Assembly (NCBI GenBank): GCA_017454015.1
Contig: JAFTDW010000060.1
Coordinates: 43,339 to 107,338 of the forward strand
Length of the DNA: 64,000 nt
DNA from: Bacteroidales bacterium
GTDB taxonomy: Bacteria; Bacteroidota; Bacteroidia; Bacteroidales; P3
Direction of reading: 5' to 3'
Positions 1 through 64,000 of the stretch are shown here, in pieces. A model generated the notes under the pieces. That model was not told where the DNA came from. It made no database searches and saw only the letters and a list, made by a program, of their open reading frames with translations. Positions within the stretch are counted from its first letter, which is position 1. Each line of letters opens with the position of its first letter. The position numbers were made by a program, and so were the translations under genes.

Positions 1-14
1 ATGGACTAAATATT

Positions 15-55
15 CCTAAAGTTGCGGAATAAATCAGCCTAAAGTTGCGGAATAA
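15..55. repeat. Exact 18-bp direct repeat pair
   Basis: The sequence CCTAAAGTTGCGGAATAA occurs at 15-32 and again at 38-55, separated by 5 bp. It encodes nothing recognisable. It could be a binding-site pair or the edge of a repeat array or element whose rest lies left of the window. Confidence 0.6.
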
Positions 56-246
56 CTGTTGCAATTCATTTATTTTTAGTATGTTCTGCTATATAAATAA
101 ATGAATACATAACTGAACGTTTTTGGGTTTGCAGTTTGGAATTCATGGCGTATCAAAAGACGCCGGAAAACGTCACTTATTGACTAACAAACATTTTGTT
201 GTTGAAAATAAGCACTTAAGCGACAATAATCTATCATTGATTTGTT

Positions 247-254
247 GTAACTTT
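247..254 (+). promoter_or_regulatory. Putative -7 box for clpC
   Basis: TAACTTTG matches the Bacteroidota primary-sigma -7 consensus TAnnTTTG. Transcription would start near 259-262, giving a leader of about 50 nt before the clpC ATG at 312. Confidence 0.55.
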
Positions 255-258
255 GTTT

Positions 259-281
259 CTTGGCAATAGTATGTTGCCAAG
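259..281. promoter_or_regulatory. Perfect inverted repeat at the predicted clpC transcription start
   Basis: Arms CTTGGCAA (259-266) and TTGCCAAG (274-281) are perfectly complementary around a 7-nt spacer. The repeat covers the predicted +1 of clpC. This is a natural place for a repressor operator, or for a hairpin capping the 5' end of the mRNA. It does not match the CIRCE element (TTAGCACTC-N9-GAGTGCTAA). Confidence 0.55.
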
Positions 282-311
282 AGTACAATGCTTTGTATTA
301 CAATATAATAT

Positions 312-2972
312 ATGGAAGCCAAACTAAGTCAGAACGTCCAAAAAGTGTTAGCCAACAGCCATGATGAGGCCATACGCCTTCGCAGTGGCGCCATCGGCGT
401 TGAGCATGTCTTTCTGGGTCTTTTGCGCGAGAGCGAATGTTCGGCGGTAGCCTATCTTATTCAGCTTGGAGCCGACATTGAGTCGCTCAAAAGCCGCGTG
501 GAGAAACCTCTGATGCAGCCCGACAACGGTGTGCGTTTCAATCAGGACAGTTCCATACCCATGCTGAAGCAGACGGAGAAAATCCTGCGCATATCCTATC
601 TTGAATCCACCAAGCTGAAAAGTCCCGAAATCCGCACCGAGCACCTCGTGCTGGCAATATTGATGGAGTCGGACAACATAGTGGCGCATATCCTCGAAAA
701 AGACGGCATATTCTACGACAAGCTGTACAAGATAGTGAAGAACGAGGACGACCAGTCCCCCGCTTCAGGCGAGACTCCCTCCTACCCCGAATTTAACATA
801 CCCAACGAGGAGGAAGATGACGACGACACCCCGTTTGCCGACCCTCAACAGTCCAAGCAGTCGCGCTCCGGCCAGTCGCAGCGGCAGAACAAGCAGAACG
901 GCACCCCCGCCCTTGAGAACTTTGGGCGCGACCTGACTCAGATGGCTATCGACGGCAAACTAGACCCTATAGTGGGACGCGACAAAGAGTTGTCGCGCAT
1001 CGCACAGATACTGAGCCGACGCAAGAAAAACAATCCCATACTGATAGGCGACCCGGGAGTTGGCAAGTCGGCCATCTCCGAAGGTCTTGCCATACGCATT
1101 GCCGAGGGACGCGTGCCGCGCACACTCTACGGCAAGCGCATAGTGTCGCTCGACCTTGCTTCCCTTGTGGCTGGCACCAAGTACCGCGGCCAGTTTGAGG
1201 AGCGCATGAAAGCCATACTCAACGAGTTGGCGAAGCACCCCGAGATAATAATCTTTATCGACGAGATACACACCATAGTGGGTGCCGGCAGCGCCAGTGG
1301 CTCGCTGGATGCAAGCAACATGTTCAAGCCAGCCCTCGCACGCGGCGAGCTGCAGTGCATAGGAGCCACCACGCTCGACGAGTACCGCCAGTACATAGAG
1401 AAAGACGGAGCCCTTGAACGCCGATTCCAGAAAGTGCTCGTGGAGCCCACCACCGTGGAGGAGACGCTAACCATACTCAACAACATCAAGCCCAAATACG
1501 AAGAGCACCACCTTGTGTCCTATTCCGACGAGGCCATAGAGTCGTGCATCAAGCTCACCAACCGCTACGTCACCGACCGCCTTCTGCCCGACAAAGCCAT
1601 CGACGCCCTCGACGAGGCCGGCGCCCGTGTGCGCATAGCCAACATCAATGTGCCAGACGACATTATCGACATGGAGAAAGAGCTGGCAAAGGTGACGGCA
1701 CAGAAAAAAGAGGTGCTGGCTCAGAAACAATACAACGAAGCAGCCCGCCTGCGCGACCTTGAGAAAGAGCTCACAGCCTTGCTCGACGAGACCAAGAAAA
1801 AATGGGAGGACGACGACCGCAAGAACTGCCCCACTGTTACCGCCAACGACGTTGCCGAAGTGGTTGCCATGATGACCGGCGTGCCTGTGCAGCGTATAGC
1901 AGAAAACGAGAGCACTCGCCTGCTGCATATAGAGGATGAGCTCAAAGGCTCCGTGGTTGGACAAGACGAAGCCATACAGCTGGTTGCGCGCGCCATACGC
2001 CGCAACCGCGCCGGACTCAAAGACCCCAACCGGCCCATAGGCTCCTTCCTCTTCCTCGGCCCCACCGGCGTTGGCAAGACCTACCTCACCAAGGTACTCG
2101 CGCGTTTCCTGTTCGACAGCGACGACGCCATGATACGCATCGACATGAGCGAATATATGGAGAAATTCGCAGTGAGCCGCCTCATAGGAGCCCCTCCGGG
2201 CTATGTGGGCTACGAAGAGGGCGGACAACTCACCGAGAAGGTGCGCCGCAAACCCTACTCCATCATACTGCTCGACGAGATAGAGAAAGCACACCCCGAC
2301 GTGTTTAACGTATTGCTGCAGGTGCTCGACGACGGACAACTCACCGACGGCATGGGACGCAAGGTCGACTTCAAGAACACCATAATAATAATGACGTCGA
2401 ACATAGGAAGCCGCCAACTGAAAGATTTTGGCACCGGCGTGGGCTTTGCCACCACGGCACGCGAAAGCCAACGCGCCGAGATGGAGCGTTCCGTTATAGA
2501 GAAAGCCATGAAGAAAGCTTTCGCCCCAGAGTTCCTCAACCGTGTTGACGACATCATCTATTTCAATAGCCTTAAACGTGATGATATACATTCTATTATA
2601 GCTATTGAGTTAAAGGGGTTGTTTAAGCGTATTGTTGACATGGGATATGGAATTGACATAGACGACAACGCCAAGGATTTCCTTATCGCCAAGGGGTGGG
2701 ATCCTGACTTTGGGGCACGCCCGCTCAAGCGCGCCATACAACGTTATGTGGAAGACGAACTTGCCGAACAGATTATCAAGGCCGACATTCTGCCCGCCGA
2801 CACAATACACATCACCACGGCACAACCCATAGAAGGCGAGCCCGGCAACGACAACAAGATTGTATTTGAGATAGAGAAAGGCGAGACAAGCAAGCAGCTG
2901 TCAGAGGCCATTGCCTCAACATCACTGGACGGCACAGAATCCGAGAACATAACCAATGAGATTGAGAATTAG
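312..2972 (+). CDS. clpC: ClpC-type AAA+ unfoldase, ATPase subunit of Clp protease
   Basis: Hexameric cytosolic unfoldase that feeds substrates to ClpP. The 886 residues show a Clp-N repeat domain (1-140) and an acidic/Gln-rich linker (about 144-200). AAA-1 has Walker A GDPGVGKS (246-253) and Walker B IDEIH (316-320). A UVR-like coiled-coil insert lies near 458-493, and AAA-2 has Walker A GPTGVGKT (583-590). A VGF loop at 710-712 lies where the ClpP-docking tripeptide sits. The UVR-like insert and VGF loop favour ClpC over the disaggregase ClpB. The stop overlaps the start of the next gene, so the two are probably co-transcribed. The inverted repeat upstream suggests stress-responsive control (inference). 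Confidence 0.93.
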
Positions 2973-4152
2973 TCACATATTGCCTCTTGCGCTGCTATTG
3001 GTTATAGTGACAGGTACCCATGCTCAACAAACGGCCACCGTACCTATAACCACTATAGGAGAGCTCGACTCCACCCTCACCGGCACCAGCTCGCTTTTCC
3101 TTTGGAACTCTAACTACTGGAGCGCCAACGACCATGGCACACTCATACTATATTGTGTAGACACAACCACCGGCACAACCACCCAAACCATCAATACCGG
3201 CCTTGTGGTCAATGATTTGGAAGAAATTGTGCAAAACGGAGACTACCTGTATCTGGGCGATGTGGGCAACAACCTTGGTGCACGCACCGACCTGCACATA
3301 CTACGTATGCACAAAGACTCGCTGCTTGCCTGTCGCTACCGTGCCGACACCATTTTTTTCACCTATGCAGACCAGACCAACTTCAGCTATAACAACTACG
3401 AGACCGACTTCGACTGTGAGGCTTTTGTGGTTAGCGGCGACAGTATCTACCTGTTCACCAAGCAGTGGACCACGCAAGGAACAACCTGCTATGCAGTGCC
3501 CACCGAACCCGGACGGCACGTGGCGCAGCCGAGAGAATCCGAACCCATAGGCGGACTTGTGACAGGTGCCTGTCTCCTACCCCGGCAACGCATACTGCTG
3601 CTTTGCGGATACAGCACCACATTGACTCCTTTTGTATACATCTGCTATGATTTTCAGGGCAATGGATTCTTTTCGGGACAGCACGCCAAAGCCACCATCA
3701 ACACATTGGGTCTCCAGACCGAAGGTATAGCATCGGCCAACGGCTACAATGTCTATCTCACCAACGAGCACTTCTCCTACAGTTCATACATAAATGTGCC
3801 GCCACAGTTGTCGACAGTCGACCTGCGCCAGTTTCTTGCCGGATACCTGCACCTCGGAACCGACAGAGTTGTACCAGAGAAAGACAAGTCCAATATTACA
3901 GTGTACCCCAACCCCGCAACCGATTATGTGACGGTTCGTAACCTGTCGACATTACAAGGCGTTACCAGCGGTTCGCTTCTGCAGCTGTGCGATGTCCAGG
4001 GACGCATAGTCAGCACTCAACTGCTGAATGACTCCACAATAGCACACGGCATTTCTATGTCGCTCCACGGGCTGCCTGCAGGAGTATACCAGCTCCGAGT
4101 CTCTGCCGACAAAGGCCGATCATGGAGCATCTCATTTGTAAAGAACAGGTAA
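2956..4152 (+). CDS. Secreted protein with T9SS type A sorting domain
   Basis: A 398-residue exported protein. Residues 1-23 form a signal peptide ending in THAQ. The last 85 or so residues carry a type A C-terminal sorting domain with the landmarks VYPNPATDYV, then GRIV, GLPAGVYQLRV and a basic KNR tail. Such domains direct cargo through the type IX system to the cell surface or medium. The middle (25-305) is beta-rich with many Asp/Thr/Gly residues, but I do not recognise its family. The start ATG lies 17 nt before the end of clpC, an overlap implying translational coupling, which is odd for a surface protein next to a cytosolic chaperone. Confidence 0.8.
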   Translation: MRLRISHILPLALLLVIVTGTHAQQTATVPITTIGELDSTLTGTSSLFLWNSNYWSANDHGTLILYCVDTTTGTTTQTINTGLVVNDLEEIVQNGDYLYLGDVGNNLGARTDLHILRMHKDSLLACRYRADTIFFTYADQTNFSYNNYETDFDCEAFVVSGDSIYLFTKQWTTQGTTCYAVPTEPGRHVAQPRESEPIGGLVTGACLLPRQRILLLCGYSTTLTPFVYICYDFQGNGFFSGQHAKATINTLGLQTEGIASANGYNVYLTNEHFSYSSYINVPPQLSTVDLRQFLAGYLHLGTDRVVPEKDKSNITVYPNPATDYVTVRNLSTLQGVTSGSLLQLCDVQGRIVSTQLLNDSTIAHGISMSLHGLPAGVYQLRVSADKGRSWSISFVKNR

Positions 4153-4198
4153 AAAACTCGTCACCATACAGTTTGTCGCCAGCCTCAAAGTTTGGACC

Positions 4199-5002
4199 AT
4201 GATTGCTGTAATTATCGGGATAATACTACCTTTGGTGGGCACTATGATAGGGTCGGCATTTGTTTTTTTCATGAAGAAAGAAATCCCCGACCGACTTCAA
4301 AAGACTCTTCTTGGCTTTGCCAGCGGGGTCATGGTGGCAGCCAGCGTATGGTCGTTGTTGATACCGAGCATCGAGATGTCGGAGTCACTCGGATCTGCTG
4401 GCAGCACCGCAGGGGTCTGTGGACTTTTGCTGCACGTGCTGCCTGCCGCCGTGGGATTTCTGGCTGGCATAGGGTTCTTGCTGCTCATAGACGAACTAAC
4501 ACCTCACCTTCATATTGGCTCCGAAAAAGCCGAAGGTCCACACGCAAAACTTTCGCGCACCACAATGCTGGCACTTGCCGTCACCATACACAACCTGCCA
4601 GAAGGCATGTCCGTTGGAGCTGTATTTGCTGGCGAAGCACAAGGTCTGACACTTAGTGCCGCACTGGTTGTAAGCATAGGCATTGCCATACAAAACATCC
4701 CCGAAGGTGCCATTATCTCGATGCCGATGCATGCTGAAGGAAATTCTCGCTGGCGGTCGTTCCTCATTGGCTCTTTGAGTGGCGTAGTGGAACCCATTGG
4801 CTCGGTGGTCACCCTGTTGCTGGCCTCGGCATTGGGGGTATCCCTCCCCTACCTGTTAGCCTTTGCTGCGGGAGCCATGATGTATGTTGTTGTCGAAGAG
4901 CTTATCCCCGAAACAGCCCAAGGCCAACACACCAACCTCTCCACCATCGGCTTCGCCCTCGGCTTTGTACTTATGATGGCCATGGACGTAGCACTGGGGT
5001 GA
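4199..5002 (+). CDS. ZIP-family metal (zinc) transporter, ZupT/GufA type
   Basis: Inner-membrane importer of zinc and related divalent metals. The 267 residues form about eight hydrophobic segments. The two family signatures are visible: HNLPEGMSVG at 131-140 (TM4 metal site) and QNIPEGA at 165-171 (TM5). A His-containing cytoplasmic loop (TPHLHIGSEK, about 101-110) is typical of ZIP proteins. It follows the T9SS gene by 46 nt and ends 8 nt before the convergent AsmA-like gene, with no terminator between. Metal specificity cannot be told from sequence. Confidence 0.88.
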   Translation: MIAVIIGIILPLVGTMIGSAFVFFMKKEIPDRLQKTLLGFASGVMVAASVWSLLIPSIEMSESLGSAGSTAGVCGLLLHVLPAAVGFLAGIGFLLLIDELTPHLHIGSEKAEGPHAKLSRTTMLALAVTIHNLPEGMSVGAVFAGEAQGLTLSAALVVSIGIAIQNIPEGAIISMPMHAEGNSRWRSFLIGSLSGVVEPIGSVVTLLLASALGVSLPYLLAFAAGAMMYVVVEELIPETAQGQHTNLSTIGFALGFVLMMAMDVALG

Positions 5003-5010
5003 GTACAATC

Positions 5011-8000
5011 TTATTGAGTGCGTTGCTTGTTGCGAGTTTCCTGCTTGACGTTGGCTTCGAGGGATTCCCTTATTAGTTTCTTCAACGCCAAGGTGCGCTG
5101 CTGCACGTCGTTGCGCTTCTCGGGGACAAACAGCTCGGCATATCTCAGCTTGGACAGCTGGAAGTTCAGCTTGGGCATCACACCCACAACGTCGACAGCA
5201 AGGCGCGCTGGCAACGGCGACTTGAGCAATTCGAGGTGATAGTCGTAGTTCATGTCGAGGTTGTGGCGACCGGCAACCACAAGGTTGTATTTGTTCATTG
5301 TCAGTGAGAACGGATACACCTCAACCTCTTTGCGGAATACCGTCATAGCCACATCGAGGCTGTCTATCATGAGCTTCTCGTCCTTCTGCCGCCAATCCTT
5401 GGCACCTATGAGTTTCATGATACGCGAGACGGAAGCGTCGTCCATCACCACAAGGCTGTCGCCTGTTATTGCTGCTGCGCCGCGGAGTGTCGACATCTTG
5501 GGTTTATAGAAAGCGTCGAGGTATGTCTCTGCACAGAGGTGGAAGTCGGCCTTGCCGGAGAAGGCGGTAATCATGGGCAGCAGGGTGTCGACGTAGGGTA
5601 TCATGTCGACCAGCTCGTCGAGGTATATGTCGAGCAGGTGGAAATCCATGCCGAGGAATATGTGGTTGACTCTTGGAGTGCGGTATATGGCGGTGAGCTG
5701 CATACGGGCCGCTTTGCACACGAAACCTATCTCGTTGAGCACCGCCACGCCGTCCTTGATGCTTATGTCGCCACCAAGGTCGCTAAGCTCGTTGCCGAAA
5801 GCCTGGGCTCCGCGGAAACGGGTGTGGAGTGTGAAGTCTACGTCGCGGGGCACTATGAACGGGTCGGCCTGGGCCGGCACGTTGTCCTCTTTACGTTGTG
5901 AGGCAAGGGTGTCCTCGTCGGTACCGAGACCGCTGAGGGCGTCGAGCAGGTCGTCGACATTGGTGTAGTTGGAGGTTAGAGTGAGGTCGCCGCGGAGCAT
6001 ACCCTCATGGGAGAGCCATTCGGCAAGGCCATAGACGGTGCCGCCGATGAATATGTCGCTGTTGCCGAAGAGCAACGAAGCATCGGTAAGTCGCAGACGT
6101 TCTGCATTGTAGTCGAGCCTCACGCCGGGCACCTGGAGTGTGTATGGCAGTGAAGAGGCTTGGACGGTTGCGTTCTTTACGTTGATGTCGGCCACTGGCG
6201 ACCACTGCTGGAGGGCATTGCTCTTTGTCGAGTCGTAGACCGCCGAGGCTTTGAGGGCGAGGCCGGCGAGGGTCGCCGACATGTTTTTACCCATCGACAG
6301 GTCTACTTTACCGCCGTTGTATTGTATGTCATAATTCTGCTTATGAGCTTTCTCGAACATGGCGAAATGGCCTTGAGGATCGGTGAGGTCGGCCTCTATG
6401 CTGTCCATGTCGGCCTTGATACGCCTAAACTTGAAGTCGCAGTCGACAGCCAGCGGAACCGTGGAGTCGAGCACATCGCTCACGGCGGCGTCGAGGTCCA
6501 AGCCTGCTATTGATGCGTCTATGTCGCTGTCGGCCAACACGGCGTGCAAGCTTTCGCTGCTTATCCTAACCAGTGCCAGCTGGTGGTTTACGCGCTTGGC
6601 CATGTTGGGCTTTTTGTCGATGTTGAGGTGCACCAGCGGTGAAGTCACCATCATGCTGTCGGTGTTGTAGCGGAGGCGTTTCAGGTCGACGGTGCCGCGG
6701 AGCACTGTCTTGGCGAGTTTCATAGTCTCCAGCTGTTTCTTGTCGGTCTCAACATAAAGGTTGAGGTCGGCTTTGCCATCGAGGTTGAAGTCTGCTGCAG
6801 CGCCAGCGGTGTCGGGATAGACCAAATCCATGAGTTGCGGCAGGTCGAGCAGTCCTTTCACATCGGCGGCGATAGCCATCTTTCCGTTGAGGTCGTCGAC
6901 TTTGCCTTTAAGTGTCAGCGTGCCGGCACCCGTATGGGCCTTGAGCTCTTTGAACTCCACCGACGATGGCTTGGCGTTGGTGTCGCTCAGGTCGAGTTCG
7001 GCAGCCACCACACCTTCAATGTCTTCCACAGGCCACGGCAGGATGGATTTGTCTATGAAATTACCATCCTTTATATCGACCTCGGCACCGATAAGCGGCA
7101 ACTTGCCTTCGCCGAGCTTGCCTTTGGCTTTGGCCTTCAGACCCACCAACGCGTCGATACCCATGCTTTGGGGTATAATCTTAAGTCCTTTGGGTATAAG
7201 TTTCAGTAGCTCGCCTATCCTCACCTTTTCGATGTCGAAATCCACGTCCATGTCCATCTCACGATTTTCCGTGGGCAGCAGCACATTGCCTGTAATGCCT
7301 AATTTCAGCGCATCGTCGATCAAGGCTATGGAAACTTTGTGCAGTGCTGTCGACATTGAGTCGAGGTCTGCATCGACCTTGGCGTCAATTTTCAGGAGGT
7401 TGTCCTTTCCTATGTCATGATCGAGGTACGTAACCTTGCCCATAGAGAACTGAGCCCGAGGCACCTCGAGGTTTATGCCAGCGTGAAGCTGCTGTTGCTT
7501 GCCGCGTAGCAGCACGCGCAGGTCGGTCTCGTCGAGACTCGCCGTCATGCCACTTGCCGCATCGGTGTATGAGGCACAGAGGTCGCGAATGACAAGCTTG
7601 TCAACATCCATCAAATTGGGCAACACGAGAGGTCCGCTCTCGGTGGTGTCTTCTGACGGAGGAAATATATCAAGGTTGTTATTGCCGTTGGTGTCGAAAT
7701 AGATATTGACGCGAGGCTTGTTGATGTTAAGGCGGTTGACAATGATTGACCCATCTTTGAGCAGAGCCTTGATATCCACACCCACTGCGAGGCTTTTGAT
7801 GCTTGCAAGGGTGTCGTTGGGACAGCCTTCCATGGGATTTACGAGCGTCACGCCTTTCACGTCGAGTCCCACCTTGGGGAATGTCTTGACCAGTGTAAGG
7901 TCGACATTGTCGAAATGCGACTCGCAGAGTATATACTTGTCGGCAACGCTGTTGACTATCTTGGTAAGCTTGGACGGTGTAAGCACGAGCCAGCAGACGA

Positions 8001-8073
8001 CAGCCACCACCACAATGACGAGAGCCACCAGGGAGAGCAGCGACCAGAGTGTTATTTTGAGACCTTTTTTCAT
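5011..8073 (-). CDS. AsmA-like envelope protein
   Basis: A 1020-residue protein anchored by one N-terminal membrane helix (about 8-30). A long periplasmic, beta-rich, Asp/Leu-rich body of the AsmA/TamB-like kind follows. Proteins of this family are thought to form elongated hydrophobic grooves carrying phospholipid between the two membranes (family knowledge). The C-terminal 300 residues look like the AsmA-like C-terminal domain (LRGAAAITGDSLVVMDDASV region). The tail is Gln/Lys/Arg-rich. It follows the lipoprotein gene with a 4-nt ATGA overlap, so the two are coupled. Confidence 0.75.
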   Translation of the reverse strand: MKKGLKITLWSLLSLVALVIVVVAVVCWLVLTPSKLTKIVNSVADKYILCESHFDNVDLTLVKTFPKVGLDVKGVTLVNPMEGCPNDTLASIKSLAVGVDIKALLKDGSIIVNRLNINKPRVNIYFDTNGNNNLDIFPPSEDTTESGPLVLPNLMDVDKLVIRDLCASYTDAASGMTASLDETDLRVLLRGKQQQLHAGINLEVPRAQFSMGKVTYLDHDIGKDNLLKIDAKVDADLDSMSTALHKVSIALIDDALKLGITGNVLLPTENREMDMDVDFDIEKVRIGELLKLIPKGLKIIPQSMGIDALVGLKAKAKGKLGEGKLPLIGAEVDIKDGNFIDKSILPWPVEDIEGVVAAELDLSDTNAKPSSVEFKELKAHTGAGTLTLKGKVDDLNGKMAIAADVKGLLDLPQLMDLVYPDTAGAAADFNLDGKADLNLYVETDKKQLETMKLAKTVLRGTVDLKRLRYNTDSMMVTSPLVHLNIDKKPNMAKRVNHQLALVRISSESLHAVLADSDIDASIAGLDLDAAVSDVLDSTVPLAVDCDFKFRRIKADMDSIEADLTDPQGHFAMFEKAHKQNYDIQYNGGKVDLSMGKNMSATLAGLALKASAVYDSTKSNALQQWSPVADINVKNATVQASSLPYTLQVPGVRLDYNAERLRLTDASLLFGNSDIFIGGTVYGLAEWLSHEGMLRGDLTLTSNYTNVDDLLDALSGLGTDEDTLASQRKEDNVPAQADPFIVPRDVDFTLHTRFRGAQAFGNELSDLGGDISIKDGVAVLNEIGFVCKAARMQLTAIYRTPRVNHIFLGMDFHLLDIYLDELVDMIPYVDTLLPMITAFSGKADFHLCAETYLDAFYKPKMSTLRGAAAITGDSLVVMDDASVSRIMKLIGAKDWRQKDEKLMIDSLDVAMTVFRKEVEVYPFSLTMNKYNLVVAGRHNLDMNYDYHLELLKSPLPARLAVDVVGVMPKLNFQLSKLRYAELFVPEKRNDVQQRTLALKKLIRESLEANVKQETRNKQRTQ

Positions 8074-8435
8074 TTGTTTACACGCGTATAGGTGAACGAC
8101 TGCAAGTAGTTGTCCTTATAGGAAAGCCGCGTAGAAGTGAGCTCCGTAAGGGTATAGCTCTTGGGTACGCGCCCTCCCATCTCCATAATGTGTACATGGG
8201 TTAGCTGGTTGCCGTCGAGAGTCCATTCGAAAGGCTGTCCTTCTTCTTCCGACACGTCGTCGCCGGTGTCCCAGGTGACGCCAGTACCCACAGGGTCGTA
8301 GCGGTAGTATTCGGTGCCGCTAACCCACTTGCCGGGCAAAAGAGACTCGTCGAAAGTCACATCTTCCTGCTTGCACGAGGTAAGGCACAGCAGGACACAA
8401 ACCAGAGGTATGGAAAACAATAAACCTTTTTTCAT
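8070..8435 (-). CDS. Small lipocalin-like lipoprotein
   Basis: I choose the ATG at 8435 rather than 8459 because it gives a clean lipoprotein signal, MKKGLLFSIPLVCVLLCLTSC, with the lipobox Cys at residue 21. The mature part of about 100 residues has the GKW...Y / FEWTLDGNQLTHVH / YTLTELTSTRLSY pattern of the lipocalin-like lipoproteins common in Bacteroidales. It is the first gene of a two-gene minus-strand operon with the AsmA-like gene. The ligand is unknown. Confidence 0.7.
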   Translation of the reverse strand: MKKGLLFSIPLVCVLLCLTSCKQEDVTFDESLLPGKWVSGTEYYRYDPVGTGVTWDTGDDVSEEEGQPFEWTLDGNQLTHVHIMEMGGRVPKSYTLTELTSTRLSYKDNYLQSFTYTRVNK

Positions 8436-8533
8436 ATTAGTAATAAAAAACGCAGCCATTGTGGCTTTATTGCCCTATGGCAACTTTTATATAAAAATAA
8501 CATACCATAATATTTTATGTCGAATTTTATCGT

Positions 8534-8541
8534 TACTTTTG
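8534..8541 (+). promoter_or_regulatory. Putative -7 box for the TolC/HlyD/ABC-2 operon
   Basis: TACTTTTG fits TAnnTTTG and lies 70 nt before the ATG at 8611, in the AT-rich divergent region shared with the minus-strand lipoprotein/AsmA operon. Confidence 0.5.
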
Positions 8542-8610
8542 CACTTCGTTTACAAAGCCCCATAATCCTCATTAATTTTTGAGAATGTGGTTAATGTGTT
8601 GAATTGAGAT

Positions 8611-10089
8611 ATGAATGGCTTAATGAAATTTTTGGTTGCACCGCTGTTTATGGCATGTATCATGATGCCCTCGGCAGCCTATTCGCAACAGACCTACACA
8701 CTACAGCAGTGCCGCGACAAGGCATTGGAAGACAACCTGTCGCTAAAAAAGGCGCAGCAGCGCATGGACGAGACCGAATATCTGAAAAAGGCCGCTTTCT
8801 GGCAAATGATGCCGCGCATCACCGCCAACGGTGGCTACCTCTGGACCCAGAAAACCATCTCGCTGCTCAGCGACGAGCAACAGTCGAGAATCAACAATAT
8901 GGGCAATACCGTTCAGAACGGTCTCAACGAAGCTCTCCGCGAGAACCTTTCCAACCTCCCTGTGGGCGGCGAGATAATAGCTGCCCAGCTTGCCAACATT
9001 GTCAACAGCTCTTCGCTCAGCTCATCGCTCAACGCAGTAGGTCAGGACATTACCAATGGTTTTGAGACCGACACGCGCAACACCACCTTTGCAGTTGCCA
9101 CTGTCAACTATCCAGTGTTCACTGGCGGCAAGCTCTATTCGCTGTATCGCTCGGCTGCACTTATCAACAGCCTTGCAGGCATAGAGTGCCAGAAACAGCG
9201 CGATGAGACAATAATAGCTGTCGACAATGCTTTCTGGCAGGTGGTGAGCCTAAAGCTCAAGAAGGAGCTTGCCGAGAAATACGACAGCCTGCTCACACGC
9301 ATGCTGAGCGACGCCGAAGCCATGCGCGCCGCCGGCCTTGCCACCAACGCCGACATCACCTCTATCCAAGTGAAACTCAACGAAGCCCGTCTTAACCTCA
9401 CCAAGGCCTCGGGAGGGCTCGAACTCGCCAAGATGTACCTTGCACAACTCTGCTCCATAGACCCCGACAGCCTCATGGATGTAGAAGAACCAGTGACAAC
9501 ACTCCAAAGCACCTGCACCCCCGACACCATTGACATGGCCGACGCCACTGCTCGGCGATACGAGATGCGTATGCTGCGTGTGTCCGACAGCATTGCCGGC
9601 GAAGGGGTGCGCATGGCACGTGCCACGCTGATGCCCAACGTGTTACTCTCTGGCGGCTATCTCGTGTCGAACCCCAACCTCTTCAACGGCTTCAAGAATG
9701 AGTTTGGCGGCACTGCACTGGCTGCCGTTACTGTCAACATACCGATAGTCCACCCCTCGGCCTACTACTCCCTGAAAGCCGCCAAGGCACGCAAACGGCA
9801 AGTTGCTTCGCAAATAGAGGAGGCTGAGCAGCTTATACATTTGCAAATAAACAAGGTGAACAACGAACTGGCACTTTCCGAGAAGAAGCTTGCGCAGGCT
9901 CTCAGCAACCTTGAGCTGGCCAACCAGAACCTCAAGCTCGCCAGCGAGAGCTACGCCGAAGGGCTGGCCTCCACCTCCACCCTGCTTGCTGCCCAGACGG
10001 CCTGGCTCAGCGCACGCTCCGAAGTGCTCGACGCGCGCATAGAGCTCTCAATGGCCAAACTCTATCTGCAACAAGCCATCGGAAAATGA
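8611..10089 (+). CDS. TolC-family outer membrane efflux protein
   Basis: Outer-membrane exit duct for tripartite export. The 492 residues begin with a signal peptide ending around AYSQQ. Two long alpha-helical repeats follow, rich in Leu/Ala/Glu/Lys, with short barrel strands between, as in the OEP family. Typical openings are YTLQQCRDKALEDNLSLKKA near residue 28 and, in the second half, SYAEGLASTSTLLAAQTAWL. It heads an operon with an HlyD-type adaptor and two ABC-2 permeases, so it is probably their outer-membrane partner. Confidence 0.88.
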   Translation: MNGLMKFLVAPLFMACIMMPSAAYSQQTYTLQQCRDKALEDNLSLKKAQQRMDETEYLKKAAFWQMMPRITANGGYLWTQKTISLLSDEQQSRINNMGNTVQNGLNEALRENLSNLPVGGEIIAAQLANIVNSSSLSSSLNAVGQDITNGFETDTRNTTFAVATVNYPVFTGGKLYSLYRSAALINSLAGIECQKQRDETIIAVDNAFWQVVSLKLKKELAEKYDSLLTRMLSDAEAMRAAGLATNADITSIQVKLNEARLNLTKASGGLELAKMYLAQLCSIDPDSLMDVEEPVTTLQSTCTPDTIDMADATARRYEMRMLRVSDSIAGEGVRMARATLMPNVLLSGGYLVSNPNLFNGFKNEFGGTALAAVTVNIPIVHPSAYYSLKAAKARKRQVASQIEEAEQLIHLQINKVNNELALSEKKLAQALSNLELANQNLKLASESYAEGLASTSTLLAAQTAWLSARSEVLDARIELSMAKLYLQQAIGK

Positions 10090-10151
10090 CATAATAAAAT
10101 AGTATCTCCTTATAAAAAGACATAAACAACTCAAAAAACACTACAGTAACT

Positions 10152-11162
10152 ATGGCAAGCAACGAAACCGAACGAGTACAGTTTGACAACCGCAAGAGCA
10201 TGTGGATTGGCATAGGTGTCATTATCAGCATTGTGACGGTTGTGGCGTTGATAGGTGTCTATGCGCTGCGTCCCGAGCCCGAGATTTTGCAGGGCCAAGT
10301 CGAGGCCTCGGAATACAGGGTCTCCAACAAGATACCGGGGCGCATCGACACATTCTTCGTGGCCGAAGGCGACCATGTTGCCATTGGCGACACCCTCGCC
10401 TTTGTCAACAGTCCCGAAGTGGAAGCCAAGCTCATGCAGGCGCAGGCCGCCCGCTCCGCAGCCTCCGCGCAGAGCACCAAAGCCAATACCGGCGCTCGCA
10501 GCCAGCAGATAGCCGCCGCCTACGAGATGTGGCAGAAAGCTGAAGCAGGCGTAGAAATCGCCAAGAAGTCGGCAGACCGTGTCAAAGAGCTTTACAACAA
10601 AGGTGTAATAACCGCGCAGAAGAACGATGAGGCGCAGGCGCAGTACAAAGCCGCCGTTGCCACCGCCAATGCCGCCAAGCAGCAGTACGAGATGGCTCTT
10701 GAGGGTGCCCGCCAGGAAGACCGCTCGGCTGCCGAAGCCCTTGTGGCCCAAGCCACCGGCGCTGTAACTGAGGTGCAGGGCTATATGCGAGACCGTTACA
10801 TCACTGCCCCAGCAGCTGGCGAAGTGGCGGAAATCTACCCCAAACACGGCGAACTGATAGGCACAGGCTCTCCCGTGTTGTCGATAGTCGACATGGAAGA
10901 TCCCTGGTTCACCTTCAACGTGCGCGAAGACCTGTTGGGCGAGCTGCGTGTGGGGGCAGTGGTTGATGTATGCATACCTGCTCTCGGTGACTCAACCTAC
11001 AAAGCACGCGTGACTTATATGCGCCCCATGGCAAGCTACGCCACGTGGCGAGCCACAAAGACCGCAGGCCAGTACGACGTGAAAAGCTTCGCTCTCAAGC
11101 TTACACCCATGCAACCAATTGAGGGGCTGTGCGAGGGCATGACGGCAATCATCAAACGATAA
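10152..11162 (+). CDS. HlyD-family periplasmic adaptor (membrane fusion protein)
   Basis: A 336-residue adaptor linking an inner-membrane pump to the TolC-type duct. There is one N-terminal membrane helix (about 17-37), then a barrel-sandwich half (GRIDTFFVAEGDHVAIGDTL). A long Ala/Gln-rich coiled-coil hairpin follows (about 95-205), then the second half (ITAPAAGEVAEIYPKHGELI) and a beta-barrel domain. This arrangement resembles EmrA/YbhG adaptors. It lies 62 nt after the TolC gene and 6 nt before the first permease. Confidence 0.9.
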   Translation: MASNETERVQFDNRKSMWIGIGVIISIVTVVALIGVYALRPEPEILQGQVEASEYRVSNKIPGRIDTFFVAEGDHVAIGDTLAFVNSPEVEAKLMQAQAARSAASAQSTKANTGARSQQIAAAYEMWQKAEAGVEIAKKSADRVKELYNKGVITAQKNDEAQAQYKAAVATANAAKQQYEMALEGARQEDRSAAEALVAQATGAVTEVQGYMRDRYITAPAAGEVAEIYPKHGELIGTGSPVLSIVDMEDPWFTFNVREDLLGELRVGAVVDVCIPALGDSTYKARVTYMRPMASYATWRATKTAGQYDVKSFALKLTPMQPIEGLCEGMTAIIKR

Positions 11163-11168
11163 GTGTAG

Positions 11169-12335
11169 ATGAAAGAATCTCCTTTCATAAAGGTGATATT
11201 CCGTGAGTTGGGGCGACTGCGCAGGCGTCCGCGCTACCTTATTGTAGTAACGCTGGGTATCGTCTTCAGCTACGTGTTTTTCATAACCCTTATGTACGAC
11301 GGCCAGCCCCAGAAACTCCCGGTGGCAGTGGTCGACCATGATGCGTCATACCTCTCGCGCCGTCTGTGCCAGGAACTCAACGCCACACAAGGGGTTAAGG
11401 TAGTGGCGGTTTACGACAATCACATGCAGGCTCGCAAAGCCATACAACGACAAGACATATACGCCTTTATAGAAATTCCCGAAGGCACATACGCCAACCT
11501 GCTCGACTTCAAGACACCACATCTCGCTCTCTATACCAGCAACACCTACCTGCTTCCCGGCCAGCTCTCGTACCGCTCGCTGGCTACTATATGCAGGCTT
11601 GCCTCCGGCGCAGTCCACCGTGAGATTCTTCGCAAACAAGGAGTCGACGACCAGGCCATAACCTACGCCATACAGCCCATTGCCATCGACGCGCACTACA
11701 TAAGCAACCCCACAGCCAACTACCAGCCCTACGTGCTCACCACCGTGCTGCCGGGTATCATTGGGCTTATGGCTGTAATCTTCACCCTCTATATCATTGG
11801 CGAAGAGCAACATCTCTCCACCGCACGCCATTGGATCAAGGTGGCGCAAGGCAACATCATGGCAGCCCTTGCTGGCAAGCTCCTCCCCTACTTCCTCTAT
11901 TTCTCGCTGCTCACCATTATTGGCAACCTCATACTCTTCGGCCCGCTCCACTACACGCTGCAAGGGTCGTTCCTCGCCCTCTCGCTGCTCTCCATACTTT
12001 ACATAGCCGCATTGCAAGCCGTTGCAGTTTTCATTGTCGCTTTGGTCCCTGACATGCACCTGTCAATCTGTATTGGTGCCATCTACACCACGCTGGCCTT
12101 CACCATGTCGGGCTTCTCGTTTCCCGTGACGAGTATGCCACCGGCCTTGCAGGGTTTTAGCATCATCTTCCCCCTGCGCCACTATTACCTGACCTACGTA
12201 GACATAGCGCTATACGACGCTCCGTTCTTCCAAGGTCTGCTCCATGCACTTCCACTGCTCGCACTCTGCGCCACCTTCTTCATAGCCTCACTGCTCATCT
12301 ACCGCAACTATACAAAAACTGCCGCAATGTCATGA
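11169..12335 (+). CDS. ABC-2 type transporter permease (first of pair)
   Basis: A 388-residue inner-membrane permease. TM1 is near residues 23-43. A large extracytoplasmic domain follows (about 45-190), opening with the LPVAVVDHDASYLSRRL pattern typical of YhhJ/YbhS-like proteins. Five clustered membrane helices make up the C-terminal half. Pumps of this type export drugs or envelope components using a separate ATP-binding subunit. No such subunit is encoded in this operon. It ends in an ATGA overlap with the next permease. Confidence 0.85.
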   Translation: MKESPFIKVIFRELGRLRRRPRYLIVVTLGIVFSYVFFITLMYDGQPQKLPVAVVDHDASYLSRRLCQELNATQGVKVVAVYDNHMQARKAIQRQDIYAFIEIPEGTYANLLDFKTPHLALYTSNTYLLPGQLSYRSLATICRLASGAVHREILRKQGVDDQAITYAIQPIAIDAHYISNPTANYQPYVLTTVLPGIIGLMAVIFTLYIIGEEQHLSTARHWIKVAQGNIMAALAGKLLPYFLYFSLLTIIGNLILFGPLHYTLQGSFLALSLLSILYIAALQAVAVFIVALVPDMHLSICIGAIYTTLAFTMSGFSFPVTSMPPALQGFSIIFPLRHYYLTYVDIALYDAPFFQGLLHALPLLALCATFFIASLLIYRNYTKTAAMS

Positions 12336-13570
12336 AAACAGCACAACGACTTAAGGATGTATACGATGTATTCGTGATAGAGCTGCAGCGCATTGCCGCC
12401 GACAAGGGTGTCATACTCATATTTTTCATAGCCACGTTGCTCTATCCTTTGATATTCGGGGCTATATACAAAGAGGAGGCCGTGCGCAGATTGCCCATCG
12501 CCGTTGTCGACGACAGCCGGTCCGACTACAGCCGTCGTTTCACCCACAAGCTCGATGCCACTCCCGAGGTTGACATCTGCTACTGCCCAAACACCATGAG
12601 AGAGGCCCAACACCTAATGGAGCGGCGCAAAATCAATGGCATTGTATACTTCCCACCCGAATATGCCACCAACCTTGCCATTGGGCGACAGTCAAACCTC
12701 TCGCTCTACTGCGACATGAGCAGCTTCCTCTACTACCGCAGTGTCTACTCGGCTGCATCGGCCACCATGCTCGACGAGATGGAAACCCTTCAGCGCCGAA
12801 CATACTCCGACAAAGGAGTGGCAGGACTCGATGCATCGACAAAAATAGAGCCAATACCTTTCGACGATGTCAAACTCTTCACGCCGTCGGCTGGTTTCGA
12901 GAGCTTTCTGGTTCCGGCGCTACTTGTAATGGTAATCCACCAGACGCTGTTCCTCGGCATAGGCATACTGGCCGGCACTACCGTCGAGGACCGCCGCACT
13001 CTTGAGATGATACCGCGCCGCCTGCGCCACAAGAGTATATACCGCGTGTCGATAGGCAGAGCCCTCGCCTATATACTTATATATATACCTGTAGTGGCTG
13101 TTGTACTGTTTCTCTTCCCGAAACTCTTTGGGTTGCCTCATATAGGCTCCATGGGAGACATATTGCTGTTTCTGCTGCCCTTCATGCTTGCCACCATCTT
13201 CTTCTGCATGACTACGGCGGCATTCATCCACCACCGCGACTCTGGAATACTGACACTCTTTTTCTTCAGCATCATACTAGTGTTCCTTTCCGGCATAGTG
13301 TGGCCGCAAGAGGCCATGCCCGACTTTTGGCGCCACTTCTCATACATTTTCCCGTCGACCCACGGCGTGCAAGGTTACGTGCGACTCAACAGCATGGGCG
13401 CCGGACTTCGCGATGTGCGTTTTGAGTACCTCATGCTTTGGGGGCTTGCCGGTTTTTATTTCATCACCACAATCACCCTTACCTATCTGGAAAACTACCG
13501 CCATCTGAAACGAAGCGAGCTCCACCGCCGCATACACCTCCAGTGGACTCTGCGTCAGGCTAAAAAGTAA
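12332..13570 (+). CDS. ABC-2 type transporter permease (second of pair)
   Basis: A 412-residue paralogue of the preceding permease with the same plan. TM1 is near 26-46, and the extracytoplasmic domain opens with RLPIAVVDDSRSDYSRRF. A C-terminal membrane domain of five to six helices includes the conserved FFSIILVFLSGIVWPQEAMP stretch. The start overlaps the previous stop by 4 nt, consistent with a heterodimeric pore. It is the last gene of the operon, and the missing ATPase must be supplied elsewhere or not be used. Confidence 0.85.
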   Translation: MKTAQRLKDVYDVFVIELQRIAADKGVILIFFIATLLYPLIFGAIYKEEAVRRLPIAVVDDSRSDYSRRFTHKLDATPEVDICYCPNTMREAQHLMERRKINGIVYFPPEYATNLAIGRQSNLSLYCDMSSFLYYRSVYSAASATMLDEMETLQRRTYSDKGVAGLDASTKIEPIPFDDVKLFTPSAGFESFLVPALLVMVIHQTLFLGIGILAGTTVEDRRTLEMIPRRLRHKSIYRVSIGRALAYILIYIPVVAVVLFLFPKLFGLPHIGSMGDILLFLLPFMLATIFFCMTTAAFIHHRDSGILTLFFFSIILVFLSGIVWPQEAMPDFWRHFSYIFPSTHGVQGYVRLNSMGAGLRDVRFEYLMLWGLAGFYFITTITLTYLENYRHLKRSELHRRIHLQWTLRQAKK

Positions 13571-13828
13571 CGCAACCCAGCAAACAATTGACGCACGGGG
13601 CGCATTTGTCATATATTTTATAACTCGTTGCATAATAGCACTTCGGCGTATTGCCTCAACAAGCCGTTTTTGTCAATGCGCGTGTCTCTGAATCTATTAT
13701 CTGTAATGTAGCTGGGCAAAGATGCCAACACACTGTTTTTCAGCAGGTGACGAACATTGCACAAAAACAAAGATGTAGAGATTTCGGATCTTTGTAGTTT
13801 TTCGGTCATTTTTTACGTTATTATATAC
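13571..13828. other. Intergenic region upstream of the sigma-factor gene
   Basis: No gene seen. The only clear structure is a perfect 8-bp inverted repeat, ACAAAGAT (13767-13774) and ATCTTTGT (13788-13795). It lies about 35 nt upstream of the preferred GTG start and contains a near-match to the -7 box (GATCTTTG). It could be the promoter or autoregulatory site of the sigma operon. Confidence 0.45.
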
Positions 13829-14296
13829 GTGATAACAAACGCTTCCTTCGATGCTCTGCTCCACCGTTATCGAGGACTGCTCTTCACACTCTGTCGACGG
13901 TATCAACGGCGAGGCACTACTATTGAAGACCTTTTGCAAGAGGCCTCGGTTGCCTTATGGGTTAAACGTGAACAACTATGCTCAATGCCAGTGAATCCCA
14001 GACAAGCCGTATTGGTGTGGACGATAGCCCGCAACGCCATAATCGACGAGCTAAGGCGCACACCAAAGAACGAGGCACTGCCAGAAGGTTATGGAGCAGC
14101 AGACGATGATCGCAGCAAAATGCACGAGTTGCGTGAACGCATATCACTGCTGCCCGAACCCGACCGAACAATAGTGTCTATGCAACTTGAAGGATACAGT
14201 TACGAAGAAATAGCAGAAAGCCTCGAAATGACAGAAAAAAACGTGAGCGTTAGGTTAGTAAGAATCAAAGATAAAATAAGAAAGGAATGGACATGA
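13829..14296 (+). CDS. Small sigma-70 family (ECF-type) RNA polymerase sigma factor
   Basis: A two-domain alternative sigma factor. Region 2 spans ASFDALLHRYRGLLFTLC through the LLQEASVALW core-binding helix and ARNAIIDELRR. Region 4 starts at LPEPDRTIVSMQLEGYSYEE and ends in a helix-turn-helix (IAESLEMTEKNVSVRLVRIK). The open frame begins at 13757, but its first 24 residues are hydrophobic, unlike the family. I prefer the GTG at 13829, giving 155 residues. The stop overlaps the start of a small membrane protein, the usual sigma/anti-sigma arrangement. Confidence 0.75.
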   Translation: MITNASFDALLHRYRGLLFTLCRRYQRRGTTIEDLLQEASVALWVKREQLCSMPVNPRQAVLVWTIARNAIIDELRRTPKNEALPEGYGAADDDRSKMHELRERISLLPEPDRTIVSMQLEGYSYEEIAESLEMTEKNVSVRLVRIKDKIRKEWT

Positions 14297-14571
14297 TGTC
14301 AGAACAAGAATTCGACGCATTGTGGCAACGCGCAGAAGCGGCACCGCATACCGCACGCTTATTGGCGGAATACCCTGCATGGCGTCGCAACCGTAGCCGC
14401 ACTTTGGTGGCGGCTTCGCTGATTACCGGGGTTGCCATAGTCATATCTCTACTTAACAATCAGCAGTATAGGGCAACAGACGACAACTACACCGTTGCCT
14501 ACTGCAACCAGCCCGACATTGCAGACCAATATTGGGTTGACATGGCCAACACTCTGCTAATGGAATATTAA
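14287..14571 (+). CDS. Small single-pass membrane protein, putative anti-sigma partner
   Basis: A 94-residue protein with an acidic/Trp-containing N-terminal cytoplasmic part (QEFDALWQRAEAAPHTARLL), a single membrane helix (about 41-57, TLVAASLITGVAIVISLL) and a short extracytoplasmic tail. No family is recognisable by eye. Position, topology and overlap with the sigma-factor stop fit an anti-sigma factor, but this is inference. The ATG at 14293 (ATGA overlap) may be the true start rather than 14287. Confidence 0.5.
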   Translation: MDMMSEQEFDALWQRAEAAPHTARLLAEYPAWRRNRSRTLVAASLITGVAIVISLLNNQQYRATDDNYTVAYCNQPDIADQYWVDMANTLLMEY

Positions 14572-14584
14572 CAGGAAATTGAAG

Positions 14585-15010
14585 ATGAGAAAAATATTGT
14601 TATTGATATTGCCGCTGGCGTTTTGGGCGGGGTGCTCTCGTCCGGATACCAATCCGCCCGAAAGCGCACTCTACCGGCAGTATGCTGCACAGCATGACCT
14701 GAAAGTAGCACAGGTCAACGGCTTCAAGCTCTACGACACGGTGCGCGTGGACGTGGTGATGTTACAGGCTGAGAATGAACAATCTTGGCTGCGGCTGACT
14801 GAGGAATTCGACATCCGCGGCGAAGAAGGGACAGTGAGTTGGCTCGGCAATATTGACACACCAACCATACGCACGCAGTGGAACGGAAGCCCCGTGATGC
14901 GCGTCATAGCCTCTCACGACAAACATACCATAGGCTTCTACCGGCTCGACAACGAGACCCAGTACGATGCTTTGATTGATTACCAATTAAGAAAAATGAA
15001 AAATGAATAA
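14585..15010 (+). CDS. Small lipoprotein of unknown function in the sigma operon
   Basis: Starting at ATG 14585 (preceded by AGGAAATTGAAG) the product is 141 residues. The lipoprotein signal MRKILLLILPLAFWAGC puts the acylated Cys at residue 17. The mature part is beta-rich with no recognised motif (VDVVMLQAENEQSWLRL, TVSWLGNIDTPTIRTQW). It lies 13 nt after the putative anti-sigma gene and overlaps the next lipoprotein by 8 nt, so it belongs to the sigma operon. It may be a target or sensor of that regulon (inference). Confidence 0.6.
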   Translation: MRKILLLILPLAFWAGCSRPDTNPPESALYRQYAAQHDLKVAQVNGFKLYDTVRVDVVMLQAENEQSWLRLTEEFDIRGEEGTVSWLGNIDTPTIRTQWNGSPVMRVIASHDKHTIGFYRLDNETQYDALIDYQLRKMKNE

Positions 15011-15830
15011 CAAAATGAAAAAATCATTAAGACTTACCCTATTGTTAACGACACTGGTCGCTGGCTTCGTTTCTTGCGAGAAAGACAACCCTAACAACAA
15101 CAGCGTGGGCAACGACCCCGTGGAACGTGTCATCGTATACACTGTTGGAGACAAAGAAAACCGTGTCAGCTTGAAAACAGAGGCGGAGTGGGACAATACT
15201 ATAGACCAGTTATGTGATCAGGTGCAAAGCGGCAACGAAATTTCCTTCTATAATATAAGCCACGCAACCCTTTATCAAAAGAACAAGCGCGATGGTGCCA
15301 AAGAGAGCAGAACCATCAGGACCGCTAACCGCGAGGAGATAAAGCATTGGATGAAAGAGATGGAGAGACAGGGGCTAACGGTGAGAGTCTCATACGACAA
15401 CGTCTCTGGCTCATGGCACGGTGAGGCATACGCTACAGCACCCGTCAACAACACTATGAGCACAATACTTGGCACATGGCATTTCAAACGCACCGTAGTG
15501 TCTCAATTAGATACTGACGGACACTTGTATAACAGCAATGTCTACGAACCTGAATCAAACGGTGGATCTATGTATTACACCTTCTCGTCAGACGGCACGA
15601 TAGCACTAACCATAAACAGTATGGATGGCTTCACGGCCACAGACAATGGGACATGGACTATTTCAAACGACGGTGTACTCCATAGCGAGCTACTGCCAAA
15701 CGGTGAATATTGGTACGTAAACTGGATTACACCAAACACCATGATCCTCTCCCACTCCAACTTTGGCACAGAAACCGACAGTACCTACTACCAACTTCAT
15801 TTCGAATCAATTACCACTATTGATAATTAA
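15003..15830 (+). CDS. Lipoprotein with C-terminal lipocalin-like domain
   Basis: A 275-residue lipoprotein with the signal NNKMKKSLRLTLLLTTLVAG and lipobox Cys near residue 26 (FVSCEKD). Residues 30-150 are unassigned, with charged helices (EEIKHWMKEMERQGLTVRV). From about 160, the string LGTWHFKRT...YYTFSSDGTIALT...GTWTISNDG resembles the lipocalin-like domain frequent in Bacteroidales lipoproteins. It is the last member of the sigma-factor operon. The start could also be the ATG at 15015. Confidence 0.6.
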   Translation: MNNKMKKSLRLTLLLTTLVAGFVSCEKDNPNNNSVGNDPVERVIVYTVGDKENRVSLKTEAEWDNTIDQLCDQVQSGNEISFYNISHATLYQKNKRDGAKESRTIRTANREEIKHWMKEMERQGLTVRVSYDNVSGSWHGEAYATAPVNNTMSTILGTWHFKRTVVSQLDTDGHLYNSNVYEPESNGGSMYYTFSSDGTIALTINSMDGFTATDNGTWTISNDGVLHSELLPNGEYWYVNWITPNTMILSHSNFGTETDSTYYQLHFESITTIDN

Positions 15831-15901
15831 AATTTATCTGTCAGTGTAGTTTTTTGCTCGTTATTTACGTCTTTATAAGCGAGTACAATTCAAAAAAACC
15901 A

Positions 15902-15963
15902 AACGTTTTCGTTCAGCAAGAGCAGTGGAAGCTTGCTTACACTGCCGCAGCCAGAAAACGACT
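15902..15963 (+). repeat. Dispersed 62-bp structured repeat, copy 1
   Basis: This 62-bp stretch recurs in inverted orientation at 40430-40491 with 56 of 62 bases identical by hand alignment. It contains nested inverted repeats: an outer CGTTTTC/GAAAACG pair and an inner GCAGTG/CACTGC pair around a 12-nt loop. It ends 33 nt before the lipoprotein start at 15997, so it lies in that gene's promoter or leader. Confidence 0.75.
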
Positions 15964-15996
15964 CATGAAATGGAACAATCAAAAAAAATCATCACT

Positions 15997-16548
15997 ATGA
16001 AGAAACAAATTTTTATCGCTGCCGCTGCAGCACTGTTCCTCTCCTTCACAGCCTGCCAGAAGGATGAAAACATTGTCTCTAACGACACTCCGCTGATTTC
16101 CGACTCCAACATCCGCGTGAAGACCACTTCCGACCTTAACAACACCGACTGGTCCAGCACCATGATGTATTCCGAGTTTCTCTTTAACATGCTGGGTATA
16201 GACACTACCTGCATGCAAGGCATGGATGACGACACCCTTACCTTCGGTCTGAACTTCGACGGCACATTTGCCCACTTCTCATTCCCCGATAATATCGAGG
16301 CATACGGCGGTGACGAAGGCCAACTTACACGAATCTACGGTGTGTCCTATGCATACTCCTACAATGGTAACACCCATATTGGATACCTCGACGGCGTAGC
16401 CGATGATGAAGACGGCAACAGCACTCCTACACAGTTGCAGTTCACTTATGACGACGCAACCGACACCATCACAATCGTGCTACCCATGGCTTACGCAGAA
16501 GACGGCACACCGGTCAACATCACTTTGGTGTTCCATCGAAACGAATAA
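15997..16548 (+). CDS. Small lipoprotein of unknown function
   Basis: With the ATG at 15997 the product is 183 residues. The signal MKKQIFIAAAAALFLSFTAC has its lipobox Cys at residue 20. The open frame extends upstream to a GTG at 15925, but that would translate the dispersed repeat and bury the signal. The mature protein is acidic and Thr/Asp-rich with predicted beta strands (LTFGLNFDGTFAHFSFPD, YDDATDTITIVLPMAY). This resembles the META/lipocalin-like surface lipoproteins only in general style. A strong terminator follows. Confidence 0.65.
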   Translation: MKKQIFIAAAAALFLSFTACQKDENIVSNDTPLISDSNIRVKTTSDLNNTDWSSTMMYSEFLFNMLGIDTTCMQGMDDDTLTFGLNFDGTFAHFSFPDNIEAYGGDEGQLTRIYGVSYAYSYNGNTHIGYLDGVADDEDGNSTPTQLQFTYDDATDTITIVLPMAYAEDGTPVNITLVFHRNE

Positions 16549-16575
16549 CAATCTTAAATCAATATATTATAAACC

Positions 16576-16608
16576 AGAAGCACCAGCGCAAGTCTGGTGC
16601 TTCTTTTA
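16576..16608. terminator. Rho-independent terminator between convergent genes
   Basis: A perfect 11-bp stem (AGAAGCACCAG / CTGGTGCTTCT, 16576-16586 and 16594-16604) with a 7-nt loop, then TTTAT. It closes the lipoprotein transcript on the plus strand and may also serve the convergent carbonic anhydrase gene. Confidence 0.85.
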
Positions 16609-16642
16609 TATAGAGTTTTATCACTACTATTTATAAACGAGA

Positions 16643-17185
16643 TCATTCAACCTCTTGCAATGCGCCGGTCTCAGAATCTATTATAAAGCCTCTCACTGTA
16701 ATGTCGCAGGGCATGAGTGGGTGGGTGCGGATTGTCGCAACCGTGTTTCTTACCGACTCCTCGGTCTCTTTGAAGCCTTCGAGCCACTTGTTGAGGTCTA
16801 TGCCACATCTGCGTATGGTGTCGAGCATCTTGTCTGTGATGCCCCTGGCGAGCATGGCATCATGGAAGTGGCTGTAACTCATGTTACAGGCGCCACAGTT
16901 GGAGTGGGCTACCACCATGATACTGTCCACCCCCAGTTCATAGACAGCGACCACAAGACTGCGGATTGCCGAATCGAAAGGGGTCATGACAAACCCTCCG
17001 GCGTTCTTGATAATCTTGGCGTCGCCGTTGCGCAGCCCGAGAGCCGCTGGCAGCAACTCCGTGAGGCGTGTATCCATACACGACAATACGGCGAGCTTCT
17101 TGTCGGGGTACTTGTCGGTGACATATTTCTCGTAGCCTTTTTCGGCAACAAATCTCTTATTGTATTCTATTATCTGGTCAATCAT
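16643..17185 (-). CDS. Beta-class carbonic anhydrase
   Basis: Interconverts CO2 and bicarbonate in the cytoplasm. With the Met at 17185 (180 residues; an alternative ATG lies at 17197) the zinc ligands are visible as Cys36 in CMDTR, His94 and Cys97 in AHSNCGAC, with the catalytic Asp38-Arg40 dyad. The short form and the NAGG motif (about 61-64) match the compact carbonic anhydrases of Firmicutes and Bacteroidota. It lies directly behind the symporter gene, so it may be co-transcribed with it. Confidence 0.9.
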   Translation of the reverse strand: MIDQIIEYNKRFVAEKGYEKYVTDKYPDKKLAVLSCMDTRLTELLPAALGLRNGDAKIIKNAGGFVMTPFDSAIRSLVVAVYELGVDSIMVVAHSNCGACNMSYSHFHDAMLARGITDKMLDTIRRCGIDLNKWLEGFKETEESVRNTVATIRTHPLMPCDITVRGFIIDSETGALQEVE

Positions 17186-17201
17186 GGTAATACACATTTC
17201 T

Positions 17202-18422
17202 TTACAACTTGTCCCCCACCCTCTTCTGCATCACAATGGCGCACGAGGCATCGCCTGTGACCGACATGACAGTGCGACCCATGTCGATGATGCGGTCAAT
17301 GCCGGCGGCGACTGCCACACCCTCTACCGGTATGCCTGCCGAGGCGAAAACCATAGCCATCAAGGCAAGGCTTCCGCCTGGGATGCCGGGGGTGCCTATG
17401 GATGCCACCGTGGAGGCAAAGGCTATGGCAAGGTACTGGCTTATAGTGAGGTCTATGCCGCAACAGGTGGCGATAAAGACCGATGCCACGCCGAGGTAGA
17501 TTGCCACGCCGTCCATATTGATTGTAGCGCCCAGCGAGAGCACAAAACGCCCTACGTCTTTGCTTACGCCAAGCCGCTCAGTGCATTGCATGGTGTACGG
17601 CAACGTAGCCACTGACGAGTCGCTGGAGAAAGCAAACAGCATTGCAGGCTGCATATCCTTGAAGAACTTTAGCGGAGAGAGTCCGCCTAATAGCCCCACC
17701 GCCGAGGAATAGACCACACCGGCATGTATCACAAAGCAGGAATAGGCCAACAACAGCAGCGCGGCATAGGAGCCCAGCACCGACGGACCGTTGTCGACCA
17801 CCACGGGCGTCAACATACAGAACACGCCAATTGGTGCCAGTGTCATGATATACTCCAATATTTTGCCAACCACGTCGTTGAGGCTGAGAGTAAGCTTACG
17901 CGCCATCTCACCCTTCTCCCCTACATGAACCATGGCTATGCCGAAAAAGAGGGCTATGACTATAACCTGCATCATAGACATGGTGCTCATCGGCGTGATG
18001 ATATTGCTCGGAAACATATTGACAATCTGCGACATCACCGACATCTGCGGCACTTCAATACTCTCAGCAGCTTCAGATGGAGCGATATGGATTGTCGGGA
18101 TAACACCTTTAAATAGGCTTGGCACCACAAGCCCCAGCGTGACGGCAAAGAGCGTCGTTGCCATGAAATACAGCAAAGCACGCAACCCGAGCCGCCCAAC
18201 CTTTGATATGTCGTTCATCGACAAGATGCCTGCCATTACTGAGAAGAGCACCAGCGGAACAACAATGAACTTCAAGAGGTTCAAGAAGATAACTCCGAAA
18301 GGCTTAATATAGCTGTTGACAAAAACGGCATGGTCGCGCAGCAACATACCGACCGGCACTGCAAGCAACAGTGCCATGCCAATCTGCGCCGTTAGGGACA
18401 ATTTCTTCCTGAACAACTTCAA
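17202..18422 (-). CDS. Dicarboxylate/amino acid:cation symporter (DAACS family)
   Basis: Sodium- or proton-coupled inner-membrane uptake of C4-dicarboxylates, glutamate or aspartate. The 406 residues give about eight hydrophobic segments plus two hairpins. The family signatures are a serine-rich loop SSDSSVATLPYTM and, in TM7, GATINMDGVAIY (NMDG binds the cation). The second re-entrant loop GTPGIPGGSLA is also present. It sits 9 nt downstream of proS. The substrate cannot be settled by eye. Confidence 0.9.
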   Translation of the reverse strand: MKLFRKKLSLTAQIGMALLLAVPVGMLLRDHAVFVNSYIKPFGVIFLNLLKFIVVPLVLFSVMAGILSMNDISKVGRLGLRALLYFMATTLFAVTLGLVVPSLFKGVIPTIHIAPSEAAESIEVPQMSVMSQIVNMFPSNIITPMSTMSMMQVIVIALFFGIAMVHVGEKGEMARKLTLSLNDVVGKILEYIMTLAPIGVFCMLTPVVVDNGPSVLGSYAALLLLAYSCFVIHAGVVYSSAVGLLGGLSPLKFFKDMQPAMLFAFSSDSSVATLPYTMQCTERLGVSKDVGRFVLSLGATINMDGVAIYLGVASVFIATCCGIDLTISQYLAIAFASTVASIGTPGIPGGSLALMAMVFASAGIPVEGVAVAAGIDRIIDMGRTVMSVTGDASCAIVMQKRVGDKL

Positions 18423-18431
18423 TTCAAGACA

Positions 18432-19904
18432 TTAATATGCACGGGCAAAGAGCACCCTGCGGTGACTTGGCTTGCCGCTGTACACGCACTTGCCCTCTTC
18501 CTCGGGGGCGTCGAAAGGTATGCAGCGAATTGTGGCCTTGGTTAGTTCCTTGATACGTTCTTCGGTCTCGGTGGTGCCGTCCCAGTGGCAGAGCAGGAAA
18601 CCGCCCTTCTCTATCTCGCTGGTGAACTCATCCCAGCTGTCTACCTTGCGCGTCACCGAGGTGCGGTAGTCGGCGGCTTTGCGCAGAAGGTTTTTCTGAA
18701 TTTCTTCGAGCAGTTGCTCCACATGTTCGGCTATACCTTCGAGGGGCATGGTGACCTTTTCGAGTGTGTCGCGGCGGCAGACCTCGCAGGTGCCATTCTC
18801 CATGTCGCGCGGACCTATGGCGATACGAACAGGCACACCCTTGAACTCGTATTCGTTGAACTTCCAGCCCGGTTTGTACTCCAAGCGGTTGTCGTACTTC
18901 ACAGTGAGCCCTTTTTGCTTAAGTTGTTCAATGACAGGTGCAATATGAGCGTCGAGTTCGGGCATCTGAGAGTCGTTCTTGCAGATAGGCACTATGGCCA
19001 CCTGTATGGGGGCTAGCTTAGGCGGCAGCACAAGGCCGTTGTCGTCGCTATGGGTCATGATGAGGGCACCCATAAGCCGGGTGGATACACCCCACGAGGT
19101 AGCCCACACATACTCGTTGCGGTTCTCTTTGTTGAGGAACTGCACCTCGAAAGCCTTGGCAAAATTCTGACCGAGAAAATGCGATGTACCAGCCTGCAAA
19201 GCCTTGCCGTCCTGCATCATAGCCTCTATGCAGTAGGTGTCGATAGCACCTGCGAAACGCTCGTTGGGCGACTTCACACCTTTAATGACAGGCACCGACA
19301 TCCAGTTTTCTGCGAAGTCGGCATACACTTCAAGCATCCTGCGAGCCTCGGCCTCGGCTTCTTCGCGTGTGGCGTGGGCGGTGTGCCCCTCCTGCCACAG
19401 AAACTCGGCGGTACGCAGGAACATTCGGGTACGCATCTCCCAGCGCACCACGTTGGCCCACTGGTTGCAGAGTATAGGCAAGTCGCGATACGACTGTATC
19501 CAGTTCTTGTATGTGCTCCATATAATGGTCTCCGAGGTGGGACGCACAATAAGCGGCTCTTCGAGCTCCGCCTCGGGGTCCACCACCACGCCCGTGCCGT
19601 CGGGGCTGTTCTTCAAACGGTAGTGTGTAACCACGGCACACTCTTTGGCAAAGCCTTCCACATGGTCGGCCTCGCGGCTGAGAAACGACTTGGGAATAAA
19701 GAGCGGGAAATATGCGTTGACATGGCCCGTGGCCTTGAACATGTCGTCGAGGGCTCGCTGCATCTTCTCCCAGATAGCGTAGCCATAGGGTTTGATGACC
19801 ATACATCCGCGCACTGCACTGTTCTCTGCAAGGTCGGCGCGAACCACAAGTTGATTATACCATTCCGAGTAATTTTCGGCGCGGGTTACAAAATCTTTTG
19901 CCAT
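18432..19904 (-). CDS. proS: Prolyl-tRNA synthetase, archaeal/eukaryotic type
   Basis: Charges tRNA-Pro with proline. The 490 residues fit the ProS type-3 form, which lacks the editing insertion. Class II motif 2 is seen as [20 protein letters not shown]. Proline-pocket sequences include [15 protein letters not shown] and [11 protein letters not shown]. The anticodon-binding domain begins near IQVAIVPI, and the chain ends in the C-terminal zinc-binding-like extension FARAY. The Met at 19904 begins [18 protein letters not shown], as in homologues. A minus-strand -7 box lies 89 nt upstream. Confidence 0.95.
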
Positions 19905-19965
19905 GTTGTTATTATAAAAATGATATTAAAAAATAAAAATCACACGCTGTTACATGATTTTTTCG

Positions 19966-19973
19966 TAATTTTG
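19966..19973 (+). promoter_or_regulatory. Putative -7 box for the outer membrane protein at 20027
   Basis: TAATTTTG fits TAnnTTTG and lies 53 nt before the ATG. It lies in the same 60-bp divergent region as the proS promoter but points the other way. Confidence 0.45.
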
Positions 19974-19992
19974 CATTACTCACAGCGGCTTG

Positions 19993-20000
19993 CAAAGTTA
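19993..20000 (-). promoter_or_regulatory. Putative -7 box for proS
   Basis: On the minus strand this reads TAACTTTG, fitting TAnnTTTG. It overlaps the transcribed leader of the divergent gene, so the two promoters face away from each other with overlapping footprints. Confidence 0.5.
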
Positions 20001-20026
20001 CGAAATTTATAGCAATTATCAACAAA

Positions 20027-20821
20027 ATGAGAGAAATATTATTGCTTTTGGCCTTGGCAATACTCACCTACGGCGGCACAATATGGGGTCAGGAGAAGCA
20101 AACTGTCGACACTATAGAATGTCCTGTCGTAGGATTTAATTTCGGCACCATAGTGCCTGGCGGCGGTGGCAACGACGGCATGAGAAGCCTCTACAAACCG
20201 CCCTACCTCAGCTTCGGCCTCGACGCTTTCTACAAGTACAGCAACGGGTGGATCGTAAGCCTCGACGGCAACCTGTTCTTCGGCAACGACAACCTCAAAG
20301 ACCGCATGTCGCGAATGCCCAATGTCTACACACGCGACAGCATCATAGTAGGCACCAACGGTACCGACGCAGTGGTAACATGCTACAACCGCGGCATTTC
20401 CGTCAACGCCGGTGTGGGGCGTGTGCTGTTCAGCAATGCCAAGAACCCCAACTCAGGCATGCTGTTGCTGCTTAAAGGCGGGTGGCTGCAGAACCAGACC
20501 ATCTTCATGCAGAACGATGTCAACGCCCCTCAGATCGACGGCGACTACGCCTACCTCTACGACCACCAGCGGCGCGGCTTCGCCCTCACCGAGGGCATTG
20601 GCTACTGGTTTATGGGCAACCACCGCAACCTCGCCAACTTCTACATCACGCTGCAAGTGTCGCAATGCTGGACACACAGCACACGCAACTACGTCATTGA
20701 CGACCTCTTGGGACTTCGCGGTGCCGACAACAAAACCCATTTCGACATGCTATACACACTCAAACTCTGCTGGATGTTCCCACTCAAAGGCAAGACCACC
20801 TACGACTATTACTATTATTAA
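20027..20821 (+). CDS. Predicted outer membrane beta-barrel protein, unknown function
   Basis: A 264-residue protein with an N-terminal signal peptide (cleavage near IWGQ, residues 19-22). Alternating hydrophobic/aromatic strands follow (LSFGLDAFYKYSNGWIVSLD, FYITLQVSQCW, MLYTLKLCWMFPLKG), ending in a Tyr run, typical of small outer-membrane barrels. I do not recognise the family. It is 75 nt upstream of the kdtA-tamL ORF and may share an envelope-biogenesis role (inference). Confidence 0.6.
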   Translation: MREILLLLALAILTYGGTIWGQEKQTVDTIECPVVGFNFGTIVPGGGGNDGMRSLYKPPYLSFGLDAFYKYSNGWIVSLDGNLFFGNDNLKDRMSRMPNVYTRDSIIVGTNGTDAVVTCYNRGISVNAGVGRVLFSNAKNPNSGMLLLLKGGWLQNQTIFMQNDVNAPQIDGDYAYLYDHQRRGFALTEGIGYWFMGNHRNLANFYITLQVSQCWTHSTRNYVIDDLLGLRGADNKTHFDMLYTLKLCWMFPLKGKTTYDYYYY

Positions 20822-20896
20822 TAAGGTTGGATATAAAAACAAAGGGCAAGACACTATCGTTATACTTTAGCCGTTAAACATAAAACCTTAAATACC

Positions 20897-23800
20897 TTGT
20901 ACTCTATTGGCATTGCGATATATGACCTTGCCGTGCGCATAGCGGCCCTCTTCTCGAAGAAAGCCCGCCTCATGGTGCATGGTTGGCACGACACCTTTGT
21001 CCGTCTCGCGCAACCGCAAGCTTTGCCCCAAGACCGCGCGAGGGTTTGGTTCCACGTCTCTTCTCTCGGCGAGTTCGAGCAGGCCCGCCCTGTACTTGAA
21101 CGCTACCGCGAGATGCACCCCGACCATTTTGTGCTGCTCACCTTCTTCTCACCCTCGGGCTACGAAGTGCGCAAAAACTACAGCGGAGCCGATTTGGTGT
21201 GCTACCTTCCAATGGACACACCGCGCAACGCACGCCGCCTCGTCAGCACCATACAGCCGTCCAAGGTGTTTTTTGTAAAATACGACTTCTGGTTCAACAC
21301 TATGCGCGAGCTGAAACGCCGCGACATACCCCTATACATCTTCTCTGCCATATTCCGTCCCAAGCAGTACTTCTTTGGCTGGTACGGGGGCTGGTTTCTG
21401 CGACAGCTCAACTGCTTCACCCATATCTTTGTGCAGAACGACGAGTCACTGCAACTTCTTAGCAGCCACGGCATAAAGCATTGCAGCATAGCTGGCGACA
21501 CACGTTTCGACCGAGTGTTCCAGATAGCAGCCAGCGCACAGCCTTCAGTCGTTGCCGAGCAGTTTGTGGCAGCCCACGGCACAGGCGACCACATCATTGT
21601 TGCAGGCAGCACATGGCCGCCCGACGAGCAGCTGCTCGCAAACTATTTCAAACTGCGCCAATCGGCTCCGCTCGACAATAAGATACTGCTAATCATAGCC
21701 CCACATGTGGTAGAAGAGAGTCACATACGCCATATAGAGCAGCTTTTCGCTGCACCTGATGTAAAGACTGCTCGTTACTCGTCACTACTGAGTTCCGATG
21801 GCGCTGGCCGTCAGTCGGAGAGCCCCAACGTGCTGATTATCGACAACTACGGGCTCCTGTCGTCGCTGTACCGCTATGCCGATGTGGTGTACATCGGAGG
21901 CGGCTTCGGACACGGCATACACAACATACTTGAAGCTATAACTTTTGGCAAGCCTGTTTGTTTCGGTCCTAACTACCACAAGTTCCAAGAGGCTCGCGAC
22001 ATCATCAGGCTCGGCGGCGGCACCAGCATTAAAGACACTGAAGGCCTCGCCCGTCAGTTCGACCTATGGTTCACCGACACAGAAGTTTACAACGAAGCTT
22101 CACAGACATGCCGACACTATGTGGAAAGCAACAAAGGCGGATGCGACAAAATTGTACGCATCTTCTCGCTCGTTTTTGTCCTTTCCACTTTCCTAGCCCT
22201 CGCCACCTCGTGCAGTGTCAACAAATTCGTTGCGCCCGACGACAAACTGCTCTACAGCAACCACTACAGCATAGAGATGCCCGACGAGAGCAAGCCGCCC
22301 GAGGAGATAGCCAACGTGCTTAAAAGTCTCAAAAGCTACGCAGCACAAAGCCCCAACAAGAAATTCCTCGGCATACGCTGGGGCATGCGCCTATACTGCC
22401 TCTCATCTCCCACCGACACCAACTGGTTTCACAACTACCTGCGCCGCAACGAACAACACCCTGTGGTATACGACGAGAACGCCACACGCCGCACCGCATC
22501 ACAACTACAGTCGCTCATGGTCACCAAGGGCTGCTTCTCGTCGACAGTGGACTACGACACAACCGTCCGGGGGCGCAACATAGTGGTAACCTACCACTTG
22601 AGACCATCACCACGCTACCTTGTCAACGAAATAACATATAACATACCAGAACCTGAAATACTCAAGCTTGTCAAGGCACAAAGCAAAGAGTCGTACCTCC
22701 ATGCAGGAGACTACTACGACCAAGACCTTGTGGCCAAGGAACGCGACCGCATAGTGCAAAACCTGCTCGAAGCAGGATACTACAGAGCCACGCCCTCTAT
22801 AGTATCATTTCTGCTCGACACCACCTACACCCCAGGACGTATCGACATGGAGATTGCCGTCAACAAGAACGTAGCCCTCACTGGCAACAACCTCCGTCAG
22901 TACAAAATCAAGGACATATTCATCTATCAAGGCAGCAATCGCAGCGACCTAATTTTCGACACCTCGTACTATGAATCACACTTCCGTGGCCGCACCACAC
23001 GCTATGCCATTCTCTCTGTCCCCGACACCTTGCGCAAGCATCAAGTGTCACCTAAAGTAATATGTCGTAACCTCATGCTTTTCAGCGGTCAATACTACCA
23101 CCCAAACAACCGCTCACGCACATACAACTCACTCCTCGCGCTACGCAATTTCAAGTATATTGACATCGATTTTGTAGAGTCCACGCCATCTGCCGACACC
23201 ACCCCCACCGTCGACGCCCGCATACGACTGCTCTCCAGTCCGCGACAAAAACTGTCGGCCTCACTCGAGCTCAACAACTCCTCCTCCTTCGGCACCCAGG
23301 GAAGCGATGCCGCCGCCATGATAGGCAGCGGCAACTTCGGGTTGGAGACGGTCCTCGAATACCAGAACCGCAATCTCTTCGGCGGCGCCGAGCTGCTCAA
23401 AGTCGATGCATCCCTGCTCGTAGAGCTGCCAAAACTTATCATCAGCCAAGGCGCCTCCAAATTCCACGACGCATTCACCGCTTTTGAGAGCGGCCTCGAC
23501 GTATCGCTCGACCTGCCGCAATTTCTGCTCCCCTTCACGCGCAACATACTGTTTCAGCGCATGCGCCCTCATACCGTGCTCAGCATCGGCACCAACTACC
23601 AGTACCGTACTTACTTCGAGCGAATGCTCGCCAATATGTCGTTCGGCTATAGCTGGAGCTCCACCTCGCAAACGCGCCACCAACTGCTGCCTATAGAACT
23701 CACTTTCGTGAAATTCATCGACAAAGACGAGGCCTTCGTCTCTCGGCTCGAAAGGATTTCCGACCTCCGACTCAAATATCAGTACAGTGACCACTTTATC

Positions 23801-24538
23801 ATGGACTGCCGCTACGACTTCCTGCACAGCAGCCAGATACCCAACCGCCGCATAAACTTCAACTACCTGCACCTCACCCTCGAAACCGCCGGCAACCTGC
23901 TGCAAACCCTCAGCATCCTCTCCAACGGCCCCTCCGACCAAAACGGCATACGACAGTTTTTCGGCGTGCCTTACTCACAGTACCTGCGCGCCAACGTCGA
24001 CATGAAACGCTACTTCTATCTCTCCGAGCGCAACACTTTCGTAACCAGACTTCTACTTGGCATTGGCATTCCCTATGCCAACAGCCTCTCCATGCCCTAT
24101 GAGAAAAGCTTCTTCGGCGGTGGCCCAACCACTATGCGTGCATGGCAACTGCGCCATCTGGGGCCGGGCCTATACAGCAACGTGGACAATCCCATGGCCG
24201 AGCGTGTTGGCGACATGACACTCGTTCTCAACCTCGAAGACCGCTTTCACATAGCATCAATCTTCGAGGGGGCACTCTTTGCCGACATAGGCAACGTTTG
24301 GCTAACACATGAGAGCAGCGAGTTCGAAGGCGGCAAATTCGAGGCCGCCAAGATGCTGCAAAGCCTCGCCGTGGGTGCAGGATTCGGACTGCGACTCAAG
24401 GTCTCCATAATCACGCTGCGCCTCGACCTCGCCATACCCGTCTACGACCCAGGCTACGAGCCGACACACCGCTGGCGCCCACCCTACTGGAAAATCTCAC
24501 AGATAGTAACCAACCTCGGCATCGACTACCCATTCTGA
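20897..24538 (+). CDS. kdtA-tamL: KdtA (Kdo transferase) fused in frame to a TamL-like Omp85 lipoprotein/barrel
   Basis: One uninterrupted 1213-codon frame holds two proteins. Residues 1 to about 422 are a Kdo transferase: glycosyltransferase start with a TTG codon (MYSIGIAIYDLAVRIA), VSSLGEFEQARPV, AGSTWPPDE and GGGFGHGIHNILEAITFGKP. This enzyme adds Kdo to lipid A precursor at the inner membrane. Directly after the KdtA C-terminus comes a complete lipoprotein signal, FSLVFVLSTFLALATSC (lipobox Cys439). POTRA-like segments and a C-terminal Omp85 barrel follow (about 790-1213), as in TamL-like proteins of Bacteroidota. No ATG lies at the junction. An in-frame GTG at 22121 (codon 409) could restart translation. 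A real fusion, internal initiation or a lost stop are all possible. Confidence 0.75.
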   Translation: MYSIGIAIYDLAVRIAALFSKKARLMVHGWHDTFVRLAQPQALPQDRARVWFHVSSLGEFEQARPVLERYREMHPDHFVLLTFFSPSGYEVRKNYSGADLVCYLPMDTPRNARRLVSTIQPSKVFFVKYDFWFNTMRELKRRDIPLYIFSAIFRPKQYFFGWYGGWFLRQLNCFTHIFVQNDESLQLLSSHGIKHCSIAGDTRFDRVFQIAASAQPSVVAEQFVAAHGTGDHIIVAGSTWPPDEQLLANYFKLRQSAPLDNKILLIIAPHVVEESHIRHIEQLFAAPDVKTARYSSLLSSDGAGRQSESPNVLIIDNYGLLSSLYRYADVVYIGGGFGHGIHNILEAITFGKPVCFGPNYHKFQEARDIIRLGGGTSIKDTEGLARQFDLWFTDTEVYNEASQTCRHYVESNKGGCDKIVRIFSLVFVLSTFLALATSCSVNKFVAPDDKLLYSNHYSIEMPDESKPPEEIANVLKSLKSYAAQSPNKKFLGIRWGMRLYCLSSPTDTNWFHNYLRRNEQHPVVYDENATRRTASQLQSLMVTKGCFSSTVDYDTTVRGRNIVVTYHLRPSPRYLVNEITYNIPEPEILKLVKAQSKESYLHAGDYYDQDLVAKERDRIVQNLLEAGYYRATPSIVSFLLDTTYTPGRIDMEIAVNKNVALTGNNLRQYKIKDIFIYQGSNRSDLIFDTSYYESHFRGRTTRYAILSVPDTLRKHQVSPKVICRNLMLFSGQYYHPNNRSRTYNSLLALRNFKYIDIDFVESTPSADTTPTVDARIRLLSSPRQKLSASLELNNSSSFGTQGSDAAAMIGSGNFGLETVLEYQNRNLFGGAELLKVDASLLVELPKLIISQGASKFHDAFTAFESGLDVSLDLPQFLLPFTRNILFQRMRPHTVLSIGTNYQYRTYFERMLANMSFGYSWSSTSQTRHQLLPIELTFVKFIDKDEAFVSRLERISDLRLKYQYSDHFIMDCRYDFLHSSQIPNRRINFNYLHLTLETAGNLLQTLSILSNGPSDQNGIRQFFGVPYSQYLRANVDMKRYFYLSERNTFVTRLLLGIGIPYANSLSMPYEKSFFGGGPTTMRAWQLRHLGPGLYSNVDNPMAERVGDMTLVLNLEDRFHIASIFEGALFADIGNVWLTHESSEFEGGKFEAAKMLQSLAVGAGFGLRLKVSIITLRLDLAIPVYDPGYEPTHRWRPPYWKISQIVTNLGIDYPF

Positions 24539-24600
24539 CGACAGTAAAAAAGCCATGAAGCACCCCTACCGAAACAGTACTTCAAAGAGAAAAACCAACA

Positions 24601-25323
24601 ATGAAAGCAAAACCAAATCAAACAGTCCAAGTTATTAAAGCCCTGAAAGATGAAGGCGGTTTTGCAACTTTGCGCAGATTGAATGAGGTGGTCGACTTTT
24701 CGACATGGAGGACGAAAACACCAGAGGCTTCAGTTCGACGCATTGTCCAACAAAGCGAGGCAATCTTTAAGGTACGCCCCGGTTTATGGGCGCTTGAGGA
24801 GATGCGAGAAGAGGTACTGAAGAAATTTGAAATCAAAGTTGGCGATATAAAAAGCGAGGAACAATTTTCGCATAGCTACTATCAAGGTTTACTTGTTGAG
24901 ATTGGCAATTTACGTAATATGACAACCTATGTTCCTGCGCAAGACAAAAGTAGAAAGTTCTTAGGACAGTCATTGGGCGAAATTACAAAGACAACTGAAA
25001 TACCCCATTTTACATTCGACAATCTTTTGAAAAAAGCCCGAACTGTCGATGTGATTTGGTTTAACGAGCGAAATATGCCATCTGATTTCTACGAGGTTGA
25101 ACATACTACGGATATCAAGAATTCGCTTTCGAAGTTTTACGAATTACAAGACTTCTATGCCGGCTTTTACATTGTAGCCAACAAACACCGCAAAGAAGAA
25201 TTTTACGACAAGCTACATGTGTCAATGTTTAAACCAATAGAAAATCGCGTCCGATTTATAGAATATCAAAGAGTTGTCGGGATGTACGAGAACTTAAAGC
25301 ATATAAACTATTTGAAATGGTGA
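24601..25323 (+). CDS. HTH plus PD-(D/E)XK-like nuclease, probably acquired
   Basis: A 240-residue protein. Residues 5-66 form a winged helix resembling HARE-HTH (GFATLRRLNEVV, then TPEASVRRIVQQ and VRPGLWAL). Residues 90-210 resemble a restriction-endonuclease fold, with E100 in a YYQGLLVEIGN helix, D150 in the strand VDVIWF and E165-V-E167 in FYEVEHTT. The usual ExK is ExE here, as in BamHI-type enzymes. The DNA is visibly more AT-rich than the flanking genes, and no methylase lies next to it. It may be a stand-alone defence nuclease or a domesticated remnant; activity is unproven. Confidence 0.6.
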   Translation: MKAKPNQTVQVIKALKDEGGFATLRRLNEVVDFSTWRTKTPEASVRRIVQQSEAIFKVRPGLWALEEMREEVLKKFEIKVGDIKSEEQFSHSYYQGLLVEIGNLRNMTTYVPAQDKSRKFLGQSLGEITKTTEIPHFTFDNLLKKARTVDVIWFNERNMPSDFYEVEHTTDIKNSLSKFYELQDFYAGFYIVANKHRKEEFYDKLHVSMFKPIENRVRFIEYQRVVGMYENLKHINYLKW

Positions 25324-25339
25324 TTCTACTCTATAAAAT

Positions 25340-25433
25340 CGCCCTGAATGGGCATAAATCAATCAGCCCAATGGCAACGCAACGCCTTGGGTAAATCAGT
25401 AAGATACATTTGCGTTCTGAAAGGGCAAAATAA
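25340..25433. repeat. REP-like palindromic intergenic element
   Basis: A degenerate element: CGCCCTGAATGGGC at one end, a central imperfect palindrome CAGCCCAATGGCAACGC with CCTTGGGTAAAT, and TCTGAAAGGGCAAAAT at the other end. From memory it resembles the REP-like CCTGAAAGGGC/CAGCCC-GGGCAACGCCCTGGGT units scattered in many Bacteroidales genomes. It lies just after the AT-rich nuclease gene. Inverted AAATGGC/GCCATTT motifs follow at 25498-25526. Confidence 0.55.
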
Positions 25434-25597
25434 AAAAAACGAATTAATAGAACTCACCATAGCTTAGAACTGCGATTTCGGGGTAGAACATAGAAACAAA
25501 TGGCCACATAAGGCATCTTGCCATTTACTATAAATGGCTACACAATACATAATTATACTATACCATTATTACTAATCCAATAATCATTAATAACTAT

Positions 25598-26581
25598 ATG
25601 AATATCCAGTCCCAAGTAGACCTGTGGTTTGACGACTACAACCGCCGTGCCGCAGCCCGCCTCGACGCAGTCCCTGCCCTACGCGGCCTTTATGAGCCTG
25701 TGTACTACACCATATCGCAACACGGCAAACAGCTCCGTCCAACATTAATGCTCTGCGGCAACCAACTTTTTGGCGGCAACCCCGACGATGTGCGCGAGGC
25801 TGCCATTGGCATAGAGCTCTTCCACAACTTCACACTTATCCACGACGACCTCATGGACAAATCGCCTCTGCGACGAGGCCTGCCCACCGTCTACAGCAAA
25901 TGGAACGCCAACACCGCCATACTCTCCGGCGATGCTATGTTCTCGCTCGCCTGGCAACAGATGATAGCGCACCAACACACTGCGACACCCCAAGTGCTTC
26001 AATGCTTTAACCAAACAGCCACCCTCGTCTACGAAGGCCAACAATACGACATGGACTTCGAGAACCTGCCGCAAGTGTCGCTCGACCAGTATCTTGAGAT
26101 GATAAAACTCAAGACCGCAGTACTCCTTGCAGGAGCCCTTAAGATAGGCGCACTCTATGCCGGAGCCGACGCCAACGAAATTGAGCTTCTCTACCAGACA
26201 GGAATCGACATGGGCCTTGCCTTCCAGTTGCAAGACGACCTGCTTGATGCCTACGGCAACACCGCAACCCTCGGCAAGCAGACAGCGCAAGACATACGCG
26301 ACAACAAGAAAACATACCTGTATATCAAGGCCCTGAGTCTGGCCGACAACACCCAGAAAGAGCAACTCAAAACTATATTTACACACCAAGACAAAAGCGA
26401 AGCCGAAATGCAACAGGTGCTCGATATCTATTCCCAACTCGGCATACGCCAACAAACCGAGAAAGCTATAGTGGAACACACCGAACAAGCCCTTTCGTCA
26501 CTGTCAAAAATCAACACCGACGAAAAACGTAAAGATGTACTCCACAATCTGATAACCAGTCTACTCAACAGAGAGAAATAG
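25598..26581 (+). CDS. Polyprenyl diphosphate synthase (trans-isoprenyl type)
   Basis: Condenses isopentenyl diphosphate onto allylic diphosphates to make the isoprenoid chain of quinones or related lipids. The 327 residues hold the first Asp-rich motif DDLMD (83-87) with LRRGLP after it, and the second as DDLLD (213-217) preceded by FQLQ. The GKQLRP substrate motif lies near 43-48. The allylic chain length cannot be set from sequence by eye. It is followed by the ExbB promoter, so the two are separate transcripts. Confidence 0.9.
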   Translation: MNIQSQVDLWFDDYNRRAAARLDAVPALRGLYEPVYYTISQHGKQLRPTLMLCGNQLFGGNPDDVREAAIGIELFHNFTLIHDDLMDKSPLRRGLPTVYSKWNANTAILSGDAMFSLAWQQMIAHQHTATPQVLQCFNQTATLVYEGQQYDMDFENLPQVSLDQYLEMIKLKTAVLLAGALKIGALYAGADANEIELLYQTGIDMGLAFQLQDDLLDAYGNTATLGKQTAQDIRDNKKTYLYIKALSLADNTQKEQLKTIFTHQDKSEAEMQQVLDIYSQLGIRQQTEKAIVEHTEQALSSLSKINTDEKRKDVLHNLITSLLNREK

Positions 26582-26633
26582 TTAATAGGCAAAAAAAACG
26601 CAAAAAAGTTGCTCCAATTTGAAAACAATTTCT

Positions 26634-26641
26634 TAAATTTG
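26634..26641 (+). promoter_or_regulatory. Putative -7 box for the exbB operon
   Basis: TAAATTTG fits TAnnTTTG, 66 nt before the exbB ATG at 26707, in an A-rich intergenic stretch. Confidence 0.45.
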
Positions 26642-26706
26642 CAAATTAGCAGCGATAATGCGAAATTAACACAAATAATTAATAATCAAAAAACTAAATC
26701 ACTATC

Positions 26707-27540
26707 ATGAAAAAATTGATTGCCTTGATGTCAATAGTTGGCTTATTGACATTCACCAACCTGAACAGCGTTATGGCACAGGACGAGCAGCCAGCCACTA
26801 CCGAACCAGCAACCGAGCAGGTCGATGAGCAGGCTGCAGCTACTGATGAGCAGGTAGCGGAATCGGCAGCAATAGAGGACAAAACTCAAGCTGAGGAAAA
26901 CGCACAGTCCAAGTCGTTCCACCAAGTGCTTAAAGAAAAATATATACAAGGTGGCGCAGGCTGGATGACCCCCGTGCTTCTCTGCCTCATCCTCGGTCTC
27001 GCCCTCGTCATTGAGCGCATCATTTATCTCAACATGGCCACCACCAATGTCGAGAAGCTGCTCCAGGGTATCGAGGAGAACGCCAAGAAAGGCGACTATG
27101 CAGCAGCCAAAGAGCTCTGCCGCAACACCCGTGGCCCCGTGGCCAGCATCTTCTACCAAGGTCTCGACCGTATGGACCAAGGCCTCGAGAATGTAGAGAA
27201 AGCCATCACCAGCTACGGCGGCGTGCAGATGGCCAACCTCGAAAGCAACCTCACCTGGATTGCCCTGTTCATCGCCCTCGCCCCCTCCTTCGGATTCCTC
27301 GGCACCGTTATCGGTATGGTTCAGGCCTTCGACGACATCGAGGCTGCCGGCGATATCAGCCCGACCGTTGTGGCTGGCGGTATGAAAGTGGCTCTTCTTA
27401 CCACTGTGTTCGGTCTTATCGTGGCCATCATACTCCAGATTTTCTACAACTACCTCATCAGCAAGATTGAGCGCCTCGTCGCCGAGATGGAAGACGGCTC
27501 TATCTCCTTCATGGATATCCTTATCAAGAACAAGCGCTAA
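26707..27540 (+). CDS. exbB: MotA/TolQ/ExbB proton channel protein
   Basis: A 277-residue inner-membrane channel subunit that converts proton flow into work for TonB-type or related energisers. A cleavable signal peptide (1-24) is followed by an acidic Gln/Glu-rich extracytoplasmic segment (25-75). The first helix is near 83-105 and the conserved pair near 180-255 (IALFIALAPSFGFLGTVIGM, ALLTTVFGLIVAIILQIFYN). It heads an operon with a four-helix protein and two ExbD paralogues, an arrangement usual in Bacteroidota. Confidence 0.92.
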   Translation: MKKLIALMSIVGLLTFTNLNSVMAQDEQPATTEPATEQVDEQAAATDEQVAESAAIEDKTQAEENAQSKSFHQVLKEKYIQGGAGWMTPVLLCLILGLALVIERIIYLNMATTNVEKLLQGIEENAKKGDYAAAKELCRNTRGPVASIFYQGLDRMDQGLENVEKAITSYGGVQMANLESNLTWIALFIALAPSFGFLGTVIGMVQAFDDIEAAGDISPTVVAGGMKVALLTTVFGLIVAIILQIFYNYLISKIERLVAEMEDGSISFMDILIKNKR

Positions 27541-27647
27541 TCAGCACGCGCTGCCTTGCACGCCCTCGGCCATAGCGATACCACGACGTGGTGTCAGAAG
27601 AGGGTTTCGAGAATACATAACAATAATGTAAAGCAAAAAAGGATATC

Positions 27648-28082
27648 ATGGAAAAACTAAAGAAACCTATAACATTAATAAGCCTGTTATTGGCCGTGAT
27701 AGGTGCTGTGTGCGCCATATTGTTCGCGGCAAATCAGACATCGGAATGGCTCTTCGATGTAGCATTCTGGATTGTGGTGTGCTTTGTGGTTCTGGGTCTC
27801 GTCGCTATCGTGGCATTCCTTGTGATGCAGATAGTCAACAACCCCAAGTCGGGGCGCAGCCTCGCACTTGTGCTCTGCATGCTTGTAGTGGCTTTCATCA
27901 TAGCCATTATCTTTGCCCGCGGCGGCACCACCGATATAGCGATGCTCGAGAAAAACAACATAGACCCCAACGGTAGCGGCGAGAAGATGATTGCCGCTGG
28001 CTGCATCATGGTCTACGTGCTCGTTGCCGTCTCCGCAATAGCTATTATCTACACCGAAGTTGCCAAAATCTTCAAAAAGTAA
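27648..28082 (+). CDS. Small four-helix membrane protein between exbB and exbD
   Basis: A 144-residue integral membrane protein with four hydrophobic segments (about 7-27, 33-58, 70-88 and 116-138), a basic C-terminus and no catalytic motif. I do not recognise a named family. It lies 107 nt after exbB and 9 nt before exbD1, so it is probably an accessory subunit of the same energising complex (inference from context). Confidence 0.7.
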   Translation: MEKLKKPITLISLLLAVIGAVCAILFAANQTSEWLFDVAFWIVVCFVVLGLVAIVAFLVMQIVNNPKSGRSLALVLCMLVVAFIIAIIFARGGTTDIAMLEKNNIDPNGSGEKMIAAGCIMVYVLVAVSAIAIIYTEVAKIFKK

Positions 28083-28091
28083 ACAAAAATC

Positions 28092-28667
28092 ATGAGCAAG
28101 AAATCGACCCCCGGTCTTAACACCAGTTCGATGGCGGACATCTCGTTCCTGCTGTTGACGTTCTTCCTCATGACGTCGAGCATCAACACGGATATGGGTA
28201 TCGCCCGTCGACTGCCCCCCCCGCTGCCGCCCAACCAGGAGCCGCCCGAGGTTCACGAGCGCAACATCTTCATCGTGAAGATCAACAGCCACGACAAGCT
28301 GCTCTACAACGGCGAGTATGGCCGCATTGAGGATCTCAAGGCCCGCGCCAAAGAGTTCCTTGAGAACCCGGAGAACAAGCCCGACCTGCCGGAGAAGATA
28401 CCTACCGACATTGAGCTGCTCGGAACTGTCGACGTTTCGAAGGGTGTTATCTCGCTGCAGAACGACCGCGGCACCTCGTACGATATGTACCTGCAGGTGC
28501 AGAACGAGCTGGCCGCTGCCATCAACGAGATGCGCAACAATATGTCGCAGGCCAAATTTGGCAGAAGCTTTGCCGACCTCAACGAGGCACAGAAAAAAGC
28601 CATAGAGAAGGCTATACCTATCTCCGTCTCTGAAGCTGAACCCACCAAAGTAGGAGGAACCAACTGA
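28092..28667 (+). CDS. exbD: ExbD/TolR-family protein (first copy)
   Basis: A 191-residue single-pass protein of the ExbB-ExbD motor. The N-terminal helix carries the essential Asp in SSMADISFLLLTFFLMTSS (about 14-32). A periplasmic domain with a Pro-rich start (RLPPPLPPNQEPPE) follows. It is longer than typical ExbD (about 140). Its last base overlaps the next gene's ATG, so the two paralogues are translationally coupled and may form a heterodimer. Confidence 0.88.
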   Translation: MSKKSTPGLNTSSMADISFLLLTFFLMTSSINTDMGIARRLPPPLPPNQEPPEVHERNIFIVKINSHDKLLYNGEYGRIEDLKARAKEFLENPENKPDLPEKIPTDIELLGTVDVSKGVISLQNDRGTSYDMYLQVQNELAAAINEMRNNMSQAKFGRSFADLNEAQKKAIEKAIPISVSEAEPTKVGGTN

Positions 28668-29137
28668 TGGCAAAATTCAAGACAAAAAACGACAAAGGTA
28701 CACCCGGTCTTAACATGGGTTCCATGTCCGACATTATCTTCATGCTCCTCTTCTTCTTCATGGTTATCACCACCATGCGCGAGAGTAGCCTCTTCGTGAA
28801 AATCGTAGTGCCTCAGGGCACTGAGGTGAGCAAACTCGAGAAGAAAAGCCTTGTGAGCTACATCAATGTCGGTGTGCCCATGAACGACTTTCAGGCCAAG
28901 TACGGTACCGAGCCGCGTATACAGCTCAACGACCAGATTGCCGACGTGAGCGACATCAAGGAGTTTGTTGAGATTGAGCGTAACTCGCATGTCGAAGCCG
29001 ATCGTCCGCTCCTCACCACTGCTATCAAAGCCGACAAAGGAGTGAAGATGGGTCTCATTAGCGACATCAAACAGGAACTTCGCGGTGCCGGCGCTTTCAA
29101 GATTTTCTACAACGCCAGCAAAGGCACAAAGAAGTAA
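28667..29137 (+). CDS. exbD: ExbD/TolR-family protein (second copy)
   Basis: A 156-residue paralogue of the preceding protein. The helix with the proton-carrying Asp is seen in GSMSDIIFMLLFFFMVITT (about 17-35), followed by a periplasmic domain ending in basic KGTKK. It closes the ExbB-ExbD operon. A hairpin at 29166-29198 lies behind it. Confidence 0.88.
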   Translation: MAKFKTKNDKGTPGLNMGSMSDIIFMLLFFFMVITTMRESSLFVKIVVPQGTEVSKLEKKSLVSYINVGVPMNDFQAKYGTEPRIQLNDQIADVSDIKEFVEIERNSHVEADRPLLTTAIKADKGVKMGLISDIKQELRGAGAFKIFYNASKGTKK

Positions 29138-29165
29138 AACCTCGCCAACACGCGGTATTAATAAA

Positions 29166-29198
29166 GAGCCAAGCCGCCCCGCAAGGGACGGCTTGCTC
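29166..29198 (+). terminator. Hairpin after the exbBD operon
   Basis: A stem of GAGC(C)AAGCCG with CGGCTTGCTC (10 bp with one bulged C) around CCCCGCAAGGGA. The following bases are TATAT rather than a T run, so it may be a weak terminator or a 3'-protecting hairpin. Confidence 0.5.
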
Positions 29199-29218
29199 TA
29201 TATCCGAGAACAAGACTT

Positions 29219-29752
29219 ATGACAACCAAAGACGAACTGAGACGACAAGTGCGACAGGCTAAGAAAGCCATCTCCTTCGAGGAAAAAGTGCTCCGCTCTG
29301 CACCAATAATGGCTAAACTTGAAGGTCTCGACGTTTTCCGCAATGCAAAGACCGTGCTCCTTTATTGGTCCATGGCCGACGAGGTTCACACCCACCCTAC
29401 TGTAAGACGATACTGCGACAAGAAAACCATATTGCTGCCATGCGTGGATGGCGACAACCTACTGCTGAGGCAATACACGGGACCCGAATGCATGCACGCG
29501 GGCGAACAGTTCGGCATAGACGAGCCAACGGGACCTGTCTTCACTGCATTGGATGACATAGACATTATTGTAGTGCCTGGAGTGGCTTTCGACAGCAAAG
29601 GCAACCGCATGGGACGCGGTCGCGGCTTCTACGACCGCCTACTCGCCACAGTCCACGCTTACAAGATTGGCGTGGCGTTCAACTTCCAGTTGTTCGACAG
29701 CATACCCCTCGACCCTCACGACATACCCATGGATTTGGTAATTAGCGAATAG
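29219..29752 (+). CDS. 5-formyltetrahydrofolate cyclo-ligase family protein
   Basis: ATP-dependent conversion of 5-formyl-THF to 5,10-methenyl-THF, recycling the folate pool. The 177 residues include the ATP-binding motif GNRMGRGRGFYDRLL near 135-149 and PGVAFD just before it. The N-terminal basic helix KDELRRQVRQAKKA is also family-typical. It is followed 15 nt later by the PAP2 gene. Confidence 0.88.
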   Translation: MTTKDELRRQVRQAKKAISFEEKVLRSAPIMAKLEGLDVFRNAKTVLLYWSMADEVHTHPTVRRYCDKKTILLPCVDGDNLLLRQYTGPECMHAGEQFGIDEPTGPVFTALDDIDIIVVPGVAFDSKGNRMGRGRGFYDRLLATVHAYKIGVAFNFQLFDSIPLDPHDIPMDLVISE

Positions 29753-29767
29753 TAATACATACAGCCC

Positions 29768-30487
29768 ATGTCCCGTTGCTTCACATTATATGCACTTGCT
29801 GTGTTTCTTGCCGTCGTCGTGCTACCACCACGAAGCATTGGGCAAGACACCTCGCACGATACCATCGAGGGGCATCCTGCCACTGTGACTGCCGGAAGAC
29901 AGGATCACCACGGTGCCGCGTACTACATCTGGACACCCACTGTGCCTGCCATCACATTGCCGGCGAGTGTTGCCTTCTCGTTTGTGCCGAGCCTTCATGA
30001 ACATGAAGTGTCGCTCCGCGACAACCTTCAGCAAGCTACCGGCGGTAGCCGCTGCCATATAGACAACGTGACACAGTATGTGCCGTCGGCCGCCGTGCTG
30101 GGACTAAACCTCTGCGGGGTGCCAAGCCGTAGCAGCCTGAAACGACAGACAATACAGCTTGCCGAGAGTTATATCATAGGAGGAGCCGTAGAGTTGTCGT
30201 CAAAATACTTTATCGACAAAGAGCGTCCCGACGGGCGGGGGCTAAACAGCTTCCCTTCGGGACACACATTCACCGCTTTTGTTGGTGCCGAGATGCTGCG
30301 CCTTGAATATGGCCAAGAGTATCCAGCCATTGCAGTGGCAGGATATGCCGTAGCCACACTTACCGGCGCACTGCGCATTTACAACAACCGCCACTGGGCT
30401 TCCGATGTGCTCGCCGGTGCGTCGGTGGGCATACTTTCAGTACAACTGTCGGAACTTATAAACAGATGCTTCTACAAAAGGTTTTAA
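29768..30487 (+). CDS. PAP2-family membrane/periplasmic phosphatase
   Basis: A 239-residue lipid-phosphatase-like protein with a signal sequence (1-25). The three catalytic signatures are clear: KYFIDKERPDG (C1, K-x6-RP), SFPSGH (C2) and a final RHWASDVLAGA (C3, H...D). Members remove phosphate from undecaprenyl diphosphate, phosphatidate or lipid A. Which one applies here is unknown. After it comes a purine-rich GGTT-repeat tract. Confidence 0.88.
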   Translation: MSRCFTLYALAVFLAVVVLPPRSIGQDTSHDTIEGHPATVTAGRQDHHGAAYYIWTPTVPAITLPASVAFSFVPSLHEHEVSLRDNLQQATGGSRCHIDNVTQYVPSAAVLGLNLCGVPSRSSLKRQTIQLAESYIIGGAVELSSKYFIDKERPDGRGLNSFPSGHTFTAFVGAEMLRLEYGQEYPAIAVAGYAVATLTGALRIYNNRHWASDVLAGASVGILSVQLSELINRCFYKRF

Positions 30488-30556
30488 GGGTTAAAAGGGT
30501 TTAGGATTAGAAGGTTAAAGGGGGTTAAGGTTATAAGGTTTAAGGTTAAGGAGGGA
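30481..30556 (+). repeat. Degenerate GGTT/AAGG purine-rich repeat tract
   Basis: About seven GGTT units spaced 6-12 nt apart (GGGTTAAAAGGGTTTAGG and so on), running from the last codons of the PAP2 gene into the intergenic space. A shorter similar patch, GGGTTAAGGTTAA, recurs at 32570-32587. It is strand-asymmetric (G on plus) and encodes nothing. Confidence 0.55.
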
Positions 30557-30660
30557 TGCGATTTCTGCAAGAGTTATTCGAAGCCAATTTGAGAAATATG
30601 GTAAATTCGTGGTCAAGAATAATAATTTAGTGGTCACCCCATAAAGGTTATGCGAATGCT

Positions 30661-31332
30661 ATGGAGCCTATAGCGCATATCGAGTCGCCGTTTGGCAGCA
30701 AGTTTGGTGTTCCACGACAGAGTGGCATCACCAATGACATCATATCCTTTGTGGTCTTTGAGCCCCAATACCGAAATGCCGAGGCGCTGCGCGGCATCGA
30801 GGAGTTTGAGTACATCTGGCTTTTGTGGCAGTTTCACGGTGTCAGTGGCTGGTCGCCCACCGTCAGGCCGCCCCGGCTCGGAGGCAACCGACGCATGGGG
30901 GTATTCGCCACACGCTCACCCTACCGTCCCAACCATATAGGGCTCAGCAGTGTGAGGCTGCTGCGTGTCGAAGAGTGTCCCGACAAAGGGCATTGTTTAG
31001 TAGTTGGCGGAGCCGACTTGATGGATGGCACACCAATCCTCGACATCAAGCCATACCTGCCCTACACCGATGCACACCCCGAAGCCCGGAGCGGCTTTGC
31101 CACCTGCGCGCCGCAGGCCAAGCTCAATGTAGAGATAGCCCCATCGGTAGCCGCCAACCTTCCCCCTACCCTGCTGACACAACTAAGGGAGATACTTGCA
31201 CTCGACCCTCGCCCGCAGTATCAAGACGACCCCACTCGCATCTACGGCATAACGCTGTGGGGCTATGATTTCAAGTTCAAGGTTGTAGGCAACGTGCTGT
31301 CGGTAATCAGTAGTTCTGATGAGGCGCGTTAG
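30661..31332 (+). CDS. trmO: tRNA m6t6A37 methyltransferase (TrmO family)
   Basis: SAM-dependent methylation of t6A at tRNA position 37. The 223 residues show the TrmO landmarks IESPFGSKFGVPRQ (near 6-19), WLLWQFHG, FATRSPYRPNHIGLSSVRLL and the signature DLMDGTPILDIKPYLPYTD. C-terminal residues fold as in YaeB/VirR-like proteins. Its last 26 nt overlap the convergent deaminase gene. It lacks a clear -7 box and is preceded by the GGTT tract and an AATTCGTG motif (30604-30611). Confidence 0.88.
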   Translation: MEPIAHIESPFGSKFGVPRQSGITNDIISFVVFEPQYRNAEALRGIEEFEYIWLLWQFHGVSGWSPTVRPPRLGGNRRMGVFATRSPYRPNHIGLSSVRLLRVEECPDKGHCLVVGGADLMDGTPILDIKPYLPYTDAHPEARSGFATCAPQAKLNVEIAPSVAANLPPTLLTQLREILALDPRPQYQDDPTRIYGITLWGYDFKFKVVGNVLSVISSSDEAR

Positions 31333-31777
31333 CAAAGTCGCGGAATAATTGCAGGCACGCGCCGCGGTCTATCTCCACCAAGTAGTCTTGAAGCTTGTCG
31401 CGCCCCTCGAAGAGTTCGTTGAACTTGCCGTCGCGGAAACCTATGATAGAGTTGTCGGCAATGGTGCAGCCGTAATATATACGCCTGATATTGGCCCACA
31501 TACAGGCACATAGACACATGTGGCACGGCTCGCCGGTGGTGTATATGTCGCATCCCGAAAGGTCGTGGGTGCCGAGATTGCTGCTGGCGTCGCGTATGGC
31601 CTGCACCTCACCGTGCGAAGTGGGGTCATGGCTCGCAAGCACCATGTTGTGTCCACGCCCTACTATCTTGCCGTCGCGCACCACCACCGCACCGAACGGT
31701 CCGCCATGACCGTCCTTGATTCCTATGCGGGCTTCGGCAATGGCTTGCGCCATGAATTCATTGACAGTCTCACTCAT
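31307..31777 (-). CDS. Cytidine/deoxycytidylate-type nucleoside deaminase, probably guanine deaminase
   Basis: Zinc hydrolase removing the exocyclic amine of a purine base. The 156 residues contain the zinc/catalytic signature HGEVQAI (His and proton-shuttling Glu) and PCHMC (two Cys ligands). GuaD-like strings include GPFGAVVVRDGKIVGRGHNMV and the C-terminal tail HQNY. Guanine deaminase fits best. It overlaps trmO tail to tail and follows the DUF5020 gene by 6 nt. Confidence 0.85.
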   Translation of the reverse strand: MSETVNEFMAQAIAEARIGIKDGHGGPFGAVVVRDGKIVGRGHNMVLASHDPTSHGEVQAIRDASSNLGTHDLSGCDIYTTGEPCHMCLCACMWANIRRIYYGCTIADNSIIGFRDGKFNELFEGRDKLQDYLVEIDRGACLQLFRDFANAPHQNY

Positions 31778-31783
31778 GTCGTT

Positions 31784-32542
31784 TCAAAATACCCATTTCA
31801 CGCCAGCGCATGGCGACACATTAAAACCTTTGTTGGAATAGTTCAGACCCATGGTGTTGGGGTGCGGCCCACCTGCAAAATTGTAGGAGAGTTCCACCTC
31901 ACCGCCAACAGAGAGGTTGGGGCACCCGAAATGCTGCCCCACATTGTACCAAAGCTGCGGCTCGACAAGCCAAACCCAATGGGTCTCTTCTCTTTTGTCA
32001 AGAACCCGAAGCCCAGGCGCCGTTTCTATATACTTTTCCCAAGTAAGCTCCTGTCCCCACACGTCGGCGACACCGGTGAACAACAGCCCTTTGACGCCAA
32101 AGAGATTCTGCAGTCCAAACACGGCGGTAACCTGCAACGGTATGTTGTCGTTGTTGCTTATATCTTTGTACAGCAATTGTATAGTAAGCATTTTTGAGAA
32201 GTCGCCGCTGTGAAACAACCATTCCACACCCGTCAGCCATGCGTTGTTGGCATAAACGCCTCCGTTCCATTCAACATGCAGGCTAAGGTTGGCAAGCTTG
32301 CTGTTTTGCCAGAAATTGAGGCTGCGGCTTATCTCGGTGTAGAACTCCGACGGCACTGCCATACCATTGGGATGGTATATGTCGGTGAAAAAGAAGGTGC
32401 TGCCCCACTTGTCGGGCTTGAACATCTCCAGGGTGGTGACAAGATGTCCACGACCAAAGTCGTACATCTCTTGCAAGTTAGTCTGGGCTTTGGCTGCACT
32501 AAAGGCAAACACCAACGCTACCAAAAGGAAATATTTTCTCAT
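31784..32542 (-). CDS. DUF5020/Tsx-like outer membrane channel protein
   Basis: A predicted outer-membrane barrel of 252 residues from the ATG at 32542 (an alternative lies at 32551). Signal peptide MRKYFLLVALVFAFSAAKAQ is followed by NLQEMYDFGRGHLVTTLEMF and aromatic beta strands to a C-terminal WVF. This fits DUF5020 and the nucleoside-channel Tsx fold (family recognition, not proven transport). Sitting 6 nt upstream of a guanine deaminase gene, it may import the purine that the deaminase then uses (inference). Confidence 0.8.
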   Translation of the reverse strand: MRKYFLLVALVFAFSAAKAQTNLQEMYDFGRGHLVTTLEMFKPDKWGSTFFFTDIYHPNGMAVPSEFYTEISRSLNFWQNSKLANLSLHVEWNGGVYANNAWLTGVEWLFHSGDFSKMLTIQLLYKDISNNDNIPLQVTAVFGLQNLFGVKGLLFTGVADVWGQELTWEKYIETAPGLRVLDKREETHWVWLVEPQLWYNVGQHFGCPNLSVGGEVELSYNFAGGPHPNTMGLNYSNKGFNVSPCAGVKWVF

Positions 32543-32625
32543 AACAATCAAGAAAAGGGTAAAAGGTTGAATGGGTTAAGGTTAATATACAATAAGATTT
32601 GGAAGCAGCCCCAACCGTGCAATTA

Positions 32626-32666
32626 ATAATAAAAACCACACAGCGGCACAAAGTCGACTGTGTGGT
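32626..32666 (-). terminator. Terminator of the HU gene
   Basis: On the minus strand, ACCACACAG and CTGTGTGGT (perfect 9-bp stem, 14-nt loop) are followed by a T run. This is the canonical form, placed 26 nt after the HU stop. Confidence 0.8.
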
Positions 32667-32691
32667 CTTGTTTCAGGTCGGTAATTGCAAT

Positions 32692-32976
32692 TTACTTCAC
32701 GTTCTCTTTTACCTGGTTGACAAACTCTTTGCAGGGTTTGAAATAAGGTATGTTGTGCGCGGGAACAATGAGAGTGGTGTTCTTGCTGATGTTACGGCCA
32801 GTCTTCTCGGCACGCTTCTTGATGATGAAAGAGCCGAAGCCACGGAGGAACACATCCTCGCCGTTGCACATGTTGGCCTTAATGCTGTTCATCATTTCTT
32901 CCACAATCACTTGGATGGCGACCTTCTCAATACCGGTCTTGTTGTGGATTTCGCTTACGATTTCTGCTTTTGTCAT
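32692..32976 (-). CDS. HU-family nucleoid DNA-binding protein
   Basis: A 94-residue histone-like protein that bends DNA. The family pattern is present: MTKAEIVSEIHNKTGIEK, GFGSFIIKKRAEKTGRN (the intercalating arm region) and PAHNIPYFKPCKEF. It is monocistronic, with its own -7 box (33016-33023) and terminator. Confidence 0.95.
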   Translation of the reverse strand: MTKAEIVSEIHNKTGIEKVAIQVIVEEMMNSIKANMCNGEDVFLRGFGSFIIKKRAEKTGRNISKNTTLIVPAHNIPYFKPCKEFVNQVKENVK

Positions 32977-33015
32977 GATAATAAGATGTTGTTAGATTTG
33001 TAACGATTTGATTTG

Positions 33016-33023
33016 CAAAGATA
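33016..33023 (-). promoter_or_regulatory. Putative -7 box for the HU gene
   Basis: Reads TATCTTTG on the minus strand, an exact TAnnTTTG match, about 40 nt from the start codon. Confidence 0.6.
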
Positions 33024-33316
33024 CGAAGATTTTTTTAATTAATGGCAATTTTAACACACTTTCTGTTGATAAATATTACAACAATATATTTATCAATAAC
33101 ATACACAACACGAAACATCAAACAAGATTGGTTCTTTGTCACTATTTTTTTGTTTTTTACGCCCTTTTATTCTCTATTCGCAGTGCGCAGAGAAGCAAAA
33201 TTCAGCATACTCTTTTAGTTTCGACAGTCAACATAATCAGAATATTACTTTATACCGCCACGGGGCAATTTATAGCAATGTATTGCGTTATTGTCTTGTA
33301 GTTATTGTATGTCAGT
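33024..33316. other. Divergent intergenic region between HU and rsgA
   Basis: AT-rich, with no gene. It contains the inverted repeat at 33066-33096 and poly-T stretches around 33147-33157, but no convincing -7 box facing rsgA. Confidence 0.5.
33066..33096. promoter_or_regulatory. Perfect 11-bp AT-rich inverted repeat
   Basis: TTGATAAATAT (33066-33076) and ATATTTATCAA (33086-33096) are exact reverse complements around a 9-nt spacer, between divergent HU and rsgA. It could be an operator. It has no T run suggesting termination. Confidence 0.5.
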
Positions 33317-34225
33317 ATGGACAAAGGTTTGGTGATACGTGCCACAGGGCTGTGGTGCAGGGTTATGGGCGACGGGAAGGTATACAACTGTCGTCTGCGC
33401 GGCAGTTACCGCCTGCGCGGCAGCAAGCAGACCAACCCTGTTGCCGTGGGCGACTATGTGGAGTATGAGCTTCAGGACGACGGGACTGGTGTAGTGACCG
33501 ATGTGTGCGACAGGCGCAACTACATAGTGCGCCGCGCCACCAAGCTGTCAAAGCAGACCCACGTCATAGCCGCCAATATCGACCTCATGTGTATCGTTGC
33601 CACCGTGGAACACCCCCGCACCTCCACGGGCTTTGTCGACCGTCTGCTTGCCACCGCCGAAGCCTACGGTATAGAGACCTGCCTTATTTACAACAAGTGC
33701 GACCTCTATGACAACAACACACTGCAAAAGTTCAACACCCTCAAAGAGGTATACAACAACGTAGGCTATAAGGTCTATTCCGTATCGGCCACGCAGAATG
33801 TCGGTATACAAGAGCTCCGAGCCACTATACAAGGCAAGACGGTGCTTTTTTGCGGACACTCCGGCTCTGGCAAGTCGTCGCTGCTCAATGCCATCGACAG
33901 CAGTCTCCACCTCAAGGTGGGCGAAGTGAGCGAGTGGTCTGACAAAGGCACCCATACCACCACCTTCGCCGAGATGTTCCCTTTTGCCAACGGCTACATC
34001 ATCGACACGCCGGGCATCAAAGAGTTTGGCATGGTAGACTTCAAGGAGAACGACCTATCGCACTATTTTCCAGAGATGAGGGCGTTGCAGAGCCGTTGCC
34101 GTTTTGCCAACTGCACTCACCGCCACGAACCGGGCTGCGCCGTGATACAAGCTGCCGAAGAGGGGTTGGTAGCCCCCGAACGATACAAGAACTACTTGTC
34201 AATCCTTGATGGGCTTACCACCTGA
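33317..34225 (+). CDS. rsgA: Ribosome-dependent GTPase RsgA, 30S maturation factor
   Basis: Late 30S-assembly checkpoint GTPase. The 302 residues have an OB-fold N-terminus and a circularly permuted G domain. G4 (NKCD) precedes G1 (GHSGSGKSSLLN) and G3 (DTPGI), which is diagnostic of the YjeQ/YloQ family. A C-terminal zinc site reads CRFANCTHRHEPGC. I use the ATG at 33317 rather than the TTG at 33305. The 3' end overlaps the convergent CDF gene by 27 nt. Confidence 0.95.
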   Translation: MDKGLVIRATGLWCRVMGDGKVYNCRLRGSYRLRGSKQTNPVAVGDYVEYELQDDGTGVVTDVCDRRNYIVRRATKLSKQTHVIAANIDLMCIVATVEHPRTSTGFVDRLLATAEAYGIETCLIYNKCDLYDNNTLQKFNTLKEVYNNVGYKVYSVSATQNVGIQELRATIQGKTVLFCGHSGSGKSSLLNAIDSSLHLKVGEVSEWSDKGTHTTTFAEMFPFANGYIIDTPGIKEFGMVDFKENDLSHYFPEMRALQSRCRFANCTHRHEPGCAVIQAAEEGLVAPERYKNYLSILDGLTT

Positions 34226-35116
34226 TGGGCAAGGCTCTACATGCAGTGTTATGTGGGTTGTCGAGCCAAAGCGTTGCTTCAGGGCTTGTTCTATCTCGCT
34301 GGCTCGCTCATGGGCGGCGGCAAGCGGTATGGTGCCGTCCATCCTGATATGCAGTTCTATGGCGTAGCGGCTGCCAATGCGCCGCGTGCGCAGGTGGTGC
34401 GGGTCGGACACATCGGCAAATGAGTTGACCACCGACAATATATCTTTCTCCACATCGTCGGGCAGCGAGGCCTCAAGCAGCTCGTCGAGACCTTGTCGCA
34501 ACAGTTTCCATGCCACACGCAGTATGAAGAACGACACCACCACACCGGCCAGCGGATCGAGGACACTCCACTTTTCGCCAAGCAGTATGGCTCCGCCTAT
34601 GCCTGCGAGAGTGCCTATCGACGAGAGCGCGTCGCTACGGTGGTGCCATGCGTTGGCTTCCAACGCCGGCGAATTGAGGCTACGGGCGTTACGGATGGTA
34701 TAACGATATACCAATTCTTTGACTACCAACGACAAGAGGGCCGCCCACAGCGCAATCATGCGTGGAGGCGGCAACACACCGCCTTTGTACCATGAAAGCA
34801 GAGACAAAGCCGAACAGTAAATCATCCACACAGCCACAGCTGCCAGTGCTATACCTATGATTGTAGTGGCGAGGGTTTCATATTTGCCGTGTCCGTAGTC
34901 ATGCCCGCTGTCCTCGGGCTTGCCGCTTATACGGACAAAGAGCAGCACAATGGCATCGGTAAGTAGGTCGGAGAGCGAGTGTACGGCATCGGCCGTCATA
35001 GCCGCGCTATGCCCCACTATGCCGGCCACGAACTTGAAAGCCGTCAGCAGCAGGTTGGCAACACTGCCCACCATGGTCACCTTGCATATATGCCGTTGCC
35101 TGTCTTCTGGACACAT
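34199..35116 (-). CDS. Cation diffusion facilitator (CDF) metal efflux transporter
   Basis: Exports zinc, iron or related divalent cations from the cytoplasm using the proton gradient. The 305 residues show six membrane segments. The site residues are in TM2 (DAVHSLSDLLTD, D-x3-D-like) and TM5 (WHHRSDALSS, H-x3-D). The C-terminal cytoplasmic domain begins near LEASLPDDVEKDIL. It is the last gene of the mscS-patatin-CDF unit and overlaps rsgA tail to tail. Confidence 0.9.
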   Translation of the reverse strand: MCPEDRQRHICKVTMVGSVANLLLTAFKFVAGIVGHSAAMTADAVHSLSDLLTDAIVLLFVRISGKPEDSGHDYGHGKYETLATTIIGIALAAVAVWMIYCSALSLLSWYKGGVLPPPRMIALWAALLSLVVKELVYRYTIRNARSLNSPALEANAWHHRSDALSSIGTLAGIGGAILLGEKWSVLDPLAGVVVSFFILRVAWKLLRQGLDELLEASLPDDVEKDILSVVNSFADVSDPHHLRTRRIGSRYAIELHIRMDGTIPLAAAHERASEIEQALKQRFGSTTHITLHVEPCPSGGKPIKD

Positions 35117-35127
35117 GGGAATCTTTT

Positions 35128-37539
35128 TTAGAAGTCGAAACCGAGGCTGGCGTAAAAACCTACACTGTTGTCAATGGAGCACCAATGCACGTTGGCCCCG
35201 AGCGGACCAACTTTAGAATGGAAACCATACTGAAGGCCTACGGCATAGGCTGTTGGGTCGATGGTTGTGGTATATATAGCATTTGATTCCTGGAACGAGG
35301 CCGCGGTGAATGTTATAAAGCTCCGGTTGGCCAGGCGCAAACGGAAGTCGATATTGAACAGTCCCACACACTTCTTGGCAGCATACAGACCGTTGAAGCC
35401 AATAAACGGCACCTGCCCGTCGAAATAGCGGTTGCGCATCATGCCGCCCAGAAAGTTGGAATGTATAAATAGTATATCGTCGTCGGTGGGTATAGCCCTG
35501 AACCAAAAGGAGGGCGCTATGGCAAAGCGCTCACCCAAAGGGAACACAAGCCGTATGTCGGCTGCTATGCGGTGGTAGTAGGGACTGTCGTCCACACCAA
35601 ACGAGAAAGCCTTGTATGTGTAAGACAACCCATACGATGCACCGCGCAAGGGGAAATAGGAGTTGTCGAAAGTCTCGTAGCGGTAGCGCCCGAAGAACGA
35701 GGTGTGCAGACCTCCAACATCGAGTGTAGTACCATCCATCTCGCTGCTGAAGCGTAGGAAAGACACGTTGTCCAGTTCAACACCGAAACGAAGGAGTCCT
35801 TTGTGCCAACGCGCGCTGGCAAGGTACAACTGCGCGTTGCTGCTCCAAAGCTTGAGCTGTTCACTGCCGCGCCCGTCGGTAGGCGACCACCAGTCAACAT
35901 CACATCCGGTATAGCGAGTGCGGAGGTTGATGACAGCCATTGGTCCACGCAACGGCGAGAAAGAGGACTGCAGCTGCAAGTATGGGTTGTTTGCAATCTT
36001 GGCGGTCAAATTAACCTTGTGCTTATAGAGTTTGTGGGTGTTGAATCCGAGATTGAAAAGCAGCGACACAAACTCCTGCACATCGGCGCGCGCACTGAGG
36101 CTTACGCTGTGATGCATAGGGCCTTTTATGCAACGGAACACCAGCGGATAGGGCTCGTCGGAGCCGAGCAGCGAAAAACTCACCTGCTCGAAAGCGCCTG
36201 TTGCATAGATACGGCTTACACAATCTTCAATATCGCCGAGACCATATATACCCCCCGGTTCTATCTCAATGAGTTTGCGGAAATACACCTCTTCGCGTGG
36301 CGAGAGTCCCTCAAAACGCACCGATGCAATCTGAACCATAGTGCGCGAGATGTCGACAGCCGACGGGTGGTTGAGGTAGCGCGTGGCAGTGCCCACGGCC
36401 TTCTTGATACGTGCCAAACCATCGTGGGCACGGCTGGCAGCCTCGTAGCCACGGCTGATGATGGTGTCGATACTCTTGGAGTCGAAACTCATCATATTGA
36501 ACTCGTTGAGAGACGGGTGGATATACACATCGAGCTGTGAGAGGTTGTTGTCGTAGGCCTCTTTGTCAAGCAGGTTGATGTTCTGCATAAGCAGGTCTAC
36601 CACGCCTCCAAGGTCTTCATAACCTTTGGGAACATGCAGGTCGACACCTATAATCAAGTCGGCACCCATTGTACGGGCAATGTCCACAGGAAAGTTGTTG
36701 CGCGTGCCGCCGTCAACGAGTATCATGCCGTCGGTGCGCACTGGAGTGAAAAAGAACGGTATAGACATTGTGGAGCGCATCGCTGTGTTGATATAGCCCG
36801 AAGTCCAGTTCTTCTCCTTGAGGCTCACCATGTCGGCAGCCACACATACGTACGGTATCGGCAATTGGCTGAACGACATAGAGTCTTGGTATCCCACGGT
36901 GAGACTCGACAGCAAATTCTGCACATTGATGCCGCGCACCAAACCTTCGCCAGTCCCGGCGTTGCGCGATGCCCCGATAGGTCTCATGTGTTTTGCCTCC
37001 GAATTGTTCTCGTCGCCCTCTTTGAAATTGTCCACACCCTCACGCATCTGCGCCACAATCGACTTGGCCGAGAAGTAAAAAGGCAGGCTAAGGATGTATC
37101 GTTCCTTGTTCATTCGCTGATTGTAGGTCAGATGGGAAGGATCCACCTTGTCGCGCATGAGCACGTTCCAGTCAACGCCGCGGATTATCCTCTCTATGGA
37201 ATAGGCCGAATAGCCGAGCGAATAGAGACCGCCCACCAGTCCTCCCATGCTGGTACCCACCACCATGTCGACAGGTATCCCCTGCTCTTCCAGATACTTG
37301 AGCACACCAATATGGGCGGCGCCTTTGGCGCCGCCACCGGCAAGCACCACAGCCACAGTGGGGCGTGTCTTGCGTATCTCGGCCATGTGGGCACGCATCA
37401 CCACAGCTGCGGCAGAGTCGGCGGCAGGGTCAACGCTGCCAACCTGAGGCATTGTGTAGTGTCCCCTCTGCTGCGCCTTGAGCCCCCCCAGCGCAAGGAG
37501 CAGCAACAACAAAATACAGATGTGCCTATTTTGATGCAT
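35128..37539 (-). CDS. Patatin-like phospholipase fused to Omp85-type barrel (PlpD-like, type Vd)
   Basis: An 803-residue envelope protein. The signal peptide is 1-22. The patatin domain (about 60-310) has the oxyanion motif GGGAKG (68-73), nucleophile Ser97 in GTSMG and Asp276 in DGG, a complete Ser-Asp dyad. A POTRA-like module (about 400-480) and a C-terminal barrel ending in Phe follow. This matches patatin autotransporters of the type Vd class. It should act as an outer-membrane or surface lipase. It overlaps the mscS gene by 14 nt. Confidence 0.88.
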   Translation of the reverse strand: MHQNRHICILLLLLLALGGLKAQQRGHYTMPQVGSVDPAADSAAAVVMRAHMAEIRKTRPTVAVVLAGGGAKGAAHIGVLKYLEEQGIPVDMVVGTSMGGLVGGLYSLGYSAYSIERIIRGVDWNVLMRDKVDPSHLTYNQRMNKERYILSLPFYFSAKSIVAQMREGVDNFKEGDENNSEAKHMRPIGASRNAGTGEGLVRGINVQNLLSSLTVGYQDSMSFSQLPIPYVCVAADMVSLKEKNWTSGYINTAMRSTMSIPFFFTPVRTDGMILVDGGTRNNFPVDIARTMGADLIIGVDLHVPKGYEDLGGVVDLLMQNINLLDKEAYDNNLSQLDVYIHPSLNEFNMMSFDSKSIDTIISRGYEAASRAHDGLARIKKAVGTATRYLNHPSAVDISRTMVQIASVRFEGLSPREEVYFRKLIEIEPGGIYGLGDIEDCVSRIYATGAFEQVSFSLLGSDEPYPLVFRCIKGPMHHSVSLSARADVQEFVSLLFNLGFNTHKLYKHKVNLTAKIANNPYLQLQSSFSPLRGPMAVINLRTRYTGCDVDWWSPTDGRGSEQLKLWSSNAQLYLASARWHKGLLRFGVELDNVSFLRFSSEMDGTTLDVGGLHTSFFGRYRYETFDNSYFPLRGASYGLSYTYKAFSFGVDDSPYYHRIAADIRLVFPLGERFAIAPSFWFRAIPTDDDILFIHSNFLGGMMRNRYFDGQVPFIGFNGLYAAKKCVGLFNIDFRLRLANRSFITFTAASFQESNAIYTTTIDPTAYAVGLQYGFHSKVGPLGANVHWCSIDNSVGFYASLGFDF

Positions 37540-38527
37540 TGTGCACTGTAACTTGCGGGAACGGTATCTCTATGTTCCGCTCCATGAACTTGTTGTATAT
37601 ATTTTCCTTTATGCGCAGCCTTACAGTCCAATAGTCTTCGGTCTTTACCCACAGCCAGAGAGAGAAATCCACCGAGCTGTTGCCGAGATCCGTCACTGCA
37701 ATCTTGGGCAGCGGATCCTTGAGAATCAATTCGTCGGCATCGACAACCTCACGGAGTGTTTCGCGGGCCTCGTCGACATTAGTGCCGTAGGCAACACTCG
37801 CCACAACATCAAGACGTATAATATCCTCTTTCGTGTGGTTGATGAGCGACTTGGTGGCCAATTCGCTGTTTGGAATAATGATGATGCGCCCGTTAAACGG
37901 TTTCATGAAAGTGTGGAAAATCCGTATCTCTTTGATATAACCTTTGTAACTGCCGCACTCCACATAATCTCCAACCTTGAACGGCTTCATTAACAAGATA
38001 ATGACACCTCCTGCAAAATTCTGCAAGGTGCCTTGCAAAGCCATGCCAACCGCCAAGCCCATGGCACCGAGCAAGGCAATGAACGAAGTGGCCTTGATGC
38101 CGACGACATCCATGGCCATAATGATAATCATGGCCTTGAGCAGCACATCGACCAGCGAGCCGAGGAAAGTCTTGAGCGACGACTCCGCCCCGCGTTTGTC
38201 GAGCGACTTCTGGATAACCCTCCGCAGCATCTTGACCAGTTTCATACCCACCCAGAGTATAACAATGGCAACCAGCAGCTTGGGCACAAACTCCACAGAA
38301 AGTTTCACCAAAGCGGAGAGGGCATCCTTCACTATGGTGTTCTCACCTGTCACCACCTCTTTGAGGTCTGACAAACTTGTGAGATTGCTCAAACTGTCCT
38401 TTACGGCACTGGTGGTGCTGTCAATTGCAAGAAGTTTCTCGCCAAGCGGCCCCGCCGGCGCCGGAGGAGTGTTCTGAGTCGCTTGCGCAACAATAAGGGC
38501 ATTGGTGTTGTCGTCTAATAATAACAT
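37526..38527 (-). CDS. MscS-family mechanosensitive channel
   Basis: A 333-residue pressure-relief channel. An extra-cytoplasmic N-terminal segment (1-75) is followed by helices near 75-95, 125-145 and a pore helix around 145-175 (LLGAMGLAVGMALQGTLQNFAGG, the Gly/Ala-rich TM3). The beta domain with GDYVECGSYKGYIKEI and a C-terminal alpha/beta part complete the chain. It heads the minus-strand envelope operon, whose leader contains a GNRA-capped hairpin. Confidence 0.88.
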   Translation of the reverse strand: MLLLDDNTNALIVAQATQNTPPAPAGPLGEKLLAIDSTTSAVKDSLSNLTSLSDLKEVVTGENTIVKDALSALVKLSVEFVPKLLVAIVILWVGMKLVKMLRRVIQKSLDKRGAESSLKTFLGSLVDVLLKAMIIIMAMDVVGIKATSFIALLGAMGLAVGMALQGTLQNFAGGVIILLMKPFKVGDYVECGSYKGYIKEIRIFHTFMKPFNGRIIIIPNSELATKSLINHTKEDIIRLDVVASVAYGTNVDEARETLREVVDADELILKDPLPKIAVTDLGNSSVDFSLWLWVKTEDYWTVRLRIKENIYNKFMERNIEIPFPQVTVHNASK

Positions 38528-38583
38528 GATGATGTGTAGTTGTTTGTGTGATACTTGTTTTTTGTAAAATCAGAAAATCTTAA

Positions 38584-38599
38584 GAGCGGTTTCCCGCTC
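38584..38599 (-). promoter_or_regulatory. GAAA-tetraloop hairpin in the mscS leader
   Basis: On the minus strand the mRNA reads GAGCGG-GAAA-CCGCTC, a perfect 6-bp GC-rich stem closed by a GNRA tetraloop. It lies about 6 nt after the predicted transcription start and about 57 nt before the ATG. It is in the wrong place for a terminator of either neighbour, so an mRNA-stability or regulatory role is likely. Confidence 0.5.
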
Positions 38600-38610
38600 G
38601 TTTTAGTTTG

Positions 38611-38618
38611 CAAAAATA
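38611..38618 (-). promoter_or_regulatory. Putative -7 box for the mscS-patatin-CDF operon
   Basis: Reads TATTTTTG on the minus strand, an exact TAnnTTTG match. The leader to the mscS ATG would be about 80 nt. Confidence 0.5.
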
Positions 38619-38682
38619 CAATATTTATTGCGAATATCAATAAAAAAGTAATAAAAGCTTGTTTTAAACGTTAATAGAAATC

Positions 38683-39468
38683 ATGAAAATAAAAGACATA
38701 ACCCAATATCTCGACCAGCAGTTTCCTCCGGTCTACCAAGAGGACTACGACAACTCGGGGTTCCTTGTTGGCGACCTTGAGTCCGAATGCACCGGCGTAT
38801 TGGTCACTCTCGACGTAACCTCGGCGGTTGTGGCCGAGGCAATCCGCCTCGGCCACAACCTCATCGTATCACACCACCCTGTGATATTCTCAGGACTGAA
38901 ACGCATCACCACCCAAAGTACTACAGGTCAGCTTGTCATACAGCTCCTACGCCACGGCATATCGGTATACAGCGCACATACCAACCTCGACAATATGCTG
39001 TGCGGTGTCAATGGAGAGCTGGCGACAAAGCTCGGCATTGCCGATTGCCGCATATTGCACCCACAACAACCCTGCACACCCGATATAGGCGCAGGCATCA
39101 TTGGCAAACTCTGCAACCCCATGCCTGCCAGCGAGTTTCTTGCCCAAGTCAAGCAAACGCTCCATATCCCAGTGCTTCGCACCACCACTATATGCCGCGA
39201 CATGGTGAGCCGCATCGCTATATGCGGCGGAGCAGGCAGTTTCCTGATAGGCGACGCTATAGCTGCCAACGCCGACATATACCTCACGGGAGACCTAAAA
39301 TACCACGACTTCCAGCGTGCCGAAGGCCTGATTACAATGGCCGACATAGGCCATTTTGAGAGCGAGCAGTTCGCCCGCGAACTAATTTGCCGCTCCATTT
39401 CAGAAAAATTTCGTACCTTTGCATGCCGTATAGCCAACACAAGCACGGGCTTTGTTCGCTATATGTAG
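38683..39468 (+). CDS. Nif3-like dinuclear metal-centre protein
   Basis: A 261-residue member of the NIF3/YbgI family, hexameric rings with a two-metal site. Family motifs are VSHHPVIFSGLKRIT (near 64-78) and SAHTNLDN, with the C-terminal GDLKYHDFQRAEGL and HFESEQFARE. It is the short form without the inserted PII-like domain. The function is not established in bacteria. Its 3' end contains a possible promoter for the next gene. Confidence 0.85.
   Translation: MKIKDITQYLDQQFPPVYQEDYDNSGFLVGDLESECTGVLVTLDVTSAVVAEAIRLGHNLIVSHHPVIFSGLKRITTQSTTGQLVIQLLRHGISVYSAHTNLDNMLCGVNGELATKLGIADCRILHPQQPCTPDIGAGIIGKLCNPMPASEFLAQVKQTLHIPVLRTTTICRDMVSRIAICGGAGSFLIGDAIAANADIYLTGDLKYHDFQRAEGLITMADIGHFESEQFARELICRSISEKFRTFACRIANTSTGFVRYM
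39414..39421 (+). promoter_or_regulatory. Internal -7 box upstream of the zinc-ribbon gene
   Basis: TACCTTTG fits TAnnTTTG, lies inside the last codons of the Nif3-like gene, and is 89 nt before the ATG at 39510. It would let the zinc-ribbon gene be transcribed separately. Confidence 0.35.
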
Positions 39469-39509
39469 TTGTATTTTAGAATAATAAAACAATATATAAT
39501 AAATAGATT

Positions 39510-40340
39510 ATGGCAACAAAAAAGAGTTCTGCCAAAACAGCCGCGGCTGCCGAAGTCAGCCCCAACGTCAATGAATTTGTAAAACTTGATGTCGACGAGA
39601 TGGTCGAGAAACGCCTCGTTGCACTCTACACGCTGCAACGCGTCGACACCCAGATTGACCGCATCAAGATTATCCGTGGCGAGCTGCCGCAGGCCATACA
39701 GGACCTTGAAGACGAGATAGCGGGCCTTAACACCCGTGTTGACAATCTCACCGCCGACATCGAAGAGTGCGAGAGCGGCATCAAGACACGCAAAGGCGAA
39801 ATACTCGACCACGGCGAGATGATTAAGAAATACCAGAAGCAGCAGGACAACGTGCGTAACAACCGCGAGTACGAGGCTATCAACAAAGAAATTGAGTTCC
39901 AAGACCTTGAAATACAACTCTGCGAACGTAAGAACAAAGAGGCCAACGCCCGTATCAAAGACCTCACCCAACATATAGAGGCCGCCAAACTCCTGCTTGA
40001 AGGCCGCAACAAAGAGCTGCAAATCAAAAAAGACGAGCTCGACGACATCATCAAGGAGACCGAACGCGAAGAGGAACAGCTGCTCGCCAAATCCGAGGAA
40101 CAGTCTCAATTCATCGAAGACCGCTACCTTACCGCCTACCGCCGTATCCGCAACGCTGCCCGCAACGGCTTGGCAGTGGTCACTATCGACCGCGACGCTT
40201 GCGGCGGCTGCTTCAGCAAGATACCCCCTCAGCGCCAGACCGAGATACGCATGCACAAAAAGGTGATAGTGTGCGAACACTGCGGACGCATACTTGTCGA
40301 CAACGACATAGCCCAGAAGTCCGAGGCCAACATGAAATAA
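39510..40340 (+). CDS. Coiled-coil protein with C4 zinc ribbon (DUF164 family)
   Basis: A 276-residue, mostly alpha-helical protein. Residues 40-200 form a long charged coiled coil. The C-terminus holds the CGGC and CEHC pairs of a four-cysteine zinc ribbon (about 230-265). An Ala/Lys-rich disordered start (1-25) precedes it. This is the widespread C4-type zinc-ribbon family, proposed to bind nucleic acid. It follows Nif3, a pairing common in bacteria. Confidence 0.85.
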   Translation: MATKKSSAKTAAAAEVSPNVNEFVKLDVDEMVEKRLVALYTLQRVDTQIDRIKIIRGELPQAIQDLEDEIAGLNTRVDNLTADIEECESGIKTRKGEILDHGEMIKKYQKQQDNVRNNREYEAINKEIEFQDLEIQLCERKNKEANARIKDLTQHIEAAKLLLEGRNKELQIKKDELDDIIKETEREEEQLLAKSEEQSQFIEDRYLTAYRRIRNAARNGLAVVTIDRDACGGCFSKIPPQRQTEIRMHKKVIVCEHCGRILVDNDIAQKSEANMK

Positions 40341-40429
40341 CGGCTGCCGCCACAACAATTCCGCTATCCGCAGCACGTTGCCTCTTTGTCAATCTTTTGC
40401 GTCATAACGGACATTCGTTCAATTCCATT

Positions 40430-40491
40430 AGTCGTTTTCTGGCCGCGGCAGTGTAAACAAGTTTTCACTGCTCTTGCCAAACGAAAACGTT
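40430..40491 (-). repeat. Dispersed 62-bp structured repeat, copy 2 (inverted)
   Basis: Reverse-complement copy of the element at 15902-15963 with 6 differences in 62 bases. The outer CGTTTTC/GAAAACG and inner GCAGTG/CACTGC arms are all intact, and the changes cluster in the loop and junctions. It ends 22 nt before the hutH ATG at 40514. Confidence 0.75.
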
Positions 40492-40513
40492 CCACACGAA
40501 AAAAAACTCATAA

Positions 40514-42013
40514 ATGACCAAGACCCACAAAATATCGGCCGAGCGCCTCACCCTCGACCGCATTGCCGAGATTATCGACGGTCACGAGCAACTCGCCATT
40601 AGCAAAGAGGCCATGGCTCGCATCAAGAAGTGCCGCAGCTACCTCGACAAAAAGATGAAAAACCAGAAGGAGCCTATCTACGGCGTCACCACCGGCTTTG
40701 GCTCGCTATGCAACATATCCATCAGCAAGGAGCAGCTCAGCCAGCTGCAGCAAAACCTTGTGATGAGCCACGCCTGCGGCGTGGGCGACGAGGTGCCGCA
40801 GGAGATAGTGAAACTCATGCTGCTGCTCAAAGCCCAAAACCTCAGCTACGGCTTCAGCGGTGCCCAGCCCGAGACAGTGCAACGCCTCGTGGACTGCTAC
40901 AACAACGACATCCTTCCAATAGTCTACCAGCAAGGCTCCCTCGGCGCCAGCGGCGACCTCTGCCCCCTTGCCAACCTCTCGCTGCCAACAATACTCGGCA
41001 TTGGCGAGGTATACTACAAAGGCAAACGCACCGACGTTAAGAAAGTCTATAAAGCCATGGGCTGGAAGCCCATAGAGCTCAAGAGCAAAGAGGGTCTCGC
41101 ACTGCTCAACGGCACCCAGTTCATGAGCGCCTACGCTGTGTGGAACCTCCTCAAAGCACGCCGCCTCAGCCTGCAGGCCGACCTCATACTCTCCATGAGC
41201 CTCGACGCCTTCGACGGACGCATAGAGCCGTTCCTCGAAGCCCTGCATCTCGTGCGCCCGCACCGCGGACAACTGGAGACAGCAGCCAACGTGCGCCGCT
41301 TCCTCAAAGGCAGCAAGCTCATCGCCCGCCACAAAGAGCATGTTCAGGACCCCTACAGCTTCCGCTGCGCCCCGCAGGTGCACGGCGCCGCCAAAGACAC
41401 CATTGCATACGTCACCTCTGTGGTAGAGACCGAGATCAACAGCACCACCGACAACCCCGTGGTACTTCCCGATGAAGACATGGTTGTTAGCGGCGGCCAT
41501 TTCCACGGCGAGCCTCTGGCCATGGTGCTCGACTTCCTCGCCATAGCCGTCGCCGAACTTGGCAGCATCAGCGAACGCCGCACCTACCAGCTTATCGACG
41601 GCAAACGCGGCCTGCCCAGCTTCCTCGTGGCCAAGCCCGGACTCAACAGCGGCTTCATGATTCCGCAATATGCCGCAGCAAGCATAGTGAGCCAATCCAA
41701 ACAGCTCTGCACACCGGCAAGCGTCGACAGCATACCGTCGAGCCAAAACCAGGAAGACCTTGTGTCGATGGGAGCCAACGCTGCCACCAAATGCTACAAG
41801 GTAGTTGAAAACACAGAGCGTGTGCTGGCCATAGAGCTCTTCAACGCAGCCCAGGCCCTCGAGTTCCGCCGCCCCCTCAAGAGCAGCGCCACCATCGAGA
41901 AACTGCTCAAAGACTACCGCAAGAAAGTCAACTTCGTGGATGTCGACGAGGTGATGTTCACCCATATCCACGACTCCGTCCGCTTCCTGCAGGAGCAGAC
42001 ACTCCCTGAATAA
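40514..42013 (+). CDS. hutH: Histidine ammonia-lyase
   Basis: Deaminates histidine to urocanate, first step of histidine use. The 499 residues contain the self-cyclising Ala-Ser-Gly triad that forms the MIO cofactor (145-147 in GSLGASGDLCPLANLS) and the Tyr56 region YGVTTGFG. HAL-specific SQNQEDLVSMG is in the second half, supporting HAL over PAL/TAL. No hutU, hutI or hutG is adjacent. The dispersed structured repeat lies directly upstream and a strong terminator follows. Confidence 0.93.
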   Translation: MTKTHKISAERLTLDRIAEIIDGHEQLAISKEAMARIKKCRSYLDKKMKNQKEPIYGVTTGFGSLCNISISKEQLSQLQQNLVMSHACGVGDEVPQEIVKLMLLLKAQNLSYGFSGAQPETVQRLVDCYNNDILPIVYQQGSLGASGDLCPLANLSLPTILGIGEVYYKGKRTDVKKVYKAMGWKPIELKSKEGLALLNGTQFMSAYAVWNLLKARRLSLQADLILSMSLDAFDGRIEPFLEALHLVRPHRGQLETAANVRRFLKGSKLIARHKEHVQDPYSFRCAPQVHGAAKDTIAYVTSVVETEINSTTDNPVVLPDEDMVVSGGHFHGEPLAMVLDFLAIAVAELGSISERRTYQLIDGKRGLPSFLVAKPGLNSGFMIPQYAAASIVSQSKQLCTPASVDSIPSSQNQEDLVSMGANAATKCYKVVENTERVLAIELFNAAQALEFRRPLKSSATIEKLLKDYRKKVNFVDVDEVMFTHIHDSVRFLQEQTLPE

Positions 42014-42039
42014 TACCTAAGACACACCATTTAATGTAG

Positions 42040-42079
42040 GAGCGGCGGCCGAGAAAACTCGGCCGCCGCTCTTCTTTTA
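42040..42079 (+). terminator. Strong rho-independent terminator of hutH
   Basis: A perfect 14-bp GC-rich stem (GAGCGGCGGCCGAG / CTCGGCCGCCGCTC) with an AAAA loop, followed by TTCTTTT. Confidence 0.9.
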
Positions 42080-42095
42080 CCCTCAAAATACCCCT

Positions 42096-42144
42096 CTATA
42101 CTCGGCGGAATCTCTGTTTTTTGACCACTTTCTGCCGAGTATAG
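42096..42144. repeat. Long-armed inverted repeat between hutH and apt
   Basis: CTATACTCGGC (42096-42106) and GCCGAGTATAG (42134-42144) are perfect 11-bp complements around a 27-nt loop, followed by GGGCTATTTTT. It lies past the hutH terminator and about 155 nt before apt, so neither gene needs it as a terminator. It could be a leader element of apt, a transcript of its own or a repeat. Confidence 0.5.
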
Positions 42145-42253
42145 GGCTATTTTTCCACTTTCCAACACTTTTCAAATCGTCTTTTGGCGTGCGTGATTAT
42201 TCATGTTGTTTAAGTTTTTTTTATAGGTTTGTGTTTATTTGGCGAATTTTATG

Positions 42254-42261
42254 TACCTTTG
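42254..42261 (+). promoter_or_regulatory. Putative -7 box for apt
   Basis: TACCTTTG fits TAnnTTTG, 40 nt before the ATG at 42301. Confidence 0.55.
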
Positions 42262-42300
42262 CATTAGATATTAAATATAATTGATAAATATTATAATACT

Positions 42301-42876
42301 ATGTTTGAGAATATTGTAAAGCATTACTTAAACTTCCCCATTAAGGGCATAGACTTTATTGACGTGCTACCTTTGCTGCAGGACAAGGCGGCGTTCAACC
42401 AACTTACAGGCGAACTGTGCCGACTGGTAACGACTCCCAATGTGGTGACCATGGAGGCCCGCGGTTTTCTGTTCGCCACACCGCTGCTAACCAATAGCAG
42501 CCATGTGCAGACCATAGTGCCTCTGCGCAAGAAAGGCAAGCTGCCCTTCGCCGAAGGCGACCTGCGAGCCGTAACCATTGAAAAGGAATATGGACAGGAT
42601 CAGATGTACTACCGCCTGAGCGACCTTGCCACCTGCCGCACCAATGGCGACGTTGTGGAAGTGACCTTGCTCGACGACCTGCTGGCCACCGGCGGCACAG
42701 CTATTGGCATGGCCGAAAGCCTTAACAAAGAGAGGGTTGTCATTGATGGTCGTGAATACAAAATCCATGTCAAAGAGTTTGTTTTCATAGTAGAGCTCTC
42801 CAACCTGCCAGGCAAGAGCCGTCTGGAACCAATAGCTCCTGTGAAGTCAATAATATCGGTTGCCGAGAATATCTGA
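42301..42876 (+). CDS. apt: Adenine phosphoribosyltransferase-like purine salvage enzyme
   Basis: Transfers PRPP ribose-phosphate onto a purine base, probably adenine. The 191 residues have EARGFLFATPLL (purine-binding loop), LRKKGKLP and a PRPP loop EVTLLDDLLATGGTAIG near 118-134. The flexible hood resembles adenine more than xanthine enzymes, but specificity is not proven. It is convergent with hpt across about 110 nt that carry only a small TACTGAT/ATCAGTA hairpin. Confidence 0.88.
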   Translation: MFENIVKHYLNFPIKGIDFIDVLPLLQDKAAFNQLTGELCRLVTTPNVVTMEARGFLFATPLLTNSSHVQTIVPLRKKGKLPFAEGDLRAVTIEKEYGQDQMYYRLSDLATCRTNGDVVEVTLLDDLLATGGTAIGMAESLNKERVVIDGREYKIHVKEFVFIVELSNLPGKSRLEPIAPVKSIISVAENI

Positions 42877-42985
42877 GTTTTCTCACCACCAACCAACAAC
42901 ACAAATCCCTGCAGAACGAGCATATATCGTCCTGATTTCTACTGATTATTCGTGTATATCAGTAAAATACGTGCTCAGTATATTT

Positions 42986-43531
42986 TCACTCGTCGAGGAT
43001 GTAAATGTCGCGGTACATCCGCCCTACCCCGTCGTAGTCAAGCCCATATCCAACGATGAACTCGTTGGATATTTCTTTTCCAACGTAGTCGACCTTGAAA
43101 TCCTTCTGGAAACTGCCGGGTTTGAACATCAGCGTGCAAACCCTCACACTTGCCGGTTCGAGTGCCGCAAGTTCTTTGAGCATGCCTTCCATCGATATAC
43201 CTGTATCGACAATATCTTCGATTATAAGCACATGACGACCTCGGCAAATGTCTGGGAAACGTAACGAGGCTTTGAGCTGGCCAGTTGAGTGCATGCCCTC
43301 GTAAGAGGTGTAGCGCACAAACGAGATTCTGGCGTCGAAGTCGAGTTCGCGCGTGATATCGGCGGCAAAAAGGTAGCTGCCGGTAAGCACAGGGCATACC
43401 ACCACGTCGAGACCTTTCATGTCGGCACTGATCCTACCGGCAAGGCTTTTCACTATGCCGCGCAGTTCCTCGGCGTCGATATAACGGCGGAAACGCCGTC
43501 CGTTTAGTTCTATAAAATCCTGAGTATCCAT
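42986..43531 (-). CDS. hpt: Hypoxanthine-guanine phosphoribosyltransferase
   Basis: Salvages hypoxanthine and guanine with PRPP. The 181 residues contain the PRPP motif VLIIEDIVDTGISMEGML (near 98-115) and the base-contacting VGYGLDYDGVGRMYRDIYIL at the C-terminus. It is the last gene of the pyrE-SRPBCC-FGE-hpt unit, 3 nt after the FGE-like gene. Confidence 0.92.
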   Translation of the reverse strand: MDTQDFIELNGRRFRRYIDAEELRGIVKSLAGRISADMKGLDVVVCPVLTGSYLFAADITRELDFDARISFVRYTSYEGMHSTGQLKASLRFPDICRGRHVLIIEDIVDTGISMEGMLKELAALEPASVRVCTLMFKPGSFQKDFKVDYVGKEISNEFIVGYGLDYDGVGRMYRDIYILDE

Positions 43532-43534
43532 AAC

Positions 43535-44578
43535 CTACTCTTCAGGCAAATCCATAACCAGCCGCAAGCCGTAAAAGGCATAGCCGTACTCGGGTAACTG
43601 TCCGCTACGGTCGGAGACACGGCAGCCGTACGAAGGACTGCTGATGCTGCCACCACGCACCACTTTGTTCAATCCATCGCGTGGGCCTAAGGGGTTGGTC
43701 TTGGGCTCTTCGCTGTATGCACCGAGCCAGTCGCTGCACCACTCCCACACGTTGCCGCTCATGTCGTAAAGTCCCAGCTCGTTGGGTTTCAGTTCAGCGA
43801 CTTTATGCGTGTGGTTGTTGCTGTTTACACAGTACCAGCCGCACTGTGCTATGTCGGAGCCTCCTGCGTAGATGTTGCCGCGACCCAATGCGCCGCCCCG
43901 TGCCGCATACTCCCACTCTGCCTCGGTGGGCAGACGGAAACGGCGCCCCGTAAGCTGACTGAGACGCACCACAAACATCTGGGCGTCATTCCAGTTGATA
44001 GATTCCACAGGCAGGCTGTCGCCAACAAAATGAGACGGGTTGGTGTCCATCACTGCTCTCCAGAGCAGCTGTGTAACCTCGGTCTGCGCAATATAGTAGT
44101 CATTAAGTGTAACCTTGTGGGTTGGCAGCTCCTCTTTGTAGTAGTGTCCGGCTTGCTGTGGATGGGTACATCCCATGGTGAACGTCCCCCCTTTGACCTC
44201 CACCATCCTTATCTCAACACCGGCCACTCTCACCGTGACGGTGCCGTCGTCCACTTCAACGTTGAAGACAATCTGGTCGCTCATATCGTCTGGCACAAAC
44301 CGCAGTTCCGGCAGGTCGTAAACGAGTATGCGTTTGCCGGTTCCTGGCTTTACGCCTTTGCCAATATCACCGCTCAGACCATTGAGGTATGCACTGTAAG
44401 TCGAGCCCGAGTCAATGGAAACCGATACCCGTATGTCGGCTTGTTTGTCAAGGTCGTAGGTGATAATCAGCTCCTTGCCGTTGCGCTCATGGCGTACATT
44501 GGTAACCTCCTGTGCAACAACACTGCCCGACCATAAGCCGAGCAGCAAGATAATATATATGTACAAACGCTTGGTCAA
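43535..44578 (-). CDS. Secreted SUMF1/FGE-family protein
   Basis: A 347-residue exported protein. Signal peptide 1-23, a beta-sandwich-like N-terminal part (25-125), then an FGE-sulfatase domain from VKGGTFTMGCT to the C-terminus (RLPTEAEWEYAARGG, GLYDMSGNVWEW, VVRGGS). Formylglycine-generating enzymes use a Cys pair near the end. Here only GCRVSDRS remains and the earlier Cys site reads SISSPSYG. It is therefore more likely a binding or scaffold member than an active FGE. It sits oddly inside a nucleotide-salvage operon. Confidence 0.8.
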   Translation of the reverse strand: MTKRLYIYIILLLGLWSGSVVAQEVTNVRHERNGKELIITYDLDKQADIRVSVSIDSGSTYSAYLNGLSGDIGKGVKPGTGKRILVYDLPELRFVPDDMSDQIVFNVEVDDGTVTVRVAGVEIRMVEVKGGTFTMGCTHPQQAGHYYKEELPTHKVTLNDYYIAQTEVTQLLWRAVMDTNPSHFVGDSLPVESINWNDAQMFVVRLSQLTGRRFRLPTEAEWEYAARGGALGRGNIYAGGSDIAQCGWYCVNSNNHTHKVAELKPNELGLYDMSGNVWEWCSDWLGAYSEEPKTNPLGPRDGLNKVVRGGSISSPSYGCRVSDRSGQLPEYGYAFYGLRLVMDLPEE

Positions 44579-44589
44579 ATTGACTTTTA

Positions 44590-44988
44590 CTATATATACT
44601 TCAGCTGGTCAACTATCTTGTCCACCGCTTCTTTCAACTTTGGCTTGAGCATCATGGTAATCATAGGGTTGCCACCCTCAACATCCACCAGGATTCTCAC
44701 GCTGCTTGACGCCCCCTTCTCTCCTATCTCCAGTTTGATATGCAGTGGTACGGCCGTTGCGCCGTCGGGAGCGATGCTGACAAGCGTGTACGGGCAGCGT
44801 TCTTCAATTCGCATGGATAGTTGCACAAAACCGCCAACCTTAAAGGAGCAGGTGTCTGCTGTAGCCTGCCACCCCTCCACTTGCGGGGGGATCAGCCTGC
44901 TGTAATTCTCAAAATTCGATGCAAAGGCATAAACCTCTTGTGCACTGTGCGGCACATCCACTGTCTTGCTCTCAACCGTCATAGTCAC
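44590..44988 (-). CDS. SRPBCC/START-like small protein
   Basis: A 132-residue single-domain protein with the helix-grip pattern of SRPBCC proteins: KTVDVPHSAQEVYAFASNFENY at the start, beta strands through KVGGFVQLSMRIEER and a C-terminal helix LKPKLKEAVDKIVDQLKYI. The ligand and pathway are unknown. The start overlaps the pyrE stop by 4 nt, so translation is coupled. Confidence 0.75.
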   Translation of the reverse strand: MTMTVESKTVDVPHSAQEVYAFASNFENYSRLIPPQVEGWQATADTCSFKVGGFVQLSMRIEERCPYTLVSIAPDGATAVPLHIKLEIGEKGASSSVRILVDVEGGNPMITMMLKPKLKEAVDKIVDQLKYI

Positions 44989-45641
44989 AAATTCATACTA
45001 TCGTCCGACCACTTCTCTGGATTTTTGCGCCATTCAGACAGCGAGTGCATATCGCCTTCGGCTATATACTGCTGTTCCTTGGCAACCTCTATGAGGGTTC
45101 CGTAATTGGTGAGGGTGTGCAGCTCCACGTTGGCTTCGGCGAAGTTGCGTTCGGCAACCTCAAGGCCGTAGGTGAAGATAGCCACCATGCCTTTTACCAC
45201 GCATCCTTTCTCGCGTAATGCCTTGACGGCCACGAGGCTGCTCTTGCCTGTCGACACCAGGTCTTCGACCACCACAACAGTCTGGCCCGACTTGATCTCA
45301 CCCTCTATCTGGTTGGTGAGTCCGTGCTTTTTCTCCTCGGAGCGGACGTACACAAAGGGCTTGCCCAAATCCTGTGCAACCAAAGCGCCTTGGGCTATGC
45401 CGCCTGTGGCGACACCGGCAATCACATCCACGTCGCCATACTGCTCGGTGACTATTTCAACAAAACGCTGCCGTATATAAGTCCTGATTTCGGGATACGA
45501 CAAGGTGATACGGTTGTCGCAATAAATAGGCGATTTGCGGCCGGAAGCCCATGTAAAAGGATGCTCGTTGTTGAGCTTTATTGCTTTGATTTGCAGTAAG
45601 AAATTAGCTGTCTGTACAGCCGTCTCGTTGTAAGTTTTCAT
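44985..45641 (-). CDS. pyrE: Orotate phosphoribosyltransferase
   Basis: Makes orotidine 5'-phosphate from orotate and PRPP in pyrimidine biosynthesis. From the ATG at 45641 the product is 218 residues, beginning MKTYNETAVQTANFLLQIKA as in homologues. The frame runs upstream to 45722, but those 27 residues are hydrophobic and alien. The PRPP motif is VVVVEDLVSTGKSS (near 124-137), and FTWASGRKSPIYCDNR is family-typical. A -7 box ends only 4 nt before this ATG, suggesting a leaderless message. Confidence 0.93.
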   Translation of the reverse strand: MKTYNETAVQTANFLLQIKAIKLNNEHPFTWASGRKSPIYCDNRITLSYPEIRTYIRQRFVEIVTEQYGDVDVIAGVATGGIAQGALVAQDLGKPFVYVRSEEKKHGLTNQIEGEIKSGQTVVVVEDLVSTGKSSLVAVKALREKGCVVKGMVAIFTYGLEVAERNFAEANVELHTLTNYGTLIEVAKEQQYIAEGDMHSLSEWRKNPEKWSDDSMNL

Positions 45642-45645
45642 GTTG

Positions 45646-45653
45646 CAAAAATA
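45646..45653 (-). promoter_or_regulatory. -7 box abutting the pyrE start (possible leaderless mRNA)
   Basis: Reads TATTTTTG on the minus strand and ends 4 nt before the ATG. If used, transcription starts within 0-3 nt of the start codon. Confidence 0.4.
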
Positions 45654-45892
45654 CAACAATTTTCTAAAATACAAAGAGCATATTAACAAAAGTAATAAAC
45701 AGCAAAGTTTAGTTATTTGCAATTTGCCGTCAAGGGTCGGAAGTTGCCCTTTATGGCTTTTGAAATTATGTACTATGAATTAGAGAGTTATTCCAAAACC
45801 CCTTGTGTATCCTAATAGCATGGGGCTATTAACTAACGGCAAATGGTGAATAAGTGGTGAAAACTATTTGCTTCATTTAGCGTCTAAATTAT
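45654..45892. other. Divergent intergenic stretch between pyrE and the PurF-like gene
   Basis: AT-rich, with no credible gene and no strong hairpin. It holds promoters at both ends (45646-45653 minus, 45893-45900 plus). Confidence 0.5.
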
Positions 45893-45900
45893 TATCTTTG
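45893..45900 (+). promoter_or_regulatory. Putative -7 box for the PurF-like gene
   Basis: TATCTTTG, an exact TAnnTTTG match, 44 nt before the ATG at 45944. Confidence 0.6.
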
Positions 45901-45943
45901 CATTTTTCAAACCTCAAATATATAATTATTTAATCATCTTAAA

Positions 45944-47356
45944 ATGAGCGGATTTTTCGGAGTTGTTTCCAAACAACCATGCATTACCGACCTGTTTTAT
46001 GGTACGGACTATCATTCTCATCTTGGTACGAGCAGGGCGGGCCTTGCCACTTTCGACAACGGACAGCCCCACCTCAACATCCATTCCATCAAGAACAGTT
46101 ACTTCCGGACCAAGCTGGAAGCCGACCTTGTCGAGATGAAAGGCAATGTCGGTATAGGCGTCATCAGCGACACCGAGGCGCAGCCTCTTATGGTGAACTC
46201 CCACATGGGACGTTTTGCCATTGCCAGCGTGGCACGTATCAACAATGTCGAAGAGCTTGAGCACGAGTGCCTCGACATGCACCAGCAGTTCACCGACCTC
46301 TCCCTCGGGCGCACCAACGCCACAGAGCTTGCCGCCTTGCTTGTCACTCAAGGCAAGGACTTTACCGACGGTATTGAGAACGTCTACCGCAAAGTGCGCG
46401 GCAGCTGCAGCATGCTCATACTCACTCCTCGCGGCATCATAGCGGCCCGCGATGTGTACGGACGCACCCCCATAGCCATAGGCCAGCGCAGCGACGACGG
46501 CACATACGCAGTGGCTTCCGACAGCCATAGCTACATCAACCTCGGTTTTCAGACCCTTCGCCACATAGGCCCCGGCGAGGTGGTGGAGATCACCCCCGAA
46601 GGCATACGCCAGCTGCGCGCCCCGTCGGACAAGATGCAGGTGTGTTCGTTTCTCTGGATATACTACGGGTTCCCCGTTGCCGACTACGAAGGCATTGGCG
46701 CCGAAGAGGTTCGCTACAAACTTGGCGAGGCCATGGGCAAGAGCGACGACATCGAAGCCGACTTTGTAAGTGCCATACCCGACAGCGGCATAGGCATGGC
46801 TATAGGCTATGCCATAGGCAAGGGCATACCCTACAAACGCGGCGTGGTGAAATACACACCCACATGGAGCCGCAGCTTCATGCCCGTCAACCAGGAAGCC
46901 CGCAACCTCGTGGCAAAGATGAAGCTGATGCCCAACCGCTCCATACTCGAAGGCAAAGAGGTGGTGTTCTGCGACGATAGCATAGTGCGCGGCACACAGC
47001 TGCGCGACCAGGTGCGCATGCTCTACAACTGCGGTGTGAAACGCGTGCACATACGCATCAGCTGCCCGCCCCTCACCCACGGCTGCCAGTTCCTGAACTT
47101 CTCGGCATCGAAAACCGACCTCGAACTCATCACCCGACGCTGCATTGCAGAGCTCGAAGGCGGTGAAGTGCGCAACATCGAGGCCTACAACGACAGCACC
47201 TCGCCCGAATACAGACGTATGGTCGAGATGATACGCCAGCATGTAGGCGTGGACACTCTCAAGTTCAACACCTTGAGCGACGTTGTCAACGCCATAGGAC
47301 TACCCAAGGAGCGTATCTGCACCCACTGCTTCGACGGCAGCAGCTATGGCTTCTAA
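45944..47356 (+). CDS. PurF-like amidophosphoribosyltransferase with degenerate glutaminase domain
   Basis: 470 residues with an Ntn-type N-terminal domain and a C-terminal PRTase domain. The PRPP loop is intact (VVFCDDSIVRGTQLR, about 340-354). Glutamine-hydrolysing PurF needs Cys at its mature N-terminus. Here the protein begins MSGFFGVV with Ser at that place, the first Cys is residue 13, and the usual RYST and HNGN motifs are replaced (VISDTEAQPLMV, SVARINN). Bacteroides homologues that I recall also lack it (MGGFFG start), so this is a family feature. It may use free ammonia or have another role. Confidence 0.85.
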   Translation: MSGFFGVVSKQPCITDLFYGTDYHSHLGTSRAGLATFDNGQPHLNIHSIKNSYFRTKLEADLVEMKGNVGIGVISDTEAQPLMVNSHMGRFAIASVARINNVEELEHECLDMHQQFTDLSLGRTNATELAALLVTQGKDFTDGIENVYRKVRGSCSMLILTPRGIIAARDVYGRTPIAIGQRSDDGTYAVASDSHSYINLGFQTLRHIGPGEVVEITPEGIRQLRAPSDKMQVCSFLWIYYGFPVADYEGIGAEEVRYKLGEAMGKSDDIEADFVSAIPDSGIGMAIGYAIGKGIPYKRGVVKYTPTWSRSFMPVNQEARNLVAKMKLMPNRSILEGKEVVFCDDSIVRGTQLRDQVRMLYNCGVKRVHIRISCPPLTHGCQFLNFSASKTDLELITRRCIAELEGGEVRNIEAYNDSTSPEYRRMVEMIRQHVGVDTLKFNTLSDVVNAIGLPKERICTHCFDGSSYGF

Positions 47357-47423
47357 CAATGAACAGTTTTGTCTCGAAATAACACAATAACGAGATAACG
47401 AAAACACCTCAACACAACAACAT

Positions 47424-49034
47424 GTGAAAAAAGGGACTCTTTCACTGATAATCACGCTACTTGTGCTGGCCGGACTGCGCGCCGGTGCCCAGACAGTGGA
47501 GCTCTCCACACGCGACATACTGCCCAACTACGGCATCGACGCCGCGTTTGTCGACGACACAGCCATCTTCATCATGGAGCTCAAAGGCGGAGATGGCGAC
47601 AACATCGCCAAACAAGAACTCTGCAAGGAATGGGCTACCAAAATCCAACGGGCTGTGATGGAGATAACCACCGACTACCCGCGCCGCGACAGCATCATCT
47701 GGATAGACAGCAACATCTACATCTCCGACTGGAACCGCTACGAGGAGCGGCTGACAACACTCACAAACATAGCCCGCCGCTACAAAGCCAACTACGCCGC
47801 TCTCGAAGAGCAGCGTGTGGCCGAAGAGCAGAAAGCCGCGGCCGAACGCGAGGCCATCGAAGCGCAACACCGCCAGCAACTCCTTGAGCTGCAGATTGGA
47901 CAGATGGCCGACGGCATAGACCAACGCCACCGCCGCGTCATCGACAACTGCCGCACCGACAATATCATAGACAAAGCCCGCGTGAAAGAGCTCAAAGACA
48001 TCTACTACGCCTACCTGTCGGTATACAACCAATACGACGTAAAGGCTCGCAAGTTCACCCCCGAACACAAAAAGCAGATGGAGGAGTTCATGGCATTCCA
48101 AGACCACCTGCTCGACAGCGTGCTGGGGTTTGGCGCCTACAACGCACAGATAGACAACTTCAAGAACGAACTGCGCATAGCCTGCGGCGAACGCCATGCC
48201 GACATATACCGCTCCTACTGCAAGGTGTTCAAAAAGTCGCCTGTCCCGGTCAACTTCACCAACATCGAGGAGTATCACCAGTACATCAAGAACGTCTACC
48301 AAATCAAGATGGTGCAGGAGTCATACCTCACAATAGTGCACCTGCGCGACAGCATACGCTACACCGGCGACAGCATCATAGCCCTCGCCTCCAAGAACCA
48401 CCGCGACATAGCGGTGTCCTACGCCAGCTCACAAGAGGCCACCATGCAGACTCCCACCTTCACCACCAGCACCGAGGGACGCTACTTCCTGGGACGGTTG
48501 CGCACTTTCCGACAGGTGCAACGCCAGTACCTTACTTCCATACAGCAACGCAACGAGATTTTGCGCAACAGCGAGATTATATACAAAAACCGCGAGCTGC
48601 CTCGTTCTGTGGCCAACTACTACAAGATAATGGAGAATGTGTCGCCGCTCACCCCCGACTTCAGCACCCTCTCGCAAGGCGAAGAGCACCTGCGCGTGCT
48701 GCGCGACTTCCGCTCTCTGCAAGACACCTTCCTGCTTATCATAGCCCGCATCGACACCATAGCAAGCAACGAACGCCGCATCAAGAACCTCAGCCGCAGC
48801 TATCTCAACCTCTCACGCGCCTACAACAAGCTGTCGAAAGAGGTAGTAAACAGCAAATTGCAGGTGCTCAACGAGCGCGACTTCGAGGAATACAAAGCCG
48901 AGCAGGTACGGCTGCTCGAACTGCAACGCCACTTCCTGCTCATCCTCAACAACTCCGGCCGGCGCGCAGACATCGAGGCACGCCTCAAAGGTGTGATAGA
49001 CATGGACAAGGTGCGACTAATAGTCAACTCTTAA
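47424..49034 (+). CDS. Secreted, mostly helical protein of unknown function
   Basis: Starts at GTG 47424 (the ATG 2 nt earlier is immediately stopped), giving 536 residues. Signal peptide MKKGTLSLIITLLVLAGLRAGAQ (1-23). A small mixed domain follows (24-110), then long charged helices with Glu/Gln/Arg repeats (115-155) and further helical bundles to the end. I see no catalytic or known-family motif. It is tail to tail with the repeat-rich T9SS gene, 2 nt apart, with no terminator between. Confidence 0.6.
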   Translation: MKKGTLSLIITLLVLAGLRAGAQTVELSTRDILPNYGIDAAFVDDTAIFIMELKGGDGDNIAKQELCKEWATKIQRAVMEITTDYPRRDSIIWIDSNIYISDWNRYEERLTTLTNIARRYKANYAALEEQRVAEEQKAAAEREAIEAQHRQQLLELQIGQMADGIDQRHRRVIDNCRTDNIIDKARVKELKDIYYAYLSVYNQYDVKARKFTPEHKKQMEEFMAFQDHLLDSVLGFGAYNAQIDNFKNELRIACGERHADIYRSYCKVFKKSPVPVNFTNIEEYHQYIKNVYQIKMVQESYLTIVHLRDSIRYTGDSIIALASKNHRDIAVSYASSQEATMQTPTFTTSTEGRYFLGRLRTFRQVQRQYLTSIQQRNEILRNSEIIYKNRELPRSVANYYKIMENVSPLTPDFSTLSQGEEHLRVLRDFRSLQDTFLLIIARIDTIASNERRIKNLSRSYLNLSRAYNKLSKEVVNSKLQVLNERDFEEYKAEQVRLLELQRHFLLILNNSGRRADIEARLKGVIDMDKVRLIVNS

Positions 49035-49036
49035 TA

Positions 49037-52000
49037 TCACCTTATTAGCAATACGGCACCGGTCTCATTCCCATAGGCTTCGTTGGTGCCTATATGGCGG
49101 TAGCGTATCACGTAAGTGTAGGCTCCCTGCGGACAACGCTGTCCGCGATAGGTGCCGTCCCAGCCATCGTGGATGTTGCTGCTATGAAACACCAACACAC
49201 CGTTGCGGGAATATACATTCATCTCAAACTCGGCTATACCCTCTCCCACTGCCGCAAAGGTGCGATTGACATCGGAGCCTTCTTTGGCATCGGGAGTGAA
49301 TGCAGTGGGAATCCACAAAGCATACTTTCTCACCTGCACCAGCCTATAGGCGGTATCGCGGCAAATGTTGTTGTATACCTCAAGCATCACCGGTATGGAG
49401 TCCTTGTCAATATTGGTATAATAGACATAGGCATTGCTGCCCATATACTCACCGTCAATAAACCAGTTGCGGCCTATGTGGCCATGTGAGCGGTCGATAG
49501 CCGTCAAGAGGTTCCTGTCGTGAGTCAGGAAAGTCGGCGACACCTCCAGCTCAACATTGATAGGGGGCACCGGGTCGAGGGTGACGCTACTGAACGAGGG
49601 GCATGTCAACCGCTGGTAGTAGTCGGCAGTAACGGTGTAAACCGTTGTCTGCTGTGGGTTTACGGAAACCACCCTGTTGGTTTCCTGCTCGTTGAGTGCC
49701 GGGTCATAGGGCACTGAGTTCCATAAGAAACAGTCCACGTTGCTTTGTGCCGTTAGCAGATAGTTTGCCGTGCGGCATTGATATTCGCTGACAATTGCCA
49801 ACGACGGCTGAGGTCTGACAGCAAGGTGGAGGGTCACAGTGCTGTCACAGCCGCGGTAGGTCCGAAGCGTGTCGTAGTATGTTCCCGGATCGGAAAGCAT
49901 TCGTCCAGCACCAAAGCGGTACCGCTCACTGCTGCATAAAGTATCGGTCAACTCCGTGTGCCGTGAGTTGTATATGGCAAGGTTGAGCGTGACAATACTG
50001 TCGCAACCCGAGCTGCCTTCAAAAGTCTTCGTTGCCGTGTTGGTCGACACAAAATAGGTGTGCCCGTTGTCCCACACAAAGCTGTCGCAGGCCACAACCG
50101 ATTCTACAGTGCGCATTACTTGATACACTGTAAGGTCGAGATGCACAATGCTGTCGCAGCCATACACGGTGCGCAGAGTAACCACAGGCGAAGTGGTCGA
50201 AGCGGTGTAACGGTAGCCGTCAATCCACCGGTAGCCGTCGCAGGCCGACACCTGCATTGTGGTATGCGATGTGTCGTGCACCGCAAGGAGGAACGACACA
50301 ATGCTGTCGGCACCGTTATGCGAGAGCATTGTGTCGTTGACAATACCGCCGACGTCAAACCTGTACCCCAACCATACAAAAGGCAGTTGGTTGACACAGC
50401 AAGAGGCGACGACAGTGTCATAACTGTTCAGGTATAAATGGAGTTCGTAGTGTATCACGCTGTCGCAGCCAATAGTGTTGTATATGGTGTACAGCGACGA
50501 GGTGTCGTACTGTGTCATGCCGCGCGGGGCGGGTCTGTCGCGTAGTGTAAGACCATATCGAGAATATGGCAGTTCCCGCTCGTATACAGTATCATACACG
50601 TTTCTATGCAACTCTTGCTTTATCGTGAGGCGGAGCGTCACGATGCTGTCACACCCATTGCCGGTGACACTGTGGCATACATACACACCCGAGCTGTCGC
50701 AATACTCGCTGCAAAACAGCAATCTTATGTCGTTGCATATTGTATCGAAAACTTCAACACTATATACAGGACCCACATACAGAGTCATGGTCAAAATGCT
50801 GTCCACCCCGTGCATGCCGACCCCAATTAGCGTGTCGACGCGACTCATGGCTGTCGTGAGGGGGCTCACCGTGTCGAACAGGTGTCCATGCCACTGCAGG
50901 GGTAACATATTGTGGCACACAACGGTGTCGGTCTGCCCAGTGGTGTTGTACCATATATGCAGCGAGTAGGTGACAATGCTGTCGCAACCGGCGGTGTTGG
51001 CCACAACAAAGGTATCGCCTGAGACGGGAGCGCTGTAGGTCCGCTGACGGTAACTGTGTGGCAGACCGCGCTCTACAACTGTGTCGCGCACTGTTGCGGC
51101 AGGATTGCCGACAACCGACACGGTCATAGTTAGAGTACTGTCGGCCCCGTGGGTAGTGAGCAGGTTGACCACACACGAACCGCCGCCGACAAAGGTCTGC
51201 CCGTTCCATACTATTGGCAGTTTGTTGTGACACACAATGCTGTCGGCTTCGGCCTGCACATTGCGCCATACATGCAGCCGGTACTCCACCAGACTGTCGC
51301 AGCCGGAATTGTTGACGGTAGTAAGTCTTACTATAGTGTCCGAAGCCCCTGTGCTGACAGCGGTGCCGCAAACCGTGGTGGGCAGACTGTTCTCGACAAC
51401 AGTGTCGCGAATTGTGACATTAGTGATATTGCTCACCATCAGTCGCATAGTTAGCGTGCTGTCCTCGCCGTGCGACGCCCCCCCTGCAAAAGTGGTGGTG
51501 TATGTGCCTGCAGAGGCAAACGTATGGTTGTTCCATACCAATGGCAGGCCGTTCTCACACACCGTGCTGTCGGCTGTGTCAAGCACATTATGCCATACAT
51601 GCAGCGAATAGCTCTCGCGGACAGGACACCCCATTGTGTCGTTGTACACGAAGCTTGCATTGCTTGTCGCCGCAGGAAATCGGCGACCTCGGTAGGTCCA
51701 CGGCAACTGGTTTTCCACCACAGTGTCACTGTGCGAAACCAGCATAGTGTCGCTCACTGCAATGGTTTGAATTATAGTGTCCACACAACCATTGTGGTAG
51801 GTAACCGCCACGGAATACTGCGTTGTGGCGGCAGGTTGCACCGTGGTGCTGCGCGAGGTGTCGCCGTTGCTCCATAGCACACTCTTCACATAGGCGCATG
51901 GCGGCGTTGAGAGCGAGAGTTGCACCTCCTGCATAGGACACACTTGCAGTGCCGACGCCGAGACTGACGCCCTGCAGGTGTCTATGCCCACCGTGACAAG

Positions 52001-53032
52001 GGTTGTAAGGTCGTAGCTCAACCCGTTGCATGCCATATAGGTAAGGCGTGCAGTGTAGGTCGATGTTGTTGTGGGTGCCACAAACAGCGAGTCGCCACGC
52101 CCCACCACGGTGCCAGATGCCGCACTGGTGTCGGTGCCGCTGTACCATGTAACCGTATAGTTCAGCGGACCTTGAGGAATGAAACGCCACGCCTCTGAAG
52201 AGTCTATGTCGCCCGTCCAGCCGTTGCGCCCGGGAGCCGTGAATGCCGAGGTGCCGGCGGCGTTCTGTATGCCTATGGTCCCCAAGCCATTGTTGGTCGT
52301 AGAACAGCATTTGCGGATTTTCACATAGACGTCGATAATGTTGGTACCCTCGTGCAGCACAATCTGATATGTGCTGTACAACGAAGAGTTGCTTATCCCC
52401 AAAAACGAGCGTCCGTATTGGGCAATGCCATTCCAGCTCACACAGAGCTGGCGGCAGGGATACTGCCCCACAACGGCCTGGTAGATGCCGCGGTTGGTTA
52501 CATTGGTTCGCACCCTGGGGTCTATATCCTCATAAATGCCGTAGATAGCGTTCTTTATCGGGAAACGGGTGTTGGGTATTGGGGAAAAACGGCTGTAGTC
52601 GTACTCGCAATTTTGCCGTGCCATGCTGCTGCCCATTGATATAACACCATTGGCACCGACGCAGGCGGTGTTGAATGTCTGGCCAAAAAAGCAGAAACCA
52701 AACGGCAAGCTTATAGCAGCGGCAAACTTATCGTCCTCATTGAGAAATATCTGAGTGCCGGTATTGAATGGATGGGGAGGATTGAACGGTATCGATTCAA
52801 CCCTGTATGTGCCGTTAAACGTGGCGCTGGTAACCACCGAGGTGGCTTGCAGCCACACGCCCTGGCCTGTACATCCTATGACGGTGTCCCACCCTGCCGC
52901 CACGTATGGCGCGTAAGTTGAGCGTTGGGCATAGTCGATGCTTGGACACTGCGCAAAGGTACAAGACAGCCTCGCGCAGACCACGACAACCGCCGTCAGC
53001 AAACAATACCGCAATCTCAGCCTAATAATCAC
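49037..53032 (-). CDS. Giant T9SS type B cargo protein with Cys-Asp-Ser repeats
   Basis: 1331 residues. After the signal peptide a nidogen-like N-terminal domain spans about 30-290 (LPFGFCFFGQTFNTACVGANG, IYEDIDPRV). Then ten or so degenerate units, about 45-50 residues each and typically ending GCDSIVTL or GADSTLTM, run to about residue 1130. A final gliding-motility-type C-terminal domain (WIPTAFTPDAKEGSD, FEMNVYSRNGVLVF, GWDGTYRGQRCPQGAYTYVI) is the type B sorting signal. It should be exported by the T9SS and exposed on the surface, perhaps as an adhesin (inference). Confidence 0.85.
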   Translation of the reverse strand: MIIRLRLRYCLLTAVVVVCARLSCTFAQCPSIDYAQRSTYAPYVAAGWDTVIGCTGQGVWLQATSVVTSATFNGTYRVESIPFNPPHPFNTGTQIFLNEDDKFAAAISLPFGFCFFGQTFNTACVGANGVISMGSSMARQNCEYDYSRFSPIPNTRFPIKNAIYGIYEDIDPRVRTNVTNRGIYQAVVGQYPCRQLCVSWNGIAQYGRSFLGISNSSLYSTYQIVLHEGTNIIDVYVKIRKCCSTTNNGLGTIGIQNAAGTSAFTAPGRNGWTGDIDSSEAWRFIPQGPLNYTVTWYSGTDTSAASGTVVGRGDSLFVAPTTTSTYTARLTYMACNGLSYDLTTLVTVGIDTCRASVSASALQVCPMQEVQLSLSTPPCAYVKSVLWSNGDTSRSTTVQPAATTQYSVAVTYHNGCVDTIIQTIAVSDTMLVSHSDTVVENQLPWTYRGRRFPAATSNASFVYNDTMGCPVRESYSLHVWHNVLDTADSTVCENGLPLVWNNHTFASAGTYTTTFAGGASHGEDSTLTMRLMVSNITNVTIRDTVVENSLPTTVCGTAVSTGASDTIVRLTTVNNSGCDSLVEYRLHVWRNVQAEADSIVCHNKLPIVWNGQTFVGGGSCVVNLLTTHGADSTLTMTVSVVGNPAATVRDTVVERGLPHSYRQRTYSAPVSGDTFVVANTAGCDSIVTYSLHIWYNTTGQTDTVVCHNMLPLQWHGHLFDTVSPLTTAMSRVDTLIGVGMHGVDSILTMTLYVGPVYSVEVFDTICNDIRLLFCSEYCDSSGVYVCHSVTGNGCDSIVTLRLTIKQELHRNVYDTVYERELPYSRYGLTLRDRPAPRGMTQYDTSSLYTIYNTIGCDSVIHYELHLYLNSYDTVVASCCVNQLPFVWLGYRFDVGGIVNDTMLSHNGADSIVSFLLAVHDTSHTTMQVSACDGYRWIDGYRYTASTTSPVVTLRTVYGCDSIVHLDLTVYQVMRTVESVVACDSFVWDNGHTYFVSTNTATKTFEGSSGCDSIVTLNLAIYNSRHTELTDTLCSSERYRFGAGRMLSDPGTYYDTLRTYRGCDSTVTLHLAVRPQPSLAIVSEYQCRTANYLLTAQSNVDCFLWNSVPYDPALNEQETNRVVSVNPQQTTVYTVTADYYQRLTCPSFSSVTLDPVPPINVELEVSPTFLTHDRNLLTAIDRSHGHIGRNWFIDGEYMGSNAYVYYTNIDKDSIPVMLEVYNNICRDTAYRLVQVRKYALWIPTAFTPDAKEGSDVNRTFAAVGEGIAEFEMNVYSRNGVLVFHSSNIHDGWDGTYRGQRCPQGAYTYVIRYRHIGTNEAYGNETGAVLLIR

Positions 53033-53078
53033 AATCTCAACCTATTACCAATACTCTAAGAACATTAATATTTCTTTG

Positions 53079-53086
53079 CAAATTTA
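53079..53086 (-). promoter_or_regulatory. Putative -7 box for the giant T9SS cargo gene
   Basis: Reads TAAATTTG on the minus strand, about 46 nt before the start codon. Confidence 0.45.
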
Positions 53087-53138
53087 CAAAAAACAAAGCA
53101 ATTTTTCAAACAACAGAGAAGATATGGATAAAAATAAG

Positions 53139-53146
53139 TATTTTTG
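53139..53146 (+). promoter_or_regulatory. Putative -7 box for rnpB
   Basis: TATTTTTG, an exact TAnnTTTG match, 17 nt before the first base of the P1 helix. Confidence 0.55.
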
Positions 53147-53163
53147 CAAAAACAAAACCCAAA

Positions 53164-53551
53164 GGAGGGAGAGAGCAGCAAGTCTATCGCTGGCAAGCTG
53201 TTACGTGCAGTTTGCGAGAGGAAAGTCCGGGCAACACAGAGCCACCATACTTCCTAACAGGAAGGGGTCTGCGGCGCAAGCCGCAGGCTACAGCAAGTGC
53301 CACAGAAAACAAACCGCCATGCAATGGCAAGGGTGCAACCGCGAGGTAAGAGCTCACGACAGCGGGCAGTGATGTCCGCCGATGGTAAACCTTATGGGTT
53401 GAAAGGCCAAATATACCGACATTCAATGGCAGGCTCTGCCACGTCGGAGGGTAGGTCGATTGAGACATGTGGCGACACATGCCCTAGATAAATGATAGAC
53501 ACGGCTCCACAGCCGCACAGAACCCGGCTTATATGCTGCCCTCTCCTCTCC
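53164..53551 (+). ncRNA. rnpB: RNase P RNA (catalytic subunit), bacterial type A
   Basis: Conserved cores are visible: GAGGAAAGTCCGGGC near the 5' side, the matching ACAGAACCCGGCTTAT near the 3' end and GGTAAGAGCTC in the middle. The two ends pair as helix P1 (GGAGGGAGAGAGCAGC with GCTGCCCTCTCCTCTCC), and a T run follows. The RNA cleaves the 5' leader from pre-tRNAs. It is transcribed from its own -7 box. Confidence 0.93.
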
Positions 53552-53586
53552 TTTTTATAAATTTCATATTATTAAAAAAAAATGCG

Positions 53587-53594
53587 TATCTTTG
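53587..53594 (+). promoter_or_regulatory. Putative -7 box for the DUF4810-like/DUF799 operon
   Basis: TATCTTTG, an exact TAnnTTTG match, 28 nt before the ATG at 53622. Confidence 0.6.
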
Positions 53595-53621
53595 CATTAG
53601 GCTTAACGCTTGCAAAAAAAC

Positions 53622-54548
53622 ATGATACGCAACAGCAAATTAATGATTGCCACCATGTTGATGGCATTAGTGCTGCCATTCTCCTCTTGCTTTGCCCAGA
53701 AGAAAGAAAAGAAGAGAAACCGGCGGCTCGCTATTCCCACCATCTTCTCGGAATGGAACCGCGCCAGCATCGACGGCAACGCATCCCCCACCCTGACCTA
53801 CTACCTTGAACCTACCGAGAACCACCTGCTAATACTCGCTCATGAGTACCAAAATGCCATACGCTCCATGACCGACGAGCTCTATGTGCGGCCTGGCCTC
53901 TACTCCGACTATGCCATTGTCCTTGCCAAACTGGGATACCACCACGACGCCGCATTGTGGTTCAACCGCGAAATGCAGCGTTTCCCCGCCTCGCGCAAAT
54001 ACATCGAGACCCTCAAGAGTTCACTGATTCCCGACTACACCACGGAGACCAGGGTTGCCGACACCGTCAGCCCCGACCTGCCCATACCTATCGACGAGGC
54101 CGCCCTTGCCGCCGAACTGGCACGCGAGCTGGTACCCCTAACCCGCGAGGAGCAGGCACGCCTGCGTGCCGAGGAGCGCGAGGAACAGGCCAAATTCCGC
54201 GAACAGGCACGCAAAGAAAAAGAAGAAGCCCGCAAAGAGGCCGAGAAGGACAAGAAGTTAGCCGCCAAGGAGAAAGAGAAAGCCAAGCGCCAAGCCGCCA
54301 AAGAGAAAGAGGAGGCCCGCAAGCAGGCTGCCAAGGAGAAGGAAGAGGCTCGCAAAGAAGCCCTGAAACAAAAAGAGGAGGCTTTCCGCGAGATGCAGGA
54401 ACGCCGCAAAGAAGAGCAGAAAGCCCTCGAACAGGAACGCCGCGACAACATACGCCTCGGCAAGGAACGCGAGCGGGAGGCCAAGGAGGCCAAAGCCGAA
54501 GAGGAACGCCAGAAACGCGGCGAGAGCAAGAAAGACCGCTCAAAGTAG
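53622..54548 (+). CDS. DUF4810-like exported protein with long KE-rich coiled-coil tail
   Basis: 308 residues from ATG 53622 (a TTG at 53610 would add 4). The N-terminus is a signal sequence with possible lipobox Cys21 (LPFSSC). Residues 60-135 resemble DUF4810 (RPGLYSDYAIVLAKLGYHHD, WFNREMQRFPAS, one TPR-like repeat). From about 165 onward the protein is an extraordinarily charged Lys/Glu/Arg helix with repeated AKEKEEARK units, which I would not expect in a plain DUF4810 protein. The DUF799-like gene follows. The usual CsgG-like third partner is absent nearby. Confidence 0.65.
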   Translation: MIRNSKLMIATMLMALVLPFSSCFAQKKEKKRNRRLAIPTIFSEWNRASIDGNASPTLTYYLEPTENHLLILAHEYQNAIRSMTDELYVRPGLYSDYAIVLAKLGYHHDAALWFNREMQRFPASRKYIETLKSSLIPDYTTETRVADTVSPDLPIPIDEAALAAELARELVPLTREEQARLRAEEREEQAKFREQARKEKEEARKEAEKDKKLAAKEKEKAKRQAAKEKEEARKQAAKEKEEARKEALKQKEEAFREMQERRKEEQKALEQERRDNIRLGKEREREAKEAKAEEERQKRGESKKDRSK

Positions 54549-54635
54549 CCCCTCCTCCTTTTTTATCCCAGAGCACACAGAATAACCATAGCACTCATAT
54601 ATATAACCCTAAAACATTCCAACCCCAAAAAAGAT

Positions 54636-55541
54636 ATGTCCCATCCCCGAACCACACTGACCCTTTTGGCCGCCTGCGCAGCGATGGCTGTGGCCATTGG
54701 ATGCAGCTCCGTGAAATCGGGCGAAAAGAAGTCGCCGTTCAGCGAGATGTTTCAAGCCACACTGCAAGACCTCGGCGTACCCACATCCGAAGAGAACAAA
54801 GCCGAGCGCTATGAACAAGTATACAGCGAATCACCCGAGGTGATATATATAGCCCCCGTCGTCGACCTCTCCAAGCTGCGCGCCAACCACGACCCTGCCG
54901 ATTCGGCCTACAACCGCGAAGTGTCGGTAGCGGCACACTACCTCTACCAGACCATGGCCGCCCCCCTCAACCAAAACGGCTACTACGCCATTTCCAACAT
55001 GACGGCACGCGAGATGGCTCGTGTGGAACCCAACACCACCACAAACCTCAAGAATAGCGACCTCTCGGGCTACGCCACCCAATACGGAGCCGACGCCGTG
55101 CTCTTTGCCACCATACACCGCTGGCACGACCAGCCGGGCGTATGGACAGTCTACGTCGACTTCACTTTACGGTCGACACACACCGGCGAGATGATAGCCC
55201 ACACCGCCGTGAAAGCCTCCAAACAGATACCCTATACTATCACTGGTGAACCGGTGAAACTCGTGAAAGACACCCGCTTCTGCAAAAAGATGTCGGTGGA
55301 CAACGGAACTGCACAGCGTTGCATGCTCCTCGAAGAGGCCGCAGGCTTCGTGCTCCGCGACCTGCCCAAATGCCGCACCACCCGCCAGTACCGCCGCGAC
55401 CTCTACAACAAAGCCATCGACCACTACATATCGTTCACTATCAACGATGAAGGTAAATACGAAGTGCTGCCTATCTCCATAGAAGACTTCGAGCCTCCGG
55501 CATCAAAACAAGCAGACAAAAAGCAAAACATGCAAGAATGA
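54636..55541 (+). CDS. DUF799/GNA1162-like lipoprotein
   Basis: 301-residue lipoprotein. Signal MSHPRTTLTLLAACAAMAVA with the lipobox Cys at residue 23 (IGCSS). The body resembles DUF799 (GNA1162) proteins of Neisseria: a domain from SPEVIYIAPVVDLSK on, with YQTMAAPLNQNGYYAISN and YGADAVLFATIHRW. Such lipoproteins travel with CsgG-like and DUF4810 partners. Here DUF4810-like precedes it and elbB follows with an ATGA overlap. The function is unknown. Confidence 0.8.
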   Translation: MSHPRTTLTLLAACAAMAVAIGCSSVKSGEKKSPFSEMFQATLQDLGVPTSEENKAERYEQVYSESPEVIYIAPVVDLSKLRANHDPADSAYNREVSVAAHYLYQTMAAPLNQNGYYAISNMTAREMARVEPNTTTNLKNSDLSGYATQYGADAVLFATIHRWHDQPGVWTVYVDFTLRSTHTGEMIAHTAVKASKQIPYTITGEPVKLVKDTRFCKKMSVDNGTAQRCMLLEEAAGFVLRDLPKCRTTRQYRRDLYNKAIDHYISFTINDEGKYEVLPISIEDFEPPASKQADKKQNMQE

Positions 55542-56188
55542 AAAAGATAGCCATAATCCTGTCGGGCTGCGGCAACCGCGACGGCAGCGAACTTCAGGAG
55601 ACCCTCTCGCTGCTCCTCGCCATCGACCGCCGCGGATGGCAGTACCAGTGCTTCGCACCCAAGGGTGAGTTTACACCCGTTAGTTATATCTCCAACAACG
55701 AGTTGCGCAACCGGCGCGACATCTTCGAGGAGTCGGCACGCATAGCCCGCGGCAACATACTGCCCCTGGCAAGCTACAACGAGAGCGACTACGACGCCCT
55801 TGCACTGCCTGGCGGCATGGGTGCCGCCCGCAACCTGAGCACCTATGCCTTCGACGGCACCGACATGGAGGTGCTGCCCCTCGTAGCTTCGGCTATACTC
55901 GCCACCCACCGCGCCGGCAAACCCGTGGCAGCCATGTGCATAGCCCCCATAGTGCTTGCCAATGTCCTTGGTCATGAGGGGGTTGAGCTCACCTTCGGCG
56001 GCGACTGCGCCGCCGCCGACCACGCCACTGAGATGGGGGCAGTGGTGGTGCCCTGCCTACCGGAACAGGCCCATGCCGACACAGCCCACAAAGTGATAAC
56101 CACTCCAGCCTACATGTCGGCAACAAACATCAGCCAGATATTCGACGGCGCACAGGCCCTTGTCGACAAGCTCGCCGAAATGTTATAG
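55538..56188 (+). CDS. elbB: ElbB/DJ-1 superfamily glyoxalase-like protein
   Basis: A 216-residue class I glutamine-amidotransferase-like (DJ-1/PfpI) protein, ElbB type. Seen: KIAIILSGCGNRDGSELQET at the start, LALPGGMGAARNL near 88-100, and the nucleophile-elbow Cys in PVAAMCIAPIVL near 129-140. It is proposed to have glyoxalase activity and was linked to isoprenoid pathways in E. coli. It is coupled to the lipoprotein gene and starts an elbB-truA-prmA-topB string. Confidence 0.88.
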   Translation: MKKIAIILSGCGNRDGSELQETLSLLLAIDRRGWQYQCFAPKGEFTPVSYISNNELRNRRDIFEESARIARGNILPLASYNESDYDALALPGGMGAARNLSTYAFDGTDMEVLPLVASAILATHRAGKPVAAMCIAPIVLANVLGHEGVELTFGGDCAAADHATEMGAVVVPCLPEQAHADTAHKVITTPAYMSATNISQIFDGAQALVDKLAEML

Positions 56189-56229
56189 GGCAACCACAAA
56201 GATACTAGTGATACGTGGGATAAAAACCA

Positions 56230-56976
56230 ATGCCACGCTACTTTATACATCTGGCCTACAACGGCGCCAACTACTGCGGATGGCAACGCCAGCCCAACCT
56301 GCCCACGGTGCAGCAGACCCTTGAGGAAGCCCTCGGCACACTGCTGCGCCAGCCTATCGGCATAGTGGGCTGCGGACGCACCGACACCGGCGTGCATGCC
56401 AGCGACTTCTACGCCCACTTCGACTGCGACGACAGCAACGGCGCTGTCGACATGGACACCATAGCCTTCAAACTCAACTCGTTCCTGCCTGCCGACATAG
56501 CCATATACAGCATTCGTGAAGTCGCCCCCAACGCCCATGCCAGGTTCGATGCCGTCTCGCGCACCTACGAGTACCATGTGGCCAACCGCCGCCTGCCCTT
56601 TGCGCAGGGACTCTACTGCCGCATATTCTACGAACCCGACATAGAGACGATGAACCGCGGCGCCGAAGTGCTGATGGAGTACGACGACTTCACAAGCTTC
56701 GCCAAACTGCACACTCAGGTGAAAACCAACATCTGCCACCTCTCCGAGGCTTATTGGCGCAAGGAAGGCGAGCAGTACATCTTCCACATCACGAGCAACC
56801 GCTTCCTGCGCAACATGGTACGCTCCGTAACAGGCACCCTGCTCGACGTCGGACGCGGCAAGCTCGACCTCGACGGGCTGCGACGCATCGTCGAACGCCG
56901 CGACCGCTCCGCCGCCGGCGTGAGCATGCCCCCACAAGGCCTCTTCCTCACTAAGGTAGTCTACCCCAACACATAA
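56230..56976 (+). CDS. truA: tRNA pseudouridine synthase A
   Basis: Isomerises uridines 38-40 of the anticodon stem. The 248 residues contain the catalytic Asp in GCGRTDTGVHASDFYA (about 50-65). Family strings YNGANYCGWQRQPNLPTVQ, RTYEYHV and NRFLRNMVRSVTGTLLDVGRG are also visible. It lies 41 nt after elbB and 22 nt before prmA, so it is probably in one operon. Confidence 0.95.
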   Translation: MPRYFIHLAYNGANYCGWQRQPNLPTVQQTLEEALGTLLRQPIGIVGCGRTDTGVHASDFYAHFDCDDSNGAVDMDTIAFKLNSFLPADIAIYSIREVAPNAHARFDAVSRTYEYHVANRRLPFAQGLYCRIFYEPDIETMNRGAEVLMEYDDFTSFAKLHTQVKTNICHLSEAYWRKEGEQYIFHITSNRFLRNMVRSVTGTLLDVGRGKLDLDGLRRIVERRDRSAAGVSMPPQGLFLTKVVYPNT

Positions 56977-56998
56977 AACCCTGTCCCGCCACTCCACA

Positions 56999-57853
56999 AT
57001 GAAATACACCGAAGTACACATACAACTCTCGCCCATAGAGCCGTTTCGCGATCTGCTGGTATGGGCGCTTGGCGACGAAGGCCCCTACGACAGCTTCGCC
57101 GACACTGCCGACGGACTGCTGGCATACGTGACTACCGACAACTACGACCCCGCCTTTCTGCAACAGGCAATAGCGGAGAACTGCGACGGTTGCTCGGTAC
57201 AGTTCCAGGCAAAGCCCATGGCCGACAAGAACTGGAACGAAGAGTGGGAGAAGCAGCACCAACCCGAGCTTGTGGAGGCTCCGGGCAACATCACGGTGTG
57301 GGTGCGGGCACCGTTCCACCCCGCCAGACCCGAGAGCACCTACGAAGTGGTGATAGAGCCCAAGATGTCGTTTGGCACGGCACACCACCCCACCACTCGC
57401 ATGATGATAGCGCTGGTTGCCACCACTCCCACGGCAGGGCTGCGCGTGCTCGACATGGGCAGCGGCACCGGCGTGCTCGCCATACTTGCCGCCATGCGCG
57501 GAGCGGCACACGTCGACGCCGTCGACATCGACGAATGGGCCTACAACAACGCGCTGGAGAATGCCCGCCACAACAATGTCGACATACACCCACGGCTCGG
57601 CGACGCCTCTCTCCTACCCTCGCTGTCGGTGCAAAAATACGACCTTGTACTTGCCAACATCAACCTCAACATACTGCTGCGCGACATGCCAGCCTACGCC
57701 GCAGCGCTCCGAGAGGGCGGCACACTTGCCGTGAGCGGCTTCTACGAGAGCGATGTGCCAACCCTGCTGTCGGCAGCCAACACCCTCGGCCTCGCCCTGT
57801 CGGCACGCCAGACAAGCGACGGCTGGTGCGCCCTACAACTACACAAAAAATGA
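56999..57853 (+). CDS. prmA: Ribosomal protein L11 methyltransferase
   Basis: Trimethylates several N-epsilon/alpha positions of L11 using SAM. The 284 residues hold an N-terminal substrate-recognition domain (about 1-95) and a Rossmann domain with the SAM motif VLDMGSGTGVLAILAA (near 151-166) and NINLNILLRDMP. The pre-motif FGTAHHPTTRMM (about 124-135) is diagnostic of PrmA. The stop overlaps the topB start by 4 nt. Confidence 0.95.
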   Translation: MKYTEVHIQLSPIEPFRDLLVWALGDEGPYDSFADTADGLLAYVTTDNYDPAFLQQAIAENCDGCSVQFQAKPMADKNWNEEWEKQHQPELVEAPGNITVWVRAPFHPARPESTYEVVIEPKMSFGTAHHPTTRMMIALVATTPTAGLRVLDMGSGTGVLAILAAMRGAAHVDAVDIDEWAYNNALENARHNNVDIHPRLGDASLLPSLSVQKYDLVLANINLNILLRDMPAYAAALREGGTLAVSGFYESDVPTLLSAANTLGLALSARQTSDGWCALQLHKK

Positions 57854-59976
57854 TAGTCTGCATAGCCGAGAAGCCCAGTGTGGCACGCGACATAGCCAAG
57901 GTGCTTGGCGCCAACTCCCAACATGAGGGATACATGGAGGGCAACGGCTACCAGGTCACATGGACCTACGGACACCTCTGCTGCCTCAAAGAGCCGCACG
58001 ACTACAACCCCTCGTGGAAAGCCTGGGCACTCTCGCGTCTGCCCATGATGCCCACGCGCTATGAAACCAAACTCATCAACGACAAAGGCAGCATACACCA
58101 GTTCCACATCATTGAGAAACTCTTCAAGCAGGCCGACCGCATAGTGAACTGCGGCGATGCCGGCCAGGAGGGCGAGCTCATACAACGGTGGGTCATGCAG
58201 ATGGCCGGCGTGAAATGTCCCGTCGACAGGCTCTGGATTTCATCGCTCACCGAAGAGGCCATCCGCGAGGGCTTCAACAGCCTGCGCCCGCAAGAGCAGT
58301 ACCGCCCGCTCTACGAAGCCGGCATGTGCCGCGCCATAGGCGACTGGCTGCTCGGCATGAACGCCACGCGCCTCTATACCCTCAAATACAGACAGGGGCA
58401 GAACAGGCAAGTGCTCTCCATAGGCCGTGTGCAGACCCCCACCCTCGCACTTATAGTGACCCGGCAAGCCGAGATAGACAACTTCAAGCCTCAGCAATAC
58501 TGGGTGCTCAGCACCATCTACCGCGACACCCTCTTCACCCTCACCACAGCCTCCGACGACGAGGGCAACTCGCGACGCGGACGCATCAACACCCGCGAAG
58601 AGGGCGAGAAAGCCATGGCGGCTATCAAGGACAGTCTCTTCGAAATCACCAACATAGGGCGCAAGAACGGCACCGAGTCGGCTCCACGGCTCTTCGACCT
58701 CACCTCTTTGCAGGTGGAGTGCAACAAACGCTATGCCTTCAGCGCCGAAGAGACGCTGCGCCACATACAAAGCCTCTACGAAAAGAAAGCCACCACCTAT
58801 CCGCGCGTCGACACCACATACCTCAGCGACGACATCTATCCGCGTATTCCCAAGATAATGCAGGGCATGGTGCCCTACGCCGCGCTCACCGCGCCGCTGC
58901 TCGCCGCCAAGCTGCCCAAGAGCAAGAAAGTGTTCGACAACTCCAAGGTCACCGACCACCACGCCATCATACCCACCGGCGTCAACCCCGCCAACATAGC
59001 CATGATACGCGAGGAGAAGCTGGTCTACGACCTTGTGGCACGCCGCTTCATAGGGGTCTTCTATCCCGACTGCAAATTCGCCACCACCACGGTGCTCGGC
59101 GAGGCCGGAGGCCTCGCCTTCAAAGCCACCGGCAAGCAGATTCTCGAGGAAGGCTGGCGCGTGGTGATGGGCAAGCCTCGCCGCGACGACGATGACGACG
59201 AGGCGGCAAAGAAAGACGAGGAGAAGCTCTTGCCGCAGTTCGCCAAAGGCGAGAAAGGTCCCCACGAGCCCACCCTTGCCGAGAAATGGACCACGCCGCC
59301 CAAGCCCTACACCGAAGCCACGCTGCTGCGTGCCATGGAAACCGCCGGCAAGACCGTCGACAACGAGGAGCTGCGCGAAGCCATGAAAGAAAACGGCATA
59401 GGACGCCCCTCCACACGGGCTGCCATCATCGAGACCCTCTTCAAGCGAGGCTACGTGCGCAAAGAGCGCAAAAACCTCATAGCCACCGCCACGGGCATCG
59501 ACCTCATTGGCGTGATAAGACAAGACCTGCTCAAAAGCGCAGAGCTCACAGGCCAGTGGGAGAAGAAACTGCGCGAGATAGAAGCCACACGCTACTCTGC
59601 CGCCGCCTTTATCGGCGAGCTTAAGCAGATGGTGGCGCAGGTGGTCTATGAGGTGATGAACGACAACACCGGCCGCATAGTAGCCCCCGCCGCACAAGCC
59701 GCACCGCCACCGGCAAAAACAGCAAAGTCAACAGACAACGCCTCCGCCAAGCCCGCCGCAAAAAAGAAGACGGCAAGCAAAGGCACCTCCAAGAAAACTG
59801 GCAAAGCCGCCAAGACAGCCCAGCCCGACCAAGCCGCCACCCCCGAGACCAACGGAGCCATGCCAGTGGCAGGAGCCCCCTGCCCCCTGTGCGGTCAAGG
59901 CACCATCCTGAGAGGCAAAGCAGCCTTCGGCTGCTCCCGCTGGCGCGAAGGCTGCACCTGGCGACACCCATTCTAA
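57850..59976 (+). CDS. topB: DNA topoisomerase III with extended basic/zinc-ribbon tail
   Basis: Type IA topoisomerase that unlinks single-stranded and catenated DNA. 708 residues from the ATG at 57850, which overlaps prmA (the frame runs further upstream but only as prmA's shadow). N-terminal Toprim MIVCIAEKPSVARDIAKVLG, the catalytic Tyr317 and Arg319 in TYPRVDTTYL, and core motifs GRPSTRAAIIETL later. A Lys/Ala/Pro-rich linker (about 615-670) leads to a Cys4-like zinc ribbon at the C-terminus (CPLCGQGTIL, then GC...C). It closes the operon. Confidence 0.93.
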   Translation: MIVCIAEKPSVARDIAKVLGANSQHEGYMEGNGYQVTWTYGHLCCLKEPHDYNPSWKAWALSRLPMMPTRYETKLINDKGSIHQFHIIEKLFKQADRIVNCGDAGQEGELIQRWVMQMAGVKCPVDRLWISSLTEEAIREGFNSLRPQEQYRPLYEAGMCRAIGDWLLGMNATRLYTLKYRQGQNRQVLSIGRVQTPTLALIVTRQAEIDNFKPQQYWVLSTIYRDTLFTLTTASDDEGNSRRGRINTREEGEKAMAAIKDSLFEITNIGRKNGTESAPRLFDLTSLQVECNKRYAFSAEETLRHIQSLYEKKATTYPRVDTTYLSDDIYPRIPKIMQGMVPYAALTAPLLAAKLPKSKKVFDNSKVTDHHAIIPTGVNPANIAMIREEKLVYDLVARRFIGVFYPDCKFATTTVLGEAGGLAFKATGKQILEEGWRVVMGKPRRDDDDDEAAKKDEEKLLPQFAKGEKGPHEPTLAEKWTTPPKPYTEATLLRAMETAGKTVDNEELREAMKENGIGRPSTRAAIIETLFKRGYVRKERKNLIATATGIDLIGVIRQDLLKSAELTGQWEKKLREIEATRYSAAAFIGELKQMVAQVVYEVMNDNTGRIVAPAAQAAPPPAKTAKSTDNASAKPAAKKKTASKGTSKKTGKAAKTAQPDQAATPETNGAMPVAGAPCPLCGQGTILRGKAAFGCSRWREGCTWRHPF

Positions 59977-60274
59977 CCGCCCCGTAACAATATAAGGGCT
60001 ATTATCAATCTTTTTTCAAGTTTCAACATTAATGCCTTAATTACACGGCAATTAATGTTTATAATACACGCACAATACATGGAGCCCAATTCGTGCCATC
60101 CATGAAATTCGTGTCCAAAAAATTTCAATTTTTCACTTCAATTTTCGGTACCAAACTCGTATTTGGTAACATGCGTTTTAGCCGCTTAAAAAACAATACA
60201 CTTTCGGTAGTGCTGCCGAAAGTGTATTATTTTTTTCAGGGCGGAGGCTTCAACTCCGTGTGCAGAGGGCGGGG
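59977..60274. other. Convergent intergenic region after topB
   Basis: No gene. It holds a near-perfect inverted repeat AACATTAATGCC / GGCAATTAATGTT (60025-60036 and 60047-60059, one bulge), two AATTCGTG words (60088-60095, 60106-60113) of a kind also seen at 30604-30611, and a strong bidirectional terminator. Confidence 0.5.
60195..60236. terminator. Bidirectional rho-independent terminator
   Basis: A perfect 13-bp stem (AATACACTTTCGG / CCGAAAGTGTATT) with an 8-nt loop, flanked by A-rich sequence on one side and TATTTTTTT on the other. It can terminate both the topB operon and the convergent thioredoxin-fold gene. Confidence 0.9.
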
Positions 60275-61741
60275 CTATTGCCGGTACTGGTCGAGGAAGA
60301 ACACCTTCTTGGGCTCGGTCTTGGCGCGCTGCCACGGCGGGGTGATAAGGAAACCCGTCGAGGGGGCCGGCGTGATGTTGTAGTGGATGCGCCCTTGCGG
60401 GTCTATCAGTACAAACCATGGATAGCTGTAGACATCGAAATAGCGCAGCAGCTCGTAGTTGCCGTCGAAGTGCAGCCATATCCAGTCGTAGCGTTTGCCT
60501 CGGCGGCTCTCAAGGAACTGGTCCATCTTGCCCCTGTCGCGCGAGCACTCGATGGTGATGAACTCTATGCTGTCGCTTTTCTTGTACACACTGTCGATGA
60601 AGTGCGAGATGGTCTCCAGCTCGCCGATGCTCGTCGGGTCGTCGCAACGCACAAACGAGAGGTAAATCCACTCGCCGCGGAAGCTGTTGAGGTCCACCTT
60701 GCGCATGTCGACATCGGGCAGCACGAAGCTCGGCACCTCCTGGCCGCGCTCGTCGGCGGCGTAGATGCGCAGCAGGCTCTCGGCGAGGGTGCGGTGCTCG
60801 GGGAACTTGGTCTTCTGAGCCAGCCGCATGAGGGTCTTGCCCACCGCCTGGCGGTCGTAGTTGCGAAAGTCGTAGTACGACTCGTTGAGGGCCACGAGCA
60901 GCGCCAGCTCGCGTATTTGCTCGTTGTGCAGCAACGGGTCAACGCCGAGCGAGTCAAGGTATATGTCGACATCGTAGTTGTCCACCCATCGCACCAGCTG
61001 ACGCAGCGTCACGTACTTGTTGCCATGCGAGATGTAGTCGGCAAAGAGGTCGCAGAAGAGCGACATGTAAGCCTCGTCGTAGTAGCGTATTGGCTGGCCG
61101 TCGATCTCTTTCTTGAAAGTGCGCACGCGGCTATCAAAGCGCAGGTCGTACTTCAGGCGTGCGAGGTAGTAGTGCTTGTAGCGGCCAATGAAATCGTCGG
61201 TGTTGTCGGTGGGTCCCAACTCGTTGACGGTTGCCACGAGGGTGTCGAAATAGCGTTTCTGCGGGTGGAACTTATAGTCGAAGAAGGTGCGGTTCTGCAC
61301 TATAAACGAGTCCACCACGGTATGGAACTCGTCGATTTGCAGGTTGATGTCGGCATCGGAGATGCCGCTGAAAACTACGGGCAGCGGCTCACGGTCGAGG
61401 TGGATGTTGCGCTTCTCGTCGATGTTCCAGTCAAAATCGGGTATCACAACGTCGTACTCGCGCCCCGGCTCGGCGTAGAACGACATGTCGTAGTCGTCGA
61501 CCTGCAGGGTGAGCAGCAGCGGGTAGTTGGCATACGAGCGCAGCGTGAAACCTTTCTTGTCGTCTATACGACAGGAGTCGAGCAGTACCAGACGGTTGCT
61601 CAGCGGGTCGCTGTAGCGGTAGAGCTCTATGCGTTTTCCATGACCATTGGCGGCAGTGCCTTTGATAGTTATATTCTGCTGAGCCGCAGCGGTAAGCACC
61701 GACAGACAGAGCAGTAGGACGATAATTTTGAAACGTTTCAT
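60275..61741 (-). CDS. Secreted thioredoxin-fold (TlpA-like) protein without CXXC
   Basis: 488 residues from the ATG at 61741. Signal peptide MKRFKIIVLLLCLSVLTAAA, an N-terminal beta domain resembling DUF4369 (ITIKGTAANGHGKRIELYRY), a helical middle and a C-terminal thioredoxin fold (about 340-488) ending YDVYSYPWFVLIDPQGRIHY-like. Where the redox CXXC should be it reads VRCDDPTSIGEL, with one Cys only, so it is unlikely to be a normal disulphide reductase. The conserved cis-Pro YPWF is retained. Confidence 0.75.
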   Translation of the reverse strand: MKRFKIIVLLLCLSVLTAAAQQNITIKGTAANGHGKRIELYRYSDPLSNRLVLLDSCRIDDKKGFTLRSYANYPLLLTLQVDDYDMSFYAEPGREYDVVIPDFDWNIDEKRNIHLDREPLPVVFSGISDADINLQIDEFHTVVDSFIVQNRTFFDYKFHPQKRYFDTLVATVNELGPTDNTDDFIGRYKHYYLARLKYDLRFDSRVRTFKKEIDGQPIRYYDEAYMSLFCDLFADYISHGNKYVTLRQLVRWVDNYDVDIYLDSLGVDPLLHNEQIRELALLVALNESYYDFRNYDRQAVGKTLMRLAQKTKFPEHRTLAESLLRIYAADERGQEVPSFVLPDVDMRKVDLNSFRGEWIYLSFVRCDDPTSIGELETISHFIDSVYKKSDSIEFITIECSRDRGKMDQFLESRRGKRYDWIWLHFDGNYELLRYFDVYSYPWFVLIDPQGRIHYNITPAPSTGFLITPPWQRAKTEPKKVFFLDQYRQ

Positions 61742-61746
61742 GACTG

Positions 61747-61754
61747 CAAAGTTA
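61747..61754 (-). promoter_or_regulatory. -7 box abutting the thioredoxin-fold gene start
   Basis: Reads TAACTTTG on the minus strand and ends 5 nt before the ATG at 61741. If used the message is leaderless or nearly so. Confidence 0.4.
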
Positions 61755-61989
61755 CATATAAAAAAGCAAACAGCCGACAATTGTTATCAATAGTTATTCA
61801 CACCAAGCTTTTTATATGTCGTTTTTGTCTTAAATGGCGACTTTTTCTGTTTCGTCAATGAAACGCTGAGTCTGGATTAAGGTATTTGTTTTTGAATTTT
61901 ATTTTAATTATCGGACTTGTTATAATTATGAATACTTGTTTATTAATATCTTTTTTTTCTTATGCCATGTTTATATCGTGGATTTTGTG

Positions 61990-61997
61990 TATTTTTG
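61990..61997 (+). promoter_or_regulatory. Putative -7 box for ygiQ
   Basis: TATTTTTG, an exact TAnnTTTG match, 18 nt before the ATG at 62016. It supports that start over the upstream ATG at 61962, which lies ahead of the promoter. Confidence 0.55.
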
Positions 61998-62015
61998 CAA
62001 AATAATTCACCCTCT

Positions 62016-63869
62016 ATGTTGTCGTCAACCGAAAAGCATTTTCTGCCCATCACCCTCGACGAGATGCGCGAGTTGGGATGGGAACAGGCCGATGTGGTGG
62101 TAGTGAGCGGCGACGCATATATAGACCATCCGTCGTTTGGCACCGCCGTCATAGGGCGCGTGATTGAGGCCGCAGGCTTCCGCGTGGCTATCATCCCCCA
62201 GCCCAACGTGCCCAAGGAACAGGAGCATGGCACCGAGCAGGCCCTGCGCGACTTTTGCAAGTTTGGCAAGCCACGCCTTTTCTTCGGCGTGACGTCGGGC
62301 GTGATGGACTCCATGGTGAACCACTACACTGCGGCGCGCCGCCTGCGGCACGACGACGCCTACACCCCCGGAGGGCTGGCGGGTTTCCGCCCCGACTACG
62401 CCACCTACGTCTACTCACGCATACTCAAACGCCTGTACCCCGACGTGCCGGTGGTGATAGGCGGCATAGAGGCCTCCATGCGCCGGCTGACCCACTACGA
62501 CTACTGGAGCGACAGGCTCAAGCCTTCGATACTCATGGAGTGCCACGCCGACCTGCTGGCCTACGGCATGGCCGAGCGCACCATGGTGAAGATAGCCCAG
62601 GGCCTCGACCGCGGCGCGACGCTCCAAGAGCTTCACAAGCTGCCACAGGTGGGCTACGTGGCGCCCGCCACGGCGGGCTTCCGCGCCACGGGCAGCGCCG
62701 ACAATCAAGCGGACGCTGAGAAGACCATACTGCTCCACAGCCACGAGGAGTGCCTGGCGAGCAAGCGGCGGCAAGCCGAGAACTTCAGGCACATAGAGCG
62801 CGAGAGCAACAGGACACACCCCGCAACCCTCGTGCAGCAATGCGGCGACAGCCTTGTGGTAATCAACCCTCCCGAGCCGCCGCTGACCACCGAGGAGACC
62901 GACGCCGCCTTCGACCTGCCCTATATGCGGCAGCCTCACCCCAAATACAAGCGGCGCGGCGCCATACCGGCCTTCGAGATGATCAAGAATTCAATCACGA
63001 TACACCGCGGGTGCTTCGGCGGTTGCAGTTTCTGCGCCATCTCCGCGCACCAAGGCAAGCATATCGCCTCCCGTTCTGAAGCGTCTATAGTCATGGAGGC
63101 CGAAAATTTGGCAAAAAGACCGTATTTCAAAGGGCATATAAGTGATCTCGGAGGTCCTTCGGCCAACATGTACAAGATGTCGGGTAGCGACCCGGAAAAA
63201 TGCAGCAAGTGCGGGAGGGCGTCGTGCCTTGTGCCGCAGAAATGCGGCAATCTCAAGTTCGACCACAGGCCTGCCACAGCTCTGTACCAAAAGGTGGCCT
63301 CCCTTAAGGGTGTGAAACACATAACCATAGGAAGCGGCATTCGGTACGACATGCTTATAGACGATGACGGCAGGAAGCGCAAAGATTTCGAGTTGGGCGA
63401 ATATTTGAGGCAGGTGGTTGCGAACCACGTCTCAGGGAGGCTAAAGGTGGCACCGGAACACACCGACACGGAAGTCCTGAAGCTGATGAGGAAGCCTTCT
63501 TTCGACAACTTCATCCAGTTCCTTGGCATGTTCAACGCGGAAAACAGGAGGTGCGGTAAGAGCCAGCAGCTGATACCGTATTTCATAGCCGCCCATCCTG
63601 GATGCACTGTGGCGAAAATGAGTGAGTTGTGCGACATCACGCGCAGGTTCAACCTCAAGACTGAGCAGATACAGGATTTCACGCCCACGCCCATGACATA
63701 TGCAACCGCAATGTACTATCTGGGCTACGACCCGTACACCGGCAAGAAGGTGCATGTTGCAAAAAGCCGGCAGGAACGCTCCGACCAGCATTTGTTCTTC
63801 TTCGCTGAAAAAAAAGAAAACAAACAGAGAATCAAACAATTGCGCATGAATCAAAAACGCAGGCATTGA
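62016..63869 (+). CDS. ygiQ: YgiQ-family radical SAM protein
   Basis: 617 residues from ATG 62016. The frame also opens at 61962, but that lies upstream of the predicted promoter. The radical SAM cluster motif C-x3-C-x2-C is seen in HRGCFGGCSFCAISAHQG, after the YgiQ N-terminal domain. Later parts include GSGIRYDML and VAPEHTDTEVLKLMRKPSFDNF. The substrate of YgiQ is unknown. Arg codon choice shifts within the gene, from mostly CGC before 62700 to mostly AGG after about 63060. Confidence 0.88.
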   Translation: MLSSTEKHFLPITLDEMRELGWEQADVVVVSGDAYIDHPSFGTAVIGRVIEAAGFRVAIIPQPNVPKEQEHGTEQALRDFCKFGKPRLFFGVTSGVMDSMVNHYTAARRLRHDDAYTPGGLAGFRPDYATYVYSRILKRLYPDVPVVIGGIEASMRRLTHYDYWSDRLKPSILMECHADLLAYGMAERTMVKIAQGLDRGATLQELHKLPQVGYVAPATAGFRATGSADNQADAEKTILLHSHEECLASKRRQAENFRHIERESNRTHPATLVQQCGDSLVVINPPEPPLTTEETDAAFDLPYMRQPHPKYKRRGAIPAFEMIKNSITIHRGCFGGCSFCAISAHQGKHIASRSEASIVMEAENLAKRPYFKGHISDLGGPSANMYKMSGSDPEKCSKCGRASCLVPQKCGNLKFDHRPATALYQKVASLKGVKHITIGSGIRYDMLIDDDGRKRKDFELGEYLRQVVANHVSGRLKVAPEHTDTEVLKLMRKPSFDNFIQFLGMFNAENRRCGKSQQLIPYFIAAHPGCTVAKMSELCDITRRFNLKTEQIQDFTPTPMTYATAMYYLGYDPYTGKKVHVAKSRQERSDQHLFFFAEKKENKQRIKQLRMNQKRRH

Positions 63870-63926
63870 TACATTTCACCTCTGCCTGACAAACAAAAAT
63901 GAAAACCCCCATATCCTTATTTTAAG

Positions 63927-63934
63927 TATCTTTG
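63927..63934 (+). promoter_or_regulatory. Putative -7 box for the truncated gene at 63953
   Basis: TATCTTTG, an exact TAnnTTTG match, 18 nt before the ATG. Confidence 0.5.
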
Positions 63935-63952
63935 CGCCAAATTTCGAACATT

Positions 63953-64000
63953 ATGACAAAAACGAGACTCCTCATAACAACATTTGCCTTGCTGTTGCTA
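63953..64000 (+). CDS. Start of an exported protein, cut by the window edge
   Basis: Only 16 codons are seen: MTKTRLLITTFALLLL, a typical signal-peptide n-region and hydrophobic core. It follows ygiQ by 83 nt and has its own -7 box. Nothing more can be said. Confidence 0.5.
   Translation, partial: MTKTRLLITTFALLLL

Follow-up and report, generated by a model that had tools for sequence, protein, structure and literature searches.

An in-frame KdtA-TamL fusion with an internal lipoprotein signal in a Bacteroidales genome and in related species

Results

A Kdo transferase and a TamL protein share one reading frame

The window, the 64,000-nucleotide stretch of DNA that was analysed, contains at 20897–24538 on the forward strand a single frame of 1213 amino acids that begins with a TTG and runs without a stop across the junction of a KdtA (Kdo transferase) part and a TamL part. 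A sequence-only reading had claimed an in-frame KdtA-TamL fusion at these coordinates with a lipobox cysteine, Cys439, inside the ORF. The Pfam and NCBIfam matches and the stop-free frame bear out this anatomy and its coordinates, and a charged and then a hydrophobic stretch precede the cysteine. The locus comprises the following features.

20897..22147, + strand: KdtA (Kdo transferase) part, residues 1–417; from Pfam, NCBIfam, PDB 2xci/4bfc, and the TTG start context
22121..22123, + strand: in-frame GTG, residue 409, possible internal TamL start; from the start-context score and codon comparison
22148..22210, + strand: junction, in which KdtA C-terminal residues are merged with the signal (charged residues 418–421, hydrophobic core, lipobox); from sequence reading
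22211..22213, + strand: lipobox Cys439, predicted Lgt/LspA site; from the lipobox rule
22211..24538, + strand: TamL part (POTRA region and Omp85 barrel), stop included; from NCBIfam NF052279 and Pfam Omp85

Glycos_transf_N was found at residues 36–206 (Pfam, E = 7.1e-42; 143.4 bits against a cut-off of 23.9), and the KdtA part also matches the solved Kdo transferases PDB 2xci and 4bfc. Five NCBIfam KdtA models match within residues 22–424, all below their equivalog cut-offs (best 146 bits against 438); four fused relatives described below (genomes G080, G111, G163, and G164) likewise fall below these cut-offs, and hence we base the KdtA name on the Pfam domain, the PDB match, and the genes around it. 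The lipo_TamL model NF052279 spans residues 431–1213 with 620.7 bits against a cut-off of 400, and Omp85 was found at residues 1027–1193 (Pfam, E = 1.1e-18), while POTRA in the fused frame scores below its Pfam cut-off. We scored start contexts with a model built from 232 genes of the window's genome (in-sample AUC 0.945); TTG 20897 scores 11.07, above 57% of presumed true starts, which makes it a good start. These matches predict that the KdtA half is a Kdo transferase that would transfer Kdo to a lipid A precursor, and that the TamL half belongs to the lipo_TamL family and would act at the outer membrane with TamB, whose gene is present elsewhere in the genome (G000:C28). A sequence search of the genome found no second copy of KdtA or TamL, the fused locus being the sole match.

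Glu at window residue 59 is kept in all 193 KdtA loci. Lys128 of the window's KdtA (21278–21280) occupies the position of a Glu in 2xci, which we take to be the Aquifex KdtA/WaaA structure, and this Glu is presumably an active-site residue. Lys is found at this position in 193 of 193 loci, fused or separate, including 35 from L161–L197 outside the family's pairs.

The junction carries a lipoprotein signal

All lipoprotein signals were judged by script rules rather than by a signal-peptide predictor. Under these rules, the signal at Cys439 consists of a charged and then a hydrophobic stretch directly before the cysteine, its strength lies within the range of 108 separate TamL signals, and its lipobox letters recur in 4 of those 108. 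A rule-based scan for internal lipobox signals returned Cys439 alone among 230 ORFs of at least 220 residues in 394,684 bases that include the window, and one signal among 457 such ORFs of the relative G016, at residue 129, where the start is perhaps over-extended.

Only 22–25 residues lie between a conserved KdtA glycine and the lipobox cysteine in the window, G080, G163 (by reading), and G164, and 45 in G111; separate KdtA proteins have a median of 12 residues from this glycine to their stop. The KdtA tail seems to have been turned into the charged start of the lipoprotein signal. KdtA acts at the inner membrane from the cytoplasmic side and TamL acts beyond that membrane, so a signal between the two halves sits in the right orientation: its charged side would be cytoplasmic and its lipobox periplasmic, in agreement with a cytoplasm-facing KdtA.

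Relatives usually carry two adjacent genes

To place the fusion among its relatives, we searched all 120 genomes of the genus, 110 of which gave a match, and took loci from 108, omitting G044 and G088. We also searched all 190 genomes of the family, of which 177 matched; 67 of the 70 family genomes outside the genus match, and as DNA was read in 8 of these and the others were judged among the matches listed, the number of fusions is a minimum. Of loci L001–L117, 115 hold both halves, L027 (no KdtA in reach) and L103 (the second piece of G080) being excluded. A stop ends KdtA in 110 of these loci and is lacking in the remaining 5, the window's own among them. The evidence on a point that the earlier reading had held decisive against the fusion, a stop at the junction in relatives, is thus mixed, with most relatives stopping and a few reading through; these relatives are other species, the window's own being represented by one assembly.

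Of the 110 separate loci, 19 have TamL in the same frame as KdtA (frame 0), 55 have it in frame +1, and 36 in frame +2. The best-scoring TamL start falls inside the KdtA frame in 59 of the 108 separate loci with a scored start, from which we take the usual state in relatives to be a tight or overlapping kdtA-tamL pair. Among the best-scoring TamL starts of separate loci, TTG is the most frequent (71 of 108), as judged by a score trained on the window's genome alone, which limits its use for relatives. Two genomes of the genus, G027 (98% complete) and G087 (96%), gave no match to KdtA or TamL, and L027 (in G074) has TamL with no KdtA match in 1.5 kb upstream, unlike the other genus loci fetched.

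The fusion recurs within the family

At least four further species of the family lack a stop at the junction: the sisters G080 and G111, and G163 and G164 of another genus. KdtA and TamL were recognised by NCBIfam in all four genes, although TamL of G080 reaches 117.5 bits on its cut piece, below the cut-off. The G080 gene is cut by the end of its contig after 635 aligned query residues; the match resumes at query residue 639 on another contig of this genome, starting at base 8. For G111, position and junction sequence agree with the public record JAUNHX010000002.1. About ten further apparent fusions among relatives were rejected because stops lie between the halves.

G080 and G111 are 80% identical and both fused, and their junctions differ in length by 22 residues, in frame. 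Over 63 comparable junction codons, dN is 0.23 and dS, close to saturation, is 2.78, which indicates that the frame across the junction is under purifying selection in this pair; dS is saturated for KdtA and for the start of TamL.

In a tree of 115 rows (L160 added, L065 left out because of masked bases), the G080/G111 pair sits in a fully supported group with three separate relatives and the window lies elsewhere, while in the other genus G164 and the separate G167 form a pair (support 89). The fused or separate label needs four changes on this tree, three of which are forced by the starred branches. On a more careful tree of 38 rows, the three fusions within the genus require two changes, and none of 200 bootstrap trees allowed a single change. 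The trees therefore do not support one shared origin for these three, and as judged by tree position the window's fusion is separate from that of G080 and G111; the window's nearest neighbours are not firmly placed in either tree. The changes may be gains or losses, gains being the simpler reading because separate genes prevail.

We also surveyed a sample of 393 genomes of the order, among them at least 5 members of the family, and saw no fusion outside the family. At E ≤ 1e-150 two of these genomes match, the window's own and that of the separate relative G069, with at most two candidates per genome scored among the matches listed.

Neither an assembly error nor decay accounts well for the locus

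The window belongs to a MAG-like assembly from a gut bacterium, 93.86% complete, whose 63 contigs total 2.3 Mb, and the window's fusion is known from this single MAG. The true genome might hold two ordinary overlapping genes: a slight change in length close to the junction would be enough to restore such a pair, as an out-of-frame ATG (22141) stands just before the signal. Out-of-frame starts also precede the signals of G080 and G164, however, so that the ATG is not telling. We compared 592 ORFs of G016 with 394,684 bases of the window's genome, 99 of them giving a hit, and found no frameshift candidate in 40,256 aligned residues. The rule of three then puts hidden frameshifts at no more than about one per 40 kb, with the reservation that the test could miss short frameshifted ends. 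When the comparison was run the other way, 96 of 301 ORFs gave a hit and a single place was picked out, namely the fusion; the test is hence able to detect such events. Together with at least four further fusions from other MAGs, these results make an error at the junction improbable, and the missed stop or indel for which the sequence-only reading had proposed a check is very unlikely.

A neutral, decaying fusion in which one half is losing function could be suspected from the window's end branch, which measures 0.63 against a median of 0.19, but the separate relative L104 has a still longer one, 0.77. Both halves are full length and keep the residues common to all 50 KdtA and all 48 TamL aligned rows, each is the only copy found in the genome, and G080 and G111 evolve under constraint. 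We consider decay highly improbable.

How the two proteins may be made

We favour, with a probability of roughly 0.6, a real in-frame fusion gene whose product is one chain that is lipidated at Cys439 and split by signal peptidase II (LspA). The ribosome would make one chain, with KdtA in the cytoplasm, the signal crossing the membrane, and TamL in the periplasm. Lgt would then attach lipid to Cys439 and LspA would cut just before it, which would free TamL as a normal outer-membrane lipoprotein, while KdtA would keep the used signal as a membrane tail at its C-terminus. The fusion may have arisen when a tight or overlapping kdtA-tamL pair lost the KdtA stop in the frame of TamL, probably more than once in the family, and would be tolerated because the signal already cuts the chain. 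As KdtA has no stop, it would, frameshifts aside, be made only with TamL attached. Translation as one chain, the topology, the cleavage, and the function of both products are what we infer from the sequences. Whether the locus exemplifies a naturally recurring polyprotein, in which a cytoplasmic enzyme and an outer-membrane lipoprotein are made one-to-one and split by LspA with the enzyme left tail-anchored, we hold to be an evenly balanced question.

The TamL family is named in PMC4494059. In Flavobacterium johnsoniae, according to PMC12045153, attempts at a TamL variant without the lipidated cysteine failed. By analogy, TamL seems to need its lipidated N-terminus, and the window's chain should accordingly be lipidated at Cys439 and cut by LspA.

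Lgt is present in the window's genome. LspA (PF01252) was not found in the 93.86% complete assembly, which is one of 6 misses in the genus, where 35 of 41 genomes have it, and it is present in all four other fused genomes. Ordinary lipoprotein signals were identified by the script rules in 20 of 302 ORFs of the window's genome. Given these signals and the prevalence of LspA in the genus, we assume that the gene probably lies in a gap in the assembly. Among the open-licence papers listed in our literature searches, we saw none in which LspA cuts a chain that has a cytoplasmic domain of 400 residues ahead of the signal, none on a KdtA-TamA fusion or on a Kdo transferase fusion in Bacteroidetes, and none on the cytochrome b/c1 precedent discussed below.

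The sequence-only reading had offered two ways of making the product, a single chain tethering KdtA to the barrel or an internal start at a GTG, and omitted the likeliest, a cut by LspA. Left uncut, the chain would hold inner-membrane KdtA to the outer-membrane TamL barrel, as the uninterrupted frame and the LspA gene not found in the assembly would allow. Yet the intact lipobox should be cut, few linker residues would be available to span the periplasm, and TamL apparently needs a lipidated N-terminus in F. johnsoniae (PMC12045153). For this last reason in particular, a permanent tether is most unlikely.

The second option, in which TamL is made mainly by internal initiation and the fused chain is a by-product, has a candidate codon. 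The GTG at 22121 exists as claimed (residue 409), and no other in-frame start codon occurs in the 60 codons that precede Cys439. Its score of 4.9 lies above 28% of presumed true starts (232 genes); among 5525 internal in-frame start codons, 1.6% score higher. Genes of this genome often start with GTG or TTG (34 and 46 of 232, respectively). Moreover, the best-scoring TamL starts within the KdtA frame in the 59 separate relatives noted above show the same placement, and G111 and G164 have good-scoring in-frame start codons, which lie inside the hydrophobic stretch and so would leave no charged n-region. On the other hand, a motif match places ATG at the homologous codon in 69 of 111 loci, and a codon for Val or Leu in 32 of the other 42; this KdtA position is thus mostly Met, Val, or Leu in relatives, by which the start codon at 22121 is explained. 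In the other four fused species the homologous codon is GTA, GTT, ACA, or GTC, none a start codon. G080 has no in-frame start codon scoring above −0.55 within 78 codons before the cysteine, and those near its signal lie inside the hydrophobic core. An internal start as a common feature of the fused genes is thus not borne out by the codon comparison, and even with such a start KdtA would remain without a stop and hence be made as a fusion. GTG 22121 is a possible but not a strong internal start, and we regard it as unlikely to be the main source of TamL.

Discussion

If the chain is made and cut by LspA as proposed, it would show that lipoprotein signals are able to function a long way from the N-terminus and that natural polyproteins can be split by signal peptidase II. 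Predictors that seek signals only at the N-terminus would then miss such lipoproteins. The synthesis of a lipopolysaccharide enzyme would also be coupled to that of an outer-membrane assembly factor, both KdtA and TamL serving envelope building. Repeated fusion within one family would amount to a small natural experiment on the fusing of adjacent genes.

The window's TamL resembles F. johnsoniae TamL (Fjoh_1464), as described in PMC12045153, in belonging to the lipo_TamL family, in its lipobox and Omp85 barrel, and in having its TamB gene elsewhere in the genome. It differs in that a glycosyltransferase precedes its signal within one longer frame. The N- and C-terminal parts of the KdtA/WaaA structure 2xci align with the window's KdtA, which lacks a stop codon and whose C-terminal end continues into the lipoprotein signal.

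Polyproteins cut by signal peptidase have precedent. The fbcH gene of Bradyrhizobium encodes a cytochrome b/c1 polyprotein whose internal signal is cut by signal peptidase I, giving two subunits of one complex. In both cases one gene encodes two envelope proteins and contains an internal signal. The window's gene differs from fbcH in that its predicted signal is a lipoprotein signal and its two proteins belong to different pathways.
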